A stretch of 64,000 bases of DNA from Acidobacteriota bacterium (GTDB lineage: Bacteria > Acidobacteriota > Vicinamibacteria > Vicinamibacterales > UBA2999), in the NCBI GenBank assembly GCA_963169195.1, contig CAUJDN010000030.1:62001-126000 (forward strand), given 5' to 3'. Positions 1-64,000 of this stretch are shown here, one piece after another (the first letter of the stretch is position 1; each line of letters starts with the position of its first letter). Under the pieces are notes generated by a model. It did not search any database, was not told the DNA's origin, and saw nothing but the letters and a program-made list of their open reading frames with translations. A program made the translations under genes and the position numbers.

Positions 1-1
1 C

Positions 2-196
2 CCCGCGCGCTTCACCTGGCGGCAGCCCCCGTACGAGTACGAGCACGACCAGATGCCCATCGACATCCTGGCGGGATCGGCCGCGCTCCGCTCGGCCATC
101 GACCAGGGCGAGACCGCGGAGGCCATCGCGCGGGAATGGCCGGCACGCCACGCACCCTTTCTCGCCGCACGCGAGCGCGTGCTGCTCTATCGCTGA
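2..196 (+). CDS. DUF1343 (NamZ-like) protein, C-terminal fragment
   Basis: The window opens inside this gene, so only the last 64 codons are seen. They read FTWRQPPYEYEHDQMPIDIL, then a short helix with AREW, and end REHVLLY-like (RERVLLYR). This matches the usual C-terminal end of DUF1343 proteins, which include the exo-acting N-acetylmuramidase NamZ of peptidoglycan recycling. The frame is set by the TGA at 194-196. The signal peptide and catalytic domain lie outside the window, so activity cannot be judged. The next gene begins three bases after the stop, which suggests co-transcription. Confidence 0.72.
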   Translation, partial: PARFTWRQPPYEYEHDQMPIDILAGSAALRSAIDQGETAEAIAREWPARHAPFLAARERVLLYR

Positions 197-199
197 CCG

Positions 200-703
200 A
201 TGGCGACGCCCGAACCGGGGCTCGTGCTCCAGCGCGCCATCCGCATCCGTTCCACGCCCAAGCGGGTGCTGGCGGCGTTCTTCGACCCCGAGGATCTGGC
301 GGTCTGGTGGGACACCTCCCGGGCGATTGCGCTGCCCAGACTCCTGGGGCCGTATGCCGTCCAGTGGCCGCCCACGGACTACGAGGACGACGTCCTCGGC
401 AGGCTTGGCGGGACCCTGCACGGCGTGGTGATGGATTACCGCCCGGCCCTGTCCTTCTTCATCGCCGAGGTGTACTACCACCCGCCCAATGGCGACCCGA
501 TCGGCCCGATGGCCCTCAGCGTCGAGGCGCGGGCCGTGGGCCGCGAACGGCTGGTGGAGCTCGTCGTGCGCCAGACGGGCGACGATGAAGGCCCGCGCTG
601 GCAGCGCTATTTCCACGTGATGGGTTCCGTGTGGGAGCGTGCGCTCGAGGCGCTGCGCATCCACCTCGAGTGGTCCGGCGTGATCGATCCGAGGGCTCGA
701 TGA
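200..703 (+). CDS. SRPBCC (AHSA1-like) domain protein
   Basis: This 167-residue protein has the START-like/AHSA1 pattern: an N-terminal strand (LQRAIRIRSTPKRVLAAFFD), a DLAVWWD turn, central strands and a long C-terminal helix containing WERALEALRIHLEWSG. Such proteins form a hydrophobic cavity that binds lipids or small ligands, and the ligand cannot be read from sequence. No signal peptide is present, so it should be cytosolic. The ATG at 200 follows the DUF1343 stop by three bases, so the two are probably one operon. The gene is convergent with pyruvate kinase, about 50 bases downstream. Confidence 0.7.
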   Translation: MATPEPGLVLQRAIRIRSTPKRVLAAFFDPEDLAVWWDTSRAIALPRLLGPYAVQWPPTDYEDDVLGRLGGTLHGVVMDYRPALSFFIAEVYYHPPNGDPIGPMALSVEARAVGRERLVELVVRQTGDDEGPRWQRYFHVMGSVWERALEALRIHLEWSGVIDPRAR

Positions 704-753
704 CCGGCGACGTCCAGTTCATCGGCGGCGGCATCGGGGCCAGCGTCGCGTGA

Positions 754-2154
754 CTACATCCTCCTCACCCGCAGGAAGTTCGCCGTCCCTCTGTCGAGAT
801 CGGGCGACACGTTCACGACCACCACGGTGGCGCCCGCCGGAAGGGCACCTGACTGGCGCAGCTGCTCGATGACGCGCGCGGCCACGGTATCCACGTCGCC
901 GTCGATGGCCGTCACGAGCGGCCACGTGCCCCACCACTGGCCCACGCGCCTCGCCACGTCCTCGCGGTCCGTCGCGGCATAGATGAGAGCGCGGGGGCGG
1001 CGCGCCGAGAGCAGGCGCGCGGTGTGGCCCTCGCGCGTCACGGCGACAATGGCGTCGGCGCCGGCCTGGTGGGCCAGCGTGACGGCCGCGTCCGAGAGGG
1101 CGGCGCCGTGGTGCATGGGCGGGGCCGGCCGGTCCGCCCTCAGGTCCACCTCCGCCTCGCGGATGATCGCGTCGAGCGTGTGCACGGCGCGCACCGGCCA
1201 GGCGCCCATCGCCGTTTCACCCGAGAGCATGATGGCGTCGGCGCCCTGGGCGACCGCCGTCGCGGCGTCGCTCACCTCGGCACGGGTAGGCCTCGACTCG
1301 GTGCGCATGGATTCCAGCACCTGGGTCGCCAGCACGGCGGGGACGCCCTTCTCGCGCGCGCGGCGGAGCACGTCGCGCTGCACGCGAGGCACGCGCTCCA
1401 GCGGGATCTCGAGGCCGAGGTCCCCCCGGGCGACCATCACGCCATCGGCCGCATCCAGGATCTCGTCCAGCCGCGCGATCGCCTCGGGGCGCTCGAGCTT
1501 CGCGACGACGGGCACGTCGGGGCGGCCCTCGCGTGCCGTGACCGCACGGGCTGCCAGGATGTCGGCCGCCGACTGCACGAAGCTGAGGGCGACCACGTCC
1601 ACCCCCAGCGCGAGGCCGAAGCAGAGGTCGCGCTCGTCCTTCTCGGTGAGCCCGGCCGCCGGCAGCGGTACGCCCGGCGCGTTGATGCCCTTGAACTCGC
1701 CAAGCTGCCGCCCGTGCACGACCGTGGTCTCGATGGCCGACGCGGCGGCCGACTCGACACGCAGCTCGACATGGCCATCGTCGAGCAGCAGCCGATCGCC
1801 CGGCGCCACCGCGCGCGCCAGCGGCGCGTAGGCCGTGAACACGCGGCCGGGCTCGCCGATCCCTTCACCGACGCGGATCGTGAGCGCGTCGCCGGGCGCA
1901 AGCGGGATGGGGGCCCCGCCCGCCAGGCGACCGGTGCGGATCTTGGGGCCGGACAGGTCCTGCAGCACGGCAATCGGCCGTCCGGCGCGGGCCGCGGCGT
2001 CGCGGACGACGCTGAACCGGCCGGCGTGCTCGGCCGGCGTTCCGTGGGAGAAGTTCAGGCGGAACACGTCGGCGCCCGCCGCCACGAGGGCCTGCACAAC
2101 GGAGGGGTCGGTCGAGGCGGGCCCGAGCGTGGCGATGATCTTCGTGTGGCGCAC
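754..2154 (-). CDS. pyk: Pyruvate kinase
   Basis: Pyruvate kinase transfers phosphate from phosphoenolpyruvate to ADP in the last step of glycolysis. The 466-residue protein starts MRHTKIIATLGPAS. It has LSGPKIRTG near residue 68, a B domain at about 70-165, the active-site lysine region VVAKLERPEAI near 216-226, and the metal-binding MVARGDLGLEIP at about 240-251. Length and domain order are normal for a single-domain-set bacterial enzyme. The start is GTG at 2154, with a TAGACT box exactly 6 bases upstream, so the transcript is probably leaderless. It is divergent from the O-methyltransferase gene, sharing a 26-base intergenic region. Confidence 0.96.
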   Translation of the reverse strand: MRHTKIIATLGPASTDPSVVQALVAAGADVFRLNFSHGTPAEHAGRFSVVRDAAARAGRPIAVLQDLSGPKIRTGRLAGGAPIPLAPGDALTIRVGEGIGEPGRVFTAYAPLARAVAPGDRLLLDDGHVELRVESAAASAIETTVVHGRQLGEFKGINAPGVPLPAAGLTEKDERDLCFGLALGVDVVALSFVQSAADILAARAVTAREGRPDVPVVAKLERPEAIARLDEILDAADGVMVARGDLGLEIPLERVPRVQRDVLRRAREKGVPAVLATQVLESMRTESRPTRAEVSDAATAVAQGADAIMLSGETAMGAWPVRAVHTLDAIIREAEVDLRADRPAPPMHHGAALSDAAVTLAHQAGADAIVAVTREGHTARLLSARRPRALIYAATDREDVARRVGQWWGTWPLVTAIDGDVDTVAARVIEQLRQSGALPAGATVVVVNVSPDLDRGTANFLRVRRM

Positions 2155-2160
2155 CCTGGT

Positions 2161-2170
2161 AGTCTACAAT
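2161..2170. promoter_or_regulatory. Overlapping divergent -10 boxes of pyk and the O-methyltransferase gene
   Basis: The ten bases agtctacaat hold two -10 boxes sharing two bases: TACAAT on + (2165-2170, 10 bases before ATG 2181) and TAGACT on - (2161-2166, 6 bases before GTG 2154). The whole intergenic region is 26 bases, so both transcripts would be leaderless or nearly so, and RNA polymerase should be unable to occupy both promoters at once. Confidence 0.55.
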
Positions 2171-2180
2171 CGGGGTTCCG

Positions 2181-3344
2181 ATGGCATCGCTGGTGACGCC
2201 CGCGGTCGTCGCCTACCTGGCTGGATTGTCCCGCCTCCCTCATCCGCAGCTGGACGTCGTGGCGCGCGAAGGCCGGGCCGAAGGGCTCCCGCTCGTGATG
2301 CCCGAGACCGGCGCGCTGCTGCACGCCCTCGTGCGCCTCACCCGCGCCAGGCGCGTGCTCGAGATCGGCACCGCCATCGGCTACTCGGCGCTCTGGATGG
2401 CGACGGCCCTGCCCGACGACGGGCAGCTCCTCTCGCTGGAACGCGACCCGGCGCGGGCCGCGCGGGCCCGCGCGCACGCGAAGGCAGCCGGCCACGAAGC
2501 CCGGGTGAACGTGATGGCGGGTGATGCCGCGCGCTTCCTCCACAAGATCGCCGGGCCCTTCGACCTCATCTTCCAGGACGGCGACAAGCCGGGCTACCTG
2601 CCCATGCTCGACCGGCTGGCCGCGTTCCTGCCGCCGGGCGGCGTGCTCGTCACCGACAACGTGCTGTGGAGCGGCTCGGTCGTCCCCGGCATGGCGCCGC
2701 TCGAGGATCGGGACCCGGCCGACGTCGCGGCCATCGCCGCGTACAACGAGCACCTCGTGCACGACGACCGGTTCTACACGGTGTGGTTGCCGGTCGGGGA
2801 CGGCGTGGCGGTGTCCACGAAGGGTCAAGGCACGGAGGTTCGAAGCACGGGGGTTCGAAGCACGGGGGTTCGAAGCGCGGAGGTTCGAAGCACGGAGGTT
2901 CGAAGCGCGGAGGTTCGAAGCACGGAGGTTCGAAGCACGGGGGGTTCGAAGCACGGAGGTTCGAAGCACGGGGGGTTCGAAGCACGGATGGAGTCAATGA
3001 GCGAACGGCTGAAGGAATTCCGGGAGTTCCGCGAGAAGATGAACGCCCGCATCCTCGAGAGCGGGAACCTGGAGATCAAGCGCTTCTTCGCGCTCGACTC
3101 CCGGGCGTACGAGGACGGCGCCCTGCCGGTGAAGACCAAGGAGCTGCTCGGCCTGGTGGCGTCGCTGGTCCTGCGGTGCGACGACTGCGTCACCTATCAC
3201 ATCGTCCGATGCCGCGAAGAGGGCGTGACGCGCGAGGAGTTCCTCGAGACGTTCAACGTGGCGCTGGTCGTCGGCGGGTCCATCACGATTCCGCACCTCC
3301 GTCGTGCCGTCGCCACGCTGGACGAAGTGGAAGAACTCCGATGA
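2181..3344 (+). CDS. O-methyltransferase fused in frame to an AhpD/CMD-like domain through a tandem repeat
   Basis: One open frame of 387 residues holds two domains. Residues 1-213 are a class I SAM-dependent O-methyltransferase of the catechol/caffeoyl-CoA type, with VLEIGTAIGYSALWMA at 59-74, the metal-site region FQDGDKPGY near 132-140 and VTDNVLW near 157. Residues 214-269 are encoded by a 15-bp tandem array (EVRST/GVRST units, then GSKHG units after one-base slips). Residues 273-387 are a carboxymuconolactone-decarboxylase/AhpD-like domain with redox pair CDDC at 333-336 and a following His. These are normally separate genes. An internal ATG at 2997 (or 2988) could still start the second domain alone. 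The stop overlaps the amidase ATG by four bases, which shows translational coupling. Confidence 0.75.
   Translation: MASLVTPAVVAYLAGLSRLPHPQLDVVAREGRAEGLPLVMPETGALLHALVRLTRARRVLEIGTAIGYSALWMATALPDDGQLLSLERDPARAARARAHAKAAGHEARVNVMAGDAARFLHKIAGPFDLIFQDGDKPGYLPMLDRLAAFLPPGGVLVTDNVLWSGSVVPGMAPLEDRDPADVAAIAAYNEHLVHDDRFYTVWLPVGDGVAVSTKGQGTEVRSTGVRSTGVRSAEVRSTEVRSAEVRSTEVRSTGGSKHGGSKHGGFEARMESMSERLKEFREFREKMNARILESGNLEIKRFFALDSRAYEDGALPVKTKELLGLVASLVLRCDDCVTYHIVRCREEGVTREEFLETFNVALVVGGSITIPHLRRAVATLDEVEELR
2831..2987 (+). repeat. 15-bp tandem repeat array (GGTTCGAAGCACGGA type)
   Basis: There are ten copies of GTTCGAAGC at 15-base spacing, with two 16-base units near the end. The variable bases are A/G in CACG/CGCG and A/G in GGA/GGG. 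Because the unit is a multiple of three, the array stays open in several frames and bridges the methyltransferase and AhpD-like domains. No stop codon interrupts it on the + strand in the gene frame. Confidence 0.93.
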
Positions 3345-5029
3345 AGGCGGCCGACTGGCTGGACATGACAAAGGCCGATGCCCGGCGCAGAGGGATCGAG
3401 CCGGTCGTGTCGCTCCTGGATGGCCTGGCCATGTCGGTGCAGGCCTTGAGGGACGCCGCGACGCGGATGGACACCGAGGAGGCGGCAGCCGCCGATGCCG
3501 CCAGGGCCGCAGATGCCGCAGGCAAGGCCAGGGCCGCAGATGGCGCGGACAGGGTGGGGGGGCGGCACGGGGATCACGCCGAGCACGCGCCCCACACGAC
3601 TCACGCGCGTCACGAGGGTGACACGTGGCACCCGGATCACGTCGAGCGCCCGCGGCTCACGAACGCACCCGAGCCGCCGCCTCCCCACGGCAGCCTCGCC
3701 GACGTCTCCCTTCGCCTGGCGCGCGGCGAGCTGACGTCCGAGCGACTGGTGGAGGACTGCCTTCAGCAGATCAGGGATCGCCAGCCGGTGCTGAACGCGT
3801 TCATCACCATCACCGCGGACCAGGCGCTGGCCGCGGCCCGCGCGGCAGACCGCGAGATGGCGGGCGGCCGGCATCGTGGGGCGCTGCACGGCATTCCCGT
3901 GTCCCTCAAGGACCTCATCGACCAGGCCGGGTTGCCCACGACGGCCGGATCGCTCGTCCGGAAGGATCACCGCGCCAGCCACGATGCGCCGGTCACAGCG
4001 CGCCTGCGTTCAGCGGGCGCCGTGTTCGTCGGCAAGACCAACCTGCACGAGTTCGCCTTCGGCACGACCAGCGACGACTCCGGCTTCGGCGCCGCGAAGC
4101 ACCCCGTCGACCCCACCCGTTCGCCCGGCGGCTCCAGCGGGGGCTCCGCCATCTCGGTCGCCACCGGCATGGCCCTGGCCACCGTCGGCACCGATACCGG
4201 CGGATCCATTCGCATTCCCTCCGCCGCGTGCGGCATCGTCGGCCTCAAGCCGCAGTGGGGTGAAATCCCGGCAGACGGTGTCGTCCCACTCAGCCGCCAG
4301 CTGGATCATGTGGGGCCGATGGCCCGCACGGTCTCGGACGCCTGGATCCTGTACGAGGTGATGGTCGGCGCAGGCGCGGCCACGGGGGCCACGCTCCATC
4401 CCAGCGCGGTGGCGGGCCTGCGCGTCGGCGTGCCACGTGGCTACCTGTTCGATCGGCTCGACGAAGAGGTGGAGGGCCTGGTGCTGGGAGCGGTCGAACG
4501 CCTGGCCTCGGCGGGCGCGCAGGTCGTGGACGTGGACATCCCGCACGTCACGGACACCCCCCACGTGTACCTGCCGCTCGTGCTCGCCGACGCGGCCGAG
4601 TACCACGCGCGCACCCTGGAGGTTCAACCCGGCGACTACACGCCCAACGTGCGCTTTCGCCTGGAGATGGGCCGCTACGTGATGGGCGAGGACTACGTCC
4701 GGGCCGAGCGTCTGCGCGCCCGGCTCTCCCGCGAGGTGGACGCGGCGCTCGCGGACATCGACGTGATGGTCCTGCCCGCACTCTCCATCCCGGCGCCGCC
4801 CATTGGCGCCGCGACCGCGCCGGTCAAGGGCGGCACCGAACCGGTGCGGGCGGCGATGCTCCGCTGCACGCAGCTGTTCAACCTCACCGGGCACCCGGCC
4901 TTGTCGCTTCCGTGCGGCCTGACGCGTACGGGCCTCCCCGCGGGCCTGCAACTGGTCGGCCCGCGACGCGGGACGCAGCGGCTGCTGCAACACGCGCTGG
5001 CGGTCGAGCGCGTGCTCGCCGCCTCATGA
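3341..5029 (+). CDS. Amidase-signature hydrolase
   Basis: This amidase-signature enzyme has 562 residues. The Lys-cisSer-Ser triad is visible: K190 in VSLKDLID, the SPGGSSGGSA loop at 261-270, and the nucleophile S289 in GTDTGGSIR. These enzymes hydrolyse amides, including GatA-type glutamine; with no gatB or gatC nearby, a general amidase is more likely than transamidosome GatA. The N-terminus is odd: a short helical segment (1-45) is joined to the catalytic core (from about 118) by an Ala/Asp-rich then His/Thr-rich low-complexity linker. ATG 3341 overlaps the previous stop (ATGA), and its own stop overlaps the next start in the same way. Confidence 0.9.
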   Translation: MKAADWLDMTKADARRRGIEPVVSLLDGLAMSVQALRDAATRMDTEEAAAADAARAADAAGKARAADGADRVGGRHGDHAEHAPHTTHARHEGDTWHPDHVERPRLTNAPEPPPPHGSLADVSLRLARGELTSERLVEDCLQQIRDRQPVLNAFITITADQALAAARAADREMAGGRHRGALHGIPVSLKDLIDQAGLPTTAGSLVRKDHRASHDAPVTARLRSAGAVFVGKTNLHEFAFGTTSDDSGFGAAKHPVDPTRSPGGSSGGSAISVATGMALATVGTDTGGSIRIPSAACGIVGLKPQWGEIPADGVVPLSRQLDHVGPMARTVSDAWILYEVMVGAGAATGATLHPSAVAGLRVGVPRGYLFDRLDEEVEGLVLGAVERLASAGAQVVDVDIPHVTDTPHVYLPLVLADAAEYHARTLEVQPGDYTPNVRFRLEMGRYVMGEDYVRAERLRARLSREVDAALADIDVMVLPALSIPAPPIGAATAPVKGGTEPVRAAMLRCTQLFNLTGHPALSLPCGLTRTGLPAGLQLVGPRRGTQRLLQHALAVERVLAAS

Positions 5030-6153
5030 TCGCGCCGTTCTTCCACCGCTGGGAGCTCCGGCTGGCCGAGGTCAGCCAGGCCGACCGCGTCGTCCGCCCA
5101 TTCGAGTGGGGCCTCGACTGGCTCATGCCGCCCCACGTCACCAGCGTCGCCCATCCCGGCGACGATCCCGGGGGCCGCACGCCGGCGGCGGACCCGCCGG
5201 GGCCCGCGGCCGTGGATCCGCGCGCCGCCATCCGGGCATGGGCGGACGAGGTGATGCGCGACTCCGATGCGTTCTTCACACCCGCACGCACGCGGGACTA
5301 CGCGCTCAGCGAGGCGCCAGCGCACCTGCGCGCGAGCGGTGAGGCGGGCACGCTGACCTTCCCAAGCGGTTTCACCACGCCGCACCCTGCGAACAACACG
5401 GTCCACGCCCGGTACTTCCCGCCAAGCCCCGTCCGCAAGCCGAAGGCCGGGGCGGCCCGCCGTGCGGTCGTGGTGCTGGCACAGTGGAACTCGGATCCAG
5501 AGGGCCACATCGGCCTGTGCAAGCTGCTCGCAAAGCTGGGGATCGCGTCGCTGCGCATCAGCCTGCCCTATCACGATCGGCGCATGCCGCCCGAGTTGAC
5601 GCGCGCCGACTACATCGTGTCGTCCAACGTGGTGCGGACGCTGCAGGTCTGCCGGCAGGCGGTGATGGACGTCCGGCTGGCGCTGTGGTGGCTGCGCGAC
5701 CAGGGCTACGAGCGACTCGGCCTGCTCGGCACGAGCCTGGGATCCTGCCTGGCGATGCTCACCGGGGTGCATGAGCCGCTGGTGCGCGCGCAGGCCCTGA
5801 ACCACGTGTCGCCCTACTTTGGCGACGTGGTGTGGCGAGGCCTTTCGACCGAGCACGTGCGGCAGGGCCTCGAAGGCCACATGGACCTGGAGGGGCTGCG
5901 CGAGCTGTGGCGTCCCATCAGCCCGTGGTCCTACCTCGACCGCGTGCACCGCACGCGGACGCTCCTGGTGTATGCGAAGTACGACCTCACCTTTCCCGTG
6001 GACCTGTCGCTGCTGCTGGTGAAGGAGTGGCAGCGCCGCGACCCGCGGGTGAAGGTAGCCACGCTGCCCTGCGGCCACTACACGACGGGCGAAGCGCCCT
6101 TCAAGTTCCTGGATGGGTACTACCTGGGCAATTTCCTGGCGAGGAACCTCTAG
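5026..6153 (+). CDS. Alpha/beta hydrolase (abhydrolase_18-like)
   Basis: This 375-residue cytosolic alpha/beta hydrolase has the nucleophile elbow LLGTSLGSCLAM (GTSLGS 235-240, S237). The acid lies in a region such as YAKYDLTFP, and the His is in LPCGHYTTGE near the C-terminus. A PYHDRRMP segment follows the second strand. The substrate is unknown. It is the third gene of a translationally coupled run (methyltransferase/AhpD, amidase, hydrolase), which suggests a shared catabolic role. The start chosen is the ATG overlapping the amidase stop; an upstream extension is Arg/Ala-rich and antisense-like. Confidence 0.8.
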   Translation: MIAPFFHRWELRLAEVSQADRVVRPFEWGLDWLMPPHVTSVAHPGDDPGGRTPAADPPGPAAVDPRAAIRAWADEVMRDSDAFFTPARTRDYALSEAPAHLRASGEAGTLTFPSGFTTPHPANNTVHARYFPPSPVRKPKAGAARRAVVVLAQWNSDPEGHIGLCKLLAKLGIASLRISLPYHDRRMPPELTRADYIVSSNVVRTLQVCRQAVMDVRLALWWLRDQGYERLGLLGTSLGSCLAMLTGVHEPLVRAQALNHVSPYFGDVVWRGLSTEHVRQGLEGHMDLEGLRELWRPISPWSYLDRVHRTRTLLVYAKYDLTFPVDLSLLLVKEWQRRDPRVKVATLPCGHYTTGEAPFKFLDGYYLGNFLARNL

Positions 6154-6172
6154 GCGGGGGCGGGCGGGCCCG

Positions 6173-6240
6173 AGAACCTCAGAACCCCAGAACCCCAGAA
6201 CCTCAGAACCTCAGAACCTCAGAACCTCAGGAACCTCAGA
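6173..6240 (+). repeat. Intergenic octamer array (AGAACCYC), 8 units
   Basis: Eight head-to-tail copies of agaacctc/agaacccc occupy the space between the hydrolase stop and the convergent small membrane-protein gene. The last unit is 9 bases. The final TCA of the array supplies the stop codon of the minus-strand gene. The same octamer recurs at 11568, 55264 and, inverted, 59347. Confidence 0.93.
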
Positions 6241-6463
6241 GATACCTGAGCAGCCGGACCAGCGCCTCGTAGATGGATCCGGCCAGGGACTGGACGAGTG
6301 GGGACACTTCGCCTGTCTCGACGGATTCGGCAACGGTCACCGGGTCGGTGAGCAGCAGCCACACCGTGGCGCCGGCGACGATCAGGGCCAGGAGCCCGAC
6401 CATGCCGACGAGGCTGAAGCTGAAGCTGCCGATGCCGGACGATCGCTGGATCTTGACGTCCAT
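6236..6463 (-). CDS. Small single-pass membrane protein
   Basis: This 75-residue hypothetical protein has one strong transmembrane segment (SFSLVGMVGLLALIVAGATV then WLLL, about residues 14-37). A short polar tail ends in a second amphipathic stretch, LVQSLAGSIYEALVRLLRYL. No family is recognised. Its stop codon lies inside the octamer array, so the C-terminus may have been set by repeat insertion. It is modestly supported, being short but with clean membrane topology and sensible codon use. Confidence 0.5.
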   Translation of the reverse strand: MDVKIQRSSGIGSFSFSLVGMVGLLALIVAGATVWLLLTDPVTVAESVETGEVSPLVQSLAGSIYEALVRLLRYL

Positions 6464-6563
6464 GGCTGGCCCAAACGCGGATCATACACCCGCGCCCTCT
6501 GTATGGGACGACGGGCGGGCGCTGGCAGTTTCTCCGGGTGTTGCACGGAGAACCGGGGTCCGG

Positions 6564-7586
6564 TCAGACCGCCAGGACGATCTTGCCAAACCCCTCGCGT
6601 GACTCGAGCCGCCGGTGAGCTTCGGCCGCCTCAGCCAGAGGATAGACGCGGTCTACTGCCGGCATCAGGTCGCCGGCAAAGAAGAGCTCGGCCGCCCGCA
6701 GGAGTTCGGCCTTCTGCCCCATGTAGGACCCGAGCAGCGACCATTGGCGGGCGAAGAGGAACCGCAGGTCCACGCGGGCGTCGTGGCCGGTGGTGGCTCC
6801 GCAGGTGACGAGCCGCCCCCCCGTCGAGAGGCACCGCAGGCTCTTCTCCCAGGTGGCGGTGCCCACGTGCTCGACCACGACGTCCACGCCGCGCCCGTCG
6901 GTGAGCCGGCGCACCGTCGCGGCGAAGTCGTCCGTGGCATGGTTCACGGTCTCGAACGCGCCCAGCTCCCGGGCGCGCGCCAGCTTGTCGTCCGAGCCGG
7001 CCGTGGCGATGACCCGAGCGCCGTGCAGCCGGGCAATCTGGATTGCCGCCTGGCCGACGCCGCTCCCCGCGCCCAGCACCAGCACCCGTTCGCCCGCCTG
7101 CAGGCGGGCACGGGTGACGAGCATGTGCCAGGCGGTGAGAAACGCCAGCGGAAATGCGGCGGCTTCGATGAAGCCGATGGCGTCGGGCAATGCGATGAGG
7201 TTCTGGACCGGGACCCGGACCAACTCCGCGTAGCCGCCGTCGCTCTGGTAGCCGAGCACGTCGTAGCGGGGGCACTCGTTGTCGCGGCCTTCGAGGCAGC
7301 GGGCGCACCGGCCACAGGCGAGGCCGGGCTGCAGCATCACGCGCTGGCCCTCGGCGAAAGTACCCGTCGGTGCGAGAGCGACCTCGCCCGCGACATCCGC
7401 GCCCGAGATGTGGGGGAAGGGAATCCTGACGCGTTCGAGGCCACGCCGCTGGAAGAGATCCAGGTGATTGAGCGCGCACGCCCGAACGCGTACCAGCGCG
7501 TCGTCGGCGCCGGGAACCGGCGTCGGCGCGTCCTCGTACTGCAGCACTTCCGGCCCGCCATGCCGATGAAATCGCGCAGCCTTCAT
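6564..7586 (-). CDS. Zinc-binding alcohol dehydrogenase / quinone oxidoreductase (MDR family)
   Basis: This 340-residue medium-chain dehydrogenase/reductase has an N-terminal GroES-like domain with FPHISGADVAGEV and a structural-zinc cysteine cluster (GLACGRCARCLEGRDNEC, about 93-110). A Rossmann domain follows, with VLGAGSGVGQAAIQIA near 166-181. It probably oxidises or reduces a small carbonyl or quinone with NAD(P)H; the substrate is unknown. The ATG at 7586 has a GGAAAG-like ribosome site and a TAATAT box 12 bases upstream. A 17-bp palindrome and short direct repeats lie 50-85 bases upstream. Confidence 0.9.
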   Translation of the reverse strand: MKAARFHRHGGPEVLQYEDAPTPVPGADDALVRVRACALNHLDLFQRRGLERVRIPFPHISGADVAGEVALAPTGTFAEGQRVMLQPGLACGRCARCLEGRDNECPRYDVLGYQSDGGYAELVRVPVQNLIALPDAIGFIEAAAFPLAFLTAWHMLVTRARLQAGERVLVLGAGSGVGQAAIQIARLHGARVIATAGSDDKLARARELGAFETVNHATDDFAATVRRLTDGRGVDVVVEHVGTATWEKSLRCLSTGGRLVTCGATTGHDARVDLRFLFARQWSLLGSYMGQKAELLRAAELFFAGDLMPAVDRVYPLAEAAEAHRRLESREGFGKIVLAV

Positions 7587-7635
7587 CTTTCCGCGAAGAT
7601 ATTACCGGGCCTTTACAGGGATTTTACAGGATTTT

Positions 7636-7672
7636 ACAGGGACTGTCCCTGTGACACCGTCTGTGACACCGT
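7636..7672. promoter_or_regulatory. 17-bp palindrome plus 12-bp direct repeat upstream of the MDR gene
   Basis: ACAGGGAC-T-GTCCCTGT (7636-7652) is a perfect inverted repeat with 8-base arms and a single central base. It is followed by two copies of TGTGACACCGT (7650-7660, 7662-7672) and preceded by three TTTACAGG words. It sits between the M16 gene stop and the MDR gene start, so it could be an operator or a compact terminator. There is no T-run on the reading strand. Confidence 0.45.
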
Positions 7673-7683
7673 GACGGCCCCCG

Positions 7684-9063
7684 TCAAATCGGGGGAACGA
7701 CGGTGACGGGTTCGCCGAGGCCCAGGTCGGCAAGCGGCGCGCCCACCTTGTCTATGTCGCCCACCACCACCGTGGCCATGCGCGCCGGGTCCAGGTGGCG
7801 CGCGGCGACGGCCGCGATGTCGTCCAGGGTGACGGCCTCGAGGCGAGGCACGAACTCCTCGAAGTACGAATCGGGCAGCTCGTGCAGCGCCAGTTGCGCG
7901 GCCGAGCGCGCCACCTGCTGCACGGTCTCGAACCCGCGCGGGTAGCCCAGCGCGACCGACGAGCGGGCGAGCGCCAGCTCGTCGGCGGTCACCGGGCGCG
8001 CGCCGCGGATGTCCTGGACCTCCCGGATCGCCTCTCGGAGCGCCGGCACCGTCACCTCCGTGCCCACACTCGTCTGCAGCACGAACGGCCCCTCGCCGCG
8101 CCGCAGGTCGAACCCCGTGCGCACGCCGTAGGTGTATCCCTTGTCCTCGCGCAGGTTCATGTTGAGGCGGCTCACGAACTGCCCGCCGAGCACGGTGTTG
8201 AGCAGCACCAGCGCGTGGTAGTCGGGCGTGGCTCTCGACGCCGCGACCTGGCCCAGGCGCAGCTCCGACTGCGCGGCGCCCGGCCGCGACACCACGCCGA
8301 GCCGCACAGCCGGCGAGCGTGGCGCGGCCTCCCGGCCCCGGTCCCGCTGGAGCGGATCGATCGACGGATCGCCGCGCCACGCGCCGAAGGCGGCTTCTGC
8401 GCCGGCCAGCATCTCCGCCACCGTGCGGTTGGAGGCAACCACCAGGGTCGCGCCCCCCGGCTGGAACGTCCGCGCGTGACACGCGCGCACCTCCTCGACG
8501 GTGACGGCGCCGAGCGATGCGGCCGTGCCGTGTCCCGGCTGGGCGTAGGGATGGGACTGGTAGAGGACCTGCGCGAAGGCGCGATCCGCCAGCGCGCTCG
8601 GGTGATCGCGCAACTGCCGCAGCCGCTCGATCCGCAGCCGCCGCACGCGTTCGAAGTCGGCCCCCGCGAGGTTGGGGACCGTGCAGATCTCGTGCACCAG
8701 CGCCAGTCCATCGGGGAGGAACCGGTCGAGCACCGTCAGGCTGACGACGATGGCGTCCGGCCCCACTTCCACGTCGAGATCGCCGCCGAGGCGCGCGATG
8801 CGATCGGACACCTCCAGCGCCGATCGCCCCCGGCTGCCCTCGTCCAGCAGGTCGGCAACGAGCGAGGCGAGGCCGGCGCGATCCGGCGTGTCCGCGGACG
8901 ATCCCCCGGGCACCAGCAGCACCATCGCGGCGACGGGGACCGAGCGGTGCGCGATGGCCCGCACCTCGAGGCCATTCGACAGGCGCGCGCGCTCGATGCG
9001 GGGAAAGGTGAAGGCGCCCGGGGGGCCGGGCACCGGCAGCCGCGACCGATCCACGCGCCTCAC
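7684..9063 (-). CDS. M16 family peptidase, non-catalytic subunit type
   Basis: This 459-residue M16B (pitrilysin) protein lacks the zinc motif: the position of HxxEH reads SLVADLL. The C-terminal half keeps the substrate-holding R/Y motif (YTYGVRTGF), typical of the inactive partner in M16B heterodimers. It is therefore predicted to pair with the catalytic subunit encoded immediately upstream in the same transcript. The GTG start at 9063 overlaps that gene's TGA (GTGA), which gives translational coupling and 1:1 synthesis. No clear signal peptide is seen at this start; a longer upstream reading would run through the neighbour in another frame. Confidence 0.87.
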   Translation of the reverse strand: MRRVDRSRLPVPGPPGAFTFPRIERARLSNGLEVRAIAHRSVPVAAMVLLVPGGSSADTPDRAGLASLVADLLDEGSRGRSALEVSDRIARLGGDLDVEVGPDAIVVSLTVLDRFLPDGLALVHEICTVPNLAGADFERVRRLRIERLRQLRDHPSALADRAFAQVLYQSHPYAQPGHGTAASLGAVTVEEVRACHARTFQPGGATLVVASNRTVAEMLAGAEAAFGAWRGDPSIDPLQRDRGREAAPRSPAVRLGVVSRPGAAQSELRLGQVAASRATPDYHALVLLNTVLGGQFVSRLNMNLREDKGYTYGVRTGFDLRRGEGPFVLQTSVGTEVTVPALREAIREVQDIRGARPVTADELALARSSVALGYPRGFETVQQVARSAAQLALHELPDSYFEEFVPRLEAVTLDDIAAVAARHLDPARMATVVVGDIDKVGAPLADLGLGEPVTVVPPI

Positions 9064-10364
9064 GAGACCGCCACCTCGGCCGCCTCCGGCAGCGCGAGAT
9101 GGCGCTGGCCGTGCGGCACGACGCTCAGCGCGACGCGCGCCGTGCCGACGATCCACCGTCGGACCGCATCGGCCATCTGCGCCGGCGTGACGGCGCGATA
9201 GCGCGCGAGGTCCTCGTCGAAGAAGCCCGGATCCTTCCGGAAGACGTTGTACGCGTTCAGCTGATCAGACTTCCCGCCGAAGCCGCCAACCGTCTGCAGG
9301 CGGTAGACGAACTGCGCCTCGGTCTGCACTTCGGAACGCTCGAGCTCGTCCGACGTAGGGCCTTCGTCTGCCAGCGCGGCCAGCGCCTCGGTGACCGCCT
9401 GCTCGAGCACCGGCAGCGCCACGCCGGCCGACGCGGTGCACGCCACCTGGAACACGCCCGACATCTCGCGTGAGTGCTGGTAGGCCGACACGTCGGTGGC
9501 GACGCGCCGCTCGTAGACCAGTCGCTCGTAGAGCCGCGACGTCTTCCCATGGGCCAGGACGTCCGCCGCCAGGTCCAGAGCCGCGTCGCCCGTCTCGAAC
9601 ATGGCGGGGGAATGCCAGCTGAGATAGAGCCTGGGCAGCTCGACGCGATCCTCCAGCAGGAGCGACGCGCCGGCCATGGTGGGCCGGCCGTGCGACACGG
9701 GCGAGACAGCGGGCCCCCGCGGGATGTCGCCGAAGTACTCCTCCGCGAGATCCAGGGCCCGGACGGTCTCGATGTCGCCGGCCAGGGTCAGCGACGCATT
9801 GCCCGGGTGGTAGTAGGTCTCGAAGAAACGGCGCACGTCCTCGAGCGTGGCCGCGCGGAGGTCGTCCGGGTCGCCGATGGTGATCCAGTGGTAGGGATGA
9901 TCCGGCGGGAAGAGCGCCGCCGACAGCGCGACGCCCGCCAGGCCGTACGGGCGGTTCTCGTAGTTCTGCCGGCGCTCGTTCAGCACCACGTCGCGCTGGT
10001 TGATGAACTTCTCCTCCGTCAGCGCGGGCAGCAGGTGGCCCATGCGGTCCGATTCCATCCACAGCGCCAGGTCGAGGGCGCCGGTGGGCACCACCTCCCA
10101 GTAGTTGGTGCGATCGGTGTTCGTGGATCCGTTCAGCAGCGCGCCGGCACGCTGCAGGGGCTCGAAGTAGCCCGAATCGTGGTGCGCGGAGCCCTCGAAC
10201 ATGAGGTGCTCGAAGAGGTGCGCGAAGCCCGTGCGCCCCGGCCGCTCGTTCTTCGAGCCGACGTGATACCACAGGTTGACGGCGACCATCGGCAGCTGAT
10301 GGTCCTCGTGCACGATGACGTCGAGGCCGTTGTCGAGCGTCTTCTTCGTGTAGGGTATCTGCAC
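9060..10364 (-). CDS. M16 family zinc peptidase, catalytic subunit
   Basis: This 434-residue M16B metallopeptidase carries the inverted zinc motif HLFEH (H49, E52, H53), followed by a downstream Glu in the FINQRDVVLNERRQ helix as third ligand. It begins MQIPYTKKTLDNGLDVIVHE, the usual N-terminal strand, with no obvious signal peptide. It degrades short peptides, probably as a heterodimer with the downstream coupled non-catalytic protein. GTG at 10364 is preceded by TAGGAT (10374-10379) 9 bases upstream. The gene diverges from the MFS transporter with almost no intergenic space. Confidence 0.92.
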   Translation of the reverse strand: MQIPYTKKTLDNGLDVIVHEDHQLPMVAVNLWYHVGSKNERPGRTGFAHLFEHLMFEGSAHHDSGYFEPLQRAGALLNGSTNTDRTNYWEVVPTGALDLALWMESDRMGHLLPALTEEKFINQRDVVLNERRQNYENRPYGLAGVALSAALFPPDHPYHWITIGDPDDLRAATLEDVRRFFETYYHPGNASLTLAGDIETVRALDLAEEYFGDIPRGPAVSPVSHGRPTMAGASLLLEDRVELPRLYLSWHSPAMFETGDAALDLAADVLAHGKTSRLYERLVYERRVATDVSAYQHSREMSGVFQVACTASAGVALPVLEQAVTEALAALADEGPTSDELERSEVQTEAQFVYRLQTVGGFGGKSDQLNAYNVFRKDPGFFDEDLARYRAVTPAQMADAVRRWIVGTARVALSVVPHGQRHLALPEAAEVAVS

Positions 10365-10370
10365 GTCGCT

Positions 10371-11576
10371 TTGATCCTATCCCACGAGCACACCGCGACA
10401 CGCGGCGCCTGGTTCCAGCTCTTCGTGATTGCCATGGCCGAGTTCCTGGGCATGACGCTGTGGTTCTCCGCCACCGCTGTGACGCCCGCGCTCGCGCGCG
10501 AGTTGCGGATGACGCCCGCCGAGGCCGCGTGGCTCACCATGGCCGTGCAGGCCGGCTTCGTGGCGGGCACGCTGGCCGGCGCGTTCGTGAACATCGCCGA
10601 CATGGTGCGGTCCCGCCACCTCGTGTGTGCCGGCGCGCTCGTGGGCGCCGCCGCCAATGCCGCGGTCCTCGTGGCCCCCGGCAGCTGGTCGATCATCGCC
10701 CTGCGTCTCACTACTGGCGTGGCCCTCGCGGCCGTTTACCCGCCCGCCATGAAGATGGCCGCCAGCTGGTTCACGGCGCGCCGCGGTCTGGCCCTCGGCC
10801 TGCTCATCGGTGCGCTCACGCTGGGCAAGGCCGTGCCGTATCTCGTCACCACCATCTTCGGCGATGCCTGGCGCGCACCGATCCTGCTGGCATCGGGCCT
10901 GGCGGCGCTCGGCGGCGTGCTGGTGCTGGTGGCCGCGAGGGACGGCCCCCACCTGGCCGCCACCGCGCCGTTCGATCCGCACGCCATTCGCCGCATCCTC
11001 TCCATCCGCGGCGTCCGCCTGGCGATCGCCGGCTACCTCGGTCACATGTGGGAGCTCTACGCCATGTGGACCTGGGTCGGCGCCTTCGCCACCGCCAGCT
11101 TCACGGCCGCGGGCCTCGGGCCTTCGGCCGCCACCGCCGGGTCCCTGGCGGCGTTCCTGGCCATCGGCAGCGGCGCCGCCGGCTGCATCGCGGCGGGCTA
11201 CTACGCCGACGCGATGGGCAGGGCACGTGTCGCGGGCTGGGCGCTCGCCGCCAGCGCGCTGTGCTGCCTCCTGGCAGTGGCCGCCTACGGGCTCGCCCCG
11301 ATATGGACCTTCGCGCTCGTCATCGCCTGGGGCGTAGCAGTCGTCGCCGACTCGGCGCAGTTCTCCGCGCTCGTCAGCGAGCACGCGCCGCCCCATCATG
11401 TCGGGACGGCGCTCACCTTCCAGACCTCACTCGGGTTCCTGCTGACGATGGTGACCATCGACCTGCTGCCGCGGGTGGCCGCGGCCGTGGGCTGGCAGCA
11501 CGCCTCGCTGCTCCTGTTCCCGGGGCCCGTGGCCGGGGCGCTCGCGATGCGCGCGCTCGCAAACCCGAGAACCTGA
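10371..11576 (+). CDS. Major facilitator superfamily transporter
   Basis: This is a polytopic membrane protein of about 400 residues with some twelve hydrophobic segments. The first is FQLFVIAMAEFLGMTLWF, and the end contains LGFLLTMVTIDLLPRVAAAV. An MFS-type inter-helix region (SWFTARRGLALG) lies between helices 4 and 5. The substrate is unknown. The start is uncertain: TTG 10371 keeps the full first helix, while GTG 10425 and ATG 10434 cut into it. The stop codon lies inside an octamer repeat array, giving the tail NPRT. The start region is divergent from the M16 gene by only 6 bases. Confidence 0.82.
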   Translation: MILSHEHTATRGAWFQLFVIAMAEFLGMTLWFSATAVTPALARELRMTPAEAAWLTMAVQAGFVAGTLAGAFVNIADMVRSRHLVCAGALVGAAANAAVLVAPGSWSIIALRLTTGVALAAVYPPAMKMAASWFTARRGLALGLLIGALTLGKAVPYLVTTIFGDAWRAPILLASGLAALGGVLVLVAARDGPHLAATAPFDPHAIRRILSIRGVRLAIAGYLGHMWELYAMWTWVGAFATASFTAAGLGPSAATAGSLAAFLAIGSGAAGCIAAGYYADAMGRARVAGWALAASALCCLLAVAAYGLAPIWTFALVIAWGVAVVADSAQFSALVSEHAPPHHVGTALTFQTSLGFLLTMVTIDLLPRVAAAVGWQHASLLLFPGPVAGALAMRALANPRT

Positions 11577-11623
11577 GAACCTCAGAACCTCAGAACCCCA
11601 GAACCCCAGAACCCCAGAACCTG
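11568..11623 (+). repeat. Intergenic octamer array (AGAACCYC), 7 units
   Basis: There are seven head-to-tail octamers (agaacctg, agaacctc x2, agaacccc x3, agaacctg). The array begins within the last codons of the transporter and supplies its TGA. It ends 8 bases before the stop of the convergent Mrp gene. Confidence 0.93.
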
Positions 11624-11630
11624 ACCCCGC

Positions 11631-12719
11631 TCACTGGACCGGGATGAGCGGGATCTTCCCCTTGTTCTCCATCTCCGCCCTGATCGCCCGCATCGACACC
11701 TGCGCCGCCATCTGCGACGCCACTTTCGCGAAGGCCTCGGCAGCGCCGGAAGCCGGTTCGGCAATCACCACGGGAATCCCGACATCGCTCCCCACGCGGA
11801 TGGGCTCGTAGATGGGCAGGCGGCCCAGGAAGGGCACGCCCATTTGCTCGGCCATCGTCTCGCCGCCGCCGTGGCCGAAGATGCTGGCCGTGTGGTGGCA
11901 CTGCGGACACTCGTAGTAGCTCATGTTCTCCACGACGCCCAGTGCGGGAATGTTCAGCTTCTCGTACATCCGGATGGCGCGGCGGCTGTCGGCCAGGGAC
12001 ACCTGCTGCGGCGTCGTCACGACGATGGCGCCCGCGACGGGCACGGTCTGCGCCAGCGACAACGCCACGTCGCCCGTCCCGGGCGGCATGTCGATGATGA
12101 GGTAGTCCAGGTCGCGCCACGCCACGTCGTGGAAGAACTGGCGGATGGCGCTGTGCAGCATCGGCCCGCGCCAGATGACCGGCGCCTCGTCCGTGGTCAT
12201 GAAGCCGATGGAGACGACCTGCAGGCCGTAGCGTTCGGCGGGCCGGATCTTCTGCCCGTCGGATTCCAGCTGGGCCTGCAGCCCCAGCATGATGGGCACG
12301 TTCGGCCCGTAGATGTCGCCGTCCAGGATGCCGACGCGGCTGCCGGCCTTCGAGAGCGCCAGCGCGAGGTTCACGGCCACGGTGGTCTTGCCCACGCCAC
12401 CCTTGCCGGCGCCCACCGCGATGACGTTCTTCACGCCCGGCAGCGCCGCGGGGCCCGTCGCGGGCGCGCTCACCGAGCGCACCTGCGCGGTCATGGTGAC
12501 GTTCACCGCCGAGACACCGGGCAGCGCTCGGACCAGCTCTTCGGCCTGGGCCTTCATCAGGTCCTTCACGGGGCACGCCGGCGTCGTCAGCTCGATGTCG
12601 AACGCGACCGTGCCGCCGTCGATGGCGAGATTCTTCACGAAGCCCAGCGACACGATGTCGCGGCGGAGGTCGGGGTCCACGACCCCCTTCAGCGCATCCA
12701 GAACGGTTTCGGCTGTCAT
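11631..12719 (-). CDS. apbC: Mrp/NBP35-type iron-sulfur cluster carrier ATPase
   Basis: This 362-residue protein has an N-terminal MIP18/DUF59 domain (1-85) with the conserved TTPACP, then a P-loop ATPase with the deviant Walker A motif GAGKGGVGKTT at 103-113. Further features are LDGDIYGPN, the switch DMPPGTGD near 210-217, and the cluster-binding pair CPQC at 271-274. It is expected to bind and transfer 4Fe-4S clusters to apo-proteins in the cytosol. Start MTAETV (ATG 12719) fits family lengths; an upstream in-frame GTG at 12740 would add 7 residues. A TAAGCT box lies 11 bases upstream of the ATG. Confidence 0.94.
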   Translation of the reverse strand: MTAETVLDALKGVVDPDLRRDIVSLGFVKNLAIDGGTVAFDIELTTPACPVKDLMKAQAEELVRALPGVSAVNVTMTAQVRSVSAPATGPAALPGVKNVIAVGAGKGGVGKTTVAVNLALALSKAGSRVGILDGDIYGPNVPIMLGLQAQLESDGQKIRPAERYGLQVVSIGFMTTDEAPVIWRGPMLHSAIRQFFHDVAWRDLDYLIIDMPPGTGDVALSLAQTVPVAGAIVVTTPQQVSLADSRRAIRMYEKLNIPALGVVENMSYYECPQCHHTASIFGHGGGETMAEQMGVPFLGRLPIYEPIRVGSDVGIPVVIAEPASGAAEAFAKVASQMAAQVSMRAIRAEMENKGKIPLIPVQ

Positions 12720-12745
12720 GGCAACATTCGAGCTTACCACGCGAC

Positions 12746-12774
12746 TGGCACCCAGCCTGTCCTTGGGGTATGCT
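12746..12774 (+). promoter_or_regulatory. Sigma-70-type promoter of the DUF4870 gene
   Basis: TGGCAC (12746-12751) and TATGCT (12769-12774) are separated by 17 bases. They are followed by a short leader with AAGGAG at 12797-12802 and ATG at 12809. Confidence 0.5.
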
Positions 12775-12808
12775 CACGCGCAAGCTTCCCTCTTTCAAGG
12801 AGTTACCG

Positions 12809-13162
12809 ATGGCCGACGCGACGCCAGGGAGTGCCGCTCCCTCCAGCAATCGCACAGTGATGATCGTGCTGTCCTACCTGTGGCTGCTGGCGCTGATCCC
12901 GCTCCTCGTGGAAAAGGAGGACAAGGAAGTCCAGTGGCACGCCAAGCACGGCCTGGTGCTGCTGCTCGCCGAGATCATCCTCTGGGTGCTCATCACGATG
13001 ATCAACATCGTGACGGGCTTCTTCATCGGCTGCCTCGTCGGCGTGCTCAGCCTCGGGCTCTGGGTGGCGATCGTCATCCTGCACATCCTGTGCATCGTGA
13101 AGGGCGTCAACGGGCAGCGGCTGACCATCCCCTACGTCAGCCAGTACGCAGACAAGTTCTGA
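12809..13162 (+). CDS. DUF4870 domain membrane protein
   Basis: This 117-residue membrane protein of the DUF4870/Tic20-like type has three to four hydrophobic helices: TVMIVLSYLWLLALIPLLVE, the conserved VQWHAKHGLVLLLAE, a long helix with LITMINIVTGFFIGCL, and the last with VAIVILHILCIVKGVNG. Its role is unknown. AAGGAG six bases upstream fixes ATG 12809. The next gene (YidD-like) overlaps or abuts its TGA, so they are probably co-transcribed. Confidence 0.85.
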   Translation: MADATPGSAAPSSNRTVMIVLSYLWLLALIPLLVEKEDKEVQWHAKHGLVLLLAEIILWVLITMINIVTGFFIGCLVGVLSLGLWVAIVILHILCIVKGVNGQRLTIPYVSQYADKF

Positions 13163-13185
13163 ACCGGCGCACGTTCCTCCTGATC

Positions 13186-13563
13186 GTGTCGGCCGCGGGC
13201 ATTCTGCTCGCGGCCGACCTCGTCCGGCCGCCCGCCGCGCAGCTCTCCACGCGTGCGGCGCTCGGCGCGATCCACGTGTACCAGGCCACGCTCTCGCCGC
13301 TCTACGCGCGCACGGGCGTCATCTGCCGCTTCAAGCCGACGTGCAGCCACTACGGCGAGGCCGTTGTCCGCGAATTCGGCGTCGGGCGGGGAGGATGGAT
13401 GGCCCTGAAGCGCGTCCTTCGGTGCGGCCCGTGGACCCCGATGGGCACCGAGGACCCGCCGCCGCCACCATCACTGCCCCAATCATCAATCGGCACTCAT
13501 CACTGGGCGCCTGGCTCAAACACCCTCCTCCCCTCCTCCTTCAGCAGCACCCAGCACGCATAG
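13186..13563 (+). CDS. yidD: Membrane protein insertion efficiency factor YidD
   Basis: The core AALGAIHVYQATLSPLYAR, then CRFKPTCSHYGEAVVREFG and ALKRVLRCGPW, is the YidD (DUF37) signature with its three conserved cysteines. YidD helps the YidC insertase at the inner membrane. The N-terminal hydrophobic stretch (LLIVSAAGILLAADLV) is in frame from CTG 13159. No ATG exists, and GTG 13186 is the best recognised start, although it removes part of that stretch. The C-terminus runs about 40 residues past the family end as a Pro/Ser tail, overlapping the convergent gene by 64 bases. Confidence 0.8.
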   Translation: MSAAGILLAADLVRPPAAQLSTRAALGAIHVYQATLSPLYARTGVICRFKPTCSHYGEAVVREFGVGRGGWMALKRVLRCGPWTPMGTEDPPPPPSLPQSSIGTHHWAPGSNTLLPSSFSSTQHA

Positions 13564-13889
13564 GCGCCCAGCGCGGTGCCGAACGGGAGCAGGACCATGT
13601 TCACCACCGCGAGGCCCAGCGCGAGCGTGCGGGCCCAGGGACGGTAGGCGCCGAGCGCGCGGCCGATCCACAGGTGGAGAACGGCCCATGCGAGCGCGAT
13701 GAAGGACAGGACGGCCAGCGTCACGGCGGTGAGCTGCGCGGCCATCGGCGAGCGCACGGCCACGGGGCTCGTGCCGGTCGAGATGGCGAGGGCGCCGGCC
13801 GCGAGCGCGCCGCCGGCCAGTGCCACCAGCAGGAAGATGGCGCCCCACGCCAGGTGGAGCCAGGAGAGGAAATCGACGTGCCGCTTCAA
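13500..13889 (-). CDS. Four-helix membrane protein coupled to a DnaJ-like zinc protein
   Basis: This 129-residue hypothetical membrane protein has four predicted helices (WLHLAWGAIFLLVALAGGAL, a short linker, LTAVTLAVLSFIALAWAVLH, then LALGLAVVNMVLLPFGTALG). Its charged tail is KEEGRRVFEPG. The family is not identified. TTG 13889 overlaps the TGA of the upstream zinc protein (TTGA), so translation is probably coupled. This start gives LKRHVDFLSW directly before helix 1. Both genes may form a small membrane-associated folding or stress module (inference only). Confidence 0.68.
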   Translation of the reverse strand: MKRHVDFLSWLHLAWGAIFLLVALAGGALAAGALAISTGTSPVAVRSPMAAQLTAVTLAVLSFIALAWAVLHLWIGRALGAYRPWARTLALGLAVVNMVLLPFGTALGAYACWVLLKEEGRRVFEPGAQ

Positions 13890-14335
13890 GGCACCGCGAG
13901 CCGGACGTTCACGCGCGTGCGCGGGCCCCGGCGCGGCGTGACGGCGAAGCGCACACGATCGCCGTCGGCGGCGCCGCGCGGCACGCGGACCTCGATCCAG
14001 AGCGGGCCGATCGCGTGACCATCGCCGAGGCACGACACGCACGGCTCGTCCCAGACCTCCCCGCGCCCCCCGCAGGCGGCGCACGTGTGCCGCAGCTCGA
14101 GCGACAGCGGCACGAGCGCTCCCGTCGCGGCCTGCGCCCGGTCCAGCACGATCTCGGCCGACACCTCCAGCGCGCCGTCCGCCTCCGACGACGACCGGCG
14201 CAGGCACTCCACGGCCGCGCGCGCCGAGGGGAAGTCGATGGCGACTTCGTCGGTCAGCGATCGGCGATACGCGCGATCGTCGGGCGCGAGGGCGTGAACC
14301 TGCGCGCGCGAAGCGTGGAAGCGTCGAGGCAGCAC
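13886..14335 (-). CDS. DnaJ-type zinc-finger/C-terminal domain protein without a J domain
   Basis: This 149-residue protein contains a CAACGGRG / CVSCLGDG pair (about 84-108). It is the half-zinc-finger CxxCxGxG arrangement of DnaJ, followed by a DnaJ C-terminal-like strand with VRVPRGAADGDRVRF. There is no J domain and no HPD tripeptide, so it cannot stimulate DnaK in the usual way. It may bind unfolded protein. The N-terminal third (RRFHASRAQVHALAP) is unfamiliar. It is co-transcribed and coupled with the four-helix membrane protein downstream. Confidence 0.7.
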   Translation of the reverse strand: MLPRRFHASRAQVHALAPDDRAYRRSLTDEVAIDFPSARAAVECLRRSSSEADGALEVSAEIVLDRAQAATGALVPLSLELRHTCAACGGRGEVWDEPCVSCLGDGHAIGPLWIEVRVPRGAADGDRVRFAVTPRRGPRTRVNVRLAVP

Positions 14336-14385
14336 GGTGGTCGTACCATAGCGCGGTTGCCCCCAAAAAGGAACCGCGAAGCTGC

Positions 14386-14391
14386 TACCAT
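14386..14391 (+). promoter_or_regulatory. -10 box of the small zinc-ribbon gene
   Basis: TACCAT ends exactly 6 bases before ATG 14398, the spacing expected for a leaderless mRNA. No ribosome-binding site is present. Confidence 0.45.
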
Positions 14392-14397
14392 GCGCGC

Positions 14398-14553
14398 ATG
14401 TCCGGCAAGGAATGCCCGATGTGCGGGGAGTTCATGCGCCTGGTGACCCGGGAATCGGTGGAGCACGTGCCCGGCCTGCCCAGGCCCGTCACGCACGTGA
14501 TCCGGGAGTGGGTCTGCCCCGAGTGCGACTATTTCGAGGAGGTGGACGACTAG
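14398..14553 (+). CDS. Small zinc-ribbon protein (51 aa)
   Basis: This is a 51-residue protein with two CxxC knuckles, CPMCGEFM near the start and CPECDYFEE near the end, separated by about 30 residues. This is a classic zinc ribbon. It is likely cytosolic; whether it binds DNA or protein is unknown. TACCAT six bases upstream suggests leaderless expression. Its TAG overlaps the TAG of the convergent gene (CTAG shared), so the two convergent zinc-ribbon genes have interlocked stops. Confidence 0.72.
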   Translation: MSGKECPMCGEFMRLVTRESVEHVPGLPRPVTHVIREWVCPECDYFEEVDD

Positions 14554-14771
14554 CGCGCGCCCAGCGTGAGCAGGATCTCCTTGCGAACCGCGTCCTCGAC
14601 CTCGTCGAACCCGAGGGTCGTGTCGCACTCGTCGCACAGGCATTCGATCACGCCGGGACGGCCCTCCTCGGCCACCTCCACGCGATCGCCGTCAATCTGC
14701 ACCACGTGCATCTGCAAGGTCTTGATCAAGAAGGTGCGGGAGTTCCCGCAATTCGGACAGGTCAGCGCCAC
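14550..14771 (-). CDS. Small zinc-ribbon protein (73 aa)
   Basis: This short protein has two CxxC pairs: CPNCGNSRTF near the start and LCDECDTTLGFDEV later. Between them lies a strand-rich core (KTLQMHVVQIDGDRVEVAEE). GTG 14771 is preferred, since AAGGAG stands upstream and the protein then opens directly at the first knuckle. An upstream ATG at 14834 would add 21 residues. The family is not recognised. Its stop interlocks with the convergent zinc-ribbon gene. Confidence 0.68.
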   Translation of the reverse strand: MALTCPNCGNSRTFLIKTLQMHVVQIDGDRVEVAEEGRPGVIECLCDECDTTLGFDEVEDAVRKEILLTLGAR

Positions 14772-14852
14772 CAGGTGAGGTCTCCTTCGGACCGCAAGGA
14801 TTGTATGGGATAGGTCAGCCACGGCAAAGCACAATCCGCCGAATCCCGCCGA

Positions 14853-17800
14853 TTACACGTAGATCAGCCGGCCCGTCACCCGCCGTCCGGCGCACATCCC
14901 CGCCACCGCGTCCTCGTAGGTCTTCAGCTGCACCCGGTGCTCGTCGCGCGGCGCCCCGGTCTTGAACTCCACCACCGTCACCTCGTCGTCGGTCCAGACC
15001 AGGCAGTCGATGGCGCCGCGCTCGACCGAGCCGTCCATCCGCCGCCGTGAGTACGCAGCCTCGAACACCGGGCGGCCCCTGGCGAACAGATCGACCAGAT
15101 CGCGACGCGCCAGCACGCCCAGGCTCATCGTCACCGCCCGCGTCGCCAGCGCCGGAGCGTCCTCGGGCTCGCCTTCCAGCAGGCGTTCGGCCATCGCCGT
15201 CAGCACGCCCGCGTCCGTGGTCCCTGACTGCTGTGCGCAGGCCAGCAGGCGATGCACCAGCGTCCCGAGGATCGATGACGATGCCTCGGCGCTCGTGGAG
15301 GCCACGCCGGATCCGGGCCCCCGGTCGATGACCGTCGGCACGCGCGGTGCCCCGTCCGGCGCAAGGGTTGCGAAGTCGCGCGCCACCCGGACATCCCGCA
15401 CGGGCGCCGCGGCCCACACCACGGGCTCCACACCGGGAGGCGGGACGAGGTTGATGCGGTGCGACGCCGATGGCCCGGCCCAGATGACGGTGGGAGCCTG
15501 GGCGCAGCTCCCCATGACGGCCTGCAGCGAGGCTGGCAGGAGCGTGCCGAGCGAGCCCTTGGCGGGCGCGAACCGACCGGGCTCGGCGAGCGTCGTGCAC
15601 AGGTACAGCCGGTCGCGCGCACGCGTCAGCGCCACGTAGAGAAGCCGCTTGGTCTCCTCGGCCTCGCGCGCCTCGGCGTCGGCGTCGGCCTCCGTCTTGT
15701 GATCGCCGATGCCCACCATGGGCTCGCCGCCATCGCCTTCCTCGGAGGTTCCGGCCGCGATGCGGATCGGTGCGGTCCCGCCGCCGCTTCCGCGGCCGAG
15801 GTTGACGATGAAGACGACCGGGTACTCGAGCCCCTTTGCCGCGTGCACGGTCATCAGGTTCACGGCGTCCGCCGCGTCGATCATCGCGTTGGATTCATCG
15901 CCGCCCGCCACGAGCTGGGAGAAGTGATCGACCAGCCGCTCGAGCGTGGCGTAGCCCCGGTTCTGGATGCGCCGCACCAGGCCGCGGATCTTCTTCAGGT
16001 TCTCGCGTGCCTGGGGCAACCCCGGACCGGCCAGTTCCATCACGTACGCCGACTCGGCCAGCACGCGGTCCAGGAGCTCGGCGGGGGGCAGGCGATCGAC
16101 GAGCGGCAGCCAGCCGGCCAGGCTTCGCCGCGCCAGCCCGAGCCGCGCCGCAGCGTCCGGCGCCAGCGCCGTGGGAAGCTCGCGGCCTTCGGGCTGCAGC
16201 GCGCCCGCCAGGTCGGGGGCCAGCTGCTTCAGCGCGTCGTCCGACACCCGCACCATCCGCGACCGCAGCAGCGCCGCCGCGCGCAGGTGCGAGGACGGAT
16301 CGGCCAGGTAGCCCAGCAGCGCCAGGACGTCCTTGATCTCGTCCGCGTCGAAGAACCCGAGCCCCTTGTAGACGTAGTACGGCACGCCCCGGCGCGCCAG
16401 CGCCTGTTCGATGAGGCGGTGTCCTTCGCGCGTGCGGAACAGCACGGCGATGTCGCCGGGCCCGATGGGCCGGCGGGCGCCGCTCGTGCGATCGCGCACG
16501 GTGGCACGCCCTTCGAGCAGCCGCCCGATCTCGTCGGCCACGGTCTCGGCCTGCAGCGTGTCGGAACTGCCTGCCACGAGTCCCAGCGCGTCGTGCCCCG
16601 CCCCGGCGTCGGTGGCGAGCGGGAACCGGTCGTCGTCCGAATAGCGGAACGCGTCGGGCCGGTGCGGCTGCTTCTCGACGGCGTCGAACACGTCGTTGAC
16701 GAAGTGCAGCAGCGGCAGCACCGCGCGATGGCTGCGCGTGATGGCCGCGCGCGCCGGCGCGTCGGGCCGCAGCGCGTCGATGTGCCGGCCCGCCTCCTCG
16801 AGCACCGCCACCTCCGCATCGCGGAATCCGTAGATGGACTGCTTCCGGTCGCCGACGATGAAGATGGAGGGAGGGATGGCGGTGTCCGACACGCCGACGC
16901 CTTCCGTCCACGCCGACATCAGCTCGCGCACCAGCCGCCACTGCGCGCGGCTGGTGTCCTGGAACTCGTCCACCAGCACGTGCCGGTAGCGCGACTCGAG
17001 CTTGAAGCGGCTCCGCGAGAACTCGTCGCGCTGCTCGAGCAGGGCGAGCGTCCGCTCGAGCACGTCCGAGAAGTCGAGCACGCCGTGCGCGTCGAGCGTG
17101 CGGCGGTACTGCTCGCGCGCGATGACGAAGAGCTGCCGGACACCGCGCGCCAGCACGAGGTTCAGGTCACGGCGGAAGGCCGCCAGCGCCTCGAGCACGC
17201 GCGGCCCGAGCGCCATCACGAGCCGCCGGTGCGCCTCGTAGTCGGCCGGCGAGCGGAACGCGGCCTTCGTGTGCGCCAGCCGCTGGCGCGGCTCCTCGTT
17301 CGCGGTGAGCACGTGCGCGGCCAGGCGGTCCAGCGCGCCCCGCAGCCGCTCGGGGGCCAGCGGCTCGGGCGAGGCGAGCAGCCCGATGTCGTGGGCCAGC
17401 AGCACGAAGCCCGGGGCGTCCGGCCCGCGCCCGACGAAGGCCGATGCGCCGCCCGGCAGCGCCTGCAGCGAGCCTCGCAGCGAGTCGTGGAGGCGCTGGC
17501 ACGCATCGGCCACGTGCATCGTGCGGCCGTGGACGAAGCGGTTCAGCGCGTCCCAGGCCACCAGCCGCCGATCCAGGAGCACCGCCAGTCCCTGCCGCAG
17601 CCGCGGCTCGCCCAGATCGGCGAAGAGCAGCGCCACGTCGGGGTCGGACTGCGCGAGGCGCCGCCCCGCCGCCAGGGCCCGATCCAGCGAGGCGGCGACG
17701 AGCCGCGGCGTCTCGGTTTCGTCGGCGAGCGCGAAGCCCGGGTCGACGCCCGCCTCGAGCGGGAACTCGTAGAGGAGCGACAGGCAGAACGCGTCGATCG

Positions 17801-18152
17801 TGCTGATCGTGATCTCGGGGAATGCGTCGCGCACGTCGCGCCACCGCGCGCCGCTGAGCGCACCCTCCCGATGCCGTGCCTTCAGCGTGTCCAGCACGCG
17901 CCGCCGCATCTCGGCCGCCGCCTTCCGCGTGAACGTGATGGCGAGGATGTTGCGGGGCGGCACGCGGGCGTCCACGACCAGCCGCACGTAGCGATCCACG
18001 AGCACGCGGGTCTTGCCCGTGCCGGCCGAGGCCTCGAGCGCCACGTTCCGCATGGGATCGGTGGCCAGCAGGCGCGCCGCGCGGTCGCGCTCCACCTGCG
18101 GGTCCGGCGCCTCCGGGCCTTCGTCGAACGTCAGGCGGCGCTGCTCACTCAT
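14853..18152 (-). CDS. addA: AddA-like helicase-nuclease (UvrD/RecB family)
   Basis: This 1099-residue superfamily I helicase has Walker A ASAGTGKTRVLVDRY, motif Ia TFTRKAAAEM, Walker B VDEFQDTSRAQW, and motif V/VI region TVHAAKGLEYPVVF then YVALTRARDRLYL. Its C-terminal PD-(D/E)XK nuclease domain contains GAIDCLVWTDDEVTVVEFKTG and QLKTYEDAV. With the AddB-like protein it would process double-strand breaks for RecA-dependent repair. ATG 18152 (MSEQRRL) overlaps the addB stop by 8 bases, giving translational coupling. A longer N-terminal reading is Arg-rich and unlikely. Confidence 0.9.
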   Translation of the reverse strand: MSEQRRLTFDEGPEAPDPQVERDRAARLLATDPMRNVALEASAGTGKTRVLVDRYVRLVVDARVPPRNILAITFTRKAAAEMRRRVLDTLKARHREGALSGARWRDVRDAFPEITISTIDAFCLSLLYEFPLEAGVDPGFALADETETPRLVAASLDRALAAGRRLAQSDPDVALLFADLGEPRLRQGLAVLLDRRLVAWDALNRFVHGRTMHVADACQRLHDSLRGSLQALPGGASAFVGRGPDAPGFVLLAHDIGLLASPEPLAPERLRGALDRLAAHVLTANEEPRQRLAHTKAAFRSPADYEAHRRLVMALGPRVLEALAAFRRDLNLVLARGVRQLFVIAREQYRRTLDAHGVLDFSDVLERTLALLEQRDEFSRSRFKLESRYRHVLVDEFQDTSRAQWRLVRELMSAWTEGVGVSDTAIPPSIFIVGDRKQSIYGFRDAEVAVLEEAGRHIDALRPDAPARAAITRSHRAVLPLLHFVNDVFDAVEKQPHRPDAFRYSDDDRFPLATDAGAGHDALGLVAGSSDTLQAETVADEIGRLLEGRATVRDRTSGARRPIGPGDIAVLFRTREGHRLIEQALARRGVPYYVYKGLGFFDADEIKDVLALLGYLADPSSHLRAAALLRSRMVRVSDDALKQLAPDLAGALQPEGRELPTALAPDAAARLGLARRSLAGWLPLVDRLPPAELLDRVLAESAYVMELAGPGLPQARENLKKIRGLVRRIQNRGYATLERLVDHFSQLVAGGDESNAMIDAADAVNLMTVHAAKGLEYPVVFIVNLGRGSGGGTAPIRIAAGTSEEGDGGEPMVGIGDHKTEADADAEAREAEETKRLLYVALTRARDRLYLCTTLAEPGRFAPAKGSLGTLLPASLQAVMGSCAQAPTVIWAGPSASHRINLVPPPGVEPVVWAAAPVRDVRVARDFATLAPDGAPRVPTVIDRGPGSGVASTSAEASSSILGTLVHRLLACAQQSGTTDAGVLTAMAERLLEGEPEDAPALATRAVTMSLGVLARRDLVDLFARGRPVFEAAYSRRRMDGSVERGAIDCLVWTDDEVTVVEFKTGAPRDEHRVQLKTYEDAVAGMCAGRRVTGRLIYV

Positions 18153-21100
18153 CGGCCACCTCGACGAACGCCTTGCGGCACACCGCGTCGTACGGGCAAC
18201 GGGTGCAGAGCGACCGCGGGGACGGCCGCGGAGGGAAGTGCCCGGCGCCGGCATCGTCGATGGCCTGCACCATGCGGTCCTCCGCCGCCCGCAGCACGTC
18301 GTCCAGGGTCTGTCCCTTCGCGGGTTTGAGCGCCCGCAAGGGCGGGTCGCCTTCCATCGACAGGTAGAACGCCTCGGAAGGCGCGCGATGCCGGCCGCCG
18401 GCCCCGGCGAGCTGCTGCGCGACCGCGGACGTGTAGACCTGCAGCTGCACCGTGCGCTTCGGGTCTGGCAGGAGCTTCGACTTGTAGTCGATCACGCGGA
18501 ACGTCCCGTCGGCCAGCAGGTCCACGCGATCGACCTTGGCCCGGAGCGGGACCACGCGGGTCTCGCCGCTCTCGCGGCGGAACACGAAGGCGTCGTCCAG
18601 CTCGAACTCGATGAGGCGGCGATCGACGGCCGCGGGCCGCTCGGCCTCCATCGTGAGCACCCGGTCGATGATGCCGGCGCTGGCGGCGGAACCGAAGAGG
18701 CGCGCACGCTCGAGCGTGGCCTCCGTGGGCGCGAGCGTCGCGAGCGCCTGCTCGCTCAGCTCCGCGAGGATGCCGCGCGCGTCGGGCACGCGGTCGGCCG
18801 TGAGGCTCCCGTGCCCGCGGGCCTGCCACTCACGGAAGAACGCCTCGAAGAGCGCGTGCAGGAACCGGCCGCGCTCCCAGGGCGGCGGCGCGTCCTCGTC
18901 TTCGGGCTCTTCCTCGAGCTTCAGCACCTCGGTCGCGAAGAACTGGAACGGGCACTTGAGATAGCGGTCCACGCGGCTGACGCTGATGCGCGCGAAGGTC
19001 CAGGGTCCTGCCTCACCCGCAAACCGCCCGCCGCCGGCGTCCGGCCGATCCGCGCGAAGGGCCGCCCACTCCGACGCCAGTGGCCCACGCACCATCTGCG
19101 CCATCTGCGGCACCAGCGTGAGCGCTTCATCTGCGGACACCGCCAGGTCGGTCACCGGCGGCTCCACGCTGCGTTCGAGGCCCACCGCCGCCAGGTCGTC
19201 CACGAAGGTGGACGGCTCGACCACGGCGTCGGACTCGAGCGCGAACGTCGAGACGCGGACGCGCCGTCGGGCGAGGCCGACCAGGTCCAGGAACGTCGCA
19301 CGAGCCGCGGCCATCTGGTCGCTCTCGCGCTTGTTGGGATCCGCGGCGGCCGGTGTCGGGTCCAGCAGGCCGAGCAGGAACGGCGGGTAGAAGATGCTCC
19401 GCCGCGAGCGCTCGGGCCACTCGCCATCCACCAGCCCCATCAGCTGCACGTCGTCCACGTCGGCGAAGCGCGCCGCCTGGGCGTCGAGCACGCGCACGCC
19501 TTCGACACCTGTGCGAGCCGCGAAGGTCTGCGCGCCCAGCCAGCGCCGGATGGACGAGGCAATCTCGGCACCGGTCGCGACTGCGCCCGGGTCGTGATCC
19601 TGGTAGGCACGAGCGAGTGCGGCGATGGCGCCGACGACCGCGCGGCGCACGCGTGCGAGGCGCTCGAGGTCGGCGTCGCCGGACGGCGCTCGATGGTGGC
19701 GGTGGACGAACGCCTGCAGCACGGCCAGCTGCGACGGCACGGGCGCGGCCCCGGCCAGCGGCACGAGGCCCTGCGCGAGGGCGAGGGCCGCGCGGGCCGC
19801 GGGTGCGGCGGTGTGACGACGCCGCTCGTCGCGCGTGGCCGGCACGGCGATGGCCGACCACTCGGCGGCCAGGCGCTCCAGTCGATCCGGGCCTCCCAGG
19901 TACCGCGACTCCGCCAGCGCGAAGTCGAGGGCCGACACGGCCGCCGGCGACACCTCGATGCCGTCGTCCTCGAAGCGGAAGTGCGGCGAGCGGAGGAGCG
20001 CGACGATCGACGCGCGCGAGAAGCCGCTGCCGACGAAGTCCAGCACCAGATCCAGCGCCGCCGCATACGGCTCTGCCGCCAGGGGCAGCGTGTCCAGCGT
20101 CTCGAACGGGATGCCGGCGCCACCGAACACCGAGCGCGCCAGGTAGAGGTACGGGAGCGGCCGCCGGACGACCAGCGCGTGGCGATGGAGCGGCGTGGCG
20201 TCGCCGGCGCGGCGGGCGGCCTTGATGCGCCGTGCCACCTGCATCAGCTCGTCCTCGCGATCGCGCGACTCGAAGACGGGCGAGTCCTCGGGAGACGGTA
20301 CGGCGAGCACGGGCGGGCGACCGTCTTCCGCGCCGTGTCCCCGATCGGCCGGCACGTCCTCCAGGCCGGGCAGCGCCGCGTGCACGCGCTCGAGCCAGCC
20401 CGCGGCCAGCAGCGCCTCGGTGGCCACCACGTCCACGCGATGGAGATGCGGCAGCGTGGAGAGCAGCGTGAAGTCCACCGGCCACAGGCCATCGGGGTCG
20501 GCCACGCGGTCGGCCACGGCGACGATCACATGACGCAGCGGGCGGGCCGACGGCTCGGCGACGAGGGCGTCTCGGACGCCGTGCTCGTCCGCCAGGCCCA
20601 GGGAGGCGAGGTGGCGCTCGTAGCCCTGGAACGTGGCGGTCAGGAACACGGTCTGCCGCAGCAGCTGGGCCGCGCCGCGGTCGGTGTCCGCGGCCGGCTC
20701 GAGCTCGGCGCGCAGGTTGCGATCGAAGTCGTCCACCGTGCGCGCCTGCCGCCGCACGTGGTCGTACAGCGCCAGCATCTCGGCCACCAGCGCCGGTCGG
20801 ACGGCAAACGGCGGCTCCAGCCCCGAGGTCGACACCTCGCGGGCAATCCGGCCGAGGATCACCTCGCGATCGAAGGGCGAGCGCATGTCGAGCGGCCGCG
20901 GGGCGCGCGACACGAGATCGCGATAGAGGTCCGCGCGCGGTCCCATCCGCGGCCAGGCGATGGCGGCCTGCGAGCCCATGGCCGCGTCTTCCACCGTGCG
21001 TCGGAGCTGCTCGGCCGCGGCGCGAGTCGGGAGGAGGACGAAGGTGTCGGCGGCGGTGACGGGATCGAGTGACGCCAGCTGGCGCGTCAGGAGCCGTCGA

Positions 21101-21153
21101 AGGCCGGAAGGACCGGCCACGCGGACCAGGCGGGTCCGGCGCGGGGTGATCAC
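18145..21153 (-). CDS. addB: AddB-like helicase/nuclease subunit (PD-(D/E)XK, Fe-S)
   Basis: This is a 1002-residue AddB/RexB-type partner. The N-terminus lacks a clean Walker A (VRVAGPSGLRRLLTRQLA), as in inactive helicase scaffolds. The C-terminal nuclease has RAKVDRVDLLADGTFRVIDY followed by QLQVYTSA. Four cysteines suit the AddB iron-sulfur staple: KCPFQFF before the nuclease and CTRCPYDAVCRK at the end. Function is dsDNA end resection with AddA. GTG 21153 overlaps the upstream TGA (GTGA). The chain exported protein - addB - addA is fully coupled, an unusual mixture. Confidence 0.85.
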   Translation of the reverse strand: MITPRRTRLVRVAGPSGLRRLLTRQLASLDPVTAADTFVLLPTRAAAEQLRRTVEDAAMGSQAAIAWPRMGPRADLYRDLVSRAPRPLDMRSPFDREVILGRIAREVSTSGLEPPFAVRPALVAEMLALYDHVRRQARTVDDFDRNLRAELEPAADTDRGAAQLLRQTVFLTATFQGYERHLASLGLADEHGVRDALVAEPSARPLRHVIVAVADRVADPDGLWPVDFTLLSTLPHLHRVDVVATEALLAAGWLERVHAALPGLEDVPADRGHGAEDGRPPVLAVPSPEDSPVFESRDREDELMQVARRIKAARRAGDATPLHRHALVVRRPLPYLYLARSVFGGAGIPFETLDTLPLAAEPYAAALDLVLDFVGSGFSRASIVALLRSPHFRFEDDGIEVSPAAVSALDFALAESRYLGGPDRLERLAAEWSAIAVPATRDERRRHTAAPAARAALALAQGLVPLAGAAPVPSQLAVLQAFVHRHHRAPSGDADLERLARVRRAVVGAIAALARAYQDHDPGAVATGAEIASSIRRWLGAQTFAARTGVEGVRVLDAQAARFADVDDVQLMGLVDGEWPERSRRSIFYPPFLLGLLDPTPAAADPNKRESDQMAAARATFLDLVGLARRRVRVSTFALESDAVVEPSTFVDDLAAVGLERSVEPPVTDLAVSADEALTLVPQMAQMVRGPLASEWAALRADRPDAGGGRFAGEAGPWTFARISVSRVDRYLKCPFQFFATEVLKLEEEPEDEDAPPPWERGRFLHALFEAFFREWQARGHGSLTADRVPDARGILAELSEQALATLAPTEATLERARLFGSAASAGIIDRVLTMEAERPAAVDRRLIEFELDDAFVFRRESGETRVVPLRAKVDRVDLLADGTFRVIDYKSKLLPDPKRTVQLQVYTSAVAQQLAGAGGRHRAPSEAFYLSMEGDPPLRALKPAKGQTLDDVLRAAEDRMVQAIDDAGAGHFPPRPSPRSLCTRCPYDAVCRKAFVEVADE

Positions 21154-22586
21154 GGCGTGGCGGCCGGCGCCGGGCGCGCAAGCGCCGCGTCGAGATCGGC
21201 GCGTGCCCGGGACATCAGCATCAGCGCCCCCGCCGCGGCAGACGAGGCCTGGGCCGCGCGCGCCGCGTCGTTGGAGGAGGCCGCCGCGAGGCGGAGCGCG
21301 AACGCCTGCTCGGCCATCTCCCACGCGCTCCTGAAGAGCGCGTGCACGGACGCCAGGTCCACCGGCGGCGTGACCCGGTCCAGGCGCGTGCCGTCGCGGC
21401 GCCACCGATCGATGAGCGACTGCAGGCGAGAGGCCGGCGGGCCCGCCTGCGCGCGGACGTCTTCGAGCGCCCGCCGGTTGCGGGTGATGGCCCGGAGCGC
21501 TGGCGCGAGCGAGCGCCGGTACTTCCGGATGGCCGGCGCCCGCAACTCCCACTGGTCCTGCGCCAGGCGGATGGCCCGCGCCGATGCGAGCTGCGATTCT
21601 AGCGTCGTCATCAGGGCCGTCATCTCCGCGGGGCGCTTCGCGCCCAGCCGCGCGTCCACCTCGCGGACGCTCGTGCGCAGGCGCTCGAGGCCGCGGACGT
21701 CCGCGCGCGCGGCGGCGCGCGTGGCCGTGGCCAGCGTGGCGGTCCTGAGCGCGCCGTACTCGCGATCGATCCGCGCGTCCTCGGCGAGCGCCGCGGTGGC
21801 ATTCCGGCGCACGAAGCCCGCCCATGCCTCGGGCAGCACCCCCACGGCGCGGTCCAGCAGCCCGAGCAGCGTCTGCAGCAGCGAGGTTCGCTCGGCCGGC
21901 GTGGCCGCCAGTTCGGCGGCGGTCATCAGCTGTTCCACCGTCTCCGCTTCCGTGGGCTCGGGCAGCAGCGGCTCGTCGGGGAGCACGGCAGGCGGCGCCA
22001 CGAGCGCCAGATCGAATGCCCCCCGGCCCGCGGCCGCACGCAGCTCGGCAATCACCTCGTCCAGCATCCCGAGAACCTCGCGCACTTCGGCGGCGCGGTA
22101 TCCGTAGTGCTGGCCGGGCCATTCGTTGAGCGTGCGCCGCGCGAGCTCCGCGCGTGCCAGCCGCTCGTTCGGGTCCGGCAGCGTGGCAATCTCGTTCAGC
22201 GTGCGCGCCACGGTGTCGCCGAGCTGTGCGAAGTCGGCCTCGCCGCGGGTGGCCGCGTAGTTGCGGGCGCGAAGCGCGGTGGCATAGCCGTCGGTGCGCG
22301 CCCAGTCCACCTGGCCGGCGGGAATCGTCACCAGGTGCAGCTCCGCCGACGGATCGCCGCGGCGCGTGGGCATCGAGAAGACCACGCGGTCGTCCAGGCG
22401 TGCCCATTCGCCGTAGGACGTGAGCACCCGGCCGTCCGTCAGGAACAGGCGGAACAGTCCGGATTCGGCGTCCTGCGCGAACGCCGGAGTCGCCAGCGCG
22501 AGGGTCGTCACAACGGTGACAACGGCGCGACGAAGCCCGCCTGTGGAAATCCTGTGGAAGGGCCGTCGAAAGCCTGTGAACGGCAC
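21150..22586 (-). CDS. Exported helical protein of unknown function upstream of addB
   Basis: This 478-residue protein has an N-terminal signal peptide (AVVTVVTTLALATPAFA, cleavage before QDAES). A short beta region follows (RLFLTDGRVLTSYGEWARLD), then long Ala/Arg/Leu-rich helices to the end. It is probably periplasmic. No family is recognised. GTG 22586 has TAATAT exactly 6 bases upstream, which suggests leaderless transcription. Its stop overlaps the addB start, so its transcription and translation feed directly into addBA. A functional link with DNA repair is not evident. Confidence 0.72.
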   Translation of the reverse strand: MPFTGFRRPFHRISTGGLRRAVVTVVTTLALATPAFAQDAESGLFRLFLTDGRVLTSYGEWARLDDRVVFSMPTRRGDPSAELHLVTIPAGQVDWARTDGYATALRARNYAATRGEADFAQLGDTVARTLNEIATLPDPNERLARAELARRTLNEWPGQHYGYRAAEVREVLGMLDEVIAELRAAAGRGAFDLALVAPPAVLPDEPLLPEPTEAETVEQLMTAAELAATPAERTSLLQTLLGLLDRAVGVLPEAWAGFVRRNATAALAEDARIDREYGALRTATLATATRAAARADVRGLERLRTSVREVDARLGAKRPAEMTALMTTLESQLASARAIRLAQDQWELRAPAIRKYRRSLAPALRAITRNRRALEDVRAQAGPPASRLQSLIDRWRRDGTRLDRVTPPVDLASVHALFRSAWEMAEQAFALRLAAASSNDAARAAQASSAAAGALMLMSRARADLDAALARPAPAATP

Positions 22587-22592
22587 GACAGA

Positions 22593-22598
22593 ATATTA
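22593..22598 (-). promoter_or_regulatory. -10 box of the exported-protein/addBA operon
   Basis: On the minus strand TAATAT is followed by TCTGTC and then the GTG start, a 6-base spacing compatible with a leaderless operon mRNA. Confidence 0.5.
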
Positions 22599-22670
22599 AT
22601 TCTTGCGGAGGATTTCTCCGAAACTTCCTGCCCCAATCGCGGCGGCGCCGATCTTCGTGCCGGCCTTCGC

Positions 22671-22699
22671 TTGCGTGCAACGCCAGTGTAACTACAATC
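22671..22699 (+). promoter_or_regulatory. Promoter of the 83-aa conserved protein gene
   Basis: TTGCGT (22671-22676) and TACAAT (22694-22699) have a 17-base spacer, and the GTG start is 25 bases downstream. Confidence 0.6.
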
Positions 22700-22724
22700 G
22701 CTATTCCTGTTTTCCTGCGTCCCC

Positions 22725-22976
22725 GTGTCGCCGAGCGTGAAGACTTATCGATTCGAGCAGGCCATCGCCGGCCGTGCCTATGTGATTGAAGTGCAGGCGG
22801 TGTCGGCCACCCGCTGGCGCGCGCAGATTGCGCGGCTGCCGGGCATGCCCACGTCGCTGATGCCCTTCTACGGCGAGACGCCGGAGGAGGCGGCGCGCGA
22901 GCTCACCAAGTGGCTGTCGCTGGTGTCGGCGGCGCCGGCGAATCAGGCGCCGCGACCCACGCCGGCGGGGCGCTGA
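22725..22976 (+). CDS. Small conserved hypothetical protein (83 aa)
   Basis: This is an 83-residue protein. The first 70 residues form an apparent beta-alpha fold (KTYRFEQAIAGRAYVIEVQA, RWRAQIARLPGMPTSLMPFY, then the helix ETPEEAARELTKWLSLV). This layout resembles HicB-like partial RNase H folds, but the similarity is weak and no toxin partner lies beside it. GTG 22725 is the only sensible start, and a good -35/-10 pair precedes it. The gene sits just upstream of tRNA-Ala. Confidence 0.65.
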   Translation: MSPSVKTYRFEQAIAGRAYVIEVQAVSATRWRAQIARLPGMPTSLMPFYGETPEEAARELTKWLSLVSAAPANQAPRPTPAGR

Positions 22977-23000
22977 CCATCGGCCGCGTCGGCGACCGGG

Positions 23001-23030
23001 TTGCCTCGGTCGCCCCTGGCGGGTTACGAT
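23001..23030 (+). promoter_or_regulatory. Promoter of tRNA-Ala
   Basis: TTGCCT (23001-23006) and TACGAT (23025-23030) with an 18-base spacer lie 16 bases before the tRNA 5' end. Confidence 0.5.
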
Positions 23031-23046
23031 ATGGAGCTTCCCAAGG

Positions 23047-23122
23047 GGGCCTGTAGCGCAGCTGGGAGCGCGCCTGAATGGCATTCAGGAGGTCACCGGT
23101 TCGATCCCGGTCAGGTCCACCA
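23047..23122 (+). tRNA. tRNA-Ala (anticodon GGC), CCA encoded
   Basis: Standard cloverleaf. The acceptor stem is GGGCCTG pairing with CAGGTCC (one G-T pair). The anticodon stem CCTGA/TCAGG encloses loop ATGGCAT with anticodon GGC. The T-arm is ACCGG-TTCGATC-CCGGT, discriminator A, and CCA is encoded at 23120-23122. It reads GCC/GCU alanine codons. Confidence 0.95.
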
Positions 23123-23189
23123 GCCTTCGCTCTCGCGAGCTGACGCCCAGCGAGAGCTACGGATCGGCGAGCCAGGCGAAGGCTGCCGC
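23121..23189. repeat. Nested inverted repeat after tRNA-Ala
   Basis: CAGCCTTCGC starts at 23121 and its complement GCGAAGGCTG lies about 50 bases on. Inside these arms, GCTCTCGC and GCGAGAGC form an inner hairpin. This could serve as a tRNA terminator-like fold or a REP-type dispersed element. No T-run follows. Confidence 0.45.
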
Positions 23190-23354
23190 GCCGTAGCCGC
23201 GCAGCGACGGAGGCGGGCCTCCCAGATTGCACTTCCTTCAATCCCGCTGGCCCCGTTGAAGCGCAGTAACTGCGCGTCCTCCCGCTCGACCGCTCCCGAT
23301 GGCCGAGAATTCAGGCGAGCCCCCGGCGGCATCGACCTTGCCTAGTCTGACGGC

Positions 23355-23612
23355 ATGCGGCCATCCAAGCGCATCGTCTACGTGCTGAAGAGCCAGCACG
23401 AACCGCCGCACTTCTACATCGGGGTGACCGGGGCCGCGCACGATCGCCTGGCCGACCACAATGCCGGCCGTTGCACTCATACGGCGCAGTATCGGCCATG
23501 GTCCCTGCACGTCACCATCGAGTTTGCTGCGGAGCGAACTGCCCTCCGGTTCGAGCGATACCTGAAGTCCGGCTCTGGCCGGGCCTTCGCGAAGCGCCAT
23601 TTCGCAGCGTGA
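23355..23612 (+). CDS. GIY-YIG nuclease family protein
   Basis: This 85-residue protein has a single GIY-YIG domain: VYVLKSQHEPPHFYIGVTG supplies the two-strand signature (here VYV...FYI), followed by RLADHNAG and a helix with RALRFERYLKSG-like residues (TALRFERYLKSGSGRAFAKR). Length and layout match the small UPF0213/YhbQ-like group. Their cellular role is unclear, with nuclease activity presumed. The conserved Arg/Glu of the active site appear as RLADH and FERYLKS. It starts at ATG 23355, about 230 bases beyond the tRNA gene. Confidence 0.85.
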   Translation: MRPSKRIVYVLKSQHEPPHFYIGVTGAAHDRLADHNAGRCTHTAQYRPWSLHVTIEFAAERTALRFERYLKSGSGRAFAKRHFAA

Positions 23613-23689
23613 GTCGCTCCGGCCGTCTCCGACGTTTGCGAGGTGAGTGGCATCGTCCGTCGGTTCCGCAGGCCGACGACGGTGACTCG

Positions 23690-23875
23690 CTCGCCGGATC
23701 TCCTGCTTCGTGAGGCGGTCCGTCGCGTGGTCCTCGAACGCGGCCAGCACGCCTTCCATCAGCGTGCCAGTGGACGTGTCGTCGATCGGCTCCGTCGCCG
23801 ATCGCAGCGAGATCCCGGGCGACTGCAGCTGCGAGCGCAGCGCGAAGTGGTCGCACCGGACATCGCGCCTCCTTT
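23690..23875 (-). pseudogene. Serine site-specific recombinase, internal scar
   Basis: Reading leftward, about 45 residues contain GISLRSATEPIDDTSTGTLM followed by EGVLAAFEDHATDR. This closely resembles the region just after the catalytic core of resolvase/invertase-type serine recombinases (LRSVTEPIDDTPxGKLMEG). The catalytic serine domain, zinc ribbon and DNA-binding parts are absent. Downstream the frame runs into antisense of the GIY-YIG gene. It is a remnant of a mobile element or phage integration event. Confidence 0.72.
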
Positions 23876-24155
23876 CGGAGTGTTGGGTTGAACGTGGTCC
23901 GTGAAGACACCCAGGCCGTAACGGCGAGGGGCGGTTCAGCGGTCGCCGCGGCGCGTGGGTCGAAGACCCCAGCGCGACACTGGCGTGGTCAGCCGTCGCC
24001 GCTACGCGGCCATGGCGGGGCAAGTCTGTGGGAGTCCCGGTTCGCTGCCCGTGGGGCAGCCGCGCGTGGGAAGCGGCGCGCAAGGCCGTCCCAGGCTCAA
24101 GGATCCGTTGGGACAGCCCGAGGCCGGTCCGAATGATCGAATCAGGCGCCTGAGC
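23876..24155. other. Gene-free stretch between recombinase scar and DUF433 remnant
   Basis: I see no credible coding region, RNA or clear repeat here. Composition stays GC-rich. Reading frames on both strands show no family pattern, so this is probably decayed mobile DNA flanking the recombinase scar. Confidence 0.5.
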
Positions 24156-24500
24156 GTGAACTCGGCCGAAACCATCGAGCGGGTACCGATTCACACCGAC
24201 GCCGACGGCGTCGTACGTGTTGCTGGCACCCGCGTGACGCTCGACACCGTCGTCGGTACGTTCGACACCGGCGCGACCGCCGAGGAAATCGCGCAGCAGT
24301 ACTCCTCCGTCCCGTTGGCCGACGTGTACTCCGTCATCACGTACTACCTGCGGCACAACGCCGAGGTCTGCGCCTACGTCCAGCGGCGAAATGAACAGGC
24401 CCTAAGCAGGTCTGAGGCGAAGTCGAACGGCGGTTCCCGGCCGCGGGTCTCCGAGAGCGCCTGCTCGCCCGCCGTCGGGAGGAACGCCCGTCGATGCTTG
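24156..24500 (+). pseudogene. DUF433 (VapB45-like) antitoxin, frameshifted
   Basis: From GTG 24156 the protein shows a clear DUF433 domain: DADGVVRVAGTRVTLDTVVG, GATAEEIAQQYSSVPLADVY, VITYYLRHNAEVCAYV. At about 24418 the frame breaks. The expected C-terminus (EVERRFPAAGLRERLLARRR) continues in the next frame, consistent with a single-base deletion inside gcgaag. The DUF5615 PIN-like toxin that usually follows such antitoxins is missing. It is either a decayed toxin-antitoxin pair or a sequencing error plus toxin loss. Confidence 0.7.
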
Positions 24501-24603
24501 GCGCCGTTCGTCCAGCGGCACGGTGAGCGGCAGGCGGGTTGGGGGACGGTTGGCCAGCCAGCGGCCGGCGTTCCGGCTGCTGCGTCCGGGCAACCGCTGC
24601 GCC

Positions 24604-24609
24604 TATAAT
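24604..24609 (+). promoter_or_regulatory. -10 box of the kinase gene
   Basis: A perfect TATAAT lies 11 bases before GTG 24621. The 5' leader would be only a few bases. Confidence 0.55.
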
Positions 24610-24620
24610 CAAGGGCGTCC

Positions 24621-26627
24621 GTGAGGCTCGACGCTGGCGTTCGATTCGGCCAGTATCGCGTTCAGACCGCCATCGGCGCGGGCGGCATGGGGGAGGTATA
24701 TCGAGCTCGCGACGAGACCCTCGGCCGAGACGTCGCCCTCAAGGTCCTGCCGACGGCGTTTGCCGGTGACCCGGAGCGGCTCGCCCGATTCCAGCGCGAA
24801 GCGAGGGTCCTGGCCTCCTTGAATCACCCCAACATCGCGGCCATCCATGGCGTCGAGGACAGCGCCGGCGTCATGGCGCTGGTCATGGAACTGGTCGACG
24901 GGCCGACACTCGCCGAGCGCATCGCCGACGGGCCCATGGCGGCAGCCGACGCTCTGGAGATCGCCCGACAGATCGCCGACGCACTCGACGCCGCCCACGC
25001 TCACGGCATCGTTCATCGGGACCTGAAGCCTCTGAACGTCAAGGTCCGCCCCGATGGCGTCGTCAAGGTGCTCGATTTCGGCCTCGCCACGCCGACCACA
25101 TCGGTGGATGGCCTACATTCCTCCAGCGTCACCCGGCCGGCGATCACCTCGGCGGGTGCGCTCCTCGGCAGCGTCGCCTACATGTCGCCCGAACGGGCGA
25201 TGGCCAGACCGGTCGATGCGCGGTCGGACATCTGGGCGCTCGGCTGCGTACTGTTCGAGATGCTCACCGGTCGTGCCGCCTTTCTGCAGAGCTCGACGGC
25301 CGAGACCCTGGCGCGCATCCTCCAGGGCGCGCCACCGTGGGAGATGCTCCCAGCGACCACACCGTCCCGGCTGACGCGGTTGTTGCATCGCTGTCTCACG
25401 CGGGATTGCCGGAGGCGCCTGCATGCAGCCGCCGACGTTCGCATCGAGCTGGAGGACATCATTGCCGAGCCACGCCCCGAAGCGTCGTCTCTCGCGGTGA
25501 AGTCGAGGAGGCCATCGTCTGTGCTCGTGGCAGCCGCCGCTCTCGTGAGTGCGCTGGCCGCGCTGACCTGGGCAGCCGTCGGCCGTCGCGCCACCGAACC
25601 GGCGGCCCTGCCATCGCTGCAGCTGAGCATCGACACCGGACCGACGAACGAACAGGTGTCGTTTGCCTTGTCCCCGGACGGACAGCACCTGGCGTTCGTC
25701 GCCTTGCTGGCCGACGTGCCGCGACTGTTCCTGCGAAGACTCGATCGGTCGGAGGCCATGCCGGTCCCGGGCACCGAGGGCGCCCGCCTGCCCTTCTGGT
25801 CGCCGGACAGTCGATCGCTGGGCTTCTTCGCTGACGGTCTGCTCAAGCGCATCGACGTTGCCGGTGGACGTCCGCAGGTACTCGCGCATGCCCGGAACCC
25901 GACGGGCGGTGCCTGGAGCGCGAACGACGTGATCGTCTTCGCCCCGCACGGGGGAAGCCCACTGCTCCAGGTGCCGGCCACAGGAGGCCCCCCGTCGGTC
26001 CTCACCCATCTGGCCCCGGGAGAGGTGAGTCACCGCTCCCCCTCGTTTCTACCGGGCAGCGGACGGTTCCTCTACCTGATCACCACGAGCAACCCCGCGA
26101 GTCAGGTGATCTGGCTGGGATCGCTGTTGCAGCCGGAGAAGCGGGACCGCCTCATCGCGGCGGACACTGGTGCCGTCTTCTCGCCATCGGGGCACCTGCT
26201 GTTCATCAGGGACAACGAGTTGCACGCGGTTCCATTCGATGCCGAACACGGCGCCGTCACCGGCGACTCGACGCGGGTGACCCGGCACGTTGCGAACGAA
26301 GACGGGCGCGGAGCGTTTTCGGTCGGAGACGGTGGGCTCCTGACCTACAGGGTGGGCGATGCGATGCCGGGTCCCGCGGCGCTCGTCTGGCGAGATCGCT
26401 CGAATGGCGTGACGACTCCCATGGCGGCGCACGGGTACCCGGCCCTTGCCCCCAGCGGCTCGCACGTCGCCCTTTCCGCGCGGACCTTCGTTCAGCCGAC
26501 CGGGGACCCAACAGCTCATCTCGAACGGCGGGGGCATACAGCCGCGATGGCGCAGGGATGGGAAGGAATTGTTCTACGTCGACCAGGCTGGTCGGCTGAC
26601 AGCGCGATCGATCCACACCGCTGGTGA
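24621..26627 (+). CDS. Ser/Thr protein kinase with TolB-like beta-propeller (3' end frameshifted)
   Basis: Residues 1-285 form a Hanks-type kinase: GAGGMGEVYRA glycine loop, VALKVLP lysine, HRDLKPLNVK catalytic loop, DFGLAT and YMSPERA. A transmembrane helix follows near 300 (VLVAAAALVSALAALTWAAV). The C-terminal half is a TolB/WD40-like sensor propeller (FALSPDGQHLAF, PFWSPDSRSLGFF). It is a membrane kinase with an external sensor, typical of Acidobacteria. Beyond about residue 620 the frame is wrong: the expected last blade continues in another frame, and part of the penultimate blade is missing. The kinase part looks intact. Confidence 0.85.
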   Translation: MRLDAGVRFGQYRVQTAIGAGGMGEVYRARDETLGRDVALKVLPTAFAGDPERLARFQREARVLASLNHPNIAAIHGVEDSAGVMALVMELVDGPTLAERIADGPMAAADALEIARQIADALDAAHAHGIVHRDLKPLNVKVRPDGVVKVLDFGLATPTTSVDGLHSSSVTRPAITSAGALLGSVAYMSPERAMARPVDARSDIWALGCVLFEMLTGRAAFLQSSTAETLARILQGAPPWEMLPATTPSRLTRLLHRCLTRDCRRRLHAAADVRIELEDIIAEPRPEASSLAVKSRRPSSVLVAAAALVSALAALTWAAVGRRATEPAALPSLQLSIDTGPTNEQVSFALSPDGQHLAFVALLADVPRLFLRRLDRSEAMPVPGTEGARLPFWSPDSRSLGFFADGLLKRIDVAGGRPQVLAHARNPTGGAWSANDVIVFAPHGGSPLLQVPATGGPPSVLTHLAPGEVSHRSPSFLPGSGRFLYLITTSNPASQVIWLGSLLQPEKRDRLIAADTGAVFSPSGHLLFIRDNELHAVPFDAEHGAVTGDSTRVTRHVANEDGRGAFSVGDGGLLTYRVGDAMPGPAALVWRDRSNGVTTPMAAHGYPALAPSGSHVALSARTFVQPTGDPTAHLERRGHTAAMAQGWEGIVLRRPGWSADSAIDPHRW

Positions 26628-26811
26628 CGGCGAACTCCGGGTCGGTTCGCCTGTTCCGCTGTTCGCGGCGCGGATCGCCAGCCCGCAGAACATGCAGCAT
26701 TCATATGCGGTTGATGAGCGCGGCCAGCGGTTCATCATGGCCACCGGCGAGCGCATGTCCACCACCCCGATCACGGTCGTCCAGAACTGGGCCGCCGGCC
26801 TGCCGCATTGA
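26494..26811 (+). pseudogene. Out-of-frame C-terminal blade of the kinase propeller
   Basis: In the frame one base away from the kinase gene, the sequence reads QQLISNGGGIQPRWRRDGKE, then LFYVDQAGRLTARSI and, at the end, TTPITVVQNWAAGLPH. These are the standard last-blade motifs of acidobacterial kinase propellers. The join needs a one-base change near 26505, and about 60 residues before it appear deleted. It is therefore part of the same original gene. Confidence 0.75.
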
Positions 26812-27101
26812 CGGACTCGCGGGACGGCACCGCGCGGTTGCTGACGCGGCCAACCGACGCCCGCATCTGCCCCGTCACGCCCCGCAGGATTCCTCGACGA
26901 AGAGCGGCGTACTCCGCCCCGGACGGCCCATCATCAGTCCCAGGCGCGATGATCGGCGCCAACGACCTCTTCGCCGCGGCGCGCGCGGGCACTGTCCGGG
27001 ACGGGAGTCGGCGCGCGCGTCCAAGCCGATGGGGCGGTCCTGATCGGTGTCTTCGCTGGCGCGGACGACCGACCGGATGGTAGGATTGGTCTAGGTCTAG
27101 G
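26812..27101. other. Non-coding stretch before the Phd-VapC module
   Basis: No credible gene is seen. The last 25 bases hold TAGGAT (27081-27086), a possible -10 box, and a tandem TCTAGG-TCTAGG-type word (27090-27101) just before the antitoxin start. This is a candidate autoregulatory site. Confidence 0.4.
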
Positions 27102-27353
27102 TTGGTCAAGACGCCTCGGACGATCAATCTCTACGACGCCAAGACGCACCTGTCGGACCTGGTCGAGCGGGCGGCTCGAGGTGAGGAGATCGTCATTGCC
27201 AAGGCCGGCCAACCGAAGGCTCGGCTGGTGCCGATCGGCCGCCGGCAGTCCCCGCGCACACCGGGCGCCTGGAAGGGCCGGGTGCGCATCGCCGCGGATT
27301 TCGACGCGCCGCTTCCGGACGATCTGCTCGAGTCGTTCGAGGGTCGGTCGTGA
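27102..27353 (+). CDS. Phd/YefM-family antitoxin
   Basis: This 83-residue antitoxin has the Phd fold: INLYDAKTHLSDLVERAARG, EEIVIAKAGQPKARLVPIG, then a disordered toxin-binding tail ending DFDAPLPDDLLESFEGRS. It neutralises the PIN toxin encoded downstream and should repress its own promoter. The start is TTG 27102. The stop overlaps the toxin GTG (GTGA), giving coupled synthesis. Short TCTAGG repeats directly upstream could be its operator. Confidence 0.9.
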   Translation: MVKTPRTINLYDAKTHLSDLVERAARGEEIVIAKAGQPKARLVPIGRRQSPRTPGAWKGRVRIAADFDAPLPDDLLESFEGRS

Positions 27354-27745
27354 GACTGCTCCTCGATACCCACGTCTTCCTGTGGTGGTGCGCGGACGAC
27401 GCGCAGTTGGGAGAGGCTGAGCGCGCGGCCATCCGAGACGGCTCGAACGACGTGTTCCTGAGCGCCGCGTCCGTCTGGGAGATGGCGATCAAACAGGGGC
27501 TCGGCCGGCTGGAGTTTCCGGAACCGGCCTCGGCCGCGGTGGGGCGCCTCGGAATCCAGGCCGTCCCCGTGGGGTTCGAACACGCCGAAGCGATGCTTCG
27601 CCTGCCGCCGCTCCACCGGGATCCCTTCGATCGCCTGCTCCTCGCGCAGGCGATGATCGAAGGCCTGACCCTCGTCACGCGCGATCCGATCGTTCGCTCG
27701 TATCCGGGTGTGGCGTTCCTTCCGATCTCGGCTCCGCATCCCTGA
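27350..27745 (+). CDS. vapC: VapC-family PIN-domain toxin
   Basis: This 131-residue PIN ribonuclease starts MRLLLDTHVFLWW (first acidic residue D6). The second acidic cluster is ASVWEMAIK (Glu near 47), the third is HRDPFDRLLLAQA (Asp near 89-92), and TRDP follows near the end. These Mg-binding residues appear complete, so the toxin should be active against RNA, probably tRNA or rRNA, when freed from the Phd-type antitoxin. GTG 27350 overlaps the antitoxin stop. Confidence 0.92.
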   Translation: MRLLLDTHVFLWWCADDAQLGEAERAAIRDGSNDVFLSAASVWEMAIKQGLGRLEFPEPASAAVGRLGIQAVPVGFEHAEAMLRLPPLHRDPFDRLLLAQAMIEGLTLVTRDPIVRSYPGVAFLPISAPHP

Positions 27746-27874
27746 CCCGGACCGCGCGACACCCACCGTGGCCGGCGCCGGCTTCGATGAACAGGAACCG
27801 CGGACTGCCGTTGACGCCGGGTGATAACCGCGCCCGATGTGCCGGGCGGGCTCGCCGGGTCGCGAGGCCCGGGG

Positions 27875-27880
27875 TACAAT
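27875..27880 (+). promoter_or_regulatory. -10 box of the first S9 peptidase gene
   Basis: TACAAT stands 23 bases before ATG 27904. AGGAGG (27891-27896) is the ribosome-binding site with 7-base spacing. Confidence 0.5.
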
Positions 27881-27903
27881 GCCGCCCCTCAGGAGGCCCG
27901 GGT

Positions 27904-30063
27904 ATGATCGCTCTCCTTCTCTTCAGTCTCGCGACGTGGCTGGCCGCCCCGGCGGGTGCGCAGACGGCGGCGCCCGCCGTCACGGGCCCCACGGCCGCGC
28001 AGGTCTTCAGCTACCCCTATCCGACGGAGCTGACGGCCGCATCCGGTAGGGGACGGATCGCCTGGGCGTTCAACGAGCAGGGCCGACGCAATATCTGGGC
28101 CGCGGAAGCGCCGGCGTTCGCGGCCCGCCAGCTCACCGCCTACGACCGCGACGATGGCCAGGAACTGACGAGCGTGGCGATGTCCCCCATGGGCGAGTGG
28201 GTCGTCTTCGTGCGTGGCGGGGACCACGGCTCGAACTGGGACGACGGGGCACCGGTGAACGTCACGAGCAGCCCGCTCCCGCCGAAAGTGCAGGTCTGGT
28301 CCGTGCCCTTCGCCGGAGGCGAGCCGAGGCTCCTGGGCGAGGGCGATATGCCGGTCGTCTCCCCGCGCGGCGACGTGGTCGTGTTCGAGCGCGACCGGCG
28401 CCTGTGGACGGTGCCGATCGACGGGTCGCAGGCGGCGAAGCCGATCGTCGCGACGAACGGGACGAGCAGTGGCGCCGTGTGGTCGCCGGACGGGACGCGC
28501 CTGGCCTTCGTCTCGGGGCGTGGGGACCACGCGTTCATCGGCGTGTATCGCGACGAGCAGACGCCGGTTACGTGGCTCGCGCCATCCACGTCGCGCGACA
28601 GCTCGCCCCGCTGGTCGCCGGACGGCACGCGGCTCGTGTTCGTGCGACGCCCCGGCGCCGGCGGCCCGCCGACGATGGTCCTGGAGCCCAGGCATCAGCC
28701 CTGGTCGCTCTGGGTGGCCGATGCCTCGACCGGGCAGGGCCACCAGCTGTGGACGGCCCCCGAAACGCTTCGCGGCTCGTTCCCGACGACGGACGGCAAT
28801 GCCAACCTGCACTGGGCGGCCCGCGGACGGATTGTCTTCCTGTCGTACCAGGACGGCTGGCCACATCTCTACTCGATCGCCGAGCAGGGCGGCGAGCCGC
28901 TGTTGCTCACGCCCGGTGCGTACATGGCGGAGCACGTCCGCCTGAGCCCGGACGGCGGGTCCCTCGTCTTCGCGGGAAACGCCGGCGACGCGGCCGACGA
29001 TCTGCATCGACGGCACGTCGTGAAGGTGCCGGTCGATCGCGCGACGCCGCAGGTGATGACCCCGGGAGCCGGGCTCGAGTGGTCGCCGGTCGTCGCTGGC
29101 GACCAACTGGCCTTCCTCGGGGCCACCGCGCAGCGCCCGCCGCTGCCGATGGTCATGCCGCTCGCGGGTGGCGCGCCGACGAACCTCGCGGCCGATCGGA
29201 TCCCGGCCGATTTCCCGCAGGCGGCGCTCGTCGTGCCGAGGGCGGTGACCTACAAGGCGTCGGATGGCGTCACCGTGCACGCCCAGCTCTTCGAGGCGCC
29301 GGGGGGGCCGCCGAAGCGCCCGGCGATCGTCTACGTGCACGGTGGGCCGCCACGGCAGATGCTGCTCGGCTGGCACTACTCGGACTACTACGCGCGGGCG
29401 TACGCCTCGAACCAGTACCTCGCCTCGCGCGGGTTCGTCGTGCTGTCGATCAATTACCGGCTGGGGATTGGCTACGGCTACGAGTTCCATCAGCCGCCGG
29501 CGGCCGGGGCCCGGGGTGCCTCGGAGTATCTCGACGTGAAGGCGGCCGCCGAGTACCTGCGTGCGCTGCCGCAGGTCGATCCCGCGCGTGTGGGCGTGTA
29601 CGGAGGCTCGTACGGCGGCTACCTGACCGCGCTCGCGCTGGCCCGCAACTCCGACCTCTTCGCGGCGGGCGTGGACATCCACGGCGTGCACGACTTCACG
29701 ACCCAGGGCTCGGGCTCGGGCGCTGCCCTCCAGGCGGCGATGGCGGCCTCACGCTTCGAACCCAACGATCGCGAGAAGGCGGCGGAGGTGGCCTGGCGGT
29801 CGTCACCCGTGTCGTCGGTCTCGACCTGGAAGTCCCCGGTCCTGCTCGTGCACGGTGACGAGGATCGCAACGTGCGCTTCAGCCAGACCGTGGACCTCGC
29901 GCGCCGTCTCGCCGCCGCGGGCGTGCCGTTCGAGGAACTCGTGATCCCGGACGACACGCACCACTGGATGCGGCACGCCAACGTCCTCAGGGTCTACGAG
30001 GCGACGGCCGCGTACTTCGAGCGCGCGTTCGGGCACGCCGGCCCGACGAGCCGTACACCCTGA
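27904..30063 (+). CDS. S9 family (prolyl oligopeptidase-like) exported peptidase
   Basis: This 719-residue protein has a signal peptide (MIALLLFSLATWLAAPAGAQ), an N-terminal beta-propeller with many WSPDGTRL/SPDGGSLVF blades, and a C-terminal alpha/beta hydrolase. The hydrolase carries the nucleophile VGVYGGSYGGYLTALA, the acid in VHGDEDRNVRF and the His in PDDTHHWMRH. It is a dipeptidyl/acylaminoacyl peptidase type that cleaves short peptides outside the cytoplasm. AGGAGG and TACAAT upstream support ATG 27904. A second S9 peptidase lies 540 bases downstream. Confidence 0.92.
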   Translation: MIALLLFSLATWLAAPAGAQTAAPAVTGPTAAQVFSYPYPTELTAASGRGRIAWAFNEQGRRNIWAAEAPAFAARQLTAYDRDDGQELTSVAMSPMGEWVVFVRGGDHGSNWDDGAPVNVTSSPLPPKVQVWSVPFAGGEPRLLGEGDMPVVSPRGDVVVFERDRRLWTVPIDGSQAAKPIVATNGTSSGAVWSPDGTRLAFVSGRGDHAFIGVYRDEQTPVTWLAPSTSRDSSPRWSPDGTRLVFVRRPGAGGPPTMVLEPRHQPWSLWVADASTGQGHQLWTAPETLRGSFPTTDGNANLHWAARGRIVFLSYQDGWPHLYSIAEQGGEPLLLTPGAYMAEHVRLSPDGGSLVFAGNAGDAADDLHRRHVVKVPVDRATPQVMTPGAGLEWSPVVAGDQLAFLGATAQRPPLPMVMPLAGGAPTNLAADRIPADFPQAALVVPRAVTYKASDGVTVHAQLFEAPGGPPKRPAIVYVHGGPPRQMLLGWHYSDYYARAYASNQYLASRGFVVLSINYRLGIGYGYEFHQPPAAGARGASEYLDVKAAAEYLRALPQVDPARVGVYGGSYGGYLTALALARNSDLFAAGVDIHGVHDFTTQGSGSGAALQAAMAASRFEPNDREKAAEVAWRSSPVSSVSTWKSPVLLVHGDEDRNVRFSQTVDLARRLAAAGVPFEELVIPDDTHHWMRHANVLRVYEATAAYFERAFGHAGPTSRTP

Positions 30064-30216
30064 CCGTCCGCCCAGCCGTACGTCGCACGCCTCAAGGAGT
30101 GATACTGAGCCGGCACCCATCGCGGTTCGCACGGGATCGGTGGCGGATCTCGCGCCTCGACTCGCGCCTGGCCCTGGCTTCCGGCACGTGTGCCGGTCCG
30201 ACTTCGACTCTTCCGT

Positions 30217-30222
30217 TACAAT
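30217..30222 (+). promoter_or_regulatory. -10 box in front of the kinase fragment
   Basis: TACAAT lies 25 bases before GTG 30248, the same spacing as other promoters in this window. The promoter survives although the kinase gene is truncated, and may now drive the downstream peptidase. Confidence 0.45.
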
Positions 30223-30247
30223 GGCCCCCGCTGGTGCACAGTCGAGC

Positions 30248-30574
30248 GTGGCCCTGACCCCTGGCACTCGGCTCGGCCCGTATGAGATCACCGCCTCGCT
30301 CGGCGCCGGCGGGATGGGCGAAGTGTATCGCGCCCGCGATACCCGGCTCGATCGCGACGTCGCCATCAAGGCGCTGCCCCCGGACTTCGCCACCGACCAG
30401 GACCGCGTGATGCGCTTCGAGCGCGAGGCGAAGACGCTCGCCGCGCTGAACCACCCGAACGTGGCCCAGATCCACGGGATGGGGAGCATCCCGGGGCCTG
30501 GCACCGTCAAGGCGAATCTGCTGCAGTTTCTGCCATCCGCAGAACGTGACGCCAAACGTGCAGGCCGAACGTGA
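30248..30574 (+). pseudogene. Ser/Thr kinase N-lobe fragment
   Basis: Only the first 80-90 residues of a Hanks-type kinase remain: TRLGPYEITASLGAGGMGEV, VYRARDTRLDRDVAIKALP, MRFEREAKTLAALNHPNVAQ, IHG. There is no catalytic loop, DFG motif or propeller. The reading then runs into unrelated residues ending 29 bases before the next peptidase start. The fragment lacks catalytic residues and should be inactive. It is probably a deletion scar joining a kinase 5' end to the S9 peptidase gene. Confidence 0.8.
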
Positions 30575-30602
30575 GAGGGTCATCGCGACCAGGGAGTCCG
30601 TC

Positions 30603-32834
30603 ATGCGTATGAAGTGGATGTTGGGCATCGTCGTCCTGCTGCTGGCGGGATCGCGGCCATTGTCGCAATCGCCGGAGCCGTTCACTGCCGCCGACATGCT
30701 GAAGGTGGCGACGGCCCAGGTGCTCGACCTGTCCGAGGACGGACGCCTCGTCGCGCTCGCCGTTCGGCGGCTCCAGGACAATGCCGAGACCGACCATCGC
30801 CGGTTCAACGATCCCAGCTACGTCGCACCATCCATGCTGGACGTGCTGGTCGTCGACACCCGGACCGGCACCGCCGACCATCCCTTCACGACCCTGATGA
30901 ACGTCCGCCGGGGCGCGTGGTCCCGCGACGGCGCCCGGCTGGCGTTGTTGACCACCGCGCAGGACGCGGATCAGCTGCCCGTGACCACCGCCTGGGTCTA
31001 CGAGACGGCACGCAAGCGGCTGCAGCAGGTCCCCAGAAAGGCTGGCGCCGAGATCGCCGCCACCTCGGACGTGCACTGGACGCCCGACGGGTCGGCCCTC
31101 GTCGTCACGCTCCGGTCGCCCGCCGAAGACCGCGCCGGGCAGGCCCTGTTCCGCTCCCTAGTCGGCGGACCGATCATCGTGCAGTCGTCGCGGCCGATGC
31201 TCGACTGGGACGCCCTCGCGCGGCATGGGCGCACCCGGGCGATTGCGACCCTCGATCCGGCCACGGGCACGGCCGTGACGCTCGGGCCGACCGCGAAGAT
31301 CACGAGCTACCAGCCGGCTCGGGACGGGTCGTTCGTCACCTGGCTCGAGGACACCACCGAGAAGACGAACTACGACGTCATCGGTGGCACCGACAACGCG
31401 CTGCGGATGGCGCCGAGGGGCGGCTCGCCCGTGACGGTGGCCGCGGCCGCGAGCCTGAAGACCGCGGTTCCGCGCTGGTCCGACGATGGGAGGGTGTTTG
31501 CCTACGTCGAGAAGGGCGAAGTCTTCGTCCAGCGGGTGGACGAGAGCAAACCGCGGTCGCTGACGCCGAAGCCGAAGAAGGACGAGGCGGCGCCGGCGGG
31601 CGACGAGGAGTCGGAGTCGTTCGCCTTTGGCGCCTTCTCCCGCGACGCCGCGAAGATGGTCGTCACGAGCAAGAGGGGCTGGTACCTCGTCGATGTAGCC
31701 ACGGGCACGCGCGACCTGGTGCTGCCGCTCGACGACAAGAACGAGGATCGCAACCCGAAGCTGAGCCTCGTGGACTGGACGCCCGCCGGTGACGCGCTGC
31801 TGCTGCAGTACGGCGAGCCCGACCGCTGGGACCGCGGGCTGATGCGGCTCGATCTCGGCACGAAGCAGCTGTTGCCGCTGGTCAAGGACCGGCACCTCTA
31901 CCAGGGATTCCGCCTCTCGCGCGACGGCGGCACCCTCGTCTTCCAGCGCTCCGACGGCGATCGGCCGGCCGACTGGTACGCGGCGGACGCGGCGATGACC
32001 AACGTGCGGAAGGTGACGGACCTGAACCCGTGGATGGCGACGAAGGCCGTGCCCGTGTCGGAGCTCGTCTCGTACCGCGATGCCGACGGGAAGCTGCTCT
32101 ACGGCGTGCTCCGTTACCCGGTGGGCTACCAGAAGGGCACCCGTTATCCGACCGTGTTCGAGCTCTACGAGACGTTCTTCGACAACGGCTTCAACGCCCG
32201 CGCCGCCTTCCTGGCCAACCACGGGTATGCCGTGTTCCATCCGTCGGTGAACCTGGTGGTCGGCCGTCCGGGTGAGTCGTGGGCCAAGGGCGTGACCTCG
32301 GCCGCGAACCGGCTGATCGACATGGGCGTGGCCGATCCCGATCGGCTCGGGGTGCATGGCACGAGTTACGGCGGCTACGCCACGGTGCTGCTGCTGACCG
32401 AGACCGATCGCTTCAAGGCCGCCATCAACATCTCGGGCAAGGTGAACATGATCAGCTTCTACACCGACAGTCCCCGCATCGGCGTCCGGAACACGCATGC
32501 GCCCGAGAAGAGCCAGGACCGGATCGGGGGCACGCTCTGGGAGTACCCCGAGCGCTACATCGAGCACTCGGCGATCTTCCGCGCCGATCGCATCCAGACG
32601 CCTCTGCTCAACATCACCGGCGACCAGGACTGGAACGTGCCGTCCAGCCAGTCGCGCGAGATCTACTTCGCCCTCCGCCGCCTCGGCAAGGACACCGAGT
32701 GGGTGCGCTATGCCAACGGCGGGCACCGGCCGCCGAACAGCGCCAGCGAGAGCATCGACTTCGAGGAGCGGATTCTGGCATGGTACGACAAGTACCTGAA
32801 GAAGACGGCCGGCACCCAGCCGACGCCGCAGTAG
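30603..32834 (+). CDS. S9 family exported peptidase (second copy type)
   Basis: This 743-residue S9 peptidase has a signal peptide (MRMKWMLGIVVLLLAGSRPL), an N-terminal propeller (ARLALLTTAQDADQL, VVTLRSPAED, PRWSDDGRVFAYVE) and a catalytic domain with the nucleophile LGVHGTSYGGYATVLLL, acid ITGDQDWNVP and His ANGGHRPP. It is expected to digest oligopeptides in the periplasm. ATG 30603 is chosen; ATG 30609 is equally possible. It is unlike the upstream S9 gene in detail, and a decayed paralogue of its 3' end lies at 36160-36385. Confidence 0.9.
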   Translation: MRMKWMLGIVVLLLAGSRPLSQSPEPFTAADMLKVATAQVLDLSEDGRLVALAVRRLQDNAETDHRRFNDPSYVAPSMLDVLVVDTRTGTADHPFTTLMNVRRGAWSRDGARLALLTTAQDADQLPVTTAWVYETARKRLQQVPRKAGAEIAATSDVHWTPDGSALVVTLRSPAEDRAGQALFRSLVGGPIIVQSSRPMLDWDALARHGRTRAIATLDPATGTAVTLGPTAKITSYQPARDGSFVTWLEDTTEKTNYDVIGGTDNALRMAPRGGSPVTVAAAASLKTAVPRWSDDGRVFAYVEKGEVFVQRVDESKPRSLTPKPKKDEAAPAGDEESESFAFGAFSRDAAKMVVTSKRGWYLVDVATGTRDLVLPLDDKNEDRNPKLSLVDWTPAGDALLLQYGEPDRWDRGLMRLDLGTKQLLPLVKDRHLYQGFRLSRDGGTLVFQRSDGDRPADWYAADAAMTNVRKVTDLNPWMATKAVPVSELVSYRDADGKLLYGVLRYPVGYQKGTRYPTVFELYETFFDNGFNARAAFLANHGYAVFHPSVNLVVGRPGESWAKGVTSAANRLIDMGVADPDRLGVHGTSYGGYATVLLLTETDRFKAAINISGKVNMISFYTDSPRIGVRNTHAPEKSQDRIGGTLWEYPERYIEHSAIFRADRIQTPLLNITGDQDWNVPSSQSREIYFALRRLGKDTEWVRYANGGHRPPNSASESIDFEERILAWYDKYLKKTAGTQPTPQ

Positions 32835-32953
32835 CCAGTGCCCATGGCAGACCACGTGCCCGGCACGGTCCCATTGAGGACAGGGCGCCGCGCGCGATCG
32901 TGCCGGCCGCGGGCCAACGCGAATGTGGGCTGGACCTCCTGGACGGTGTCTGA

Positions 32954-33367
32954 CTACACGAGCCGTGGCCGGACCCGAGCCCCCTCGATTGCGAGGTCCA
33001 CGTCGGTGCCCCACACCTCGGGGATGCGCCGGCGCTCGAGCCACACGAGGCTCGAGGCATCGACATAGGTCAGCTTGCGCCCGCGATGCCGATCCAGCTT
33101 GCGGGCGACAGCGATGTGGTGCGCCGCGTCGAGCGGCAGCAACTGCAGGCCGGGCAAGGCAGCCACGCACTCGCGGAACTGGCGAGCCGCCTGCTCGCCG
33201 AGGCGGTGCAGGAACCAGCCGTAGGTTTCGGACACGACCGCCATCGACGTGTACCAGCGGCGTGGCGGTGCGGCGAAGAGGTCCACGGCCGGCAGGTGAT
33301 ACGCGTCCGAGCGATCGAGGAACGCGACGAAGATGCCGGAATCGAGGAAGACCGCGGCGGCCTTCAT
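32954..33367 (-). CDS. PIN-domain toxin (VapC-like)
   Basis: This 137-residue PIN protein has FLDSGIFVAFLDRSD (first Asp), VVSETYGWFLHRLGE (Glu), and the late acidic pair TYVDASSLVWLE and VWGTDVDLAI. Catalytic acids appear complete, so it is probably an RNase toxin. ATG 33367 overlaps the TGA of the upstream RHH antitoxin gene, showing coupled translation. The pair is controlled by a palindrome overlapping the antitoxin start. Confidence 0.87.
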   Translation of the reverse strand: MKAAAVFLDSGIFVAFLDRSDAYHLPAVDLFAAPPRRWYTSMAVVSETYGWFLHRLGEQAARQFRECVAALPGLQLLPLDAAHHIAVARKLDRHRGRKLTYVDASSLVWLERRRIPEVWGTDVDLAIEGARVRPRLV

Positions 33368-33594
33368 GGCCGGCCGCGCCCGTACACGACGTCGTCGAGG
33401 GAGCGGCTCGCGGTCGCGTCGCCGGAGGCCACGACGCCTGCGAAGCGCATCCAGGGCTTGTCGCCGCTGCCGGCGGCGAGTTGCGCGGCCAGCGCGCGTC
33501 GCACCAGTTCCGCGATGGACACGCCCTGTCGCGCGGCCTCGGCCCTGGCGCGCGCGTACATCTCCGGCGCGAGCGATATCTGGGTCCTCAGCAT
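33364..33594 (-). CDS. Ribbon-helix-helix antitoxin
   Basis: This 76-residue protein has an N-terminal ribbon-helix-helix DNA-binding fold (MLRTQISLAPEMYARARAEA, then ARQGVSIAELVRRALAAQLA). A C-terminal tail (SGDATASRSLDDVVYGRGRP) probably wraps the PIN toxin. It should repress its own operon by binding the inverted repeat that covers its start codon. The ATG at 33594 lies within the left arm of that repeat. It is coupled to the PIN gene by ATGA. Confidence 0.85.
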   Translation of the reverse strand: MLRTQISLAPEMYARARAEAARQGVSIAELVRRALAAQLAAGSGDKPWMRFAGVVASGDATASRSLDDVVYGRGRP

Positions 33595-33624
33595 GTTATC
33601 ACCACTGATGTTGATGATAACATG
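33592..33624. promoter_or_regulatory. Palindromic operator of the RHH-PIN module
   Basis: CATGTTATCA (33592-33601) and TGATAACATG (33615-33624) form a perfect inverted repeat with 10-base arms and a 13-base spacer. The start codon of the antitoxin lies in one arm. RHH repressors bind such symmetric sites as dimers of dimers. Confidence 0.7.
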
Positions 33625-33708
33625 ACCCGGACCCCTCCGGCCTGAGCGCCCACTCCGGCCTGAGTGCATCGATGCGCGGCCCGCACGTCTGACCCGAGGA
33701 GACACCGC

Positions 33709-34242
33709 ATGGCGTTCATCCGCTACGTTCCTGCCGACGCGTTGGCGCCCGAGGACCGCGTGGCCGACCCCGATCACATCATCCAGGTACACGCCGTGCA
33801 TCCGGCGGTGATGCGCCACCACTGGGAGCTGTACAAACAGGTCATGCATCGTGCCGGACCGCTCAGCCGACGCGAGCGCGAAGTGCTCGGCGTGCGCGTG
33901 TCGGCCCTGAACGGCTGCCGCTATTGACTGCACCATCACGGGGCGGGTCTCCGTGCGATTCTCGGGAGGGCCGGGCTGGCCGACGAGGCGCAGAACGCGA
34001 TCGTCGACGGCCTGCAGACGTCGCCGGTCTCGGCGCCCGGCCTGACGGCGCGGGAAGCGGCCCTGTTGGATTACGCGGACGTGCTCACCCGCACCCCGGC
34101 AGCGGTGCGCCCGCACCACATCGACCGACTGCGTGCCCAGGGGCTCGACGACCGCGCCATCCACGACGCCTGCGCCATCGTGGCCTATTTCGCGTTCGTG
34201 AACCGCATCGCCGACGGCCTGGGCGTGGAACTGGAGGGCTGA
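33709..34242 (+). CDS. AhpD-like (CMD family) peroxidase-related enzyme, predicted selenoprotein (Sec at codon 73)
   Basis: Reading through the in-frame TGA at 33925-33927 gives 177 residues, close to the usual length of the peroxidase-related CMD/AhpD family. Around the TGA the protein reads VSALNGCRY-U-LHHHGAG, where family members have a CxxC redox pair (NGCxYCxxHH). The codon thus replaces exactly the second cysteine, and homology continues without a break (REAALLDYADVLTRTP, AIVAYFAFVNRIADGLGVEL). A 7-bp hairpin with a G-rich loop stands 10-28 bases after the UGA. GAGGAG 7 bases upstream sets ATG 33709. tRNA-Sec is encoded at 59531-59626. The alternative is a nonsense mutation of TGC. It probably acts in peroxide reduction. 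Confidence 0.75.
33937..33955 (+). promoter_or_regulatory. SECIS-like hairpin after the in-frame UGA
   Basis: CACGGGG pairs with CTCCGTG (seven pairs, one G-U) around loop CGGGT. Sixteen bases separate the UGA from the loop, and a G is the second loop base. These values match the published bacterial SECIS constraints as I recall them. The bases GGGTCT also resemble the AGGUCU loop of E. coli fdhF. SelB would bind this element. Confidence 0.62.
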
Positions 34243-34315
34243 CCTGCGGCGTCGTCTCGGCGGAGCTCGGCAAGGGCGAGGGCGCCCCTGCCTTGACGGC
34301 CGCTCGGCCCCTATA

Positions 34316-34331
34316 TTCAACTGAGGTTGAA
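34316..34331. promoter_or_regulatory. Inverted repeat upstream of the antitoxin-like chimera
   Basis: TTCAAC-TGAG-GTTGAA is a perfect inverted repeat with 6-base arms located 12 bases before ATG 34344, and TATATT (34312-34317) overlaps it. It is placed as an autorepressor site of an antitoxin gene would be. Confidence 0.5.
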
Positions 34332-34343
34332 CTCCGCACCGAC

Positions 34344-34673
34344 ATGTCGTCCACGATCAACGCCAGGACCCTGCGTGCCAGCCTGCCGCGACTCGTTGCG
34401 CGCGTGCGCAAGGGCGCTCGCTATACGGTGCTGTATCGGAGCCAGCCGGCATTTCAGATCGCCCCGATCGCCGCAAGCGCGGCGGCCGGCCGGCCCGGCC
34501 CGAGGGTGCCGATCGACGTGGGCAAGGACGCCGACCTGGTCGTCTGGGCGGGCGACCCGTTCGAGTTGACGACGGCCGCGGATCGCGTGTTCATCCGGGG
34601 TCGGGAGATGCCGCGCACGACGCGGCAGACCGAGCTGCTGCGCACGTACCGGACGCTGCCCGTTCGCCCGTGA
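34344..34673 (+). CDS. Chimera: Phd-like antitoxin N-terminus joined to an amidohydrolase C-terminus
   Basis: In this 109-residue frame, residues 1-43 (SSTINARTLRASLPRLVARV, RKGARYTVLYRSQPAFQIAP) resemble a Phd/YefM-type antitoxin N-terminus. Residues 55-105 (VPIDVGKDADLVVWAGDPFE, RVFIRGREMP) are the C-terminal end of a metal-dependent amidohydrolase. The join falls in a Gly/Ala/Pro-rich stretch. The amidohydrolase catalytic barrel is absent, so no enzyme activity is possible. It is probably a deletion product that kept an open frame. A palindrome sits upstream, so the promoter may still be controlled. Confidence 0.6.
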   Translation: MSSTINARTLRASLPRLVARVRKGARYTVLYRSQPAFQIAPIAASAAAGRPGPRVPIDVGKDADLVVWAGDPFELTTAADRVFIRGREMPRTTRQTELLRTYRTLPVRP

Positions 34674-34689
34674 TCACGGAGGCCACGCC

Positions 34690-36105
34690 ATGCGACGCAT
34701 CCTTGTCCTGTTCCTGCTCCTCTCAACCGGGTCGACTCGCGCGGCGATCCAGGACTTCGATCTCGTCGTCGCCAATGGCCGCGTCATCGATCCCGAGTCC
34801 GGGCTGGATGCCGTGCGGAGCGTCGGCGTGCGGGGAGGGTCGATTGCCGCCATCGAGGCGGGGCCGCTGCGCGGCCGCACCGTCATCGATGCCACGGGCC
34901 TCGTCGTCGCCCCTGGCTTCATCGACGTGCACCGGCACGGCCAGAACGACGAGAACTACCGTCACGCGGCGCTCGACGGCGTGACCAGCTCGCTCGAGCT
35001 CGAGGTCGGCACGCGCGACATCGAGAGCTGGTACCGCGAGCGGGCGCCCGGACGCCTGATCAACTACGGCGTGTCGATCGGGCACATCGGCGTCCGCATG
35101 GCGGTGATGGGCGATGCCGGGGACTTCCTGCCGAGCGGTCCCGCCGCGAGCGCAGCCGCGACGCCGGAACAGGTGGCCGAGATGGCGCGGCGCCTCGACG
35201 AAGGACTGCGTCAGGGCGCGGTGGCCGTCGGATTCGGGACGGCCTACACGCCAGCGGCCTCGCCGTGGGAAGTGCTCGAGATGTTCCGTGTTGCCGGGCG
35301 TCATGGCGCGTCGGCGCACATCCACGTCCGCCGCGGGGTGGAGGGCGTCCAGGAAGCCCTGGCGAACGCCGTCGTCACGGGCACGCCGCTGCACGTCGTG
35401 CACATCAACAGCACGGGGGGCAACGACGTCGGTCGCATGCTGGTGCTCATCTCCGAGGCGCGGCAACGCGGGCTGGACGTGACGACCGAGGCGTACCCGT
35501 ACAATCGAGGTTCGACGCGCATCGAGTCGGCGCTCTACGACAACTGGGAGCGGATGAGCGACGAGGACATCGGCCAGATCCTGTGGGCCGCCACCGGCGA
35601 GCCGCTGACGCGCGAGAGCTTCGCCCGATACCGCAAGCAGGGCGGATCGGTGATTCAGCGGCCGGGGCGCATGGAGAACGTGCAGCAGGCGATCAACAGC
35701 CCCCTCACCATGATCGCGAGCGACGCCAGCACGATGCGCGATGGCCGGGGCCATCCGCGCAGCACGGGCACGTTCTCACAGGTGCTCGGTCGCTACGTCC
35801 GCGAGGCGAAGTCGCTCTCGTTGATGGACGCCGTCCGCAAGATGACCCTCATGCCGGCACGGCGGCTCGAGGCGCGCGTGAGTGGGATGCGGAACAAGGG
35901 TCGCCTGCGGGTGGGAGCGGACGCCGATCTCGTGGTGTTCGACCCGGTGCGCGTGATCGATCGGTCGACGTACCAGCAGCCTGCGCTCGCGCCTGAGGGC
36001 ATCCAGCATGTCGTCGTAGCCGGCGAACCCGTGGTCGCCAACGGCCGCGTGGTCGACGGCGTGGCCCCCGGCCGCGCGATTCGCGCAGCCATCGCGCCTC
36101 GGTGA
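34690..36105 (+). CDS. Exported amidohydrolase, D-aminoacylase-like
   Basis: This 471-residue amidohydrolase-superfamily enzyme has a signal peptide (MRRILVLFLLLSTGSTRAAI). An N-terminal strand region precedes the metal motif PGFIDVHRHG (HxH), and later ligand regions include HIHVRRG, LHVVHINSTGG and MIASDAS. The C-terminus is GADADLVVFDP and VVVAGEPVV. It resembles N-acyl-D-amino-acid deacylases/dihydroorotase-like proteins that cleave acylated D-amino acids. GGAGG eight bases upstream supports ATG 34690. With the neighbouring S9 and P1 peptidases it fits a peptide-scavenging group. Confidence 0.86.
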   Translation: MRRILVLFLLLSTGSTRAAIQDFDLVVANGRVIDPESGLDAVRSVGVRGGSIAAIEAGPLRGRTVIDATGLVVAPGFIDVHRHGQNDENYRHAALDGVTSSLELEVGTRDIESWYRERAPGRLINYGVSIGHIGVRMAVMGDAGDFLPSGPAASAAATPEQVAEMARRLDEGLRQGAVAVGFGTAYTPAASPWEVLEMFRVAGRHGASAHIHVRRGVEGVQEALANAVVTGTPLHVVHINSTGGNDVGRMLVLISEARQRGLDVTTEAYPYNRGSTRIESALYDNWERMSDEDIGQILWAATGEPLTRESFARYRKQGGSVIQRPGRMENVQQAINSPLTMIASDASTMRDGRGHPRSTGTFSQVLGRYVREAKSLSLMDAVRKMTLMPARRLEARVSGMRNKGRLRVGADADLVVFDPVRVIDRSTYQQPALAPEGIQHVVVAGEPVVANGRVVDGVAPGRAIRAAIAPR

Positions 36106-36159
36106 CGCCACGGGCCATGCCCGGCGCCGGTCGATGGTCCGCCTCGCCGCAGGCGGCAG

Positions 36160-36385
36160 GACGCTGGGTACGATCGACTCGGGGTCCACGGCACGAGCTA
36201 CGGCGGCGACGCCACGGTGGCACGCTCTGGGAGTACCGCGAGCGCGACCCTGCTCGACATCACCGGCGACCAGGACTGGAACGTGCCGGCCAGCCAGTCC
36301 CGCGAGATCTACGTCGCCCTCCGCCACCGCGGCCGGGAGACCGAGCGGGTACGCCAAGTACCTGAAGGAGCCCGCACAGAGATTC
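36160..36385 (+). pseudogene. Decayed 3' fragment of an S9 peptidase
   Basis: Three short blocks copy the catalytic end of the S9 gene at 30603-32834, in order but with the sequence between them deleted: a GVHGTSYGG-like piece, a GGTLWEYRER-like piece, then ITGDQDWNVPASQSREIYVA with LRHRG. By eye the nucleotide match over the last block is very high. Reading frame breaks occur between blocks. This is a tandem paralogue reduced by deletions, lying right after the amidohydrolase gene. Confidence 0.8.
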
Positions 36386-36433
36386 CGGCGAAGCGACCTT
36401 GTGGAAATGATCATCAGCGGCTAACGTCAATTC

Positions 36434-36693
36434 ATGGATCCGGCCGTTCTGGCGTACCTCGCCAGCATCGGGCGCAAGGGTGGGTCGAAGAGCCGCCGGG
36501 CCCTTGCCCCGGACACGGCCCGCGAGATGGTGAAACTCCGCGACGCGCGACGGGCCTACAGGCGCTCTCGCGCCCAGTGCTTCTGGTCGAACGACCCGGG
36601 TCACGAAGTGACCCGCACCGACATTCCGTGGGTGGCGGAGCGCCTCATGACCAATGGTGGCCGTGCCGGCTGGGAACAGGGGGGCACGGCTGT
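36434..36693 (+). pseudogene. AbiE-like antitoxin partner protein, frameshifted in a G-run
   Basis: From ATG 36434 the protein reads AYLASIGRKGGSKSRRALAP, then ARRAYRRSRAQCFWSND, DIPWVAERLMTNGGRAGWE. This is a small conserved family that I associate with nucleotidyltransferase (AbiEii-like) toxins. The run of six G at about 36679-36684 holds one base too many. Removing it gives the expected ending ARLCR and a TGA at 36691-36693. As written, the frame runs on to 36958 with unrelated residues. It is either a true frameshift or a homopolymer error. Confidence 0.6.
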
Positions 36694-36860
36694 GCCGCTG
36701 ACTCCACTTTCGGCTTGCGGCTGCCGGGATACATCCGGGCCACGGTCTCGCGCGGGGGCGAGGCCACGAAGGTGGAATGGGCGCACGACTCGGCCTGGCG
36801 CTTCATGCCGACCATCCGCCACGAGGACTTCACGCGCCTGCGGCTGGCCGCGCCGGTGGC
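36694..36860 (+). pseudogene. AbiEii/AbiGii-like nucleotidyltransferase toxin, internal fragment
   Basis: Downstream of the antitoxin remnant one frame reads FGLRLPGYIRATVSRGGEAT, then KVEWAHDSAWRFMPTIRHED. This fits the central part of AbiEii-type nucleotidyltransferase toxins (RARVSRGGxxTxVEWAxDSAWRF). The N-terminal GSxxxxxD catalytic region and the helical C-terminus are missing. It is therefore a non-functional remnant of the toxin partner. Confidence 0.55.
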
Positions 36861-36967
36861 AGGGTCGTTTCGTCGCACCGGGCACGACAGGTGCCGACGA
36901 CGCCGTGCCGCATTTCGGCCCGCCTGGCGGCGTGCTGCCGCGAGTTGTCGAGGAGTAGGAGGTGTCC

Positions 36968-38233
36968 ATGAGCCGTCGTGCCCTGTTCCTGTGCCTGCCG
37001 GTCGCGCTCGTGCTGTCAGGCGCGACTGCGGGACACGCGCAGTCGAAAGCTCGCGCTCGCGATCTGGGTGTGCCGTTCGACGGCGCACCCGGTCCGAACA
37101 ACGCCATTACCGACGTGGCCGGCGTGGAGGTCGGCCAGGTCACGCTCATCTCGGGCGAGGGGCCGCGCGTGATCGGGAAAGGGCCGATCCGCACCGGTGT
37201 CACGGCGATTCATCCCCGCGGCAGGAATGGCCGCCAGGGCGTGTTCGCGGCGTTCGCCATCGGCAATGGGAACGGCGACATGACCGGCACGCACTGGATC
37301 CAGGAGGCGGGCGTGCTGGAGACGCCCGTCCTCATCACCAACACGCTCAGTGTGGGCGTCGTGCGCGACGCAGCCGTGGAGTGGATGGTCGAGCGCGACT
37401 CGACCGGCCCGTTCTGGTATCCGGTGGTCGCCGAAACCAGCGACGGCCTGCTCAACGACATGAAGGGCCAGCACGTGACCAGGGCGCACGCGCTGCAGGC
37501 CCTCGATTCGGCCGCGGGCGGCCGCGTCGCCGAAGGCAACGTGGGCGGCGGCACCGGCATGAACTGCAACGGGTTCAAGGGCGGTACCGGCACATCCTCG
37601 CGGGTGCTCGGCCCGGGCGAAGGAGGCTGGACGGTCGGGGTGCTCGTCCAGTGCAACTACGGCTCGAGGAGCGAGCTGCGGATCGCAGGCGTGAACGTCG
37701 GACGAGACATCCAGGGATTCGAGAACTGTGTCGCACGCCGTCTCGAGCCGCCGCAGACCAATGCCGCGGGCCAGCCGCTGCCCGTATGCGACCGGCCGCC
37801 GGGCGGGGAGGCCCTGCGCGAGGATCCGGAGCAGGGCTCGATCATCGTCGTCGTCGCCACCGACGCGCCGCTCACGCCCGATCAGCTGCAGCGGGTCGTC
37901 CAGCGCGTCAGCCTCGGCATGGGCCGGCTCGGGTCGATCCATGGCAACGGCTCGGGCGACATCTTCGTGGCGTTCTCGACCGCCAACCGCGGCGCCGATG
38001 ATGGCAACAGCGCCGGAGGCGGCCGGACGGCGCCGGCGACGGTCGTGCGGCTCACCGCGAACCAGATGGACCCCCTGTTCCTGGCCACCGTCCGAGCGAC
38101 CGAGGAGGCCATCGTCAACGCGATGATCGCAGCCGAGACGATGACGGGGGCGGACTACCATCGGCGCCATGCCATCCCGCACGACCAGTTGCGCGCGATC
38201 CTGAAGGCGCACGGCGTCCTGCGGGGGCAGTAG
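36968..38233 (+). CDS. P1 family (DmpA-like) self-processing aminopeptidase
   Basis: This P1/S58 family Ntn-type peptidase has 421 residues and a signal peptide (RALFLCLPVALVLSGATAGH before AQ). Conserved blocks are NAITDVAGVEVGQVTLI, NVGGGTGMNCNGFKGG (as in DmpA) and QGSIIVVVATDAPL, whose Ser (about 291) is the expected self-cleavage site and nucleophile. IHGNGSGDIFVAFS lies near 324. It is expected to release N-terminal amino acids, L- or D- and beta-types in relatives, from small peptides. AGGAGG five bases upstream of ATG 36968 fixes the start; GTG 36962 is an alternative. Confidence 0.93.
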   Translation: MSRRALFLCLPVALVLSGATAGHAQSKARARDLGVPFDGAPGPNNAITDVAGVEVGQVTLISGEGPRVIGKGPIRTGVTAIHPRGRNGRQGVFAAFAIGNGNGDMTGTHWIQEAGVLETPVLITNTLSVGVVRDAAVEWMVERDSTGPFWYPVVAETSDGLLNDMKGQHVTRAHALQALDSAAGGRVAEGNVGGGTGMNCNGFKGGTGTSSRVLGPGEGGWTVGVLVQCNYGSRSELRIAGVNVGRDIQGFENCVARRLEPPQTNAAGQPLPVCDRPPGGEALREDPEQGSIIVVVATDAPLTPDQLQRVVQRVSLGMGRLGSIHGNGSGDIFVAFSTANRGADDGNSAGGGRTAPATVVRLTANQMDPLFLATVRATEEAIVNAMIAAETMTGADYHRRHAIPHDQLRAILKAHGVLRGQ

Positions 38234-38350
38234 GGTGGCGTGAAGGCGCGCGAACGGGCGCGAACGGCGAAGGCAGGAGGCCGCTGCGAGCGACCGCACC
38301 CCGGGGGGAAGGAGAGCGCCAGGCAGAACCCGGTCGGATCGCGCAGCGAC

Positions 38351-39202
38351 TCAGCGGGAGGCGCCTGGAGCGGCACCCGCCTGTGCCGCCTGCCACTGCA
38401 GGTGCCGCGCCCACACCTTCGCCCACAGCGCCTCGGTGGCCGGCACCGCCAGGCCGAAGCCCTCGCGCAGCGCCCGCGCGTACTCCTCCGCGTCACGCAG
38501 CACGTCGGTCGTCACCCCGGCCGCCGTCACCTGCCGCAGGACGGCGCCGCGCAGCATGACCAGGCCGGCGGGCACGAACCGCTCGCACACGGTCGTCTTC
38601 ACGAAGCCGGACTCGGGCGAGGTCTGCAGCTCGCGGCACTGCACGGCGAAGTCGCCGAGCGCGCGCGGGGTGAGGGTGAAGTCGAACCCGTCGGCGCCGC
38701 CGAACTCGTGGCTGTCCACCCGCCACCACGGGCCGTCGCGGCTCACGCGATACCGCAGGAAGTCCTGGGAGTAGGTGCCAGGCTCCAGCGGGAGCGGCGC
38801 CAGGAAGCCGTCGCCGAATCCCACGTCGGCAATCCAGGGCCGGTCCAGGGTGACCAGCAGGACCAGGTGGTTCCCCTGCGCCCGCCAGCCGCCCGTGGCG
38901 CGCCCGACCGCCCCGGACAGGTACCGCACCTCGAAGCCGAGCGTCTCCAGCACGCGGCCGAACACGCCGTTCATCTCGTAGCACCAGCCCCCGCGCCGCT
39001 CGTCCACCAGCTTGGTGAACATGGCGTCGGCGTCGAGGGTGAGCGGCCGGCCCAGGTGGATGTCGAGATTCTCGTACGCGATCGCCAGCAGGTGCGCGCG
39101 GTGCAGCGCGCGCAGCGTCCCGAGCGAGGCATCACGCGGGCCGCGGTAGGCGACGCGGTCCAGGTACCGTTCGAGCTCGTGGCTGGTGAGCGGTCGCTGC
39201 AC
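38351..39202 (-). CDS. nat: Arylamine N-acetyltransferase
   Basis: This 283-residue NAT transfers acetyl from acetyl-CoA to arylamines or hydrazines. The triad is readable: Cys74 in DERRGGWCYEMNGVF, His112 in QGNHLVLLV and Asp126 in IADVGFGDG. The N-terminal ERYLDRVAYRGPRDASLGTL and NLDIHLGRPL are typical. GTG 39202 has TACTCT exactly 6 bases upstream, suggesting leaderless expression. The gene is convergent with the P1 peptidase. Length is normal. Confidence 0.93.
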   Translation of the reverse strand: MQRPLTSHELERYLDRVAYRGPRDASLGTLRALHRAHLLAIAYENLDIHLGRPLTLDADAMFTKLVDERRGGWCYEMNGVFGRVLETLGFEVRYLSGAVGRATGGWRAQGNHLVLLVTLDRPWIADVGFGDGFLAPLPLEPGTYSQDFLRYRVSRDGPWWRVDSHEFGGADGFDFTLTPRALGDFAVQCRELQTSPESGFVKTTVCERFVPAGLVMLRGAVLRQVTAAGVTTDVLRDAEEYARALREGFGLAVPATEALWAKVWARHLQWQAAQAGAAPGASR

Positions 39203-39208
39203 CCTACA

Positions 39209-39214
39209 AGAGTA
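39209..39214 (-). promoter_or_regulatory. -10 box of the NAT gene
   Basis: On the minus strand TACTCT is followed by TGTAGG and then GTG 39202. The 6-base spacing is that of a leaderless start. Confidence 0.45.
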
Positions 39215-39255
39215 AGGCCTCGACCCGGCCGCCGGCCAGCCGGGGCGACGCCGTG

Positions 39256-39891
39256 TCAGTTCGACGGTGCGGGCCACCCCGGCATCTTCGACGCGTCCAG
39301 CCCCGCGACATCGAAGCGCGCCGTGCGGGTGCCGCCGGCCTTCACGGGGAACTCGATGCTGATGCGCGCCGCATCCGCCGTGAGGCGCCACAGCGCTTCC
39401 GCGTCGTTGATGAACATGGCAATCGCCTCGTCCGTGTTCGGCCGCCGTGCCGCCATCGGCGCTGGTGCCTGGTCGTCCACCGCGACGCTCACCGTGCACC
39501 GGGGCCGGCAGTCGAAGTCCCCGCCCTGCAGCACGAGGTAGCTGCTCCGGCCCCACGAGGCGTGGTCGCGGAAGACCAGCTGCACGGGCCGGGGCCCCTG
39601 TCCGTCGGTGTCCACGTTGTCCGTCGACAGGATGGCCGCCGTGACCTGCGCTCCGCCGCCCACCGTGGCCTGCTGGTATTTCCACAACGCGGCGAGCCGC
39701 GCCGCCTCGATCCGGGCCCGGCTCTCCTCGCGGGCCCTGGCCCCGGCCGCCAGCTCCGCCTCGCGCGCGGCGGCGGCCTTCTCGGCCGCGGACGGCCCGC
39801 GGTCACCACATGCGGACAGGAGCGCGACCGCCAGTAGCAGCCCGAATGCGGAAAGGCGGCATCCACCACGGGCTCGGCGCCCGTCCCTCAC
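39256..39891 (-). CDS. Predicted lipoprotein of unknown function
   Basis: This 211-residue protein has a type II signal (LSAFGLLLAVALLSAC, lipid-modified Cys followed by GD). An Ala/Glu-rich coiled segment follows (about 33-75), then a beta-rich domain with VQLVFRDHASWGRSSYLVLQ and GDFDCRPRCTVSVAVD. The two cysteines in CRPRC may form a disulfide. The family is not recognised. GTG 39891 overlaps the stop of the upstream M14-M61 gene (GTGA), so the lipoprotein is made together with it and may assist it at the membrane (inference). Confidence 0.7.
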   Translation of the reverse strand: MRDGRRARGGCRLSAFGLLLAVALLSACGDRGPSAAEKAAAAREAELAAGARAREESRARIEAARLAALWKYQQATVGGGAQVTAAILSTDNVDTDGQGPRPVQLVFRDHASWGRSSYLVLQGGDFDCRPRCTVSVAVDDQAPAPMAARRPNTDEAIAMFINDAEALWRLTADAARISIEFPVKAGGTRTARFDVAGLDASKMPGWPAPSN

Positions 39892-42800
39892 GGCTGCAGC
39901 CACGCCCGCACCCTTGCGCGCTGCTCGCCAGTCGCATCGGGACGCGGCTCCAGCTTCCACGGGCCCGTGCTCCCCTCCCCCGTCGTGAACCGGAGGCCGA
40001 ACCACTCGAGCAGGTCGTCGTAGTCCAGGTCCTCGGTCGATGACACCGCCCGCCGGAACCACTCGCGGAGGTCGACGCCCGCCACCTCCTCAGCGGTCTG
40101 CCTGAACTCGTCCGCGGTGTATCCGCGCTCCCCGCTGTACCGCCGGTACGCCAGGCGCATCACATCGTCCAGGCTGGCGCGGCCCGCCGTGGCCCGGCGG
40201 ATTCGCGCATCGAGCAGCAGCCCCATGACGTTTCCCTTGTTGTAGTAGCTGACCGTGGTGGCGCTGGGGTTCACGCCGGAGTTGCTGTTGTTCCAGACCT
40301 CGAGCGAGGACTGCTCCACCGACTGCAGCCGCCGGCCCGGCGCGTTCTCCAGGTTGCCGATGAGCGAGGACAGGGAGCCGAAGTACTCCGTCTCGGTCCG
40401 CAGGCCCGCGCGTGTCATCAGCAGGGTGCTGTAGTACGACGTGACACCCTCGGCAATCCAGAGCGTGCCGGTCGTGGGCGGCTTCTCGAAGTCGAACGGG
40501 CCCAGTTCCACCGGCCGCAGCCGCTTCGCGTTGTACAGGTGGAAATGCTCGTGGGCCAGCAGGCCCAGGCTGGGCCACGGGCCCGGGCCGGGCCGGGCCG
40601 CGACCGTGCACAACGTGGAGTTCTTGTGCTCGAGCCCGCCTCCGCCCTCGCGGAACACGAGCAGGAACAGGTACCGCTCGTAGGGCAGGAACCCCCAGAA
40701 GCGACGCGTCTCCTGCACGTAGGCGTCCAGCGCCTTCGTCGCGGCGTCGCCGTCCCAGCCGGCGGTGTGGCCCGCGCTCACGACGTAGTGCGGCGTGCCA
40801 TCGACGATGAACTCCCGCACGACCAGGTTGCCGGCCAGGATGGGCGAGTCGACGAGCGTTTCGTAGTCGGCCGCACGGAACCGCGGCGCGCCGTCACCCG
40901 GCACGACATCCAGCCCCGTCACGACCCGTGTCCATCCGGCGGGGAGATCGACCTGCACCACATGGGGGCGCCGCGCGGTCTCGACGCGCGTGATGAAGGC
41001 CGCCGCGCCGTTGAAGACGCCGTACTCCTTCGTCACCTCGTTCGTCGTCACCGTCCGCTGGTCGCAGCGCAGGCGATAGGTGAGCCGAATCGACGCGGCA
41101 CCGCCGGTCGTCACCCGCCAGCGGTTGGAGTGGGTCTTCTCGATCGCCAGCGGTTCGCCGGCCGGCCCAAGGGCCACGACGGTGTCCACGCGCGCGGCGT
41201 GGTCCTCGACGCGGTAGTAGCCTGGCGACCAGACCGGCATCATGAGCTCGACCGTCGCGCGCCCGCCTGTGGGGACAACGGCCTCGACGTGGGCGTACGG
41301 CGTGTCGGGCGAAGGGACGCGCACGCGGTAGCTGATGGGCGCGAGGTCCTGCGTCCGCAGCACCGGATACCGCGACGCCTTGATGGCCTCGTCCACCACG
41401 TTCCACGTGGCCAGCCCGTCGTTCGAGCGCGGCTCGAGCAGGTAGAACGCCAGCCGCGCCAGGGGCTGCGTCATCGGCACCCGGAACGCCCCTGCCAGGT
41501 CGCGCGTCACCGGCACCCACACGCCCGTCACCGTGCGCTCCTGATGGTTCTCGAAGGCGCGCTCGGTGACGGTGCTGCCGGAGACCCGGAACTCCTCCAC
41601 CGCCTGCGGTCCGCCCGCGGGCATGGGCTCGACGCGCACGCCGTGCGCGCGCAGGCGATCGAGCACCGCCTTCTCGGTCGCGGGGACGATGTAGGCCGAG
41701 GGCACCCGTTCGGTCTCGGTGGACGTGAAGGTGGTCTCGTCCCACATCGGCTCCGGCTTCCGCACGTCGGCGCGCCGGTGCATGATCCGGCCCGAGTACG
41801 GGTTGACGTCCTCGATGACGTCGCCCATGAGGATCTCGACCTTCTCCGGGCCGCGCGTCACCTTCGATCGCAGCGACAGGCGCTGCCCCGCCAGCGGCGC
41901 CGCGTCCGCGGCCTCGGCCACCTGGCGCAGGCGCGGGGCGTTCCGGTGCGCGTATCCGAGGACCTCCTCGAGAAACCGCCGGTTCGTCGCGACTCGATCC
42001 GCGAACGGCAGGTAGGAGTACGTCTCGCTGAGGATGCCGAAGCGATTCCGCAGGCCCCAGTAGTTGTGGGTGTAGCGCGGGAGGTCCTCCACGGTGGTCC
42101 ACGCCCGGTCCGGCGCCTGGCCGGAGACGTTCCCGTACGAGCGGACGTCCCAGCCATCGCTCGCCTTCACGGCCCGTGCGACCTCCGAGAGCCACACGCG
42201 CGCCTCGCGCGCGACCGCCCCGTCCACGGCAGGGTTGCTCGGCGTCTCGTAGGTGAGATGGTAGGCGTGCCGCGACCCGTTGGTGGTGTGCAGGTCGATC
42301 ATCACGTGCGGGTCGTAGTCGTTCAGCAGGCGCACCATCGAGCGCGCCTCCGGCGTCTCGAGCTTCATGTTGTCGCGGTTGATGTTGAGGCCCTGTGCGT
42401 TCGGGCGCGTGCCCTGCCCGCCGACGGGCCCGTGCTGGAAGCCGCGGCTCGTCAGCGTGACGCGCTCGTTCCCGTCCGCGTTGTAGATCGGGTTCACGAG
42501 CAGCACCATCGACCGCAGCCAGTCGGCGTGCGCGCCCCTCGCGATGTCGCGCACGAGCGCCAGCGCCGCTTCCTTGCCCTCCACTTCGCCCGCGTGGATG
42601 TTGGCCTGGATGTAGACCCGCAGCAGCCCGGACGCCCGCACTGCGGCGGGCGTGGCGTCGGCCATCGGACCCACGACGGCGAGGGGCAGCGGTCGGCCCT
42701 CGAAGGTGTAGCCGAACGAGGTCACGCGCACGAGGTCCGAGGCCTCGTCCACCGTCGCCAGGAACCGCTGCACGTCGTCGTAGCGGCTCGTCTCGGCGAA

Positions 42801-42920
42801 GTGCGAGCGCTCCGCGCGCGTCTGGAGGCCCTCGAGAGGCGCGCGGCCCGTCTGGGTGGCACCGGCCGTGGCCAGGGCCGCGACGACGAGGGCGAGAGTG
42901 GCGAAGGGGTGGAGGCGCAT
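39888..42920 (-). CDS. Fused M14 zinc carboxypeptidase - M61 glycyl aminopeptidase
   Basis: This single frame of 1010 residues begins with a signal peptide (LHPFATLALVVAALATAGA). Residues 40-400 form an M14 domain: ANIHAGEVEGKEAAL (H, E ligands), NPIYNADGNER, NINRDNMKL, MIDLHTTNGSRH (H). Residues about 535-1010 form an M61 protease: an N-terminal beta domain (ISYRVRVPSPDTPYAHVEAV), zinc site LLAHEHFHLYNAKRLRP (HExxH), IAEGVTSYYSTLL (third ligand), and a trailing helical domain. These are usually separate exported peptidases. ATG 42920 has TAAGAT 7 bases upstream. Both zinc sites look complete. Confidence 0.87.
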   Translation of the reverse strand: MRLHPFATLALVVAALATAGATQTGRAPLEGLQTRAERSHFAETSRYDDVQRFLATVDEASDLVRVTSFGYTFEGRPLPLAVVGPMADATPAAVRASGLLRVYIQANIHAGEVEGKEAALALVRDIARGAHADWLRSMVLLVNPIYNADGNERVTLTSRGFQHGPVGGQGTRPNAQGLNINRDNMKLETPEARSMVRLLNDYDPHVMIDLHTTNGSRHAYHLTYETPSNPAVDGAVAREARVWLSEVARAVKASDGWDVRSYGNVSGQAPDRAWTTVEDLPRYTHNYWGLRNRFGILSETYSYLPFADRVATNRRFLEEVLGYAHRNAPRLRQVAEAADAAPLAGQRLSLRSKVTRGPEKVEILMGDVIEDVNPYSGRIMHRRADVRKPEPMWDETTFTSTETERVPSAYIVPATEKAVLDRLRAHGVRVEPMPAGGPQAVEEFRVSGSTVTERAFENHQERTVTGVWVPVTRDLAGAFRVPMTQPLARLAFYLLEPRSNDGLATWNVVDEAIKASRYPVLRTQDLAPISYRVRVPSPDTPYAHVEAVVPTGGRATVELMMPVWSPGYYRVEDHAARVDTVVALGPAGEPLAIEKTHSNRWRVTTGGAASIRLTYRLRCDQRTVTTNEVTKEYGVFNGAAAFITRVETARRPHVVQVDLPAGWTRVVTGLDVVPGDGAPRFRAADYETLVDSPILAGNLVVREFIVDGTPHYVVSAGHTAGWDGDAATKALDAYVQETRRFWGFLPYERYLFLLVFREGGGGLEHKNSTLCTVAARPGPGPWPSLGLLAHEHFHLYNAKRLRPVELGPFDFEKPPTTGTLWIAEGVTSYYSTLLMTRAGLRTETEYFGSLSSLIGNLENAPGRRLQSVEQSSLEVWNNSNSGVNPSATTVSYYNKGNVMGLLLDARIRRATAGRASLDDVMRLAYRRYSGERGYTADEFRQTAEEVAGVDLREWFRRAVSSTEDLDYDDLLEWFGLRFTTGEGSTGPWKLEPRPDATGEQRARVRAWLQP

Positions 42921-42927
42921 CCCGGGG

Positions 42928-42933
42928 ATCTTA
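42928..42933 (-). promoter_or_regulatory. -10 box of the M14-M61 gene
   Basis: On the minus strand TAAGAT lies 7 bases before ATG 42920, consistent with a leaderless start. Confidence 0.45.
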
Positions 42934-43107
42934 CCCGGACGCCGGCCCCGACCCGTCACGGTCAGCGTGCGGAGCCGTCAGCCGACCTCACGTGCGAGGC
43001 AGTCCAGGCGGACGGCCCTGTGCAGGAACACGCGAACCTTCTGCGAGTGGCGCTCGATGGGCTGGTTCATGACGCGGCAAGGGCGGGTGCGTCATCATAG
43101 GTACGCC

Positions 43108-45078
<1,971 letters not shown>

Positions 45079-45094
45079 GGCTCCCGATTCACGC

Positions 45095-45100
45095 TATCGT
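45095..45100 (+). promoter_or_regulatory. -10 box of the 221-aa membrane protein gene
   Basis: TATCGT, then TGAACC, then GTG 45107: a 6-base gap, again as expected for a leaderless mRNA. Confidence 0.42.
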
Positions 45101-45106
45101 TGAACC

Positions 45107-45772
45107 GTGAGCCAGGTCACCGATGCCGGCGATGTCATCCCCGACGGGTCGCGGGTCATCGAGGTGCGCGTCGCCGAGCTGCGCCAGCTCTTCAACGCCA
45201 TCGACCCGTCGCCCTTCCACGAACGCGACCTCGATCCACGTGCGGAGGAGTTCATCGTGGGCTGGGCCACGGACCTGCCCGACGACGCGGCGCTCGCGCT
45301 GCTCGTGCACCTGGACCGTTCGCCGGGACGGCCGGACGAGGCGGCCATCCTGCGCGACGCCATCCACGAGTTCTTCGGCCAGCGTGCCGCGGTCACCAGG
45401 CGGCGGCTGCGGGAGCTGCTCCGCCGCGGGCGCGTCAGCCTCGTGATCGCGCTCGCGTTTCTCGCGGTGTCGGTGGCCGCAGGCGACCTGCTGGCCGCGT
45501 ATGCGCCCGAGAGCCGCGTGGCGGGCATCCTTCGCGAGGGCTTCCTCATCGGCGGATGGGTCGCGATGTGGCGTCCCATCGAGGTCTTCCTCTACGACTG
45601 GTGGCCCATCCGGGCAGAGGCGCGTCACTGCGATCGGCTGGCGGCCATGCCGGTCCGCATCCGCTACAAGGTCGAAGCGCCGCTCGACGCCTGGCGATCG
45701 GACTGGCCCGAACAGCCGGCGGCCCACGCGGCCGCCGCGCGGGCTGCGGCATCGCCGCCGGCGGCGGGTTGA
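45107..45772 (+). CDS. Conserved membrane protein of unknown function
   Basis: This 221-residue protein has a soluble N-terminal domain (ELRQLFNAIDPSPFHERDLD, EEFIVGWATDLPDDA, HEFFGQRAAVTRRRLRELLR). Two hydrophobic stretches follow (SLVIALAFLAVSVAAGDLLA and REGFLIGGWVAMWRPIEVFL), then YDWWPIRAEARHCDRLAAMP and an Ala-rich tail. I recognise this as a widespread uncharacterised family, without a known function. It starts 28 bases after ftsH; a TATCGT box six bases upstream of GTG suggests its own leaderless transcript. Confidence 0.75.
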   Translation: MSQVTDAGDVIPDGSRVIEVRVAELRQLFNAIDPSPFHERDLDPRAEEFIVGWATDLPDDAALALLVHLDRSPGRPDEAAILRDAIHEFFGQRAAVTRRRLRELLRRGRVSLVIALAFLAVSVAAGDLLAAYAPESRVAGILREGFLIGGWVAMWRPIEVFLYDWWPIRAEARHCDRLAAMPVRIRYKVEAPLDAWRSDWPEQPAAHAAAARAAASPPAAG

Positions 45773-45796
45773 GCCAGACGCCGGGTACAGAACCAT

Positions 45797-45802
45797 TACA
45801 AT
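45797..45802 (+). promoter_or_regulatory. -10 box of the radical SAM gene
   Basis: TACAAT stands 48 bases before ATG 45851; GAGGGG upstream of the ATG may serve as ribosome site. Confidence 0.45.
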
Positions 45803-45850
45803 CCGCCGCCGTCGGACCCGCTACCATCACCAGTGAGGGGAACACTCGTC

Positions 45851-47491
45851 ATGCAGCGGCATCCGAAAGGCACGCGCGCCCGCGTCCTCCTGTCGTCGGT
45901 CTTCAAGCCCTTCGCCCAGGACGACGAGTTCGGCAGCCGGGCCATCAACCCGGTGGAGCTCTATCACAACCAGGTGACGCGCGAGCAGGGCCCGTTCTCG
46001 CTCCGGATGTTCCACCGGACCTGGAGCCTGATGCTGCTCCAGCAGAACATCTCCGCGCCGTGCACGGTGCTCGACTTCCCCTCGCGGGAGCGCTTCGTCC
46101 GAGAGCTCACCACGCACGACTACGACATCGTCGGCCTGTCGGGCATCATCGTGAACGTGGGCAAGATCCGGGAGATGTGCCGACTGGTGCGGAAGCACTC
46201 GCCAGCGTCCACCATTGTCGTCGGCGGCCACGTGACCGCGATTCCCGGCATCGAGCAGATGATCGACGCCGACCACATCGTCAAGGGCGAGGGCGTGGCG
46301 TGGCTCCGCGCCTTTCTCGGCGACGATCTCGCGCGCCCCGTCGACCACCCGATGATTCCCTCGTCGTTCGGGTTCCGCCTCATGGGCCTGCGGGCGCCCA
46401 GCGGCGGCGGCAACGCGTCGGCCACCATCATCCCCTCGGTGGGCTGCCCGATGGGCTGCAACTTCTGCACGACGTCCGAGTTCTTCGGCGGCAAGGGGAA
46501 GTTCGTCAACTTCTTCGAGCGCGGCGAGGACCTCTATCGCGTGATGTGCGAGACCGAGCGGCGCCTGGGCGCGAAGGCGTTCTTCATGATGGACGAGAAC
46601 TTCCTGCTGTACCGGAAACGCGCTCTCGAGCTGCTGGACCTCATGAAGGCCAACGGGAAGGCCTGGTCGCTCTACGTGTTCTCGTCCGCCAACGCCATCC
46701 GCAAGTACGACATCCGGCAGCTGGTGGAGCTCGGCGTCGAGTGGATCTGGCTCGGCCTGGAGTCGGCGGCGTCCGGCTACCAGAAGCTGAAGGGCACCGA
46801 CACGGTGGCGCTGGCGAGCGAACTCCAGTCGCACGGCATCCGGGTCCACGGCTCCACCATCATCGGCCTCGAGCACCACACGCCCGCCAACATCGAGACG
46901 GAGATCGAGCACGCGGTGAGCCACGAGACCGTGTTCCACCAGTTCATGCTGTACACGCCGGTGCCCGGCACGCCGCTCTATCGCGAGGTCGAGACGAGCG
47001 GGCGCCTGCTCCCGGACGTGGATCTGGCCGACATCCACGGCCAGTACAAGTTCAACTTCCGCCACGACGCGATTTCCCGTGACGAGTCGAAGGAGATGCT
47101 CGACAGGGCCTTCAGGCGCGACTTCGAGCTCAACGGCCCCAGCCTCTTCCGCCTCATGCAGAACATGCTCGTCGGCTGGAGGCGCTACAGGAACGACCCC
47201 GACCCGCGAGTCCGGGCCCGCGTCTCGGCCGAGGCCGACCAGCTGCGCTGGGGGCACGGCGCCGTCCTGTGGGCGATGGAGAAGTACCTGCGGGACTCGA
47301 ACCGGTTGATCAGCGATCGCATCAGGGCGCTGCGCCTGGAGGTGGAGCGGGAGATGGGCGGGATCGCCCGCGCCGTCGACCACCTCGTCGGGCCGGCACT
47401 CCTCTGGAGCGCCCGCCGCGACGCCCGCCTGGCGCCCGCCGGCCGGCGGATCGAGCCCCGCACGTTCGTCGAGCGGCGCAACTGGCGCTGA
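45851..47491 (+). CDS. B12-binding-domain radical SAM protein
   Basis: This is a 546-residue enzyme. The N-terminal region resembles a cobalamin-binding Rossmann domain (HDYDIVGLSGIIVNVGKIRE, STIVVGGHVTAIPG, ADHIVKGEGVAWLRAF). The radical SAM core carries the cluster motif CPMGCNFC with the next strand TTSEFFG, then FFMMDENFLL and IWLGLES. The C-terminal helical region is unknown. Chemistry on methyl/alkyl transfer or complex metabolites is possible; the product cannot be predicted. GTG 45833 would add six residues. ATG 45851 follows GAGGGG. Confidence 0.88.
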   Translation: MQRHPKGTRARVLLSSVFKPFAQDDEFGSRAINPVELYHNQVTREQGPFSLRMFHRTWSLMLLQQNISAPCTVLDFPSRERFVRELTTHDYDIVGLSGIIVNVGKIREMCRLVRKHSPASTIVVGGHVTAIPGIEQMIDADHIVKGEGVAWLRAFLGDDLARPVDHPMIPSSFGFRLMGLRAPSGGGNASATIIPSVGCPMGCNFCTTSEFFGGKGKFVNFFERGEDLYRVMCETERRLGAKAFFMMDENFLLYRKRALELLDLMKANGKAWSLYVFSSANAIRKYDIRQLVELGVEWIWLGLESAASGYQKLKGTDTVALASELQSHGIRVHGSTIIGLEHHTPANIETEIEHAVSHETVFHQFMLYTPVPGTPLYREVETSGRLLPDVDLADIHGQYKFNFRHDAISRDESKEMLDRAFRRDFELNGPSLFRLMQNMLVGWRRYRNDPDPRVRARVSAEADQLRWGHGAVLWAMEKYLRDSNRLISDRIRALRLEVEREMGGIARAVDHLVGPALLWSARRDARLAPAGRRIEPRTFVERRNWR

Positions 47492-47542
47492 TGGCGCAGC
47501 ACCGGAACGGGCGCATAATGGGCGTGAAAGCGAGGCACACCC

Positions 47543-47704
47543 ATGGCCGAGCCCAAGCCCGATCCGCAGGTCCCACAGAAGTGCGCGCATCCCAGCTGTT
47601 CCTGCACCGTTCCGCCCGGTACGAAGTACTGCAGCGAGTACTGCCGGAAGGCGCCGGAGACCGAGCTGCACTGCAACTGCATGCACAGGGCGTGTCACCT
47701 GTAG
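47543..47704 (+). CDS. Metallothionein-like cysteine-rich protein (53 aa)
   Basis: This 53-residue protein has eight Cys and several His. After a Lys/Pro-rich start it reads CAHPSCSCTVPPGTKYCSEY, then CRKAPETELHCNCMHRACHL. This matches the SmtA/BmtA bacterial metallothionein layout (CxxPxCxC, YCSxxC, CxC) that binds Zn or Cd clusters. It is somewhat shorter than cyanobacterial SmtA, with one Cys fewer than usual. ATG 47543 follows a possible CATAAT box about 25 bases upstream. It stands alone, with no ArsR/SmtB repressor beside it. Confidence 0.75.
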   Translation: MAEPKPDPQVPQKCAHPSCSCTVPPGTKYCSEYCRKAPETELHCNCMHRACHL

Positions 47705-47817
47705 AGCGGTGACAGATTCGGTCCGCGTCTGCAGGCGGACCGGTCAATCGTTGTCAGTCCGCGCGTGCAATCGCGGCGACCTGCGCGCAGATCGCCGGTT
47801 GGCAGCATTCCTGCAGC

Positions 47818-48513
47818 ATGGGCAGCGAGATGCCTGGCTGGTTGCACGCACATGTCCGGTGGCTGCTGACCCTCGCCTGGGTTTTCGCGGGCGTGGGGCT
47901 GGCCGGCGTGACGGCCTTCGATGTGCGCACGCGGCTGGCGCCGCCCACGCCCCTGGAGGTCGCGACCGACATCACGGTGCGCAACGCGGCGGACCGGAAG
48001 GGTCGCCGCGCGTCGTTCCGCATCCTGCTGTTCACGGACGAGTTCCGCTGGCGCCTCAACTCGTACGACGCCATCGAGGACGGCGCCACCTTCCCGGGCT
48101 TCACCGACGGGATGAAGCGGGTGCTCGAAACCGCGGAGGAAATCATCTGCGTCGGCGCCAGCTCCCAGGAGATCCCCGCAGGCGTGGGCTTCAAGGCCGG
48201 GCGGGCGCAGGAGGAATGGCGCGCGGCGAGGCGCGCCGAGCGCATTGCCCTCTGGGTGCGGCAGGCCCTGTCGAAGCCCATCCCGGTCCGCAAGCTGAAC
48301 ATCGGCCATCACACACCGGTGCGCGTGGCCCGCGACACCTCGGACCAGCGCCGCGTGGTCGTCATTCTGGTCCTCGAGCACGACGACGGCGCCAACCTGG
48401 ACGAGTCCCTCCGCGCGGCGATGGAGGAGGAATCGAGGCGTGCCCCCATCTTCGATTCGCTGCTCACCGACTACTCGCTCGGCGCCGGAGAGAGGTTCAC
48501 ATGGGTGCCCTGA
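47818..48513 (+). CDS. Single-pass membrane protein of unknown function
   Basis: This 231-residue protein has one N-terminal membrane helix (WLLTLAWVFAGVGLAGVTAF) and an exported domain of about 190 residues (ATDITVRNAADRKGRRASFR, ICVGASSQEIPAGVGFKAGR, RAERIALWVRQALSKPIPVR, RRVVVILVLEHDDG). The GxSS...RAxxIALWVR pattern recalls OmpA-like or related phage/secretion domains, but no assignment is safe. ATG 47818 is chosen; ATG 47830 is possible. It overlaps the next small membrane gene by 13 bases. Confidence 0.6.
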   Translation: MGSEMPGWLHAHVRWLLTLAWVFAGVGLAGVTAFDVRTRLAPPTPLEVATDITVRNAADRKGRRASFRILLFTDEFRWRLNSYDAIEDGATFPGFTDGMKRVLETAEEIICVGASSQEIPAGVGFKAGRAQEEWRAARRAERIALWVRQALSKPIPVRKLNIGHHTPVRVARDTSDQRRVVVILVLEHDDGANLDESLRAAMEEESRRAPIFDSLLTDYSLGAGERFTWVP

Positions 48514-48764
48514 GCGAACTCCCGCCGGCGCTGCTGGCGGGCTGGGCGCTGTGGCTGGCCGGGGGCCTGGCGCTCATGCTGTGGTTCCGTCATCGCAGTG
48601 CGCGCCCCGCTCCCCCGCCCGCCGGCCACGGCGTGCCACCCACCGGAACGATGCGGCTGTCCGGTACGCGGCCGGCCCCGGCGCGCTCGGGCGTGAGGCG
48701 GCCGCCCGACGCGTTCGCGGAGCTGCAGTCGCTGCTGGACCAGCACGAGGACCGGAACCGGTAG
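48501..48764 (+). CDS. Small membrane protein (87 aa)
   Basis: This 87-residue protein has one membrane helix near the start (LLAGWALWLAGGLALMLWF), a Pro/Arg-rich linker and a short C-terminal helix FAELQSLLDQHEDRN. AGAGAGG precedes ATG 48501, which lies inside the end of the upstream gene, so expression is coupled. The family is unknown. It is probably a partner of the preceding membrane protein. Confidence 0.6.
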   Translation: MGALSELPPALLAGWALWLAGGLALMLWFRHRSARPAPPPAGHGVPPTGTMRLSGTRPAPARSGVRRPPDAFAELQSLLDQHEDRNR

Positions 48765-48767
48765 ACT
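48762..48767 (+). promoter_or_regulatory. -10 box of the M20 peptidase gene
   Basis: TAGACT lies 8 bases before ATG 48776 and overlaps the stop codon of the preceding gene. The same hexamer serves pyk. Confidence 0.42.
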
Positions 48768-48775
48768 GTGGGGCC

Positions 48776-50275
48776 ATGAGGCGCCCCATCACGCCGGTTC
48801 TGGTGGCCGCAGCCGTCGCCGTCACCACCGCCGCCCAGCCCTCGTCGGTCGCCACGTGGCGGGCCGCTCACGAGCGGCAGATTCTGGACGAGCTGCTCCA
48901 GTTCGTCTCCATCCCGAACGTGGCCGGCAACGACGCCGACATGCGCCGCAACGCCGACGTGCTCGAGGCCATGTTCACGAAGCGAGGCTTCAAGGTCGAG
49001 CAGACATCAGGCCCCGGGTCGCCCGTGGTGTTCGCGACCCTGGACGCCCCCCCGTCGGCGCGCGGTGCGCTCACGCTCTACATCCATTACGACGGCCAGC
49101 CGGTGAACGAGGCCGAGTGGACCCGGTGCAGGCCCTTCGTGCCCTGCGTGCAATCCGCCAGCGGTCCCGTGACACTGGGCCCCGACACGCCCCTCGATCC
49201 GGAGTGGCGGGTCTACGGGCGCTCGGCCTCCGACGACAAGGGGCCCATCGTCGCGGTGGTGAACGCCGTGGAGGCGCTGCGCGCGACGGGCACGGGGCCC
49301 CTCTGGAACCTTCGTGTCGTGCTCGACGGCCAGGAGGAAGCCGGCTCGGCCAACTTCCATCGCTTCGCCGGGGCTCGAGCCGCCGACCTGGCGGCCGACA
49401 TCGCGATGACGCTCGACGGCCCGCGTCACGCGAGCACACGGCCGACGCTCTATTACGGCGTGCGGGGCGGGGCGGGCCTCACGGTCACCGTCTTCGGCGC
49501 GAAGGGAGACCTGCACTCGGGCAACTACGGGAACTGGGCGCCGGACCCCTCCATGCGCCTGGCGAAGCTGCTCGCCAGCATGAAGGACGACGCGGGCCGC
49601 GTCACCATCGCGGGGTTCTACGACGACGTGACACCGCTGACCCCGACGGAGCTGAAGGCGCTCGACGACCTGCCGAATGTCGAGGCCGTGCTGAAGAAGG
49701 ACTTCCTCGTCGCGCAGCCCGAGCGCCCGGAGCAGCGCCTCGAACGCAAGCTGAACGAGCCCACCTTGAGCGTGCTCGTCATGGAGTCCGGCGGCGGATT
49801 CGACGCGCCCGCACGGTCCGCCATTCCGGCGTCCGCGAAGGCGCGCATCGAGATGCGCCTCGTCCACGGGCTCGACCCCGCGAAGCAGAACCGGCTGGTC
49901 GTGGATCACATCCGGAAGCAGGGCTACTTCGTCGTCGACGGCCGGGACCCGGATGACGCCGAGCGTCTCACGCATCCGCTCATTGCCCGCGTCGACGTGC
50001 GCGGGGGGTCGACCGCGCCGCGGGTGTCGATGGACGATCCGATGACGAGGGCCGTGGTCACCGCGCTGTCGCGCGGCGGTCGGCAGATAGCCCGCCTCCC
50101 CACCCTCGGTGGCGGAATGCCGTTTGCCACCTTCAGCGAGCGGATGCCCACCGTGGGCCTGTCGATCGTCAACCACGACAACAACCAGCACGGCCCGGAC
50201 GAGAACCTCCGTCTCCGGAACCTGTGGGAAGGCATCGAGATGCTGGCCGACGTGATGACGATGGAGCGGCCCTGA
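48776..50275 (+). CDS. M20 family metallopeptidase (exported)
   Basis: This 499-residue zinc peptidase has a signal-like start (TPVLVAAAVAVTTAAQ). The M20 ligands are visible: LYIHYDGQPV (H, D), YGRSASDDKGP (bridging D), VVLDGQEEAGS (catalytic E and ligand E), and the late His in VNHDNNQHGPDEN. The dimerisation domain is in the middle (GAKGDLHSGNYGN). It is a dipeptidase/carboxypeptidase type, and the substrate is unknown. Its TGA overlaps the next ATG by one base (TGATG), so the aminotransferase is coupled. Confidence 0.91.
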   Translation: MRRPITPVLVAAAVAVTTAAQPSSVATWRAAHERQILDELLQFVSIPNVAGNDADMRRNADVLEAMFTKRGFKVEQTSGPGSPVVFATLDAPPSARGALTLYIHYDGQPVNEAEWTRCRPFVPCVQSASGPVTLGPDTPLDPEWRVYGRSASDDKGPIVAVVNAVEALRATGTGPLWNLRVVLDGQEEAGSANFHRFAGARAADLAADIAMTLDGPRHASTRPTLYYGVRGGAGLTVTVFGAKGDLHSGNYGNWAPDPSMRLAKLLASMKDDAGRVTIAGFYDDVTPLTPTELKALDDLPNVEAVLKKDFLVAQPERPEQRLERKLNEPTLSVLVMESGGGFDAPARSAIPASAKARIEMRLVHGLDPAKQNRLVVDHIRKQGYFVVDGRDPDDAERLTHPLIARVDVRGGSTAPRVSMDDPMTRAVVTALSRGGRQIARLPTLGGGMPFATFSERMPTVGLSIVNHDNNQHGPDENLRLRNLWEGIEMLADVMTMERP

Positions 50276-51435
50276 TGCCGCGGCTGCCGCCGCCCACGCA
50301 GATGGTCCTGCGGGACGGCTACTCTGAGTTCCACTACGGCCAGCCGGACCCCGACCTGCTCCCTGTCGAAGAGATGCGGCGTGCGGCCGGCACGGCGCTC
50401 GACACGTTCGGCCCCGACCTGCTCGCCTACGGCGCGCCGGAGGGTGCGTGGCCGCTGCTCGCCTGGATCCAGGAGCGGGTGCGCGATCGCGAGGGAGTCG
50501 CGGTCGCCCTCCACGAGTGCATCGGGACCGCGGGCAACTCCGACGCCATCGACCAGTTCTGCACGCTGTTCACCCGGCCCGGGGACGTCGCGATCGTCGA
50601 GTCGCCCACTTACCACCTGGGCCTCAGGATCCTTCGCGATCACCACCTGGATCTTCGGGCCGTCCCGGTGGACGCGGATGGCCTTCGCCTGGACGTGCTC
50701 GACGCCACGCTGGCCCGGCTGAATCGCGAGGGGAAGCCGGCGCGCGTCCTGTACACGATCCCGACGTTTCACAACCCGACGGGCGTCAACCTGGCGATGG
50801 GCCGTCGCCACGAGCTGGTGGACATGGCCGTCCGACACGGCTTCCTGATCCTCGAGGACGATGTGTATCGGGAGCTTGTGTACGACGGCGCCTCGCCTGC
50901 GTCCCTGTTCTCGCTGGCGCCGCGGGGCACGGTCCTGCGCATGGGCTCGTTCGCCAAGTCGTTGGCGCCGGGGCTCCGCCTCGGATGGCTCGACTGCAGC
51001 GCGGATCAGGCGCGTCGATTCGCTGACGGCGGGCTGCGCGACAGCGGCGGCGCTCCGAGCTTCACGGCCGCGATGATGGTGGCCGCGCTCTGCCGGTCCG
51101 GCGACTTCGACGCCCACGTGTCGCGCCTCCGGGCCGCCTACCGCGAACGGCGCGACGCACTCGCCACGGCCCTCGCGCGTCACCTCCCCGATGGCTGCAC
51201 GTTCAGCACGCCGGGCGGCGGCTATTTCATCTGGGTCACGCTGCCGGCGGGCCTGGATGCGGAGGCCGTGCTGCGCGCCGCGGACGCCCATCGCGTGGCG
51301 TTCGTTCCCGGCGGCCGGGTCTGCCTCGACGGGCGGGGGCGGGACTGCCTGCGCCTGGCGTTCAGCCTGATGAAACCGGCGCAGCTGGAGGAAGGGGCGC
51401 GGCGCCTGGGCGCCGCAATCGCCGCGGCGGCCTGA
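50275..51435 (+). CDS. PLP-dependent aminotransferase (class I/II, KAT II/LysN-like)
   Basis: This 386-residue fold-type I aminotransferase shows YGAPEGAWPLLAWI near 52, the cofactor stacking region ESPTYHLGL, FHNPTGVNLA (NPTG 167-170), LEDDVYRELVYD, and the Schiff-base lysine K228 in MGSFAKSLAPGLRLGW. The pattern is that of 2-aminoadipate/kynurenine-type and MocR-related transaminases, without any HTH domain. It should transfer amino groups from an amino acid to 2-oxoglutarate. Together with the coupled M20 peptidase it suggests use of liberated amino acids. Confidence 0.9.
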   Translation: MPRLPPPTQMVLRDGYSEFHYGQPDPDLLPVEEMRRAAGTALDTFGPDLLAYGAPEGAWPLLAWIQERVRDREGVAVALHECIGTAGNSDAIDQFCTLFTRPGDVAIVESPTYHLGLRILRDHHLDLRAVPVDADGLRLDVLDATLARLNREGKPARVLYTIPTFHNPTGVNLAMGRRHELVDMAVRHGFLILEDDVYRELVYDGASPASLFSLAPRGTVLRMGSFAKSLAPGLRLGWLDCSADQARRFADGGLRDSGGAPSFTAAMMVAALCRSGDFDAHVSRLRAAYRERRDALATALARHLPDGCTFSTPGGGYFIWVTLPAGLDAEAVLRAADAHRVAFVPGGRVCLDGRGRDCLRLAFSLMKPAQLEEGARRLGAAIAAAA

Positions 51436-51510
51436 CGACCCCTCCGCACCCCGTCGAGCGCACGCCGCGAAACGATGGGATCAGGTCGGGGGCATCGATC
51501 CGCACGAAAA

Positions 51511-51536
51511 GAGGGGCGGGATTGCTCCCGCCCCTC
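51511..51536 (-). terminator. Rho-independent terminator between convergent genes
   Basis: GAGGGGCGGGA-TTGC-TCCCGCCCCTC is an 11-bp perfect hairpin. On the minus strand it is followed by TTTT, so it should terminate the PQQ-dehydrogenase transcript. On the + strand it may also stop aminotransferase transcription, though without a T-run. Confidence 0.8.
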
Positions 51537-51569
51537 GTCCGTGCCTTCTGGCTTCTGCCTCCTGCCGTC

Positions 51570-53705
51570 CTACTGGCGCGGCGCGGTCGGCGCCACTTCG
51601 GCCTGCGGCAGGCGCAGCGAGATGTACTCGCCGGTGTAGTTGCCGCCGCTCACGCCGACGATGAGGTATTGCCGGCCGTTCGCGGTGTAGGTCATCGGTT
51701 GGCCCACCACCGGCGCCGGCAGCAGCACTTCGCCGACCTGCTGGCCGGTCTTCTTGTCGTACGCGCGCAGCATGGCGCCGCGGCCGCGCGGCTCGATGTT
51801 GGTCACCTGCGGGTCCCCGGCGATGAGCAGGGTCTTCGTGATCAGCACGCCCACGTTGCCCGGCTGGCCGGTCTTCGGGATGTTCATCCCGCGCAGCCGC
51901 GGGTTGTTGCGGACGACGTCCGGCGTGTCACCGTGCGGGACCTGCCACATGAGGTCGCCCTTGTTGACGTCGATGGCGGCCATGACGCCGTAGGGCGGCT
52001 TCATGATGGAGAGCCCGTCCAGGCCCTCGGACAGCGCCCGGCGACCCGACGACCCCGGGAACTGCATGGCGGGAGCGCCACCGGGTCCGCCGGCGGCCGG
52101 CCGCTCGCGCCGCAGGCCGTAGTCCGGCTCCGCTTCCCAGCGCGGCAGGCGTGGCTTGGTCTTGAACTGGTCGGGGTTGACCTTGTCGAACTCCTCATGG
52201 TCGTACTTCGCCACGGTGATCGCGGAGTTGTGGGCGTGGGTGTAGAAGATGCCCGTTTCCGGATCGAAGCCCGACCCCGGCCAGTTCACGCCGCCGGTGG
52301 TGTTGGCGATGTTGATCGTCCCCAGCTTGTCGGTCTCGGGGCCGACCGGGGGCACGTAGGGCACGGGCTCCCAGCGGAACTTCTGCAGGTTCTTGAGCGC
52401 CTGGGCCCGCAGCTCCGGCGTGAAGTCGATGAGATCGTTCTCCGTCACGTGCGTCCGCGAATACGGCGCCGGCTTGGTCGGGAAGGGCTGGGTCGGGGCC
52501 GTCTTCTCGCCGTGCATGGTGCTCTGCGGCACGTTGCGCTCCTCGATCGGCCAGATGGGCTGGCCGGTGATGCGGTCGAACACGTAGAGCCAGCCCTGCT
52601 TGGAGGGCACCGCCAGCACCTTGCGGGGCTTGCCGTCGATGTTCACGTCCATCACGAGACCCCAGGCCGACATGTCGTGGTCCCAGAGCGGGTGATGCAC
52701 GAACTGGTAGTGCCACTTCCGCTGGCCGGTCTTGATGTCCACCGCGACGATGCTCTCGGCGAAGAGGTTGTCGCCCGGCCGGTTGCCGCCGTACTCGTCG
52801 ATGGTCGGCGTCTCGACCGGCAGGTACACGAGCCCGGCCTCCGGGTCCGAGGTGATTTCCGTCCAGACGCCGACGTTGCCGGTCCACTCCCACGACCCGT
52901 TCTCCCACGTGTTGTTCCCGAACTCGCCGGGATACGGGATGGTGTTGAAGCGCCAGAGCTGCTTGCCGGTGCGCGCGTCATACGCACGAATCAGCCCCTT
53001 GGCGTTCGTGCTGTACACGTAGCCCAGGCCCTCGAACATCGACGAGCCCACGATGATCACGTCGCCGACGACGTGGGGGGTCGAGTGCAGGCCGATTTCG
53101 CCCTTCTCGAGGTCGATCTGCTTGTCCTTGCCGATGACCACGCCGGCCTTCAGGTCGATGACGCCCTTGTCGCCGAAGGTCGGGACGGGCTGGCCGGTCT
53201 TCGCGTTGAGCGACACGAGGCGATAGCCGGTCGTCACGTAGACGACCCGGTCGTCACCCTTGCCGTCGGTCCAGTAGGAGAGGCCGCGGCCCGAGAGCTG
53301 ACGCGGCGCCCAGCGGGTCGCGCGCTCGCCCTCGTCCATCGCGTACATCCACTTCATCTCGCCGGTCGTGGCGTTGAGGGCCACCACGGCGCGGCGCGTG
53401 CCTGCCGTGGCGTACACCGTGTCGCCCACCTTGACCGGTGTGCCTTCGAGCTTGGTTTCGGGACGGGGGCCGAGGTTGTCGGTCTTGAACCGCCACGCCA
53501 CTTCGAGCTTGCTGAAGTTCCCGGCGTTGATCTGATCGAGCGGCGAGTACTTGCTGCCATGGATGTCGGCGGTGTACATCGGCCAGTCGCCGTTCTTCGT
53601 ACTCGGCACCGAACCGCTCTGTCCGGACACGCGCGGGGTCAGCCACGCGACACCCGCGACGAGCAGCGCCACCACTGGCACGACTCGGATTGCGAAGCGC
53701 TTCAT
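51570..53705 (-). CDS. PQQ-dependent dehydrogenase-like quinoprotein
   Basis: This 711-residue exported protein has a signal (RVVPVVALLVAGVAWLTPRV then SGQ). Eight-bladed PQQ-type propeller repeats appear as WPMYTADIHGSKYSPLDQI, VVALNATTGEMKWMY, IRAYDARTGKQLWRF, IVAVDIKTGQRKWHYQFVHH, GWLYVFDRITGQPIW, MLRAYDKKTGQQVGEV. It is similar to membrane-type glucose/alcohol quinoprotein dehydrogenases that oxidise substrates in the periplasm and feed the respiratory chain. No cytochrome c domain is present. The start is ATG 53705 with AGGAG 9 bases upstream, and there is a TAGAAT box at 53775-53780. Confidence 0.9.
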   Translation of the reverse strand: MKRFAIRVVPVVALLVAGVAWLTPRVSGQSGSVPSTKNGDWPMYTADIHGSKYSPLDQINAGNFSKLEVAWRFKTDNLGPRPETKLEGTPVKVGDTVYATAGTRRAVVALNATTGEMKWMYAMDEGERATRWAPRQLSGRGLSYWTDGKGDDRVVYVTTGYRLVSLNAKTGQPVPTFGDKGVIDLKAGVVIGKDKQIDLEKGEIGLHSTPHVVGDVIIVGSSMFEGLGYVYSTNAKGLIRAYDARTGKQLWRFNTIPYPGEFGNNTWENGSWEWTGNVGVWTEITSDPEAGLVYLPVETPTIDEYGGNRPGDNLFAESIVAVDIKTGQRKWHYQFVHHPLWDHDMSAWGLVMDVNIDGKPRKVLAVPSKQGWLYVFDRITGQPIWPIEERNVPQSTMHGEKTAPTQPFPTKPAPYSRTHVTENDLIDFTPELRAQALKNLQKFRWEPVPYVPPVGPETDKLGTINIANTTGGVNWPGSGFDPETGIFYTHAHNSAITVAKYDHEEFDKVNPDQFKTKPRLPRWEAEPDYGLRRERPAAGGPGGAPAMQFPGSSGRRALSEGLDGLSIMKPPYGVMAAIDVNKGDLMWQVPHGDTPDVVRNNPRLRGMNIPKTGQPGNVGVLITKTLLIAGDPQVTNIEPRGRGAMLRAYDKKTGQQVGEVLLPAPVVGQPMTYTANGRQYLIVGVSGGNYTGEYISLRLPQAEVAPTAPRQ

Positions 53706-53774
53706 CTGTTTAGACTCCTGACGGGGACTCACGAACGGACTGCCGTCCGGCGGGAGACGCCCGGACGCATGGGT

Positions 53775-53780
53775 ATTCTA
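53775..53780 (-). promoter_or_regulatory. -10 box of the quinoprotein gene
   Basis: TAGAAT on the minus strand lies about 70 bases before ATG 53705, leaving a leader with a normal AGGAG ribosome site. No clear -35 is seen. Confidence 0.4.
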
Positions 53781-53948
53781 ACGCGGTCCAGCCCGGCCGG
53801 GCTCGCCGCGGTTCACGCGACCATCCTCACACAATCTACGCCACGCGACGGCCGTCGTTTACGACGCCTCGCTGCATGCCGAAATGTCACGCAACGTATC
53901 GGATTGCCTCATGGACGACGGCGATGGCGCCTCACGGCCGCTCGAATG

Positions 53949-55020
53949 TCACCGCGAGAGCGAGCCCGTTGTCGATCCGCACGCCAGCCAGTCCCCGGTC
54001 TCGTCCACGTCCAGCGCGTGGCGATAGACGAGGTCGTAGGCATGCTGCTGCGGCAGCCCGTGGGAGAGCGTTTCGAACGTCCGCCCGCCATCCCGCGTCC
54101 GCGTCACCACGACGCGGCCCTCCGGGGGTACCGGGACTCGTCCTTGACCGCGGGCACGAACCATGCCGTGCGCTCGTCACGCGGGTGGGCCGCCACGGCG
54201 AAACCAAAGGTGGAAGGGCGGACGCAAGTGATCTCGGTCCACGATCGCGCGCCGTCGGCCCATCTGAAGATCCCGTTGTGATGCTGCGCCCACATCACGT
54301 CGGGGTTCGCGCGCCAGTGCGCGGCCTGTGCGGATCCTGGATGTTCGGCTCGAACTGCCGCTCCGCCGGCATGAACTCGGCACGCATGCCGGTGGCCACC
54401 AGCTCCCAGCTCGCCCCCGCGTCGCGGGTGGTCCACACACCTCCGCATGACACGCCGATCGTCACGTGCCGCGCATCGCGCGGATCCACCAGCACGCTGT
54501 GGACGCCAGGATGGTCCGCGCCGCCGCCAAACCATTCTTCGCGCCTGGGATCGTCCCACAGCGGGCGATTGAGCGCCCAGGAGTCGCCGTTGTCCTCCGA
54601 ACGGAAGAGCCCGCCGGGCAGCGTCCCGCACCACAGCACCCCGTCTTCACCGGGGCCGCCAGCGGCCAGGGCCCAGATCAGCGTCAGCGACCAGTCGGCC
54701 GGCGCCCCTTCCGCGGGCGTCCTCGGAACGTATCCGTCCGGCTTCGGCGGGTACTTGGGCGCGGCGATCTCGTTCCACACGGCCCCGCCGTCCTCCGAGC
54801 GGTGCAGCTTCACGCCGAAGTGGCCGTGGTCGAGGGCCGCGAACAGGTGGCGGCTGCGGGGATCGTGCAGCACGAGGGTCACGTTGTCGCCGAGGAAACT
54901 CGACCGGGTGATGCGCCACGCGCCGGCGCCCCGCTCGATGGTGAACAGGCCCTTGCGTGTGTCGCGCGTGGGGCACGCCACGTGCCGCTGGATGTTGCGC
55001 GTGAATCGCACGGTCGCCAT
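53949..55020 (-). pseudogene. Sialidase/YCF48-like repeat protein, frameshifted
   Basis: From ATG 55020 (MATVRFTRNIQRHVACPTRD) the protein has BNR/sialidase-type repeats: LFAALDHGHFGVKLHRSEDG, LWCGTLPGGLFRSEDNGDSW, GVWTTRDAGASWE. Homology then jumps frame at about 54323 (continues as AAHWRANPDVMWAQHHNG, FRWADG) and again at about 54132 (continues as VPPEGRVVVTRTRDGG, LPQQHAYDLVYRHALDVDET). Each jump is repaired by adding one G. It ends GSTTGSL without the usual last strand. It is either a real pseudogene or has two sequencing deletions. The family is often called exo-alpha-sialidase, but its function is unknown. Confidence 0.7.
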
Positions 55021-55263
55021 GTCACTCACTCGCCTCCGTCGAAGACCGCGTCGCTCCGCGGCCCGTTGACCGCCACGGCCGTGAACAGGTGGATCGGCAG
55101 CGACCCGTCGCCCTTGGACGGGCCGTGGCACCGTCCTCCAGCAACCCCGCCTGGTCCGCGAGCCGGAGGGTCCCGACATCCAGATCTGCACGAGGATACG
55201 GCGTGCGGCCAGGCCTTCGACGATACGCGCACCCGCATGGTGCCGAGCGGTGTGACGAATGGC
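55021..55263. other. Stretch between sialidase-like gene and octamer array, no firm gene
   Basis: Short open frames exist on the minus strand, but none shows a convincing domain. A MoaD-like partner often seen beside such sialidase-like genes could not be confirmed. No promoter or RNA gene is evident. Confidence 0.35.
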
Positions 55264-55301
55264 AGAACCCCAGAACCCCAGAACCCCAGAACCCCAGAAC
55301 C
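55264..55301 (+). repeat. Intergenic octamer array (AGAACCCC), about 5 units
   Basis: Four full agaacccc copies plus agaacc lie directly upstream of the CATAAT box and start codon of the TonB receptor gene. They occupy the place of a -35 region. Confidence 0.92.
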
Positions 55302-55303
55302 GT

Positions 55304-55309
55304 CATAAT
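55304..55309 (+). promoter_or_regulatory. -10 box of the TonB receptor gene
   Basis: CATAAT lies 6 bases before ATG 55316, which fits a leaderless start. Its -35 zone is the octamer array. Confidence 0.45.
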
Positions 55310-55315
55310 GACCCG

Positions 55316-57457
55316 ATGCCTGGCGCGCTCCTCCGCCGTCTCCCTGTCGTCCTGACGGCGGGTCTGGTCGTCGGCGTTCTTCCCCTCGCGGTCGATGCGC
55401 AATCGTCCGGGCAGTCCCCGTCCATCACCTTGCCCACGGTCATCGTGACGGCGCAGAAGGAACCGGCAGACGTGAGGTTTATTCCCGGCAGCGTGACCGC
55501 GGTGACGGACGGCGCGCTCGCCTCGGCCGGCGTGCGCATCGTGAGCGACGCCGCCTTCTTCGCGCCCAACACGTTCTTCACCGAGTTCACGGCGCGCAAG
55601 CTGAGCAACCCACGCTTCCGCGGCATCGGCGCCAGCCCGTCGAACCCCGGCGTGACGACGTACATCGACGGCGTGCCGCAGCTGAACGCGAACTCGTCGA
55701 GCCTCGAGCTGCTCGATGTCTCGCAGATCGAGTACGTGCGCGGCCCGCAGAGCCCGCTCTTCGGCCGCAACGCGCTCGGGGGCATCGTCAACGTATCGAG
55801 CGCGCGCCCGGCCCTCTCGGAATGGACGGGCACGCTCGTCGCGCCGTTGGCGAACGCCGCGTCGCGCGAGGTTCGGGGCAGCGCCTCGGGACCGCTCTCC
55901 GACACGGTGGCGGTGAGCGTCTCGCTCGGGAAGCAGGAGCGCAGCGGCTATACGGCCAACGACATCACCGGCAACGATCTCGACTTCCGCTCGGGTACGT
56001 TCGGCAAGGCGCAGCTCATGTGGGTGCCGAAGCAGAACTGGGAGGCACGCGTCATCGTCAGTGCCGAGCGGAACCGCGACGGCGACTACGCGCTGGGCGA
56101 TCTCGACCAGCTGCGGGCGGCGCCCTTCCGCGTGGCCCGGGACTACGAGGGCTACACGCACCGCGACGTCAAGGCCGCGACGGTGATGCTGCGCGGCGAA
56201 GGCGAGCGCATCACCTTCACGAGCAGCACGGGCTTCGTGAGCTGGCAGACGGAGGATGCGACCGACCTCGACTACTCGCCGCGGCCCCTGGCCACGCGCA
56301 CCAACGCCGAGGAGAGCGTGCAGTTCACGCAGGAGATCCGCGCGGCGTCGCCCGTGAACGCGCCCCTCCAGCTCTCCGACTCCCTGGCGCTGAAATGGCA
56401 GGCGGGCGCGATGCTCTTCACCCAGGGTTACGACCAGCTGGCGGTCAACACCATCGCGCCGTTCGTCTTCTCTCCGTTCGTGGGCGTCCCCGTTCACCAG
56501 TACTCGCCCGACGCGGCGCTGGACGACTTCGGCATGGGCGTGTTCGGGCAGGCCACGCTCATCGTGGACGACCGGCTGGACCTCACGCTCGGGGCGCGGT
56601 TCGACCATGAGGACAAGGAGGCGGTGCTCGGCCACTACCTCGTGCCGGCCCTCGTCCCGGGCTCGCAGGTCAGCAGCGAACGGTCGTACACGCACACTTC
56701 GCCCCAGGTGGCGCTGGCGTACCGCCTGCAGTCCCACCTGATGGTCTACGGATCCTTCAGCCAGGGCTTCAAGGCCGGCGGCTGGAACCCGGCCTCGCCG
56801 ACGGAGGCCGAGGGCTACGACAAGGAGACGGCGTGGCACGCCGAGGGCGGCGTCAAGGGCACCTTCGCCGCGGGCCGCGTCTCGGCCTCCGCCGCCGTCT
56901 TCCACATCAGCTGGAACGACATGCAGCTGAACGTGCCGAACCCGTTCGTGCCGGGCCAGTTCTACATCGCGAACGTCGGCGAGGCACGGAGCCGCGGCGT
57001 GGAGCTCGAGCTCGCCGCAAGGCCGCATGCCCGGGTCGAGCTGTTCGGCAACGTCGGCTACACCCACGCGCGATTCGGCGACGGCAGCGTCTCGTCCGGT
57101 GCGGACGTGGCGGGCAACACCATCCCGAACGCGCCGAGCTACACCGCGGCCCTCGGCGCGCGCGTCGAGCGGCCTCTCACCGATGCCGTCACGCTCTTCG
57201 GGCGTGCCGAGGCAGTGTTCTACGGCGAGATGCAGTTCGACGATGCCAACACGGCCAGCCAGGAGGCGTACTCGCTGGTGAACGTGCGCGGCGGGGTGCG
57301 CAGCCGGTACGTCTTCGCCGAGGCGTGGGTCCGGAACGCGTTCGACACCCGTTACGTGCCAGTGGCGTTCCCGTATCCGGGATTCACGCCCTCCGGCTTC
57401 ATCGGCGAGATGGGCCGGCCGCGCACCTTCGGGGTGAGCGCGGGTGTAACCTTCTGA
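55316..57457 (+). CDS. TonB-dependent outer-membrane receptor
   Basis: This 713-residue protein has a signal peptide (LLRRLPVVLTAGLVVGVLPL before AVDAQ), a TonB-box-like LPTVIVTAQK near 40-49, and a plug domain (VRIVSDAAFFAPNTFF, TTYIDGVPQL, QIEYVRGPQSPLFGRNALGG). A 22-strand barrel follows (FGQATLIVDDRLDLTLGARF, LMVYGSFSQGFKAGGWNP) and the protein ends GVSAGVTF with a terminal Phe. It imports iron chelates, vitamin B12 or other large ligands using TonB energy; the substrate is unknown. Its architecture is like the siderophore/catechol class without a carboxypeptidase-like domain. Confidence 0.92.
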   Translation: MPGALLRRLPVVLTAGLVVGVLPLAVDAQSSGQSPSITLPTVIVTAQKEPADVRFIPGSVTAVTDGALASAGVRIVSDAAFFAPNTFFTEFTARKLSNPRFRGIGASPSNPGVTTYIDGVPQLNANSSSLELLDVSQIEYVRGPQSPLFGRNALGGIVNVSSARPALSEWTGTLVAPLANAASREVRGSASGPLSDTVAVSVSLGKQERSGYTANDITGNDLDFRSGTFGKAQLMWVPKQNWEARVIVSAERNRDGDYALGDLDQLRAAPFRVARDYEGYTHRDVKAATVMLRGEGERITFTSSTGFVSWQTEDATDLDYSPRPLATRTNAEESVQFTQEIRAASPVNAPLQLSDSLALKWQAGAMLFTQGYDQLAVNTIAPFVFSPFVGVPVHQYSPDAALDDFGMGVFGQATLIVDDRLDLTLGARFDHEDKEAVLGHYLVPALVPGSQVSSERSYTHTSPQVALAYRLQSHLMVYGSFSQGFKAGGWNPASPTEAEGYDKETAWHAEGGVKGTFAAGRVSASAAVFHISWNDMQLNVPNPFVPGQFYIANVGEARSRGVELELAARPHARVELFGNVGYTHARFGDGSVSSGADVAGNTIPNAPSYTAALGARVERPLTDAVTLFGRAEAVFYGEMQFDDANTASQEAYSLVNVRGGVRSRYVFAEAWVRNAFDTRYVPVAFPYPGFTPSGFIGEMGRPRTFGVSAGVTF

Positions 57458-57575
57458 TCACGCCGGGATCGGGAGTCGGGAGCCGGGATCGCGCCGGAAG
57501 GAATCACGCGCCCGGCCCCTGTGCAATGCACCCTTGCCCCCTGCACCCCTCCGCGATGGCTCCACGTGTCTTTGC

Positions 57576-57581
57576 TATAGT
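57576..57581 (+). promoter_or_regulatory. -10 box of the DUF2911 gene
   Basis: TATAGT, 66 bases before ATG 57648. AGGAGG at 57636-57641 is a strong ribosome site. Confidence 0.45.
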
Positions 57582-57647
57582 CGGAGGTTGGGCGACGGAC
57601 CGACCAGCTCGACAGGCGCCCGGTGACGCACCATCAGGAGGCATTGC

Positions 57648-58196
57648 ATGCGGCGACTCATGTTCCCATTGGCAGCCATGGCAGTGGCAGCCCTGTTCAC
57701 GGCAGCGCTCCACGCGCAGAAGACCACCCAGCTCAAGGTAGGCGGTGGCGGCAGCCCCCACGTGCTGAGCGAATGGACGATTGACGGCGCCAACATCTCC
57801 ATCGAGTACGGACGCCCGTCCCTGAAGGGACGCACCGTCGGCAAGGAGGTGGCGACCCACGGCGAGGAATGGCGGACTGGCGCCGACGAGGCCACGACCA
57901 TCAAGACCGACAAGGCCCTGATGTTCGGCATGCTGCACGTGAACCCCGGCACCTATACGCTCTACACGCTGCCGAGTGAGAAGGGCTGGCAGCTGATCGT
58001 CAGCAAGAAGACCGGCCAATGGGGCATCCCGTACCCCAAGGGCGAGGACGTGGGCCGCGTGGCGATGCGGATGAGCGCGCCGCCCGCGCCGGCCGAGATG
58101 GTGACCATCTCCATCGAGGACACGCCGACCGGCGGCACGCTGCACATCGACTGGGGCACCACGCGCGCCAGCGCTCCGTTCACGGTCATGAAGTAG
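57648..58196 (+). CDS. DUF2911 domain exported protein
   Basis: This 182-residue protein has a signal peptide (LMFPLAAMAVAALFTAALHA). A DUF2911 domain follows: ISIEYGRPSLKGRTVG, EEWRTGADEATTIKTDKAL, PGTYTLYTLPSEKGWQLIVS, KKTGQWGIPY. The domain is common in Bacteroidetes and Acidobacteria and is thought to be a periplasmic beta-sandwich of unknown role. AGGAGG stands 6 bases before the ATG. Its 3' end overlaps the convergent MocA-like gene by 11 bases. Confidence 0.92.
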   Translation: MRRLMFPLAAMAVAALFTAALHAQKTTQLKVGGGGSPHVLSEWTIDGANISIEYGRPSLKGRTVGKEVATHGEEWRTGADEATTIKTDKALMFGMLHVNPGTYTLYTLPSEKGWQLIVSKKTGQWGIPYPKGEDVGRVAMRMSAPPAPAEMVTISIEDTPTGGTLHIDWGTTRASAPFTVMK

Positions 58197-58809
58197 GACC
58201 AGGAGGCCGTCCCGCCGCACGTCTGGCCCGCTCGTAGTCCTCGGGCGTGTCCAGGTCGAGGAACGCCCCCTCGTCGTCCACGGGCACGTTCAGCACGGCG
58301 CTCGCGTGCGCCCGCACGATGGGCTTTGCGCCGCTCGACGGGTCCGCAGACCGCAGTTCGGCGAACAGCCGGCGGTCGAACAGCACGGGGTGGCCGTGCT
58401 CCCCGCTGCGGGCGGGCCGGACGATCGGCGCGCCGGTCTGGCGCCAGGCGCGCATGATGGCACGCACGGTCGACGGCGTAACCATCGGCACGTCCACCAG
58501 CGTCACCAGCACGGCCTCGAGTCGCGGGTCGTCGAGCGCATCGAGCCCGCGCACCATCGAAGACAGCTGGCCCTCCGCCCATCCGGGGTGATCCACGACC
58601 TGCACGCGGCGGTCGCGCAGCCGCAGGGCGCGGCGGACCGCCTCCGGATGGGCGCCGGCGACGACGACCACCCGCGGCACGCCCGCGGCCAGGAGTGCGT
58701 GGACGCCCATCGACAGGACCGTGTGGCCGCCGCATCCCAACGGCAGGCCGGCCTTGGGTCGCCCCATCCGGGACGAGGCCCCGGCCGCGAGCATCACCGC
58801 CCCAATCAT
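58186..58809 (-). CDS. MocA/MobA-like nucleotidyltransferase
   Basis: This 207-residue NTP-transferase has the signature LAAGASSRMGRPKAGLPLG, followed by VVVVAGAHPEAV, VLVTLVDVPMVTP (metal-binding Asp), and PVLFDRRLFAEL. This is the pattern of molybdenum cofactor cytidylyltransferase MocA and relatives, which attach CMP or GMP to molybdopterin for molybdo-enzymes. No molybdo-enzyme lies in the window, so the exact nucleotide and acceptor remain inferred. It starts at ATG 58809. Confidence 0.85.
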   Translation of the reverse strand: MIGAVMLAAGASSRMGRPKAGLPLGCGGHTVLSMGVHALLAAGVPRVVVVAGAHPEAVRRALRLRDRRVQVVDHPGWAEGQLSSMVRGLDALDDPRLEAVLVTLVDVPMVTPSTVRAIMRAWRQTGAPIVRPARSGEHGHPVLFDRRLFAELRSADPSSGAKPIVRAHASAVLNVPVDDEGAFLDLDTPEDYERARRAAGRPPGPTS

Positions 58810-58888
58810 CGGGCGGCCTCTGGAATCCGCCGCATGTGCACACTCCTGCGCATCACCGGTAAACGCCGTGCCAGGCTCGAGCGTATGC

Positions 58889-58918
58889 TTGACTTACCGC
58901 GAACGACCTGCCTACACT
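58889..58918 (+). promoter_or_regulatory. Sigma-70 promoter of the cold-shock gene
   Basis: TTGACT (58889-58894), an 18-base spacer and TACACT (58913-58918) give the best promoter in the window. It leaves a 5' untranslated region of about 125 bases before ATG 59053, as in cold-shock genes where the leader folds as a thermosensor. Confidence 0.68.
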
Positions 58919-59052
58919 GGCTCCCCAGCTCAAAGGTTCCCCAACGCTCCCCGGCGCCGGCCATTCCTGGCCTCATTGTCTGATACCACCGGTATCTGCG
59001 GGTGCGGCAGTTCCTGGACGTTCCCAGGGACTAGGAATCGGAGGATACGGGT

Positions 59053-59256
59053 ATGCCGACCGGAACGATCGCACGACTCCTCATCGACAAGGGGTTCGGG
59101 TTCATCCGGGATGAGTCCGGCCTCGAACACTTCTTCCACCGCAGTTCGGTGCGGGGGACGGTGTTCGAACTGCTTCGAGAGGGGCAGCGCGTCGAGTTCA
59201 CTCCTGAAGAATCGCAGAAGGGTCCCCGCGCCGGAGACATCCGGCTGATTGAGTAG
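59053..59256 (+). CDS. Cold-shock domain protein (CspA family)
   Basis: This 67-residue single cold-shock domain has RNP1-like DKGFGFIRDESG and RNP2-like LEHFFHRSSV. An OB-fold follows to GPRAGDIRLIE. It binds single-stranded nucleic acid, presumably as an RNA chaperone. The KGFGFIRD variant differs from the common KGFGFI(T/S)P. The long leader suggests post-transcriptional control. It pairs in sequence with a second cold-shock protein 1.2 kb away on the other strand. Confidence 0.9.
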   Translation: MPTGTIARLLIDKGFGFIRDESGLEHFFHRSSVRGTVFELLREGQRVEFTPEESQKGPRAGDIRLIE

Positions 59257-59292
59257 CGCCCGGCGCTGCTTCTTGTACGTCCTGCTTCCCGA

Positions 59293-59315
59293 CCGGCCCC
59301 GCTCCTTGGGGCCGG
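59293..59315 (+). terminator. Possible terminator hairpin after the cold-shock gene
   Basis: CCGGCCCC-GCTCCTT-GGGGCCGG is a perfect 8-bp stem with a 7-base loop about 40 bases after the stop codon. No T-run follows, so termination strength is uncertain. Confidence 0.5.
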
Positions 59316-59346
59316 AGTCTCAAGGCCCACAACTCACGGCTTCCAG

Positions 59347-59418
59347 GGTTCTCGGGTTCTGGGGTTCTCGGGTTCTGAGGTTCTCGGGTTCTGAGGTTCT
59401 CGGGTTCTGAGGTTCTCG
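59347..59418 (-). repeat. Intergenic octamer array, 9 units, inverted orientation
   Basis: Nine head-to-tail GGTTCTCG/GGTTCTGA/GGTTCTGG octamers are seen. Their reverse complement is the AGAACCYC family found at 6173, 11568 and 55264. The array lies between the cold-shock gene and selC. Confidence 0.93.
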
Positions 59419-59530
59419 GGCCGAAGGTCCGCGCGGGCGATCTTCGGACACCTGGCTTCGCACCCAGCCCCCCGGCCCTCATCTGCGTTGTCTGCGGCCC
59501 GCTGTGTCATCCGCGGCCCGGCATCGGTGT

Positions 59531-59626
59531 TGGCGGAAGCGTATGGGAGTCGAACCCATCCTGCCCCGCAAGGAGGCAGCAGCCGGTTTTGAAGACCGGG
59601 AGGGCCACCGGGCCCCGGTCGCTTCC
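59531..59626 (-). tRNA. selC: Selenocysteine tRNA (anticodon UCA)
   Basis: On the minus strand the gene begins GGAAGCGACC. It has a six-pair D-stem (GGGGCC/GGCCCT-like), the anticodon arm CCGGT-CTTCAAA-ACCGG with anticodon TCA, and a long variable arm (CTGCC...GGCAG). The T-arm is ATGGG-TTCGACT-CCCAT, and the acceptor ends CGCTTCC G CCA, with CCA encoded. The long variable arm, UCA anticodon and 96-base length match tRNA-Sec. TATGAT (59633-59638) lies 6 bases upstream, so transcription may start at the mature 5' base. It decodes UGA with SelB and a SECIS. Confidence 0.95.
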
Positions 59627-59686
59627 ACGACGATCATACCAGTCCGTGTCGAGCCCAGTAGATGTGCCGGAGCCAGGGCGCGTCGG

Positions 59687-60445
59687 TCACCGCGGCGCTC
59701 CCAGCAGGCGCAGGACCCCTGCCGTGTCCGAGAGGTCGTCGAGCACCACATCGGCGCCGGCCCGTGCCAGTTCGTCGCGCGTGTGGCCGCCCGTGGTCAC
59801 CGCGATTGACCGTGCGCCGGCGACCGCCGCGCACGTCACGTCGTGCGGCGTGTCCCCGATCACCACCACGCGCGTGCGGGCCGCGTCGGGCACCCCGTGC
59901 GCGGCAGCCCTCGCCCGGGCGATGGGGACCAGCGCGTTGCGATCCGCCGAGTCGTCCGAGAACGCGCCCCAGCCGAAGTAGCTCCACAGCGCGAAGTGAC
60001 CGAGCTTGATCTCGGCCGCATCGCGGTAATTGCCCGTCAGCAGCGCCAGGTGCAGTTCGGGCCGCTGCTGGACGGCGTCGAGCAGCGCGCGAACGCCGGG
60101 CATCACGCCCCTGGTGCCCGCGCCCGGGCGCACGATCTCCTCGGCCAGACGGGGCACATATGCGTCGCGGAACCGGCCGTGGTTCTCCGGCGTGTCGGGC
60201 ACGCCTGCGCGCGCGAGCGCCTGCGACACCAGCCACGAATCGGTGCGCCCGCCCATCGAGATGCCGGCAAAGGCGTCGGCGACGCCGAACAGCGCCTCGA
60301 ACGCCGCCTCCATCGCTCGTACGCCGGCGCGGCCGGTCAGGAGGAGTGTGCCGTCGATGTCGAAGAGCACGAGCGCCGGCCGGCGACCAGCGACGGCGCG
60401 ACGGCGGAATGCCTCGATCACCCGATGGATCGGCAATGGGCGCAC
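59687..60445 (-). CDS. HAD-superfamily phosphatase (phosphoglycolate phosphatase-like)
   Basis: This 252-residue HAD hydrolase has motif I VLFDIDGTLLL (Asp29, Asp31), a helical cap with FEALFGVADAFAGISMGGRT, motif II LALLTGNYR, the motif III lysine in AEIKLG, and motif IV VVVIGDTPHDVTCA. It removes phosphate from small metabolites such as phosphoglycolate or nucleotides; the substrate is not readable. The start is GTG 60445. The gene lies 60 bases upstream of selC on the same strand, and the cold-shock gene precedes it, so read-through is possible. Confidence 0.87.
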   Translation of the reverse strand: MRPLPIHRVIEAFRRRAVAGRRPALVLFDIDGTLLLTGRAGVRAMEAAFEALFGVADAFAGISMGGRTDSWLVSQALARAGVPDTPENHGRFRDAYVPRLAEEIVRPGAGTRGVMPGVRALLDAVQQRPELHLALLTGNYRDAAEIKLGHFALWSYFGWGAFSDDSADRNALVPIARARAAAHGVPDAARTRVVVIGDTPHDVTCAAVAGARSIAVTTGGHTRDELARAGADVVLDDLSDTAGVLRLLGAPR

Positions 60446-60450
60446 CTCAT

Positions 60451-60660
60451 TCAGTCGAGCTGCTCGTGGTGGATATCTGCCGCGCGAGGCCCGCTGGCAG
60501 TGGCCTCGGCGGTGAAGCCCACGCGCTCGCCAACCCAGATGTTCTCGAAGCGTCCACCGCGCACGTCCTTGGCAACGAAGAACCAGTCCATGCCCGAGTC
60601 GTCCCTGATGAACCCGAACCCCTTGTCGGACTCGAGGCGGAGAATCTCACCCCACGGCAT
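60451..60660 (-). CDS. Cold-shock domain protein, second copy
   Basis: This 69-residue CSD protein has RNP1-like SDKGFGFIRDDSGMDWFFVA and a C-terminus ending HHEQLD. It is similar to the other cold-shock protein at 59053-59256 in the KGFGFIRD(E/D)SG region but diverges elsewhere. ATG 60660 (MPWGEI) is chosen because the upstream frame is Arg-rich. It should bind single-stranded RNA/DNA. It lies five bases before the HAD gene and one to two bases after the ABC gene, so all are probably one transcript. Confidence 0.88.
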   Translation of the reverse strand: MPWGEILRLESDKGFGFIRDDSGMDWFFVAKDVRGGRFENIWVGERVGFTAEATASGPRAADIHHEQLD

Positions 60661-60662
60661 CG

Positions 60663-61385
60663 TCAACGCCCTCCCAAGGCTCGCTTGAATCGTTCCATGA
60701 AGCCGCCACCCGACGCCAGCCCTCCGGTGGCCGCGTTCAGCGTCAGCACGTCGCCTCCAGAGCCGCTGGCCCACGCGGGATCGGCGGTCAGGGTCAGCAG
60801 GGCGGCCTCCCGCGCCCGCACGATTCGTGACACGTCAGCGGCCACGCGGACCGCGGCATCCCGCGGCAGGGCCGCCGACGGGTGCTCGGCAATCACGAGC
60901 GACGGGCCGGCCGCGAGCGCGCGCGCCAGGCGCACGCGCAGGTGCGTCTCGACGTCGACACGGCCGAGCGCACGGTCCCACGTGGCCTCGGCAATCCCGG
61001 CCTCCCGGGCCAGCGCCTCCACCTGGGGGCGCCAGGCCGGGTCGATGGGATCCACGTCCAGCGTCAGCGGCATGGCGACGTTCTGCAGCACGGTGAGCAT
61101 GTCCAGGAGCACAGCGCGATGGCTGAGGAGGCCCAGCCCGTCCAGGGAGCGCAGCCACGCCTCGGCACTCGGGACGTGCCGCGTGTTGGTGCCGAACAGC
61201 GTGACGTCACCCTGGTCCGGCAGGGCTGCGCCGGTGACCAGGTGCACGAACATCTCGGCCGCCTGCACGTCGAATCCCGCAAGGCTGACCACCCGCCCGC
61301 GTTCAACCGCGAGTTCGCGCACGCGCAGCGGCCTCAGCCCCTGGTAGTCCTTCACCAGCCCGTGGATGTCGAGCAGCGTGGTCAT
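60663..61385 (-). CDS. ABC-type ATPase domain with degenerate motifs
   Basis: This 240-residue protein aligns in layout to an ABC ATPase: start LLDIHGLVKDYQGLRPLRVR, a region ERGRVVSLAGFDVQAAEMF where Walker A GxxGxGKST should stand, LVTGAALPDQGDVTLFG, an LSGGQ-site region ETHLRVRLARALAAGPSLVI, and the Walker B-like LVIAEHPSA. The P-loop lysine and the LSGGQ signature are missing, so ATP hydrolysis is unlikely. It overlaps the PHP gene by ATGA. It might be a regulatory or scaffold relative; no permease gene is visible nearby. Confidence 0.72.
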   Translation of the reverse strand: MTTLLDIHGLVKDYQGLRPLRVRELAVERGRVVSLAGFDVQAAEMFVHLVTGAALPDQGDVTLFGTNTRHVPSAEAWLRSLDGLGLLSHRAVLLDMLTVLQNVAMPLTLDVDPIDPAWRPQVEALAREAGIAEATWDRALGRVDVETHLRVRLARALAAGPSLVIAEHPSAALPRDAAVRVAADVSRIVRAREAALLTLTADPAWASGSGGDVLTLNAATGGLASGGGFMERFKRALGGR

Positions 61386-62224
61386 GGCCTGGTGCGGGCA
61401 GGACGGGCAGGCACGCGCGCTTCGAGCGCCTGGAACTCGCGTGCCGGCAGCAGGACGAGGCCGAGCGCCGCACGCGTGTCGCCGAAGCCGTGGAAGTCGG
61501 ATCCGCCGCTCGTGGCGAGGCCAAGCGCAGACGCCAGCGTGCGGTAGTGCTCGCGCACGTCGGGCGAGTGATCGGAGTGATGCGCCTCGATGGCGTCGAG
61601 GCCCGCGTCGGCCAGGGGCTTCAGCAGCTGGTCGCGCCGGGTCACGCCCGGGTGGGCGAACGACACGATGCCGCCCGCGGCATGAGCCAGGTCCACCACC
61701 TCGAAGGGCGACGGACCGAGCCGGGGCACGTAGGCCGGCTGCCCCTGTCCCAGGTACCGCTCGAACGCGTCGGCCACCGAGTCGGCGTGGCCGGCCCGCA
61801 CCAGGGCCCGCGCCAGCCACGGCCGGCCGATCGCGGTGCCGGGCACGGCGCGCGCCTCGTCGAGCAGGGCCTCGACGTCCACCGGCATGCCCAGCGCGGC
61901 CAGCCGCCCGCCAATCTCGCGCACCCGCGCGACGCGCCGCCCGCGTTGCGTCGCGAGGAAGGCGCCCAGCGCGCCATCGGTGTGGTCGATGAAGTAGGCC
62001 AGCATGTGGACGTCGCGCCCGCCATCCACGGCCGTGATCTCGAGGCCCGGAACCACGCGGATGCCGCGCGGCGCACCGAGCCTGGTCGCTTCATCCACGG
62101 CCTGCACGGTGTCGTGATCGGTGACGGCAATCGTCGTCAGGCCGGCGCGGGCGGCGCGCGCCACCAGCTCGGCCGGCGAGAGCCGGCCGTCGGACGCGGT
62201 GGTGTGCAGGTGGAGATCGATCAC
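61382..62224 (-). CDS. PHP-domain phosphoesterase (RNase AM/YciV-like)
   Basis: This 280-residue protein has PHP metal motifs MIDLHLHTTASDG (H5, H7, D12), TTIAVTDHDT, PGLEIT, IVSFAHPGVTR and SGGSDFHG. The family includes RNase AM/YciV, which acts on 3',5'-nucleoside bisphosphates and RNA 5' ends, so a nucleotide or RNA phosphoesterase role is likely. GTG 62224 overlaps the upstream Fur-rubrerythrin stop (GTGA). It is coupled on both sides. Confidence 0.88.
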   Translation of the reverse strand: MIDLHLHTTASDGRLSPAELVARAARAGLTTIAVTDHDTVQAVDEATRLGAPRGIRVVPGLEITAVDGGRDVHMLAYFIDHTDGALGAFLATQRGRRVARVREIGGRLAALGMPVDVEALLDEARAVPGTAIGRPWLARALVRAGHADSVADAFERYLGQGQPAYVPRLGPSPFEVVDLAHAAGGIVSFAHPGVTRRDQLLKPLADAGLDAIEAHHSDHSPDVREHYRTLASALGLATSGGSDFHGFGDTRAALGLVLLPAREFQALEARVPARPARTRP

Positions 62225-63204
62225 TCGCGGCGGCCGGCCACGCGCCGGCGTGCCGGCGCGGGCTTCCGCTGGCGCTTCTGCAGCAGCCGGTACTCGCGGA
62301 TCAGCATCTCGAGGTGCTGTCGCTCCTCTTCGGCGAACTCCAGGAAGATCTGCTTCCCCTCGGAGTCCTCGAATCGCTCACCGTAGCGCTTGAAGAACCG
62401 GTGCGACCCCCGCTCGCAGCGGATGCCGATGCGCAGCGCCTCGAGGTCGTCCACGCCGTCCCGTCGCAACTGGTCGGCCCCCGCCGCGAACAGGCCGTTG
62501 GCGGCGCCCTTGAAGAACAGGAACGTCGGCCGCGACTCGAGCTGCGGATCCTGCTCGAGGAGCTTCCGATAGCGCTCCTCCAACGTGCCCAGGTGGTGCT
62601 TCTCCTCCTCGGCGAGGTCGTGGAAGATGCGCTTGCCGCGCGGATCCTTCGTGATGCGTGCGGCCCGGGTGTAGAACTCCAGGCCGCTCCGCTCGGTGGC
62701 GATGGCGATGCGGAGCGCGTCCCGCGCGAACAGCAGTTCCGAGGTCGCGCCCTCGTCGGCGGGCGGGCGGCCCGTATGGCACGCTTCACACGTCCCGTAG
62801 ATCTGGACGACGCTCTGGCGCGCCTGGAAGCCGCGCGCAGCCGCGACCTCCTCGACCAGCGCTTCGATGTCCGAGCTCAGGAACTCGTACGACCGGTTGC
62901 AGGTCTTGCAGATGAGGTGGAAATGGCGGGGATGCCGGTACGAGTGCTCGAACCGGAATCGCCCCTCGCCGAAGTCGACCTTCCGGGCGATGCCCGCCTC
63001 CACCATCCACTGCAGCGTGCGGTAGACGGTGGCCCGGCTGATCCGGTGGTCCTCGCGCTTGATCAACTCGACCAGATCGTCCGCGCTGAGGTGTCCCTCC
63101 TGGCGGAGGAACACGTTGACGATGAGATCGCGCTTGCCGGAGCGCTTGGTGCCGGCCGGCCGGAGCCGGTCGAGATCGGGAATGGCCGACGCTGTGGCCA
63201 TCAT
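62221..63204 (-). CDS. Fur-family regulator fused to a rubrerythrin-like di-iron domain
   Basis: In this 327-residue protein, residues 1-145 form a Fur/PerR fold: winged helix (HLSADDLVELIKREDHRISR, ATVYRTLQWMVEAG), sensing core YRHPRHFHLICKTC and zinc pairs C99/C102 and C139/C142. Residues 155-310 form a ferritin-like domain with two helix pairs carrying E171, E200-H204 (LAEEEKHH), E264 (RCERGSH) and E293-H297 (FAEEERQH). This is a di-iron rubrerythrin/Dps-like site. The fusion suggests a transcription factor that senses peroxide or iron with its own di-iron centre. It starts at ATG 63204. Confidence 0.88.
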   Translation of the reverse strand: MMATASAIPDLDRLRPAGTKRSGKRDLIVNVFLRQEGHLSADDLVELIKREDHRISRATVYRTLQWMVEAGIARKVDFGEGRFRFEHSYRHPRHFHLICKTCNRSYEFLSSDIEALVEEVAAARGFQARQSVVQIYGTCEACHTGRPPADEGATSELLFARDALRIAIATERSGLEFYTRAARITKDPRGKRIFHDLAEEEKHHLGTLEERYRKLLEQDPQLESRPTFLFFKGAANGLFAAGADQLRRDGVDDLEALRIGIRCERGSHRFFKRYGERFEDSEGKQIFLEFAEEERQHLEMLIREYRLLQKRQRKPAPARRRVAGRRE

Positions 63205-63229
63205 CCCTTCCTTGCGTGGTGTGCCGCCG

Positions 63230-63607
63230 CTACGCGTTGAACGACTGGCCGCAGCCGCAGGTCGACGTCGCGTTGGGGTTCTTGATCGTGAAGCCGCCGC
63301 CGGTGATGGTGTCCACGAAGTCCACCTCGGCGCCCTTGAGATAGCTGATGCTGACCGGGTCCACGAACAGCTTCACGCCGTTCGATTCGAAGGACTGGTC
63401 GCCCACGCCCGCGCCAGCCTCCTCGATCATCAACCCGTACTGGAAGCCCGAGCAGCCGCCGCCCTGCACGAAGACGCGCAGGCCGCTCTCGGCCTTGCCC
63501 TCTTCGGCCAGCAGTTCCTTGATCTTCGTCGCGGCCGCCTCCGTCACCGTGATGAAGGCCGGGAGCACGTCCGCCACAGGGGTCGTCGTCTGGGTGTCGA
63601 TCTGCAT
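63230..63607 (-). CDS. erpA: A-type iron-sulfur carrier (IscA/ErpA family)
   Basis: This 125-residue HesB/IscA-family protein has the three cluster cysteines: C52 in GGGCSGFQYG and C117/C119 in TSTCGCGQSF. It moves 2Fe-2S/4Fe-4S clusters to apo-proteins. The N-terminal 17 residues are a Thr-rich extension, while the core starts at AFITVTEAAATKIKELL. ATG 63607 has TAGAAT exactly 6 bases upstream, suggesting leaderless mRNA. The neighbouring Fur-like regulator and the fumarase beta gene both relate to iron and Fe-S use. Confidence 0.93.
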   Translation of the reverse strand: MQIDTQTTTPVADVLPAFITVTEAAATKIKELLAEEGKAESGLRVFVQGGGCSGFQYGLMIEEAGAGVGDQSFESNGVKLFVDPVSISYLKGAEVDFVDTITGGGFTIKNPNATSTCGCGQSFNA

Positions 63608-63613
63608 GGCTCA

Positions 63614-63619
63614 ATTCTA
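63614..63619 (-). promoter_or_regulatory. -10 box of the IscA-family gene
   Basis: TAGAAT on the minus strand, then TGAGCC, then ATG 63607. A 6-base gap is typical of the leaderless starts seen across the window. Confidence 0.5.
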
Positions 63620-63640
63620 ACAAATGGAACGCCGCGGCGC

Positions 63641-64000
63641 TCACGCCAGTTTCGCCAGATTTTCGGCCGACGAGGCCTCGATGTCCCTGTGGAGGCTGTT
63701 CCCGTGGGCATCCATCGTCACGATGGCCGGGAAATCCCTGAGCTGGAGGTGCCACATGGCCTCCGGCGTCCCGAATTCCAGCAGGGACACGCCATCCACG
63801 CGCTCGATGCAACCGGCATAGAACTGGGCCGCACCGCCGATGGCGTTCAGGTAGACGGCGCCGTGCTGCCCGAGGCCGGCCAGGGTCTTCGCCCCCATTC
63901 CGCCCTTGCCCACCACCGCCCGGACGCCGTACCGCCCGATGATGTCGGCCTGGTAGGGCTCCTCGCGGATGCTCGTCGTCGGTCCGGCGGCCGTCACGGT
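63641..64000 (-). CDS. Fe-S fumarate hydratase/tartrate dehydratase beta region, truncated by window edge
   Basis: The window ends inside this minus-strand gene; the 119 visible codons are its C-terminal end. They read GPTTSIREEPYQADIIGRYG, VVGKGGMGAKTLAGLGQHG, AVYLNAIGGAAQFYAGCIER, MWHLQLRDFPAIVTMDAHGN. This is the class I fumarase beta (FumA C-terminal / TtdB) domain, which binds substrate next to the 4Fe-4S cluster held by the alpha domain. Whether it is a single-chain or two-subunit enzyme cannot be decided here. Translation continues past 64000, so no start is given. Confidence 0.9.
   Translation of the reverse strand, partial: TVTAAGPTTSIREEPYQADIIGRYGVRAVVGKGGMGAKTLAGLGQHGAVYLNAIGGAAQFYAGCIERVDGVSLLEFGTPEAMWHLQLRDFPAIVTMDAHGNSLHRDIEASSAENLAKLA

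Follow-up and report, generated by a model that had tools for sequence, protein, structure and literature searches.

A predicted AhpD-like selenoprotein of the TIGR01926 family from an Acidobacteriota genome

An in-frame TGA in an AhpD-like gene

Does the single TGA that interrupts an otherwise intact AhpD-like gene, coding for a small enzyme of the antioxidant type, encode selenocysteine (Sec), or does it mark a broken gene? The gene was found in the window (the whole stretch of DNA analysed here, 64 kb in length) from an Acidobacteriota MAG. The host is a soil-type bacterium, and the window's nearest relatives beyond its own assembly are Acidobacteria MAGs. The elements of the gene are listed below.

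33709..34242, plus strand: predicted AhpD-like selenoprotein gene (TIGR01926, CMD superfamily), 177 residues counting Sec at position 73
33694..33701 (ends approximate), plus strand: ribosome-binding site of the AGGAG type, read from the sequence
33925..33927, plus strand: in-frame UGA, codon 73, predicted Sec of the C70-R-Y-U73 motif (TGA in 47 of the 56 aligned homologues at this column)

The initial annotation had described a frame broken by one TGA only and preceded by a good ribosome site. Both statements were confirmed on rereading: the frame is open from the ATG at 33709 to the natural stop TGA at 34240-34242 except for codon 73, other stops or frameshifts being absent, and the AGGAG stands ∼7 nt 5′ of the ATG. 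The TGA falls on the second Cys of the AhpD CxxC motif (NGCRY-U-LHHH). With Cys put at position 73, the product matched the TIGR01926 model of ‘peroxidase-related enzyme’ with 111.6 bits (cut-off 81.8) over residues 24-173. This HMM comparison, proposed as a check in the initial annotation, agrees with its claim of homology unbroken to the end, as the match spans the TGA on both sides and is continuous up to residue 173. The Pfam CMD model PF02627 also matched around the TGA (52.2 bits, again with Cys at 73). An annotation based on the plain ORF (33664-33927) would give a truncated product, <90 residues long.

A scan of the whole window for TGAs located between two coding-like stretches of one frame returned three, codon 73 among them. 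As the remaining two, at 194 and 45770, resemble the usual ends of genes, the codon-73 TGA is not a chance finding.

Conservation of the TGA codon and selection after it

Codons at the column of codon 73 were read directly in 56 distinct aligned homologues: 47 have TGA, eight have Cys (TGC or TGT) and one has Ser (AGC). Homologues with TGA at this column come from several phyla and go down to ∼30% identity; the Sec forms were found in Acidobacteriota, Gemmatimonadota, Planctomycetota, Neomarinimicrobiota and SAR324. Codon 73 is also TGA in the four closest orthologues, which come from the same family (85, 81, 74 and 70% identity), and the Cys forms at this column are more distant homologues; thus both kinds of homologue that the initial annotation had suggested looking for do exist.

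Pairwise dN/dS values were 0.05-0.15 before the UGA and 0.10-0.42 after it. Third codon positions change most on both sides of the UGA, and codon-position G+C is alike before and after it. Judged from these substitution patterns, purifying selection is seen to continue past the UGA. The codon thus conserved almost certainly encodes selenocysteine, with Sec incorporation inferred from the sequence comparison.

The bSECIS hairpin

33937..33955, plus strand: bSECIS hairpin with a 7-bp stem and the loop CGGGT (33944-33948), identified by published criteria and comparison of relatives

The hairpin, CACGGGG-CGGGT-CTCCGTG with one G-U wobble among the stem pairs, begins 10 bases 3′ of the UGA (9 nt intervene) and has a UGA-to-loop spacing of 16 nt, exactly the geometry first described for it. 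In the bSECIS model (PMC13188914) the stem has 4-16 bp, the loop has 3-9 nt with G among its first two positions, the spacing is 16-37 nt and the energy does not exceed −7.5 kcal/mol. With a loop of 5 nt, a stem of 7 bp, G at loop position 2, a spacing of 16 nt and −8.4 kcal/mol, the window hairpin agrees with all four published criteria; the placement inside the bSECIS range, as given in the initial annotation, is therefore borne out, and the stem covaries among relatives.

MFE folding of the 46-nt segment beginning at the UGA gave another structure instead of this hairpin, and the result was no better than with shuffled sequences (z 0.63). Compared with synonymous recodings, the hairpin of the window copy alone was not exceptional (p 0.25). 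As the thermodynamic test alone was not significant, comparative tests were used for the hairpin, and the support for a SECIS element is comparative, not thermodynamic.

Hairpins conforming to the model at −7.5 kcal/mol or below were present in 32 of the 47 Sec forms versus 1 of the 9 non-Sec forms. When each protein was recoded synonymously, the hairpins of the Sec forms were better than those of the recodings (combined p ∼2e-12; p 0.72 for the non-Sec forms), though combined p-values overstate the evidence because the sequences and genomes are phylogenetically related. Among 32 sequences with the hairpin in the same register, the stem positions pair in 97.4% of cells, versus 28-47% with slid partners. 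Two-sided compensation occurs in six cells of this set: where the residue of codon +5 changes from Gly to Ala or Glu, the Leu codon +8 has a matching synonymous change. In other lineages the register is shifted and the hairpin is still formed.

Selenocysteine machinery in the genome and in the phylum

59531..59626, minus strand: selC, tRNA-Sec with anticodon TCA (ARAGORN; Rfam RF01852, 71.8 bits)

The selC gene, called local in the initial annotation, shares the contig with the selenoprotein gene at a distance of 25 kb. An Rfam search of the window detected selC and one other tRNA, nothing more. Elsewhere in the genome we found selA (525.5 bits), selB (295.5 bits; 323.6 with neighbours) and selD (350.3 bits), all above curated cut-offs; the absence of these genes, named at the outset as grounds for rejecting a selenoprotein, is thus not observed. 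In-frame TGA is absent from selA and selB of the same genome.

The genome's selD (genome G000, contig C93, 59054-59977, minus strand, locus L048) itself has an in-frame UGA, in the motif SCAGU, which makes it a second predicted selenoprotein.

In a sample of 396 genomes from the phylum, selA was present in 51 of the 56 genomes with a TGA copy versus 201 of the 340 others (Fisher p 9e-7, in a test that treats phylogenetically related genomes as independent). The selA search gave no match in five genomes with a TGA copy (G111, G133, G156, G304 and G374), three of which are 72-75% complete; the tRNA-Sec match is strong in four of the five and weak in G304. At E ≤ 0.001 the tRNA-Sec model matches other tRNAs too (control genomes match as well), so the phylum-wide count of its matches carries no information.

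Alternative explanations

Could the TGA be a simple lesion? TGC differs from it by one base, and four genomes of the same genus do not have the gene, which is hence dispensable; the initial annotation kept as a rival a simple C-to-A nonsense mutation, which would leave a pseudogene with residual downstream homology. Such a mutation would have to be shared with orthologues at dS 0.6 to >1 and with members of other phyla, and to be followed by a stretch under purifying selection with no further stop or frameshift. Since TGA occupies one column in 47 of the 56 homologues, a chance nonsense mutation is refuted, and we give a pseudogene hardly any weight. An altered genetic code, in which TGA is generally read as sense, would also produce a conserved in-frame TGA; it is the least probable of the alternatives and was rejected as well. 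TGA works as a stop in the window, terminating this gene (34240-34242) and others; just three TGAs in 64 kb are flanked by coding-like stretches on both sides, and in-frame TGA is absent from selA, selB and the conserved non-redox genes among those looked at.

Decoding of UGA as Sec competes with termination, which leaves room for partial readthrough, with termination yielding a 72-residue product of regulatory role. That product would lack Sec, H77 and the C-terminal helices, and evidence of a separate function for it is absent; we consider this reading improbable, if somewhat less so than a pseudogene. The reading that we prefer, with a probability of about 95%, is that the gene encodes an AhpD-like selenoprotein of the TIGR01926 family, in which UGA 73 is predicted to be read as Sec through SelB and the hairpin; Sec insertion and activity are deduced from sequence.

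Predicted fold, active site and mechanism

The AlphaFold2 model of the protein is all-helical (mean pLDDT 95). Its best PDB matches are 6k40 (D. radiodurans AhpD), 2prr, 2oyo and 3c1l, with 2pfx also matching; the debrominase Bmp8 and Sestrin2 are more distant structural matches. A proton relay has been described in M. tuberculosis AhpD (Glu118, Cys130, His132, Cys133 and His137; PMC3141380) and in P. aeruginosa PA0269 (Glu36, Cys48, Tyr50, Cys51 and His55; PMC3141380). All five relay residues are found in the window protein as E58, C70, Y72, U73 and H77, with identical spacings of 12, 2, 1 and 4; E58 and H77 do not vary among 23 aligned homologues.

We propose that the product is a thiol/selenol oxidoreductase of the CMD fold, belonging to the TIGR01926 ‘peroxidase-related enzyme’ family. 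SelB and Sec-tRNA(Sec) would decode the UGA of codon 73, guided by the intragenic hairpin starting 10 nt 3′ of it, and Sec would take the place of the second CxxC cysteine (Cys133 in M. tuberculosis AhpD). Because the relay residues are spaced as in AhpD and PA0269, Sec is expected to be the nucleophile, resolved by C70: U73 would be a reactive selenolate reducing a hydroperoxide or another oxidised substrate, C70 the resolving thiol, and E58, Y72 and H77 the proton relay. Peroxidase activity and the role of each redox residue are putative.

In the larger loci of relatives the flanking ORFs were inspected by eye, and no conserved neighbour gene pointing to a substrate was recognised. Directly upstream of the selenoprotein gene is a VapBC-like pair on the minus strand (32954-33594), consisting of an RHH antitoxin (33364-33594) and a PIN toxin (32954-33367). 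A short ORF at 34344-34673 (plus strand) has an antitoxin-like start and, by eye, an amidohydrolase-like C-terminal tail, with no Pfam match. It is followed by an amidohydrolase gene at 34690-36105 (plus strand) whose distant relatives are numerous in this genome (28 matching stretches).

Distribution and direction of Sec/Cys change

Searches of the 396 Acidobacteriota genomes gave 69 matches at E ≤ 1e-20, 64 of them with one in-frame TGA, a count of in-frame TGAs whose column position was read only in matches with locus sequence in hand; one of the 64 also has a TAA. As far as these sequences tell, close homologues in Acidobacteriota are mostly Sec forms. Two distinct AhpD-like genes, both interrupted by TGA in frame, occur in some genomes: G024 (loci L005 and L021), G048 (L008 and L022), G074 and G199. 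Within the pairs of G024 and G048 the TGA is at the same column and the hairpin registers differ.

The gene is absent from the four genomes of the same genus (G001-G004). Despite this, close Sec-bearing copies occur in other genera of the family and in other phyla. The patchy distribution suggests transfer or loss; as a search for synteny in the same genus gave no clear orthologous flank, gain and loss are indistinguishable there.

In the tree of homologues two Cys groups are nested within Sec clades, and Sec copies from other phyla are placed near the window's clade; the rooting of this tree is uncertain, the query used is biased towards Sec forms and some MAG contigs may be misbinned. With the same reservations about root and query, the tree suggests horizontal transfer together with some Sec-to-Cys change. 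Tentatively, and with the odds against it, the TIGR01926 branch in Acidobacteriota and neighbouring phyla may be dominated by Sec and spread from phylum to phylum as a selenoprotein, some Cys forms having arisen from Sec. If true, this would reverse the pattern of sporadic Cys-to-Sec change reported for many selenoprotein families.

Comparison with known systems

AhpD-like selenoproteins have been predicted since 2005, in accordance with the initial annotation. The ‘AhpD-like protein, TIGR01926, CxxU’ is among the predicted bacterial selenoprotein families in Table 1 of a 2026 review (PMC13188914); the family is credited to the Sargasso Sea survey (Zhang 2005, PMC1088965), and AhpD-like CxxU proteins were abundant in the GOS survey. 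With TIGR01926 CxxU already listed, the window gene is an additional, well-supported member of a known selenoprotein family, and it leaves the general picture of selenoproteins unchanged. Its value is that of a clean, testable predicted selenoprotein from a little-studied phylum; that the Sec form is common in Acidobacteriota bears on annotation and on estimates of selenium use by environmental bacteria.

The window protein shares with the Sargasso AhpD-like selenoproteins the NCBI family, CxxU with Sec second, a bSECIS element 3′ of the UGA and widespread Cys homologues; it differs in its Acidobacteriota MAG host, the founding set being marine and filed as COG2128. Two related AhpD/CMD-type families are named (seleno)proteins by NCBI, NF041238 (AhpD-related CFYUT (seleno)protein) and NF053654 (YciW-related (seleno)protein); the window protein is far below the cut-offs of both (59.8 versus 175 bits and 33.7 versus 310, respectively). 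AhpD proper is a different subfamily, TIGR00777, for which the window protein scored 23.7 bits against a cut-off of 191.95. The Cys-type proteins 6k40, 2oyo, 2prr, 3c1l and 2pfx resemble it in fold (TM 0.7-0.86), in sequence (E 1e-12 to 1e-19) and in the active-site CxxC, but have Cys at the place of Sec and only ∼25-29% identity. M. tuberculosis AhpD and P. aeruginosa PA0269 have the same five-residue relay with identical spacing (PMC3141380), but use Cys where the window protein is predicted to have Sec.
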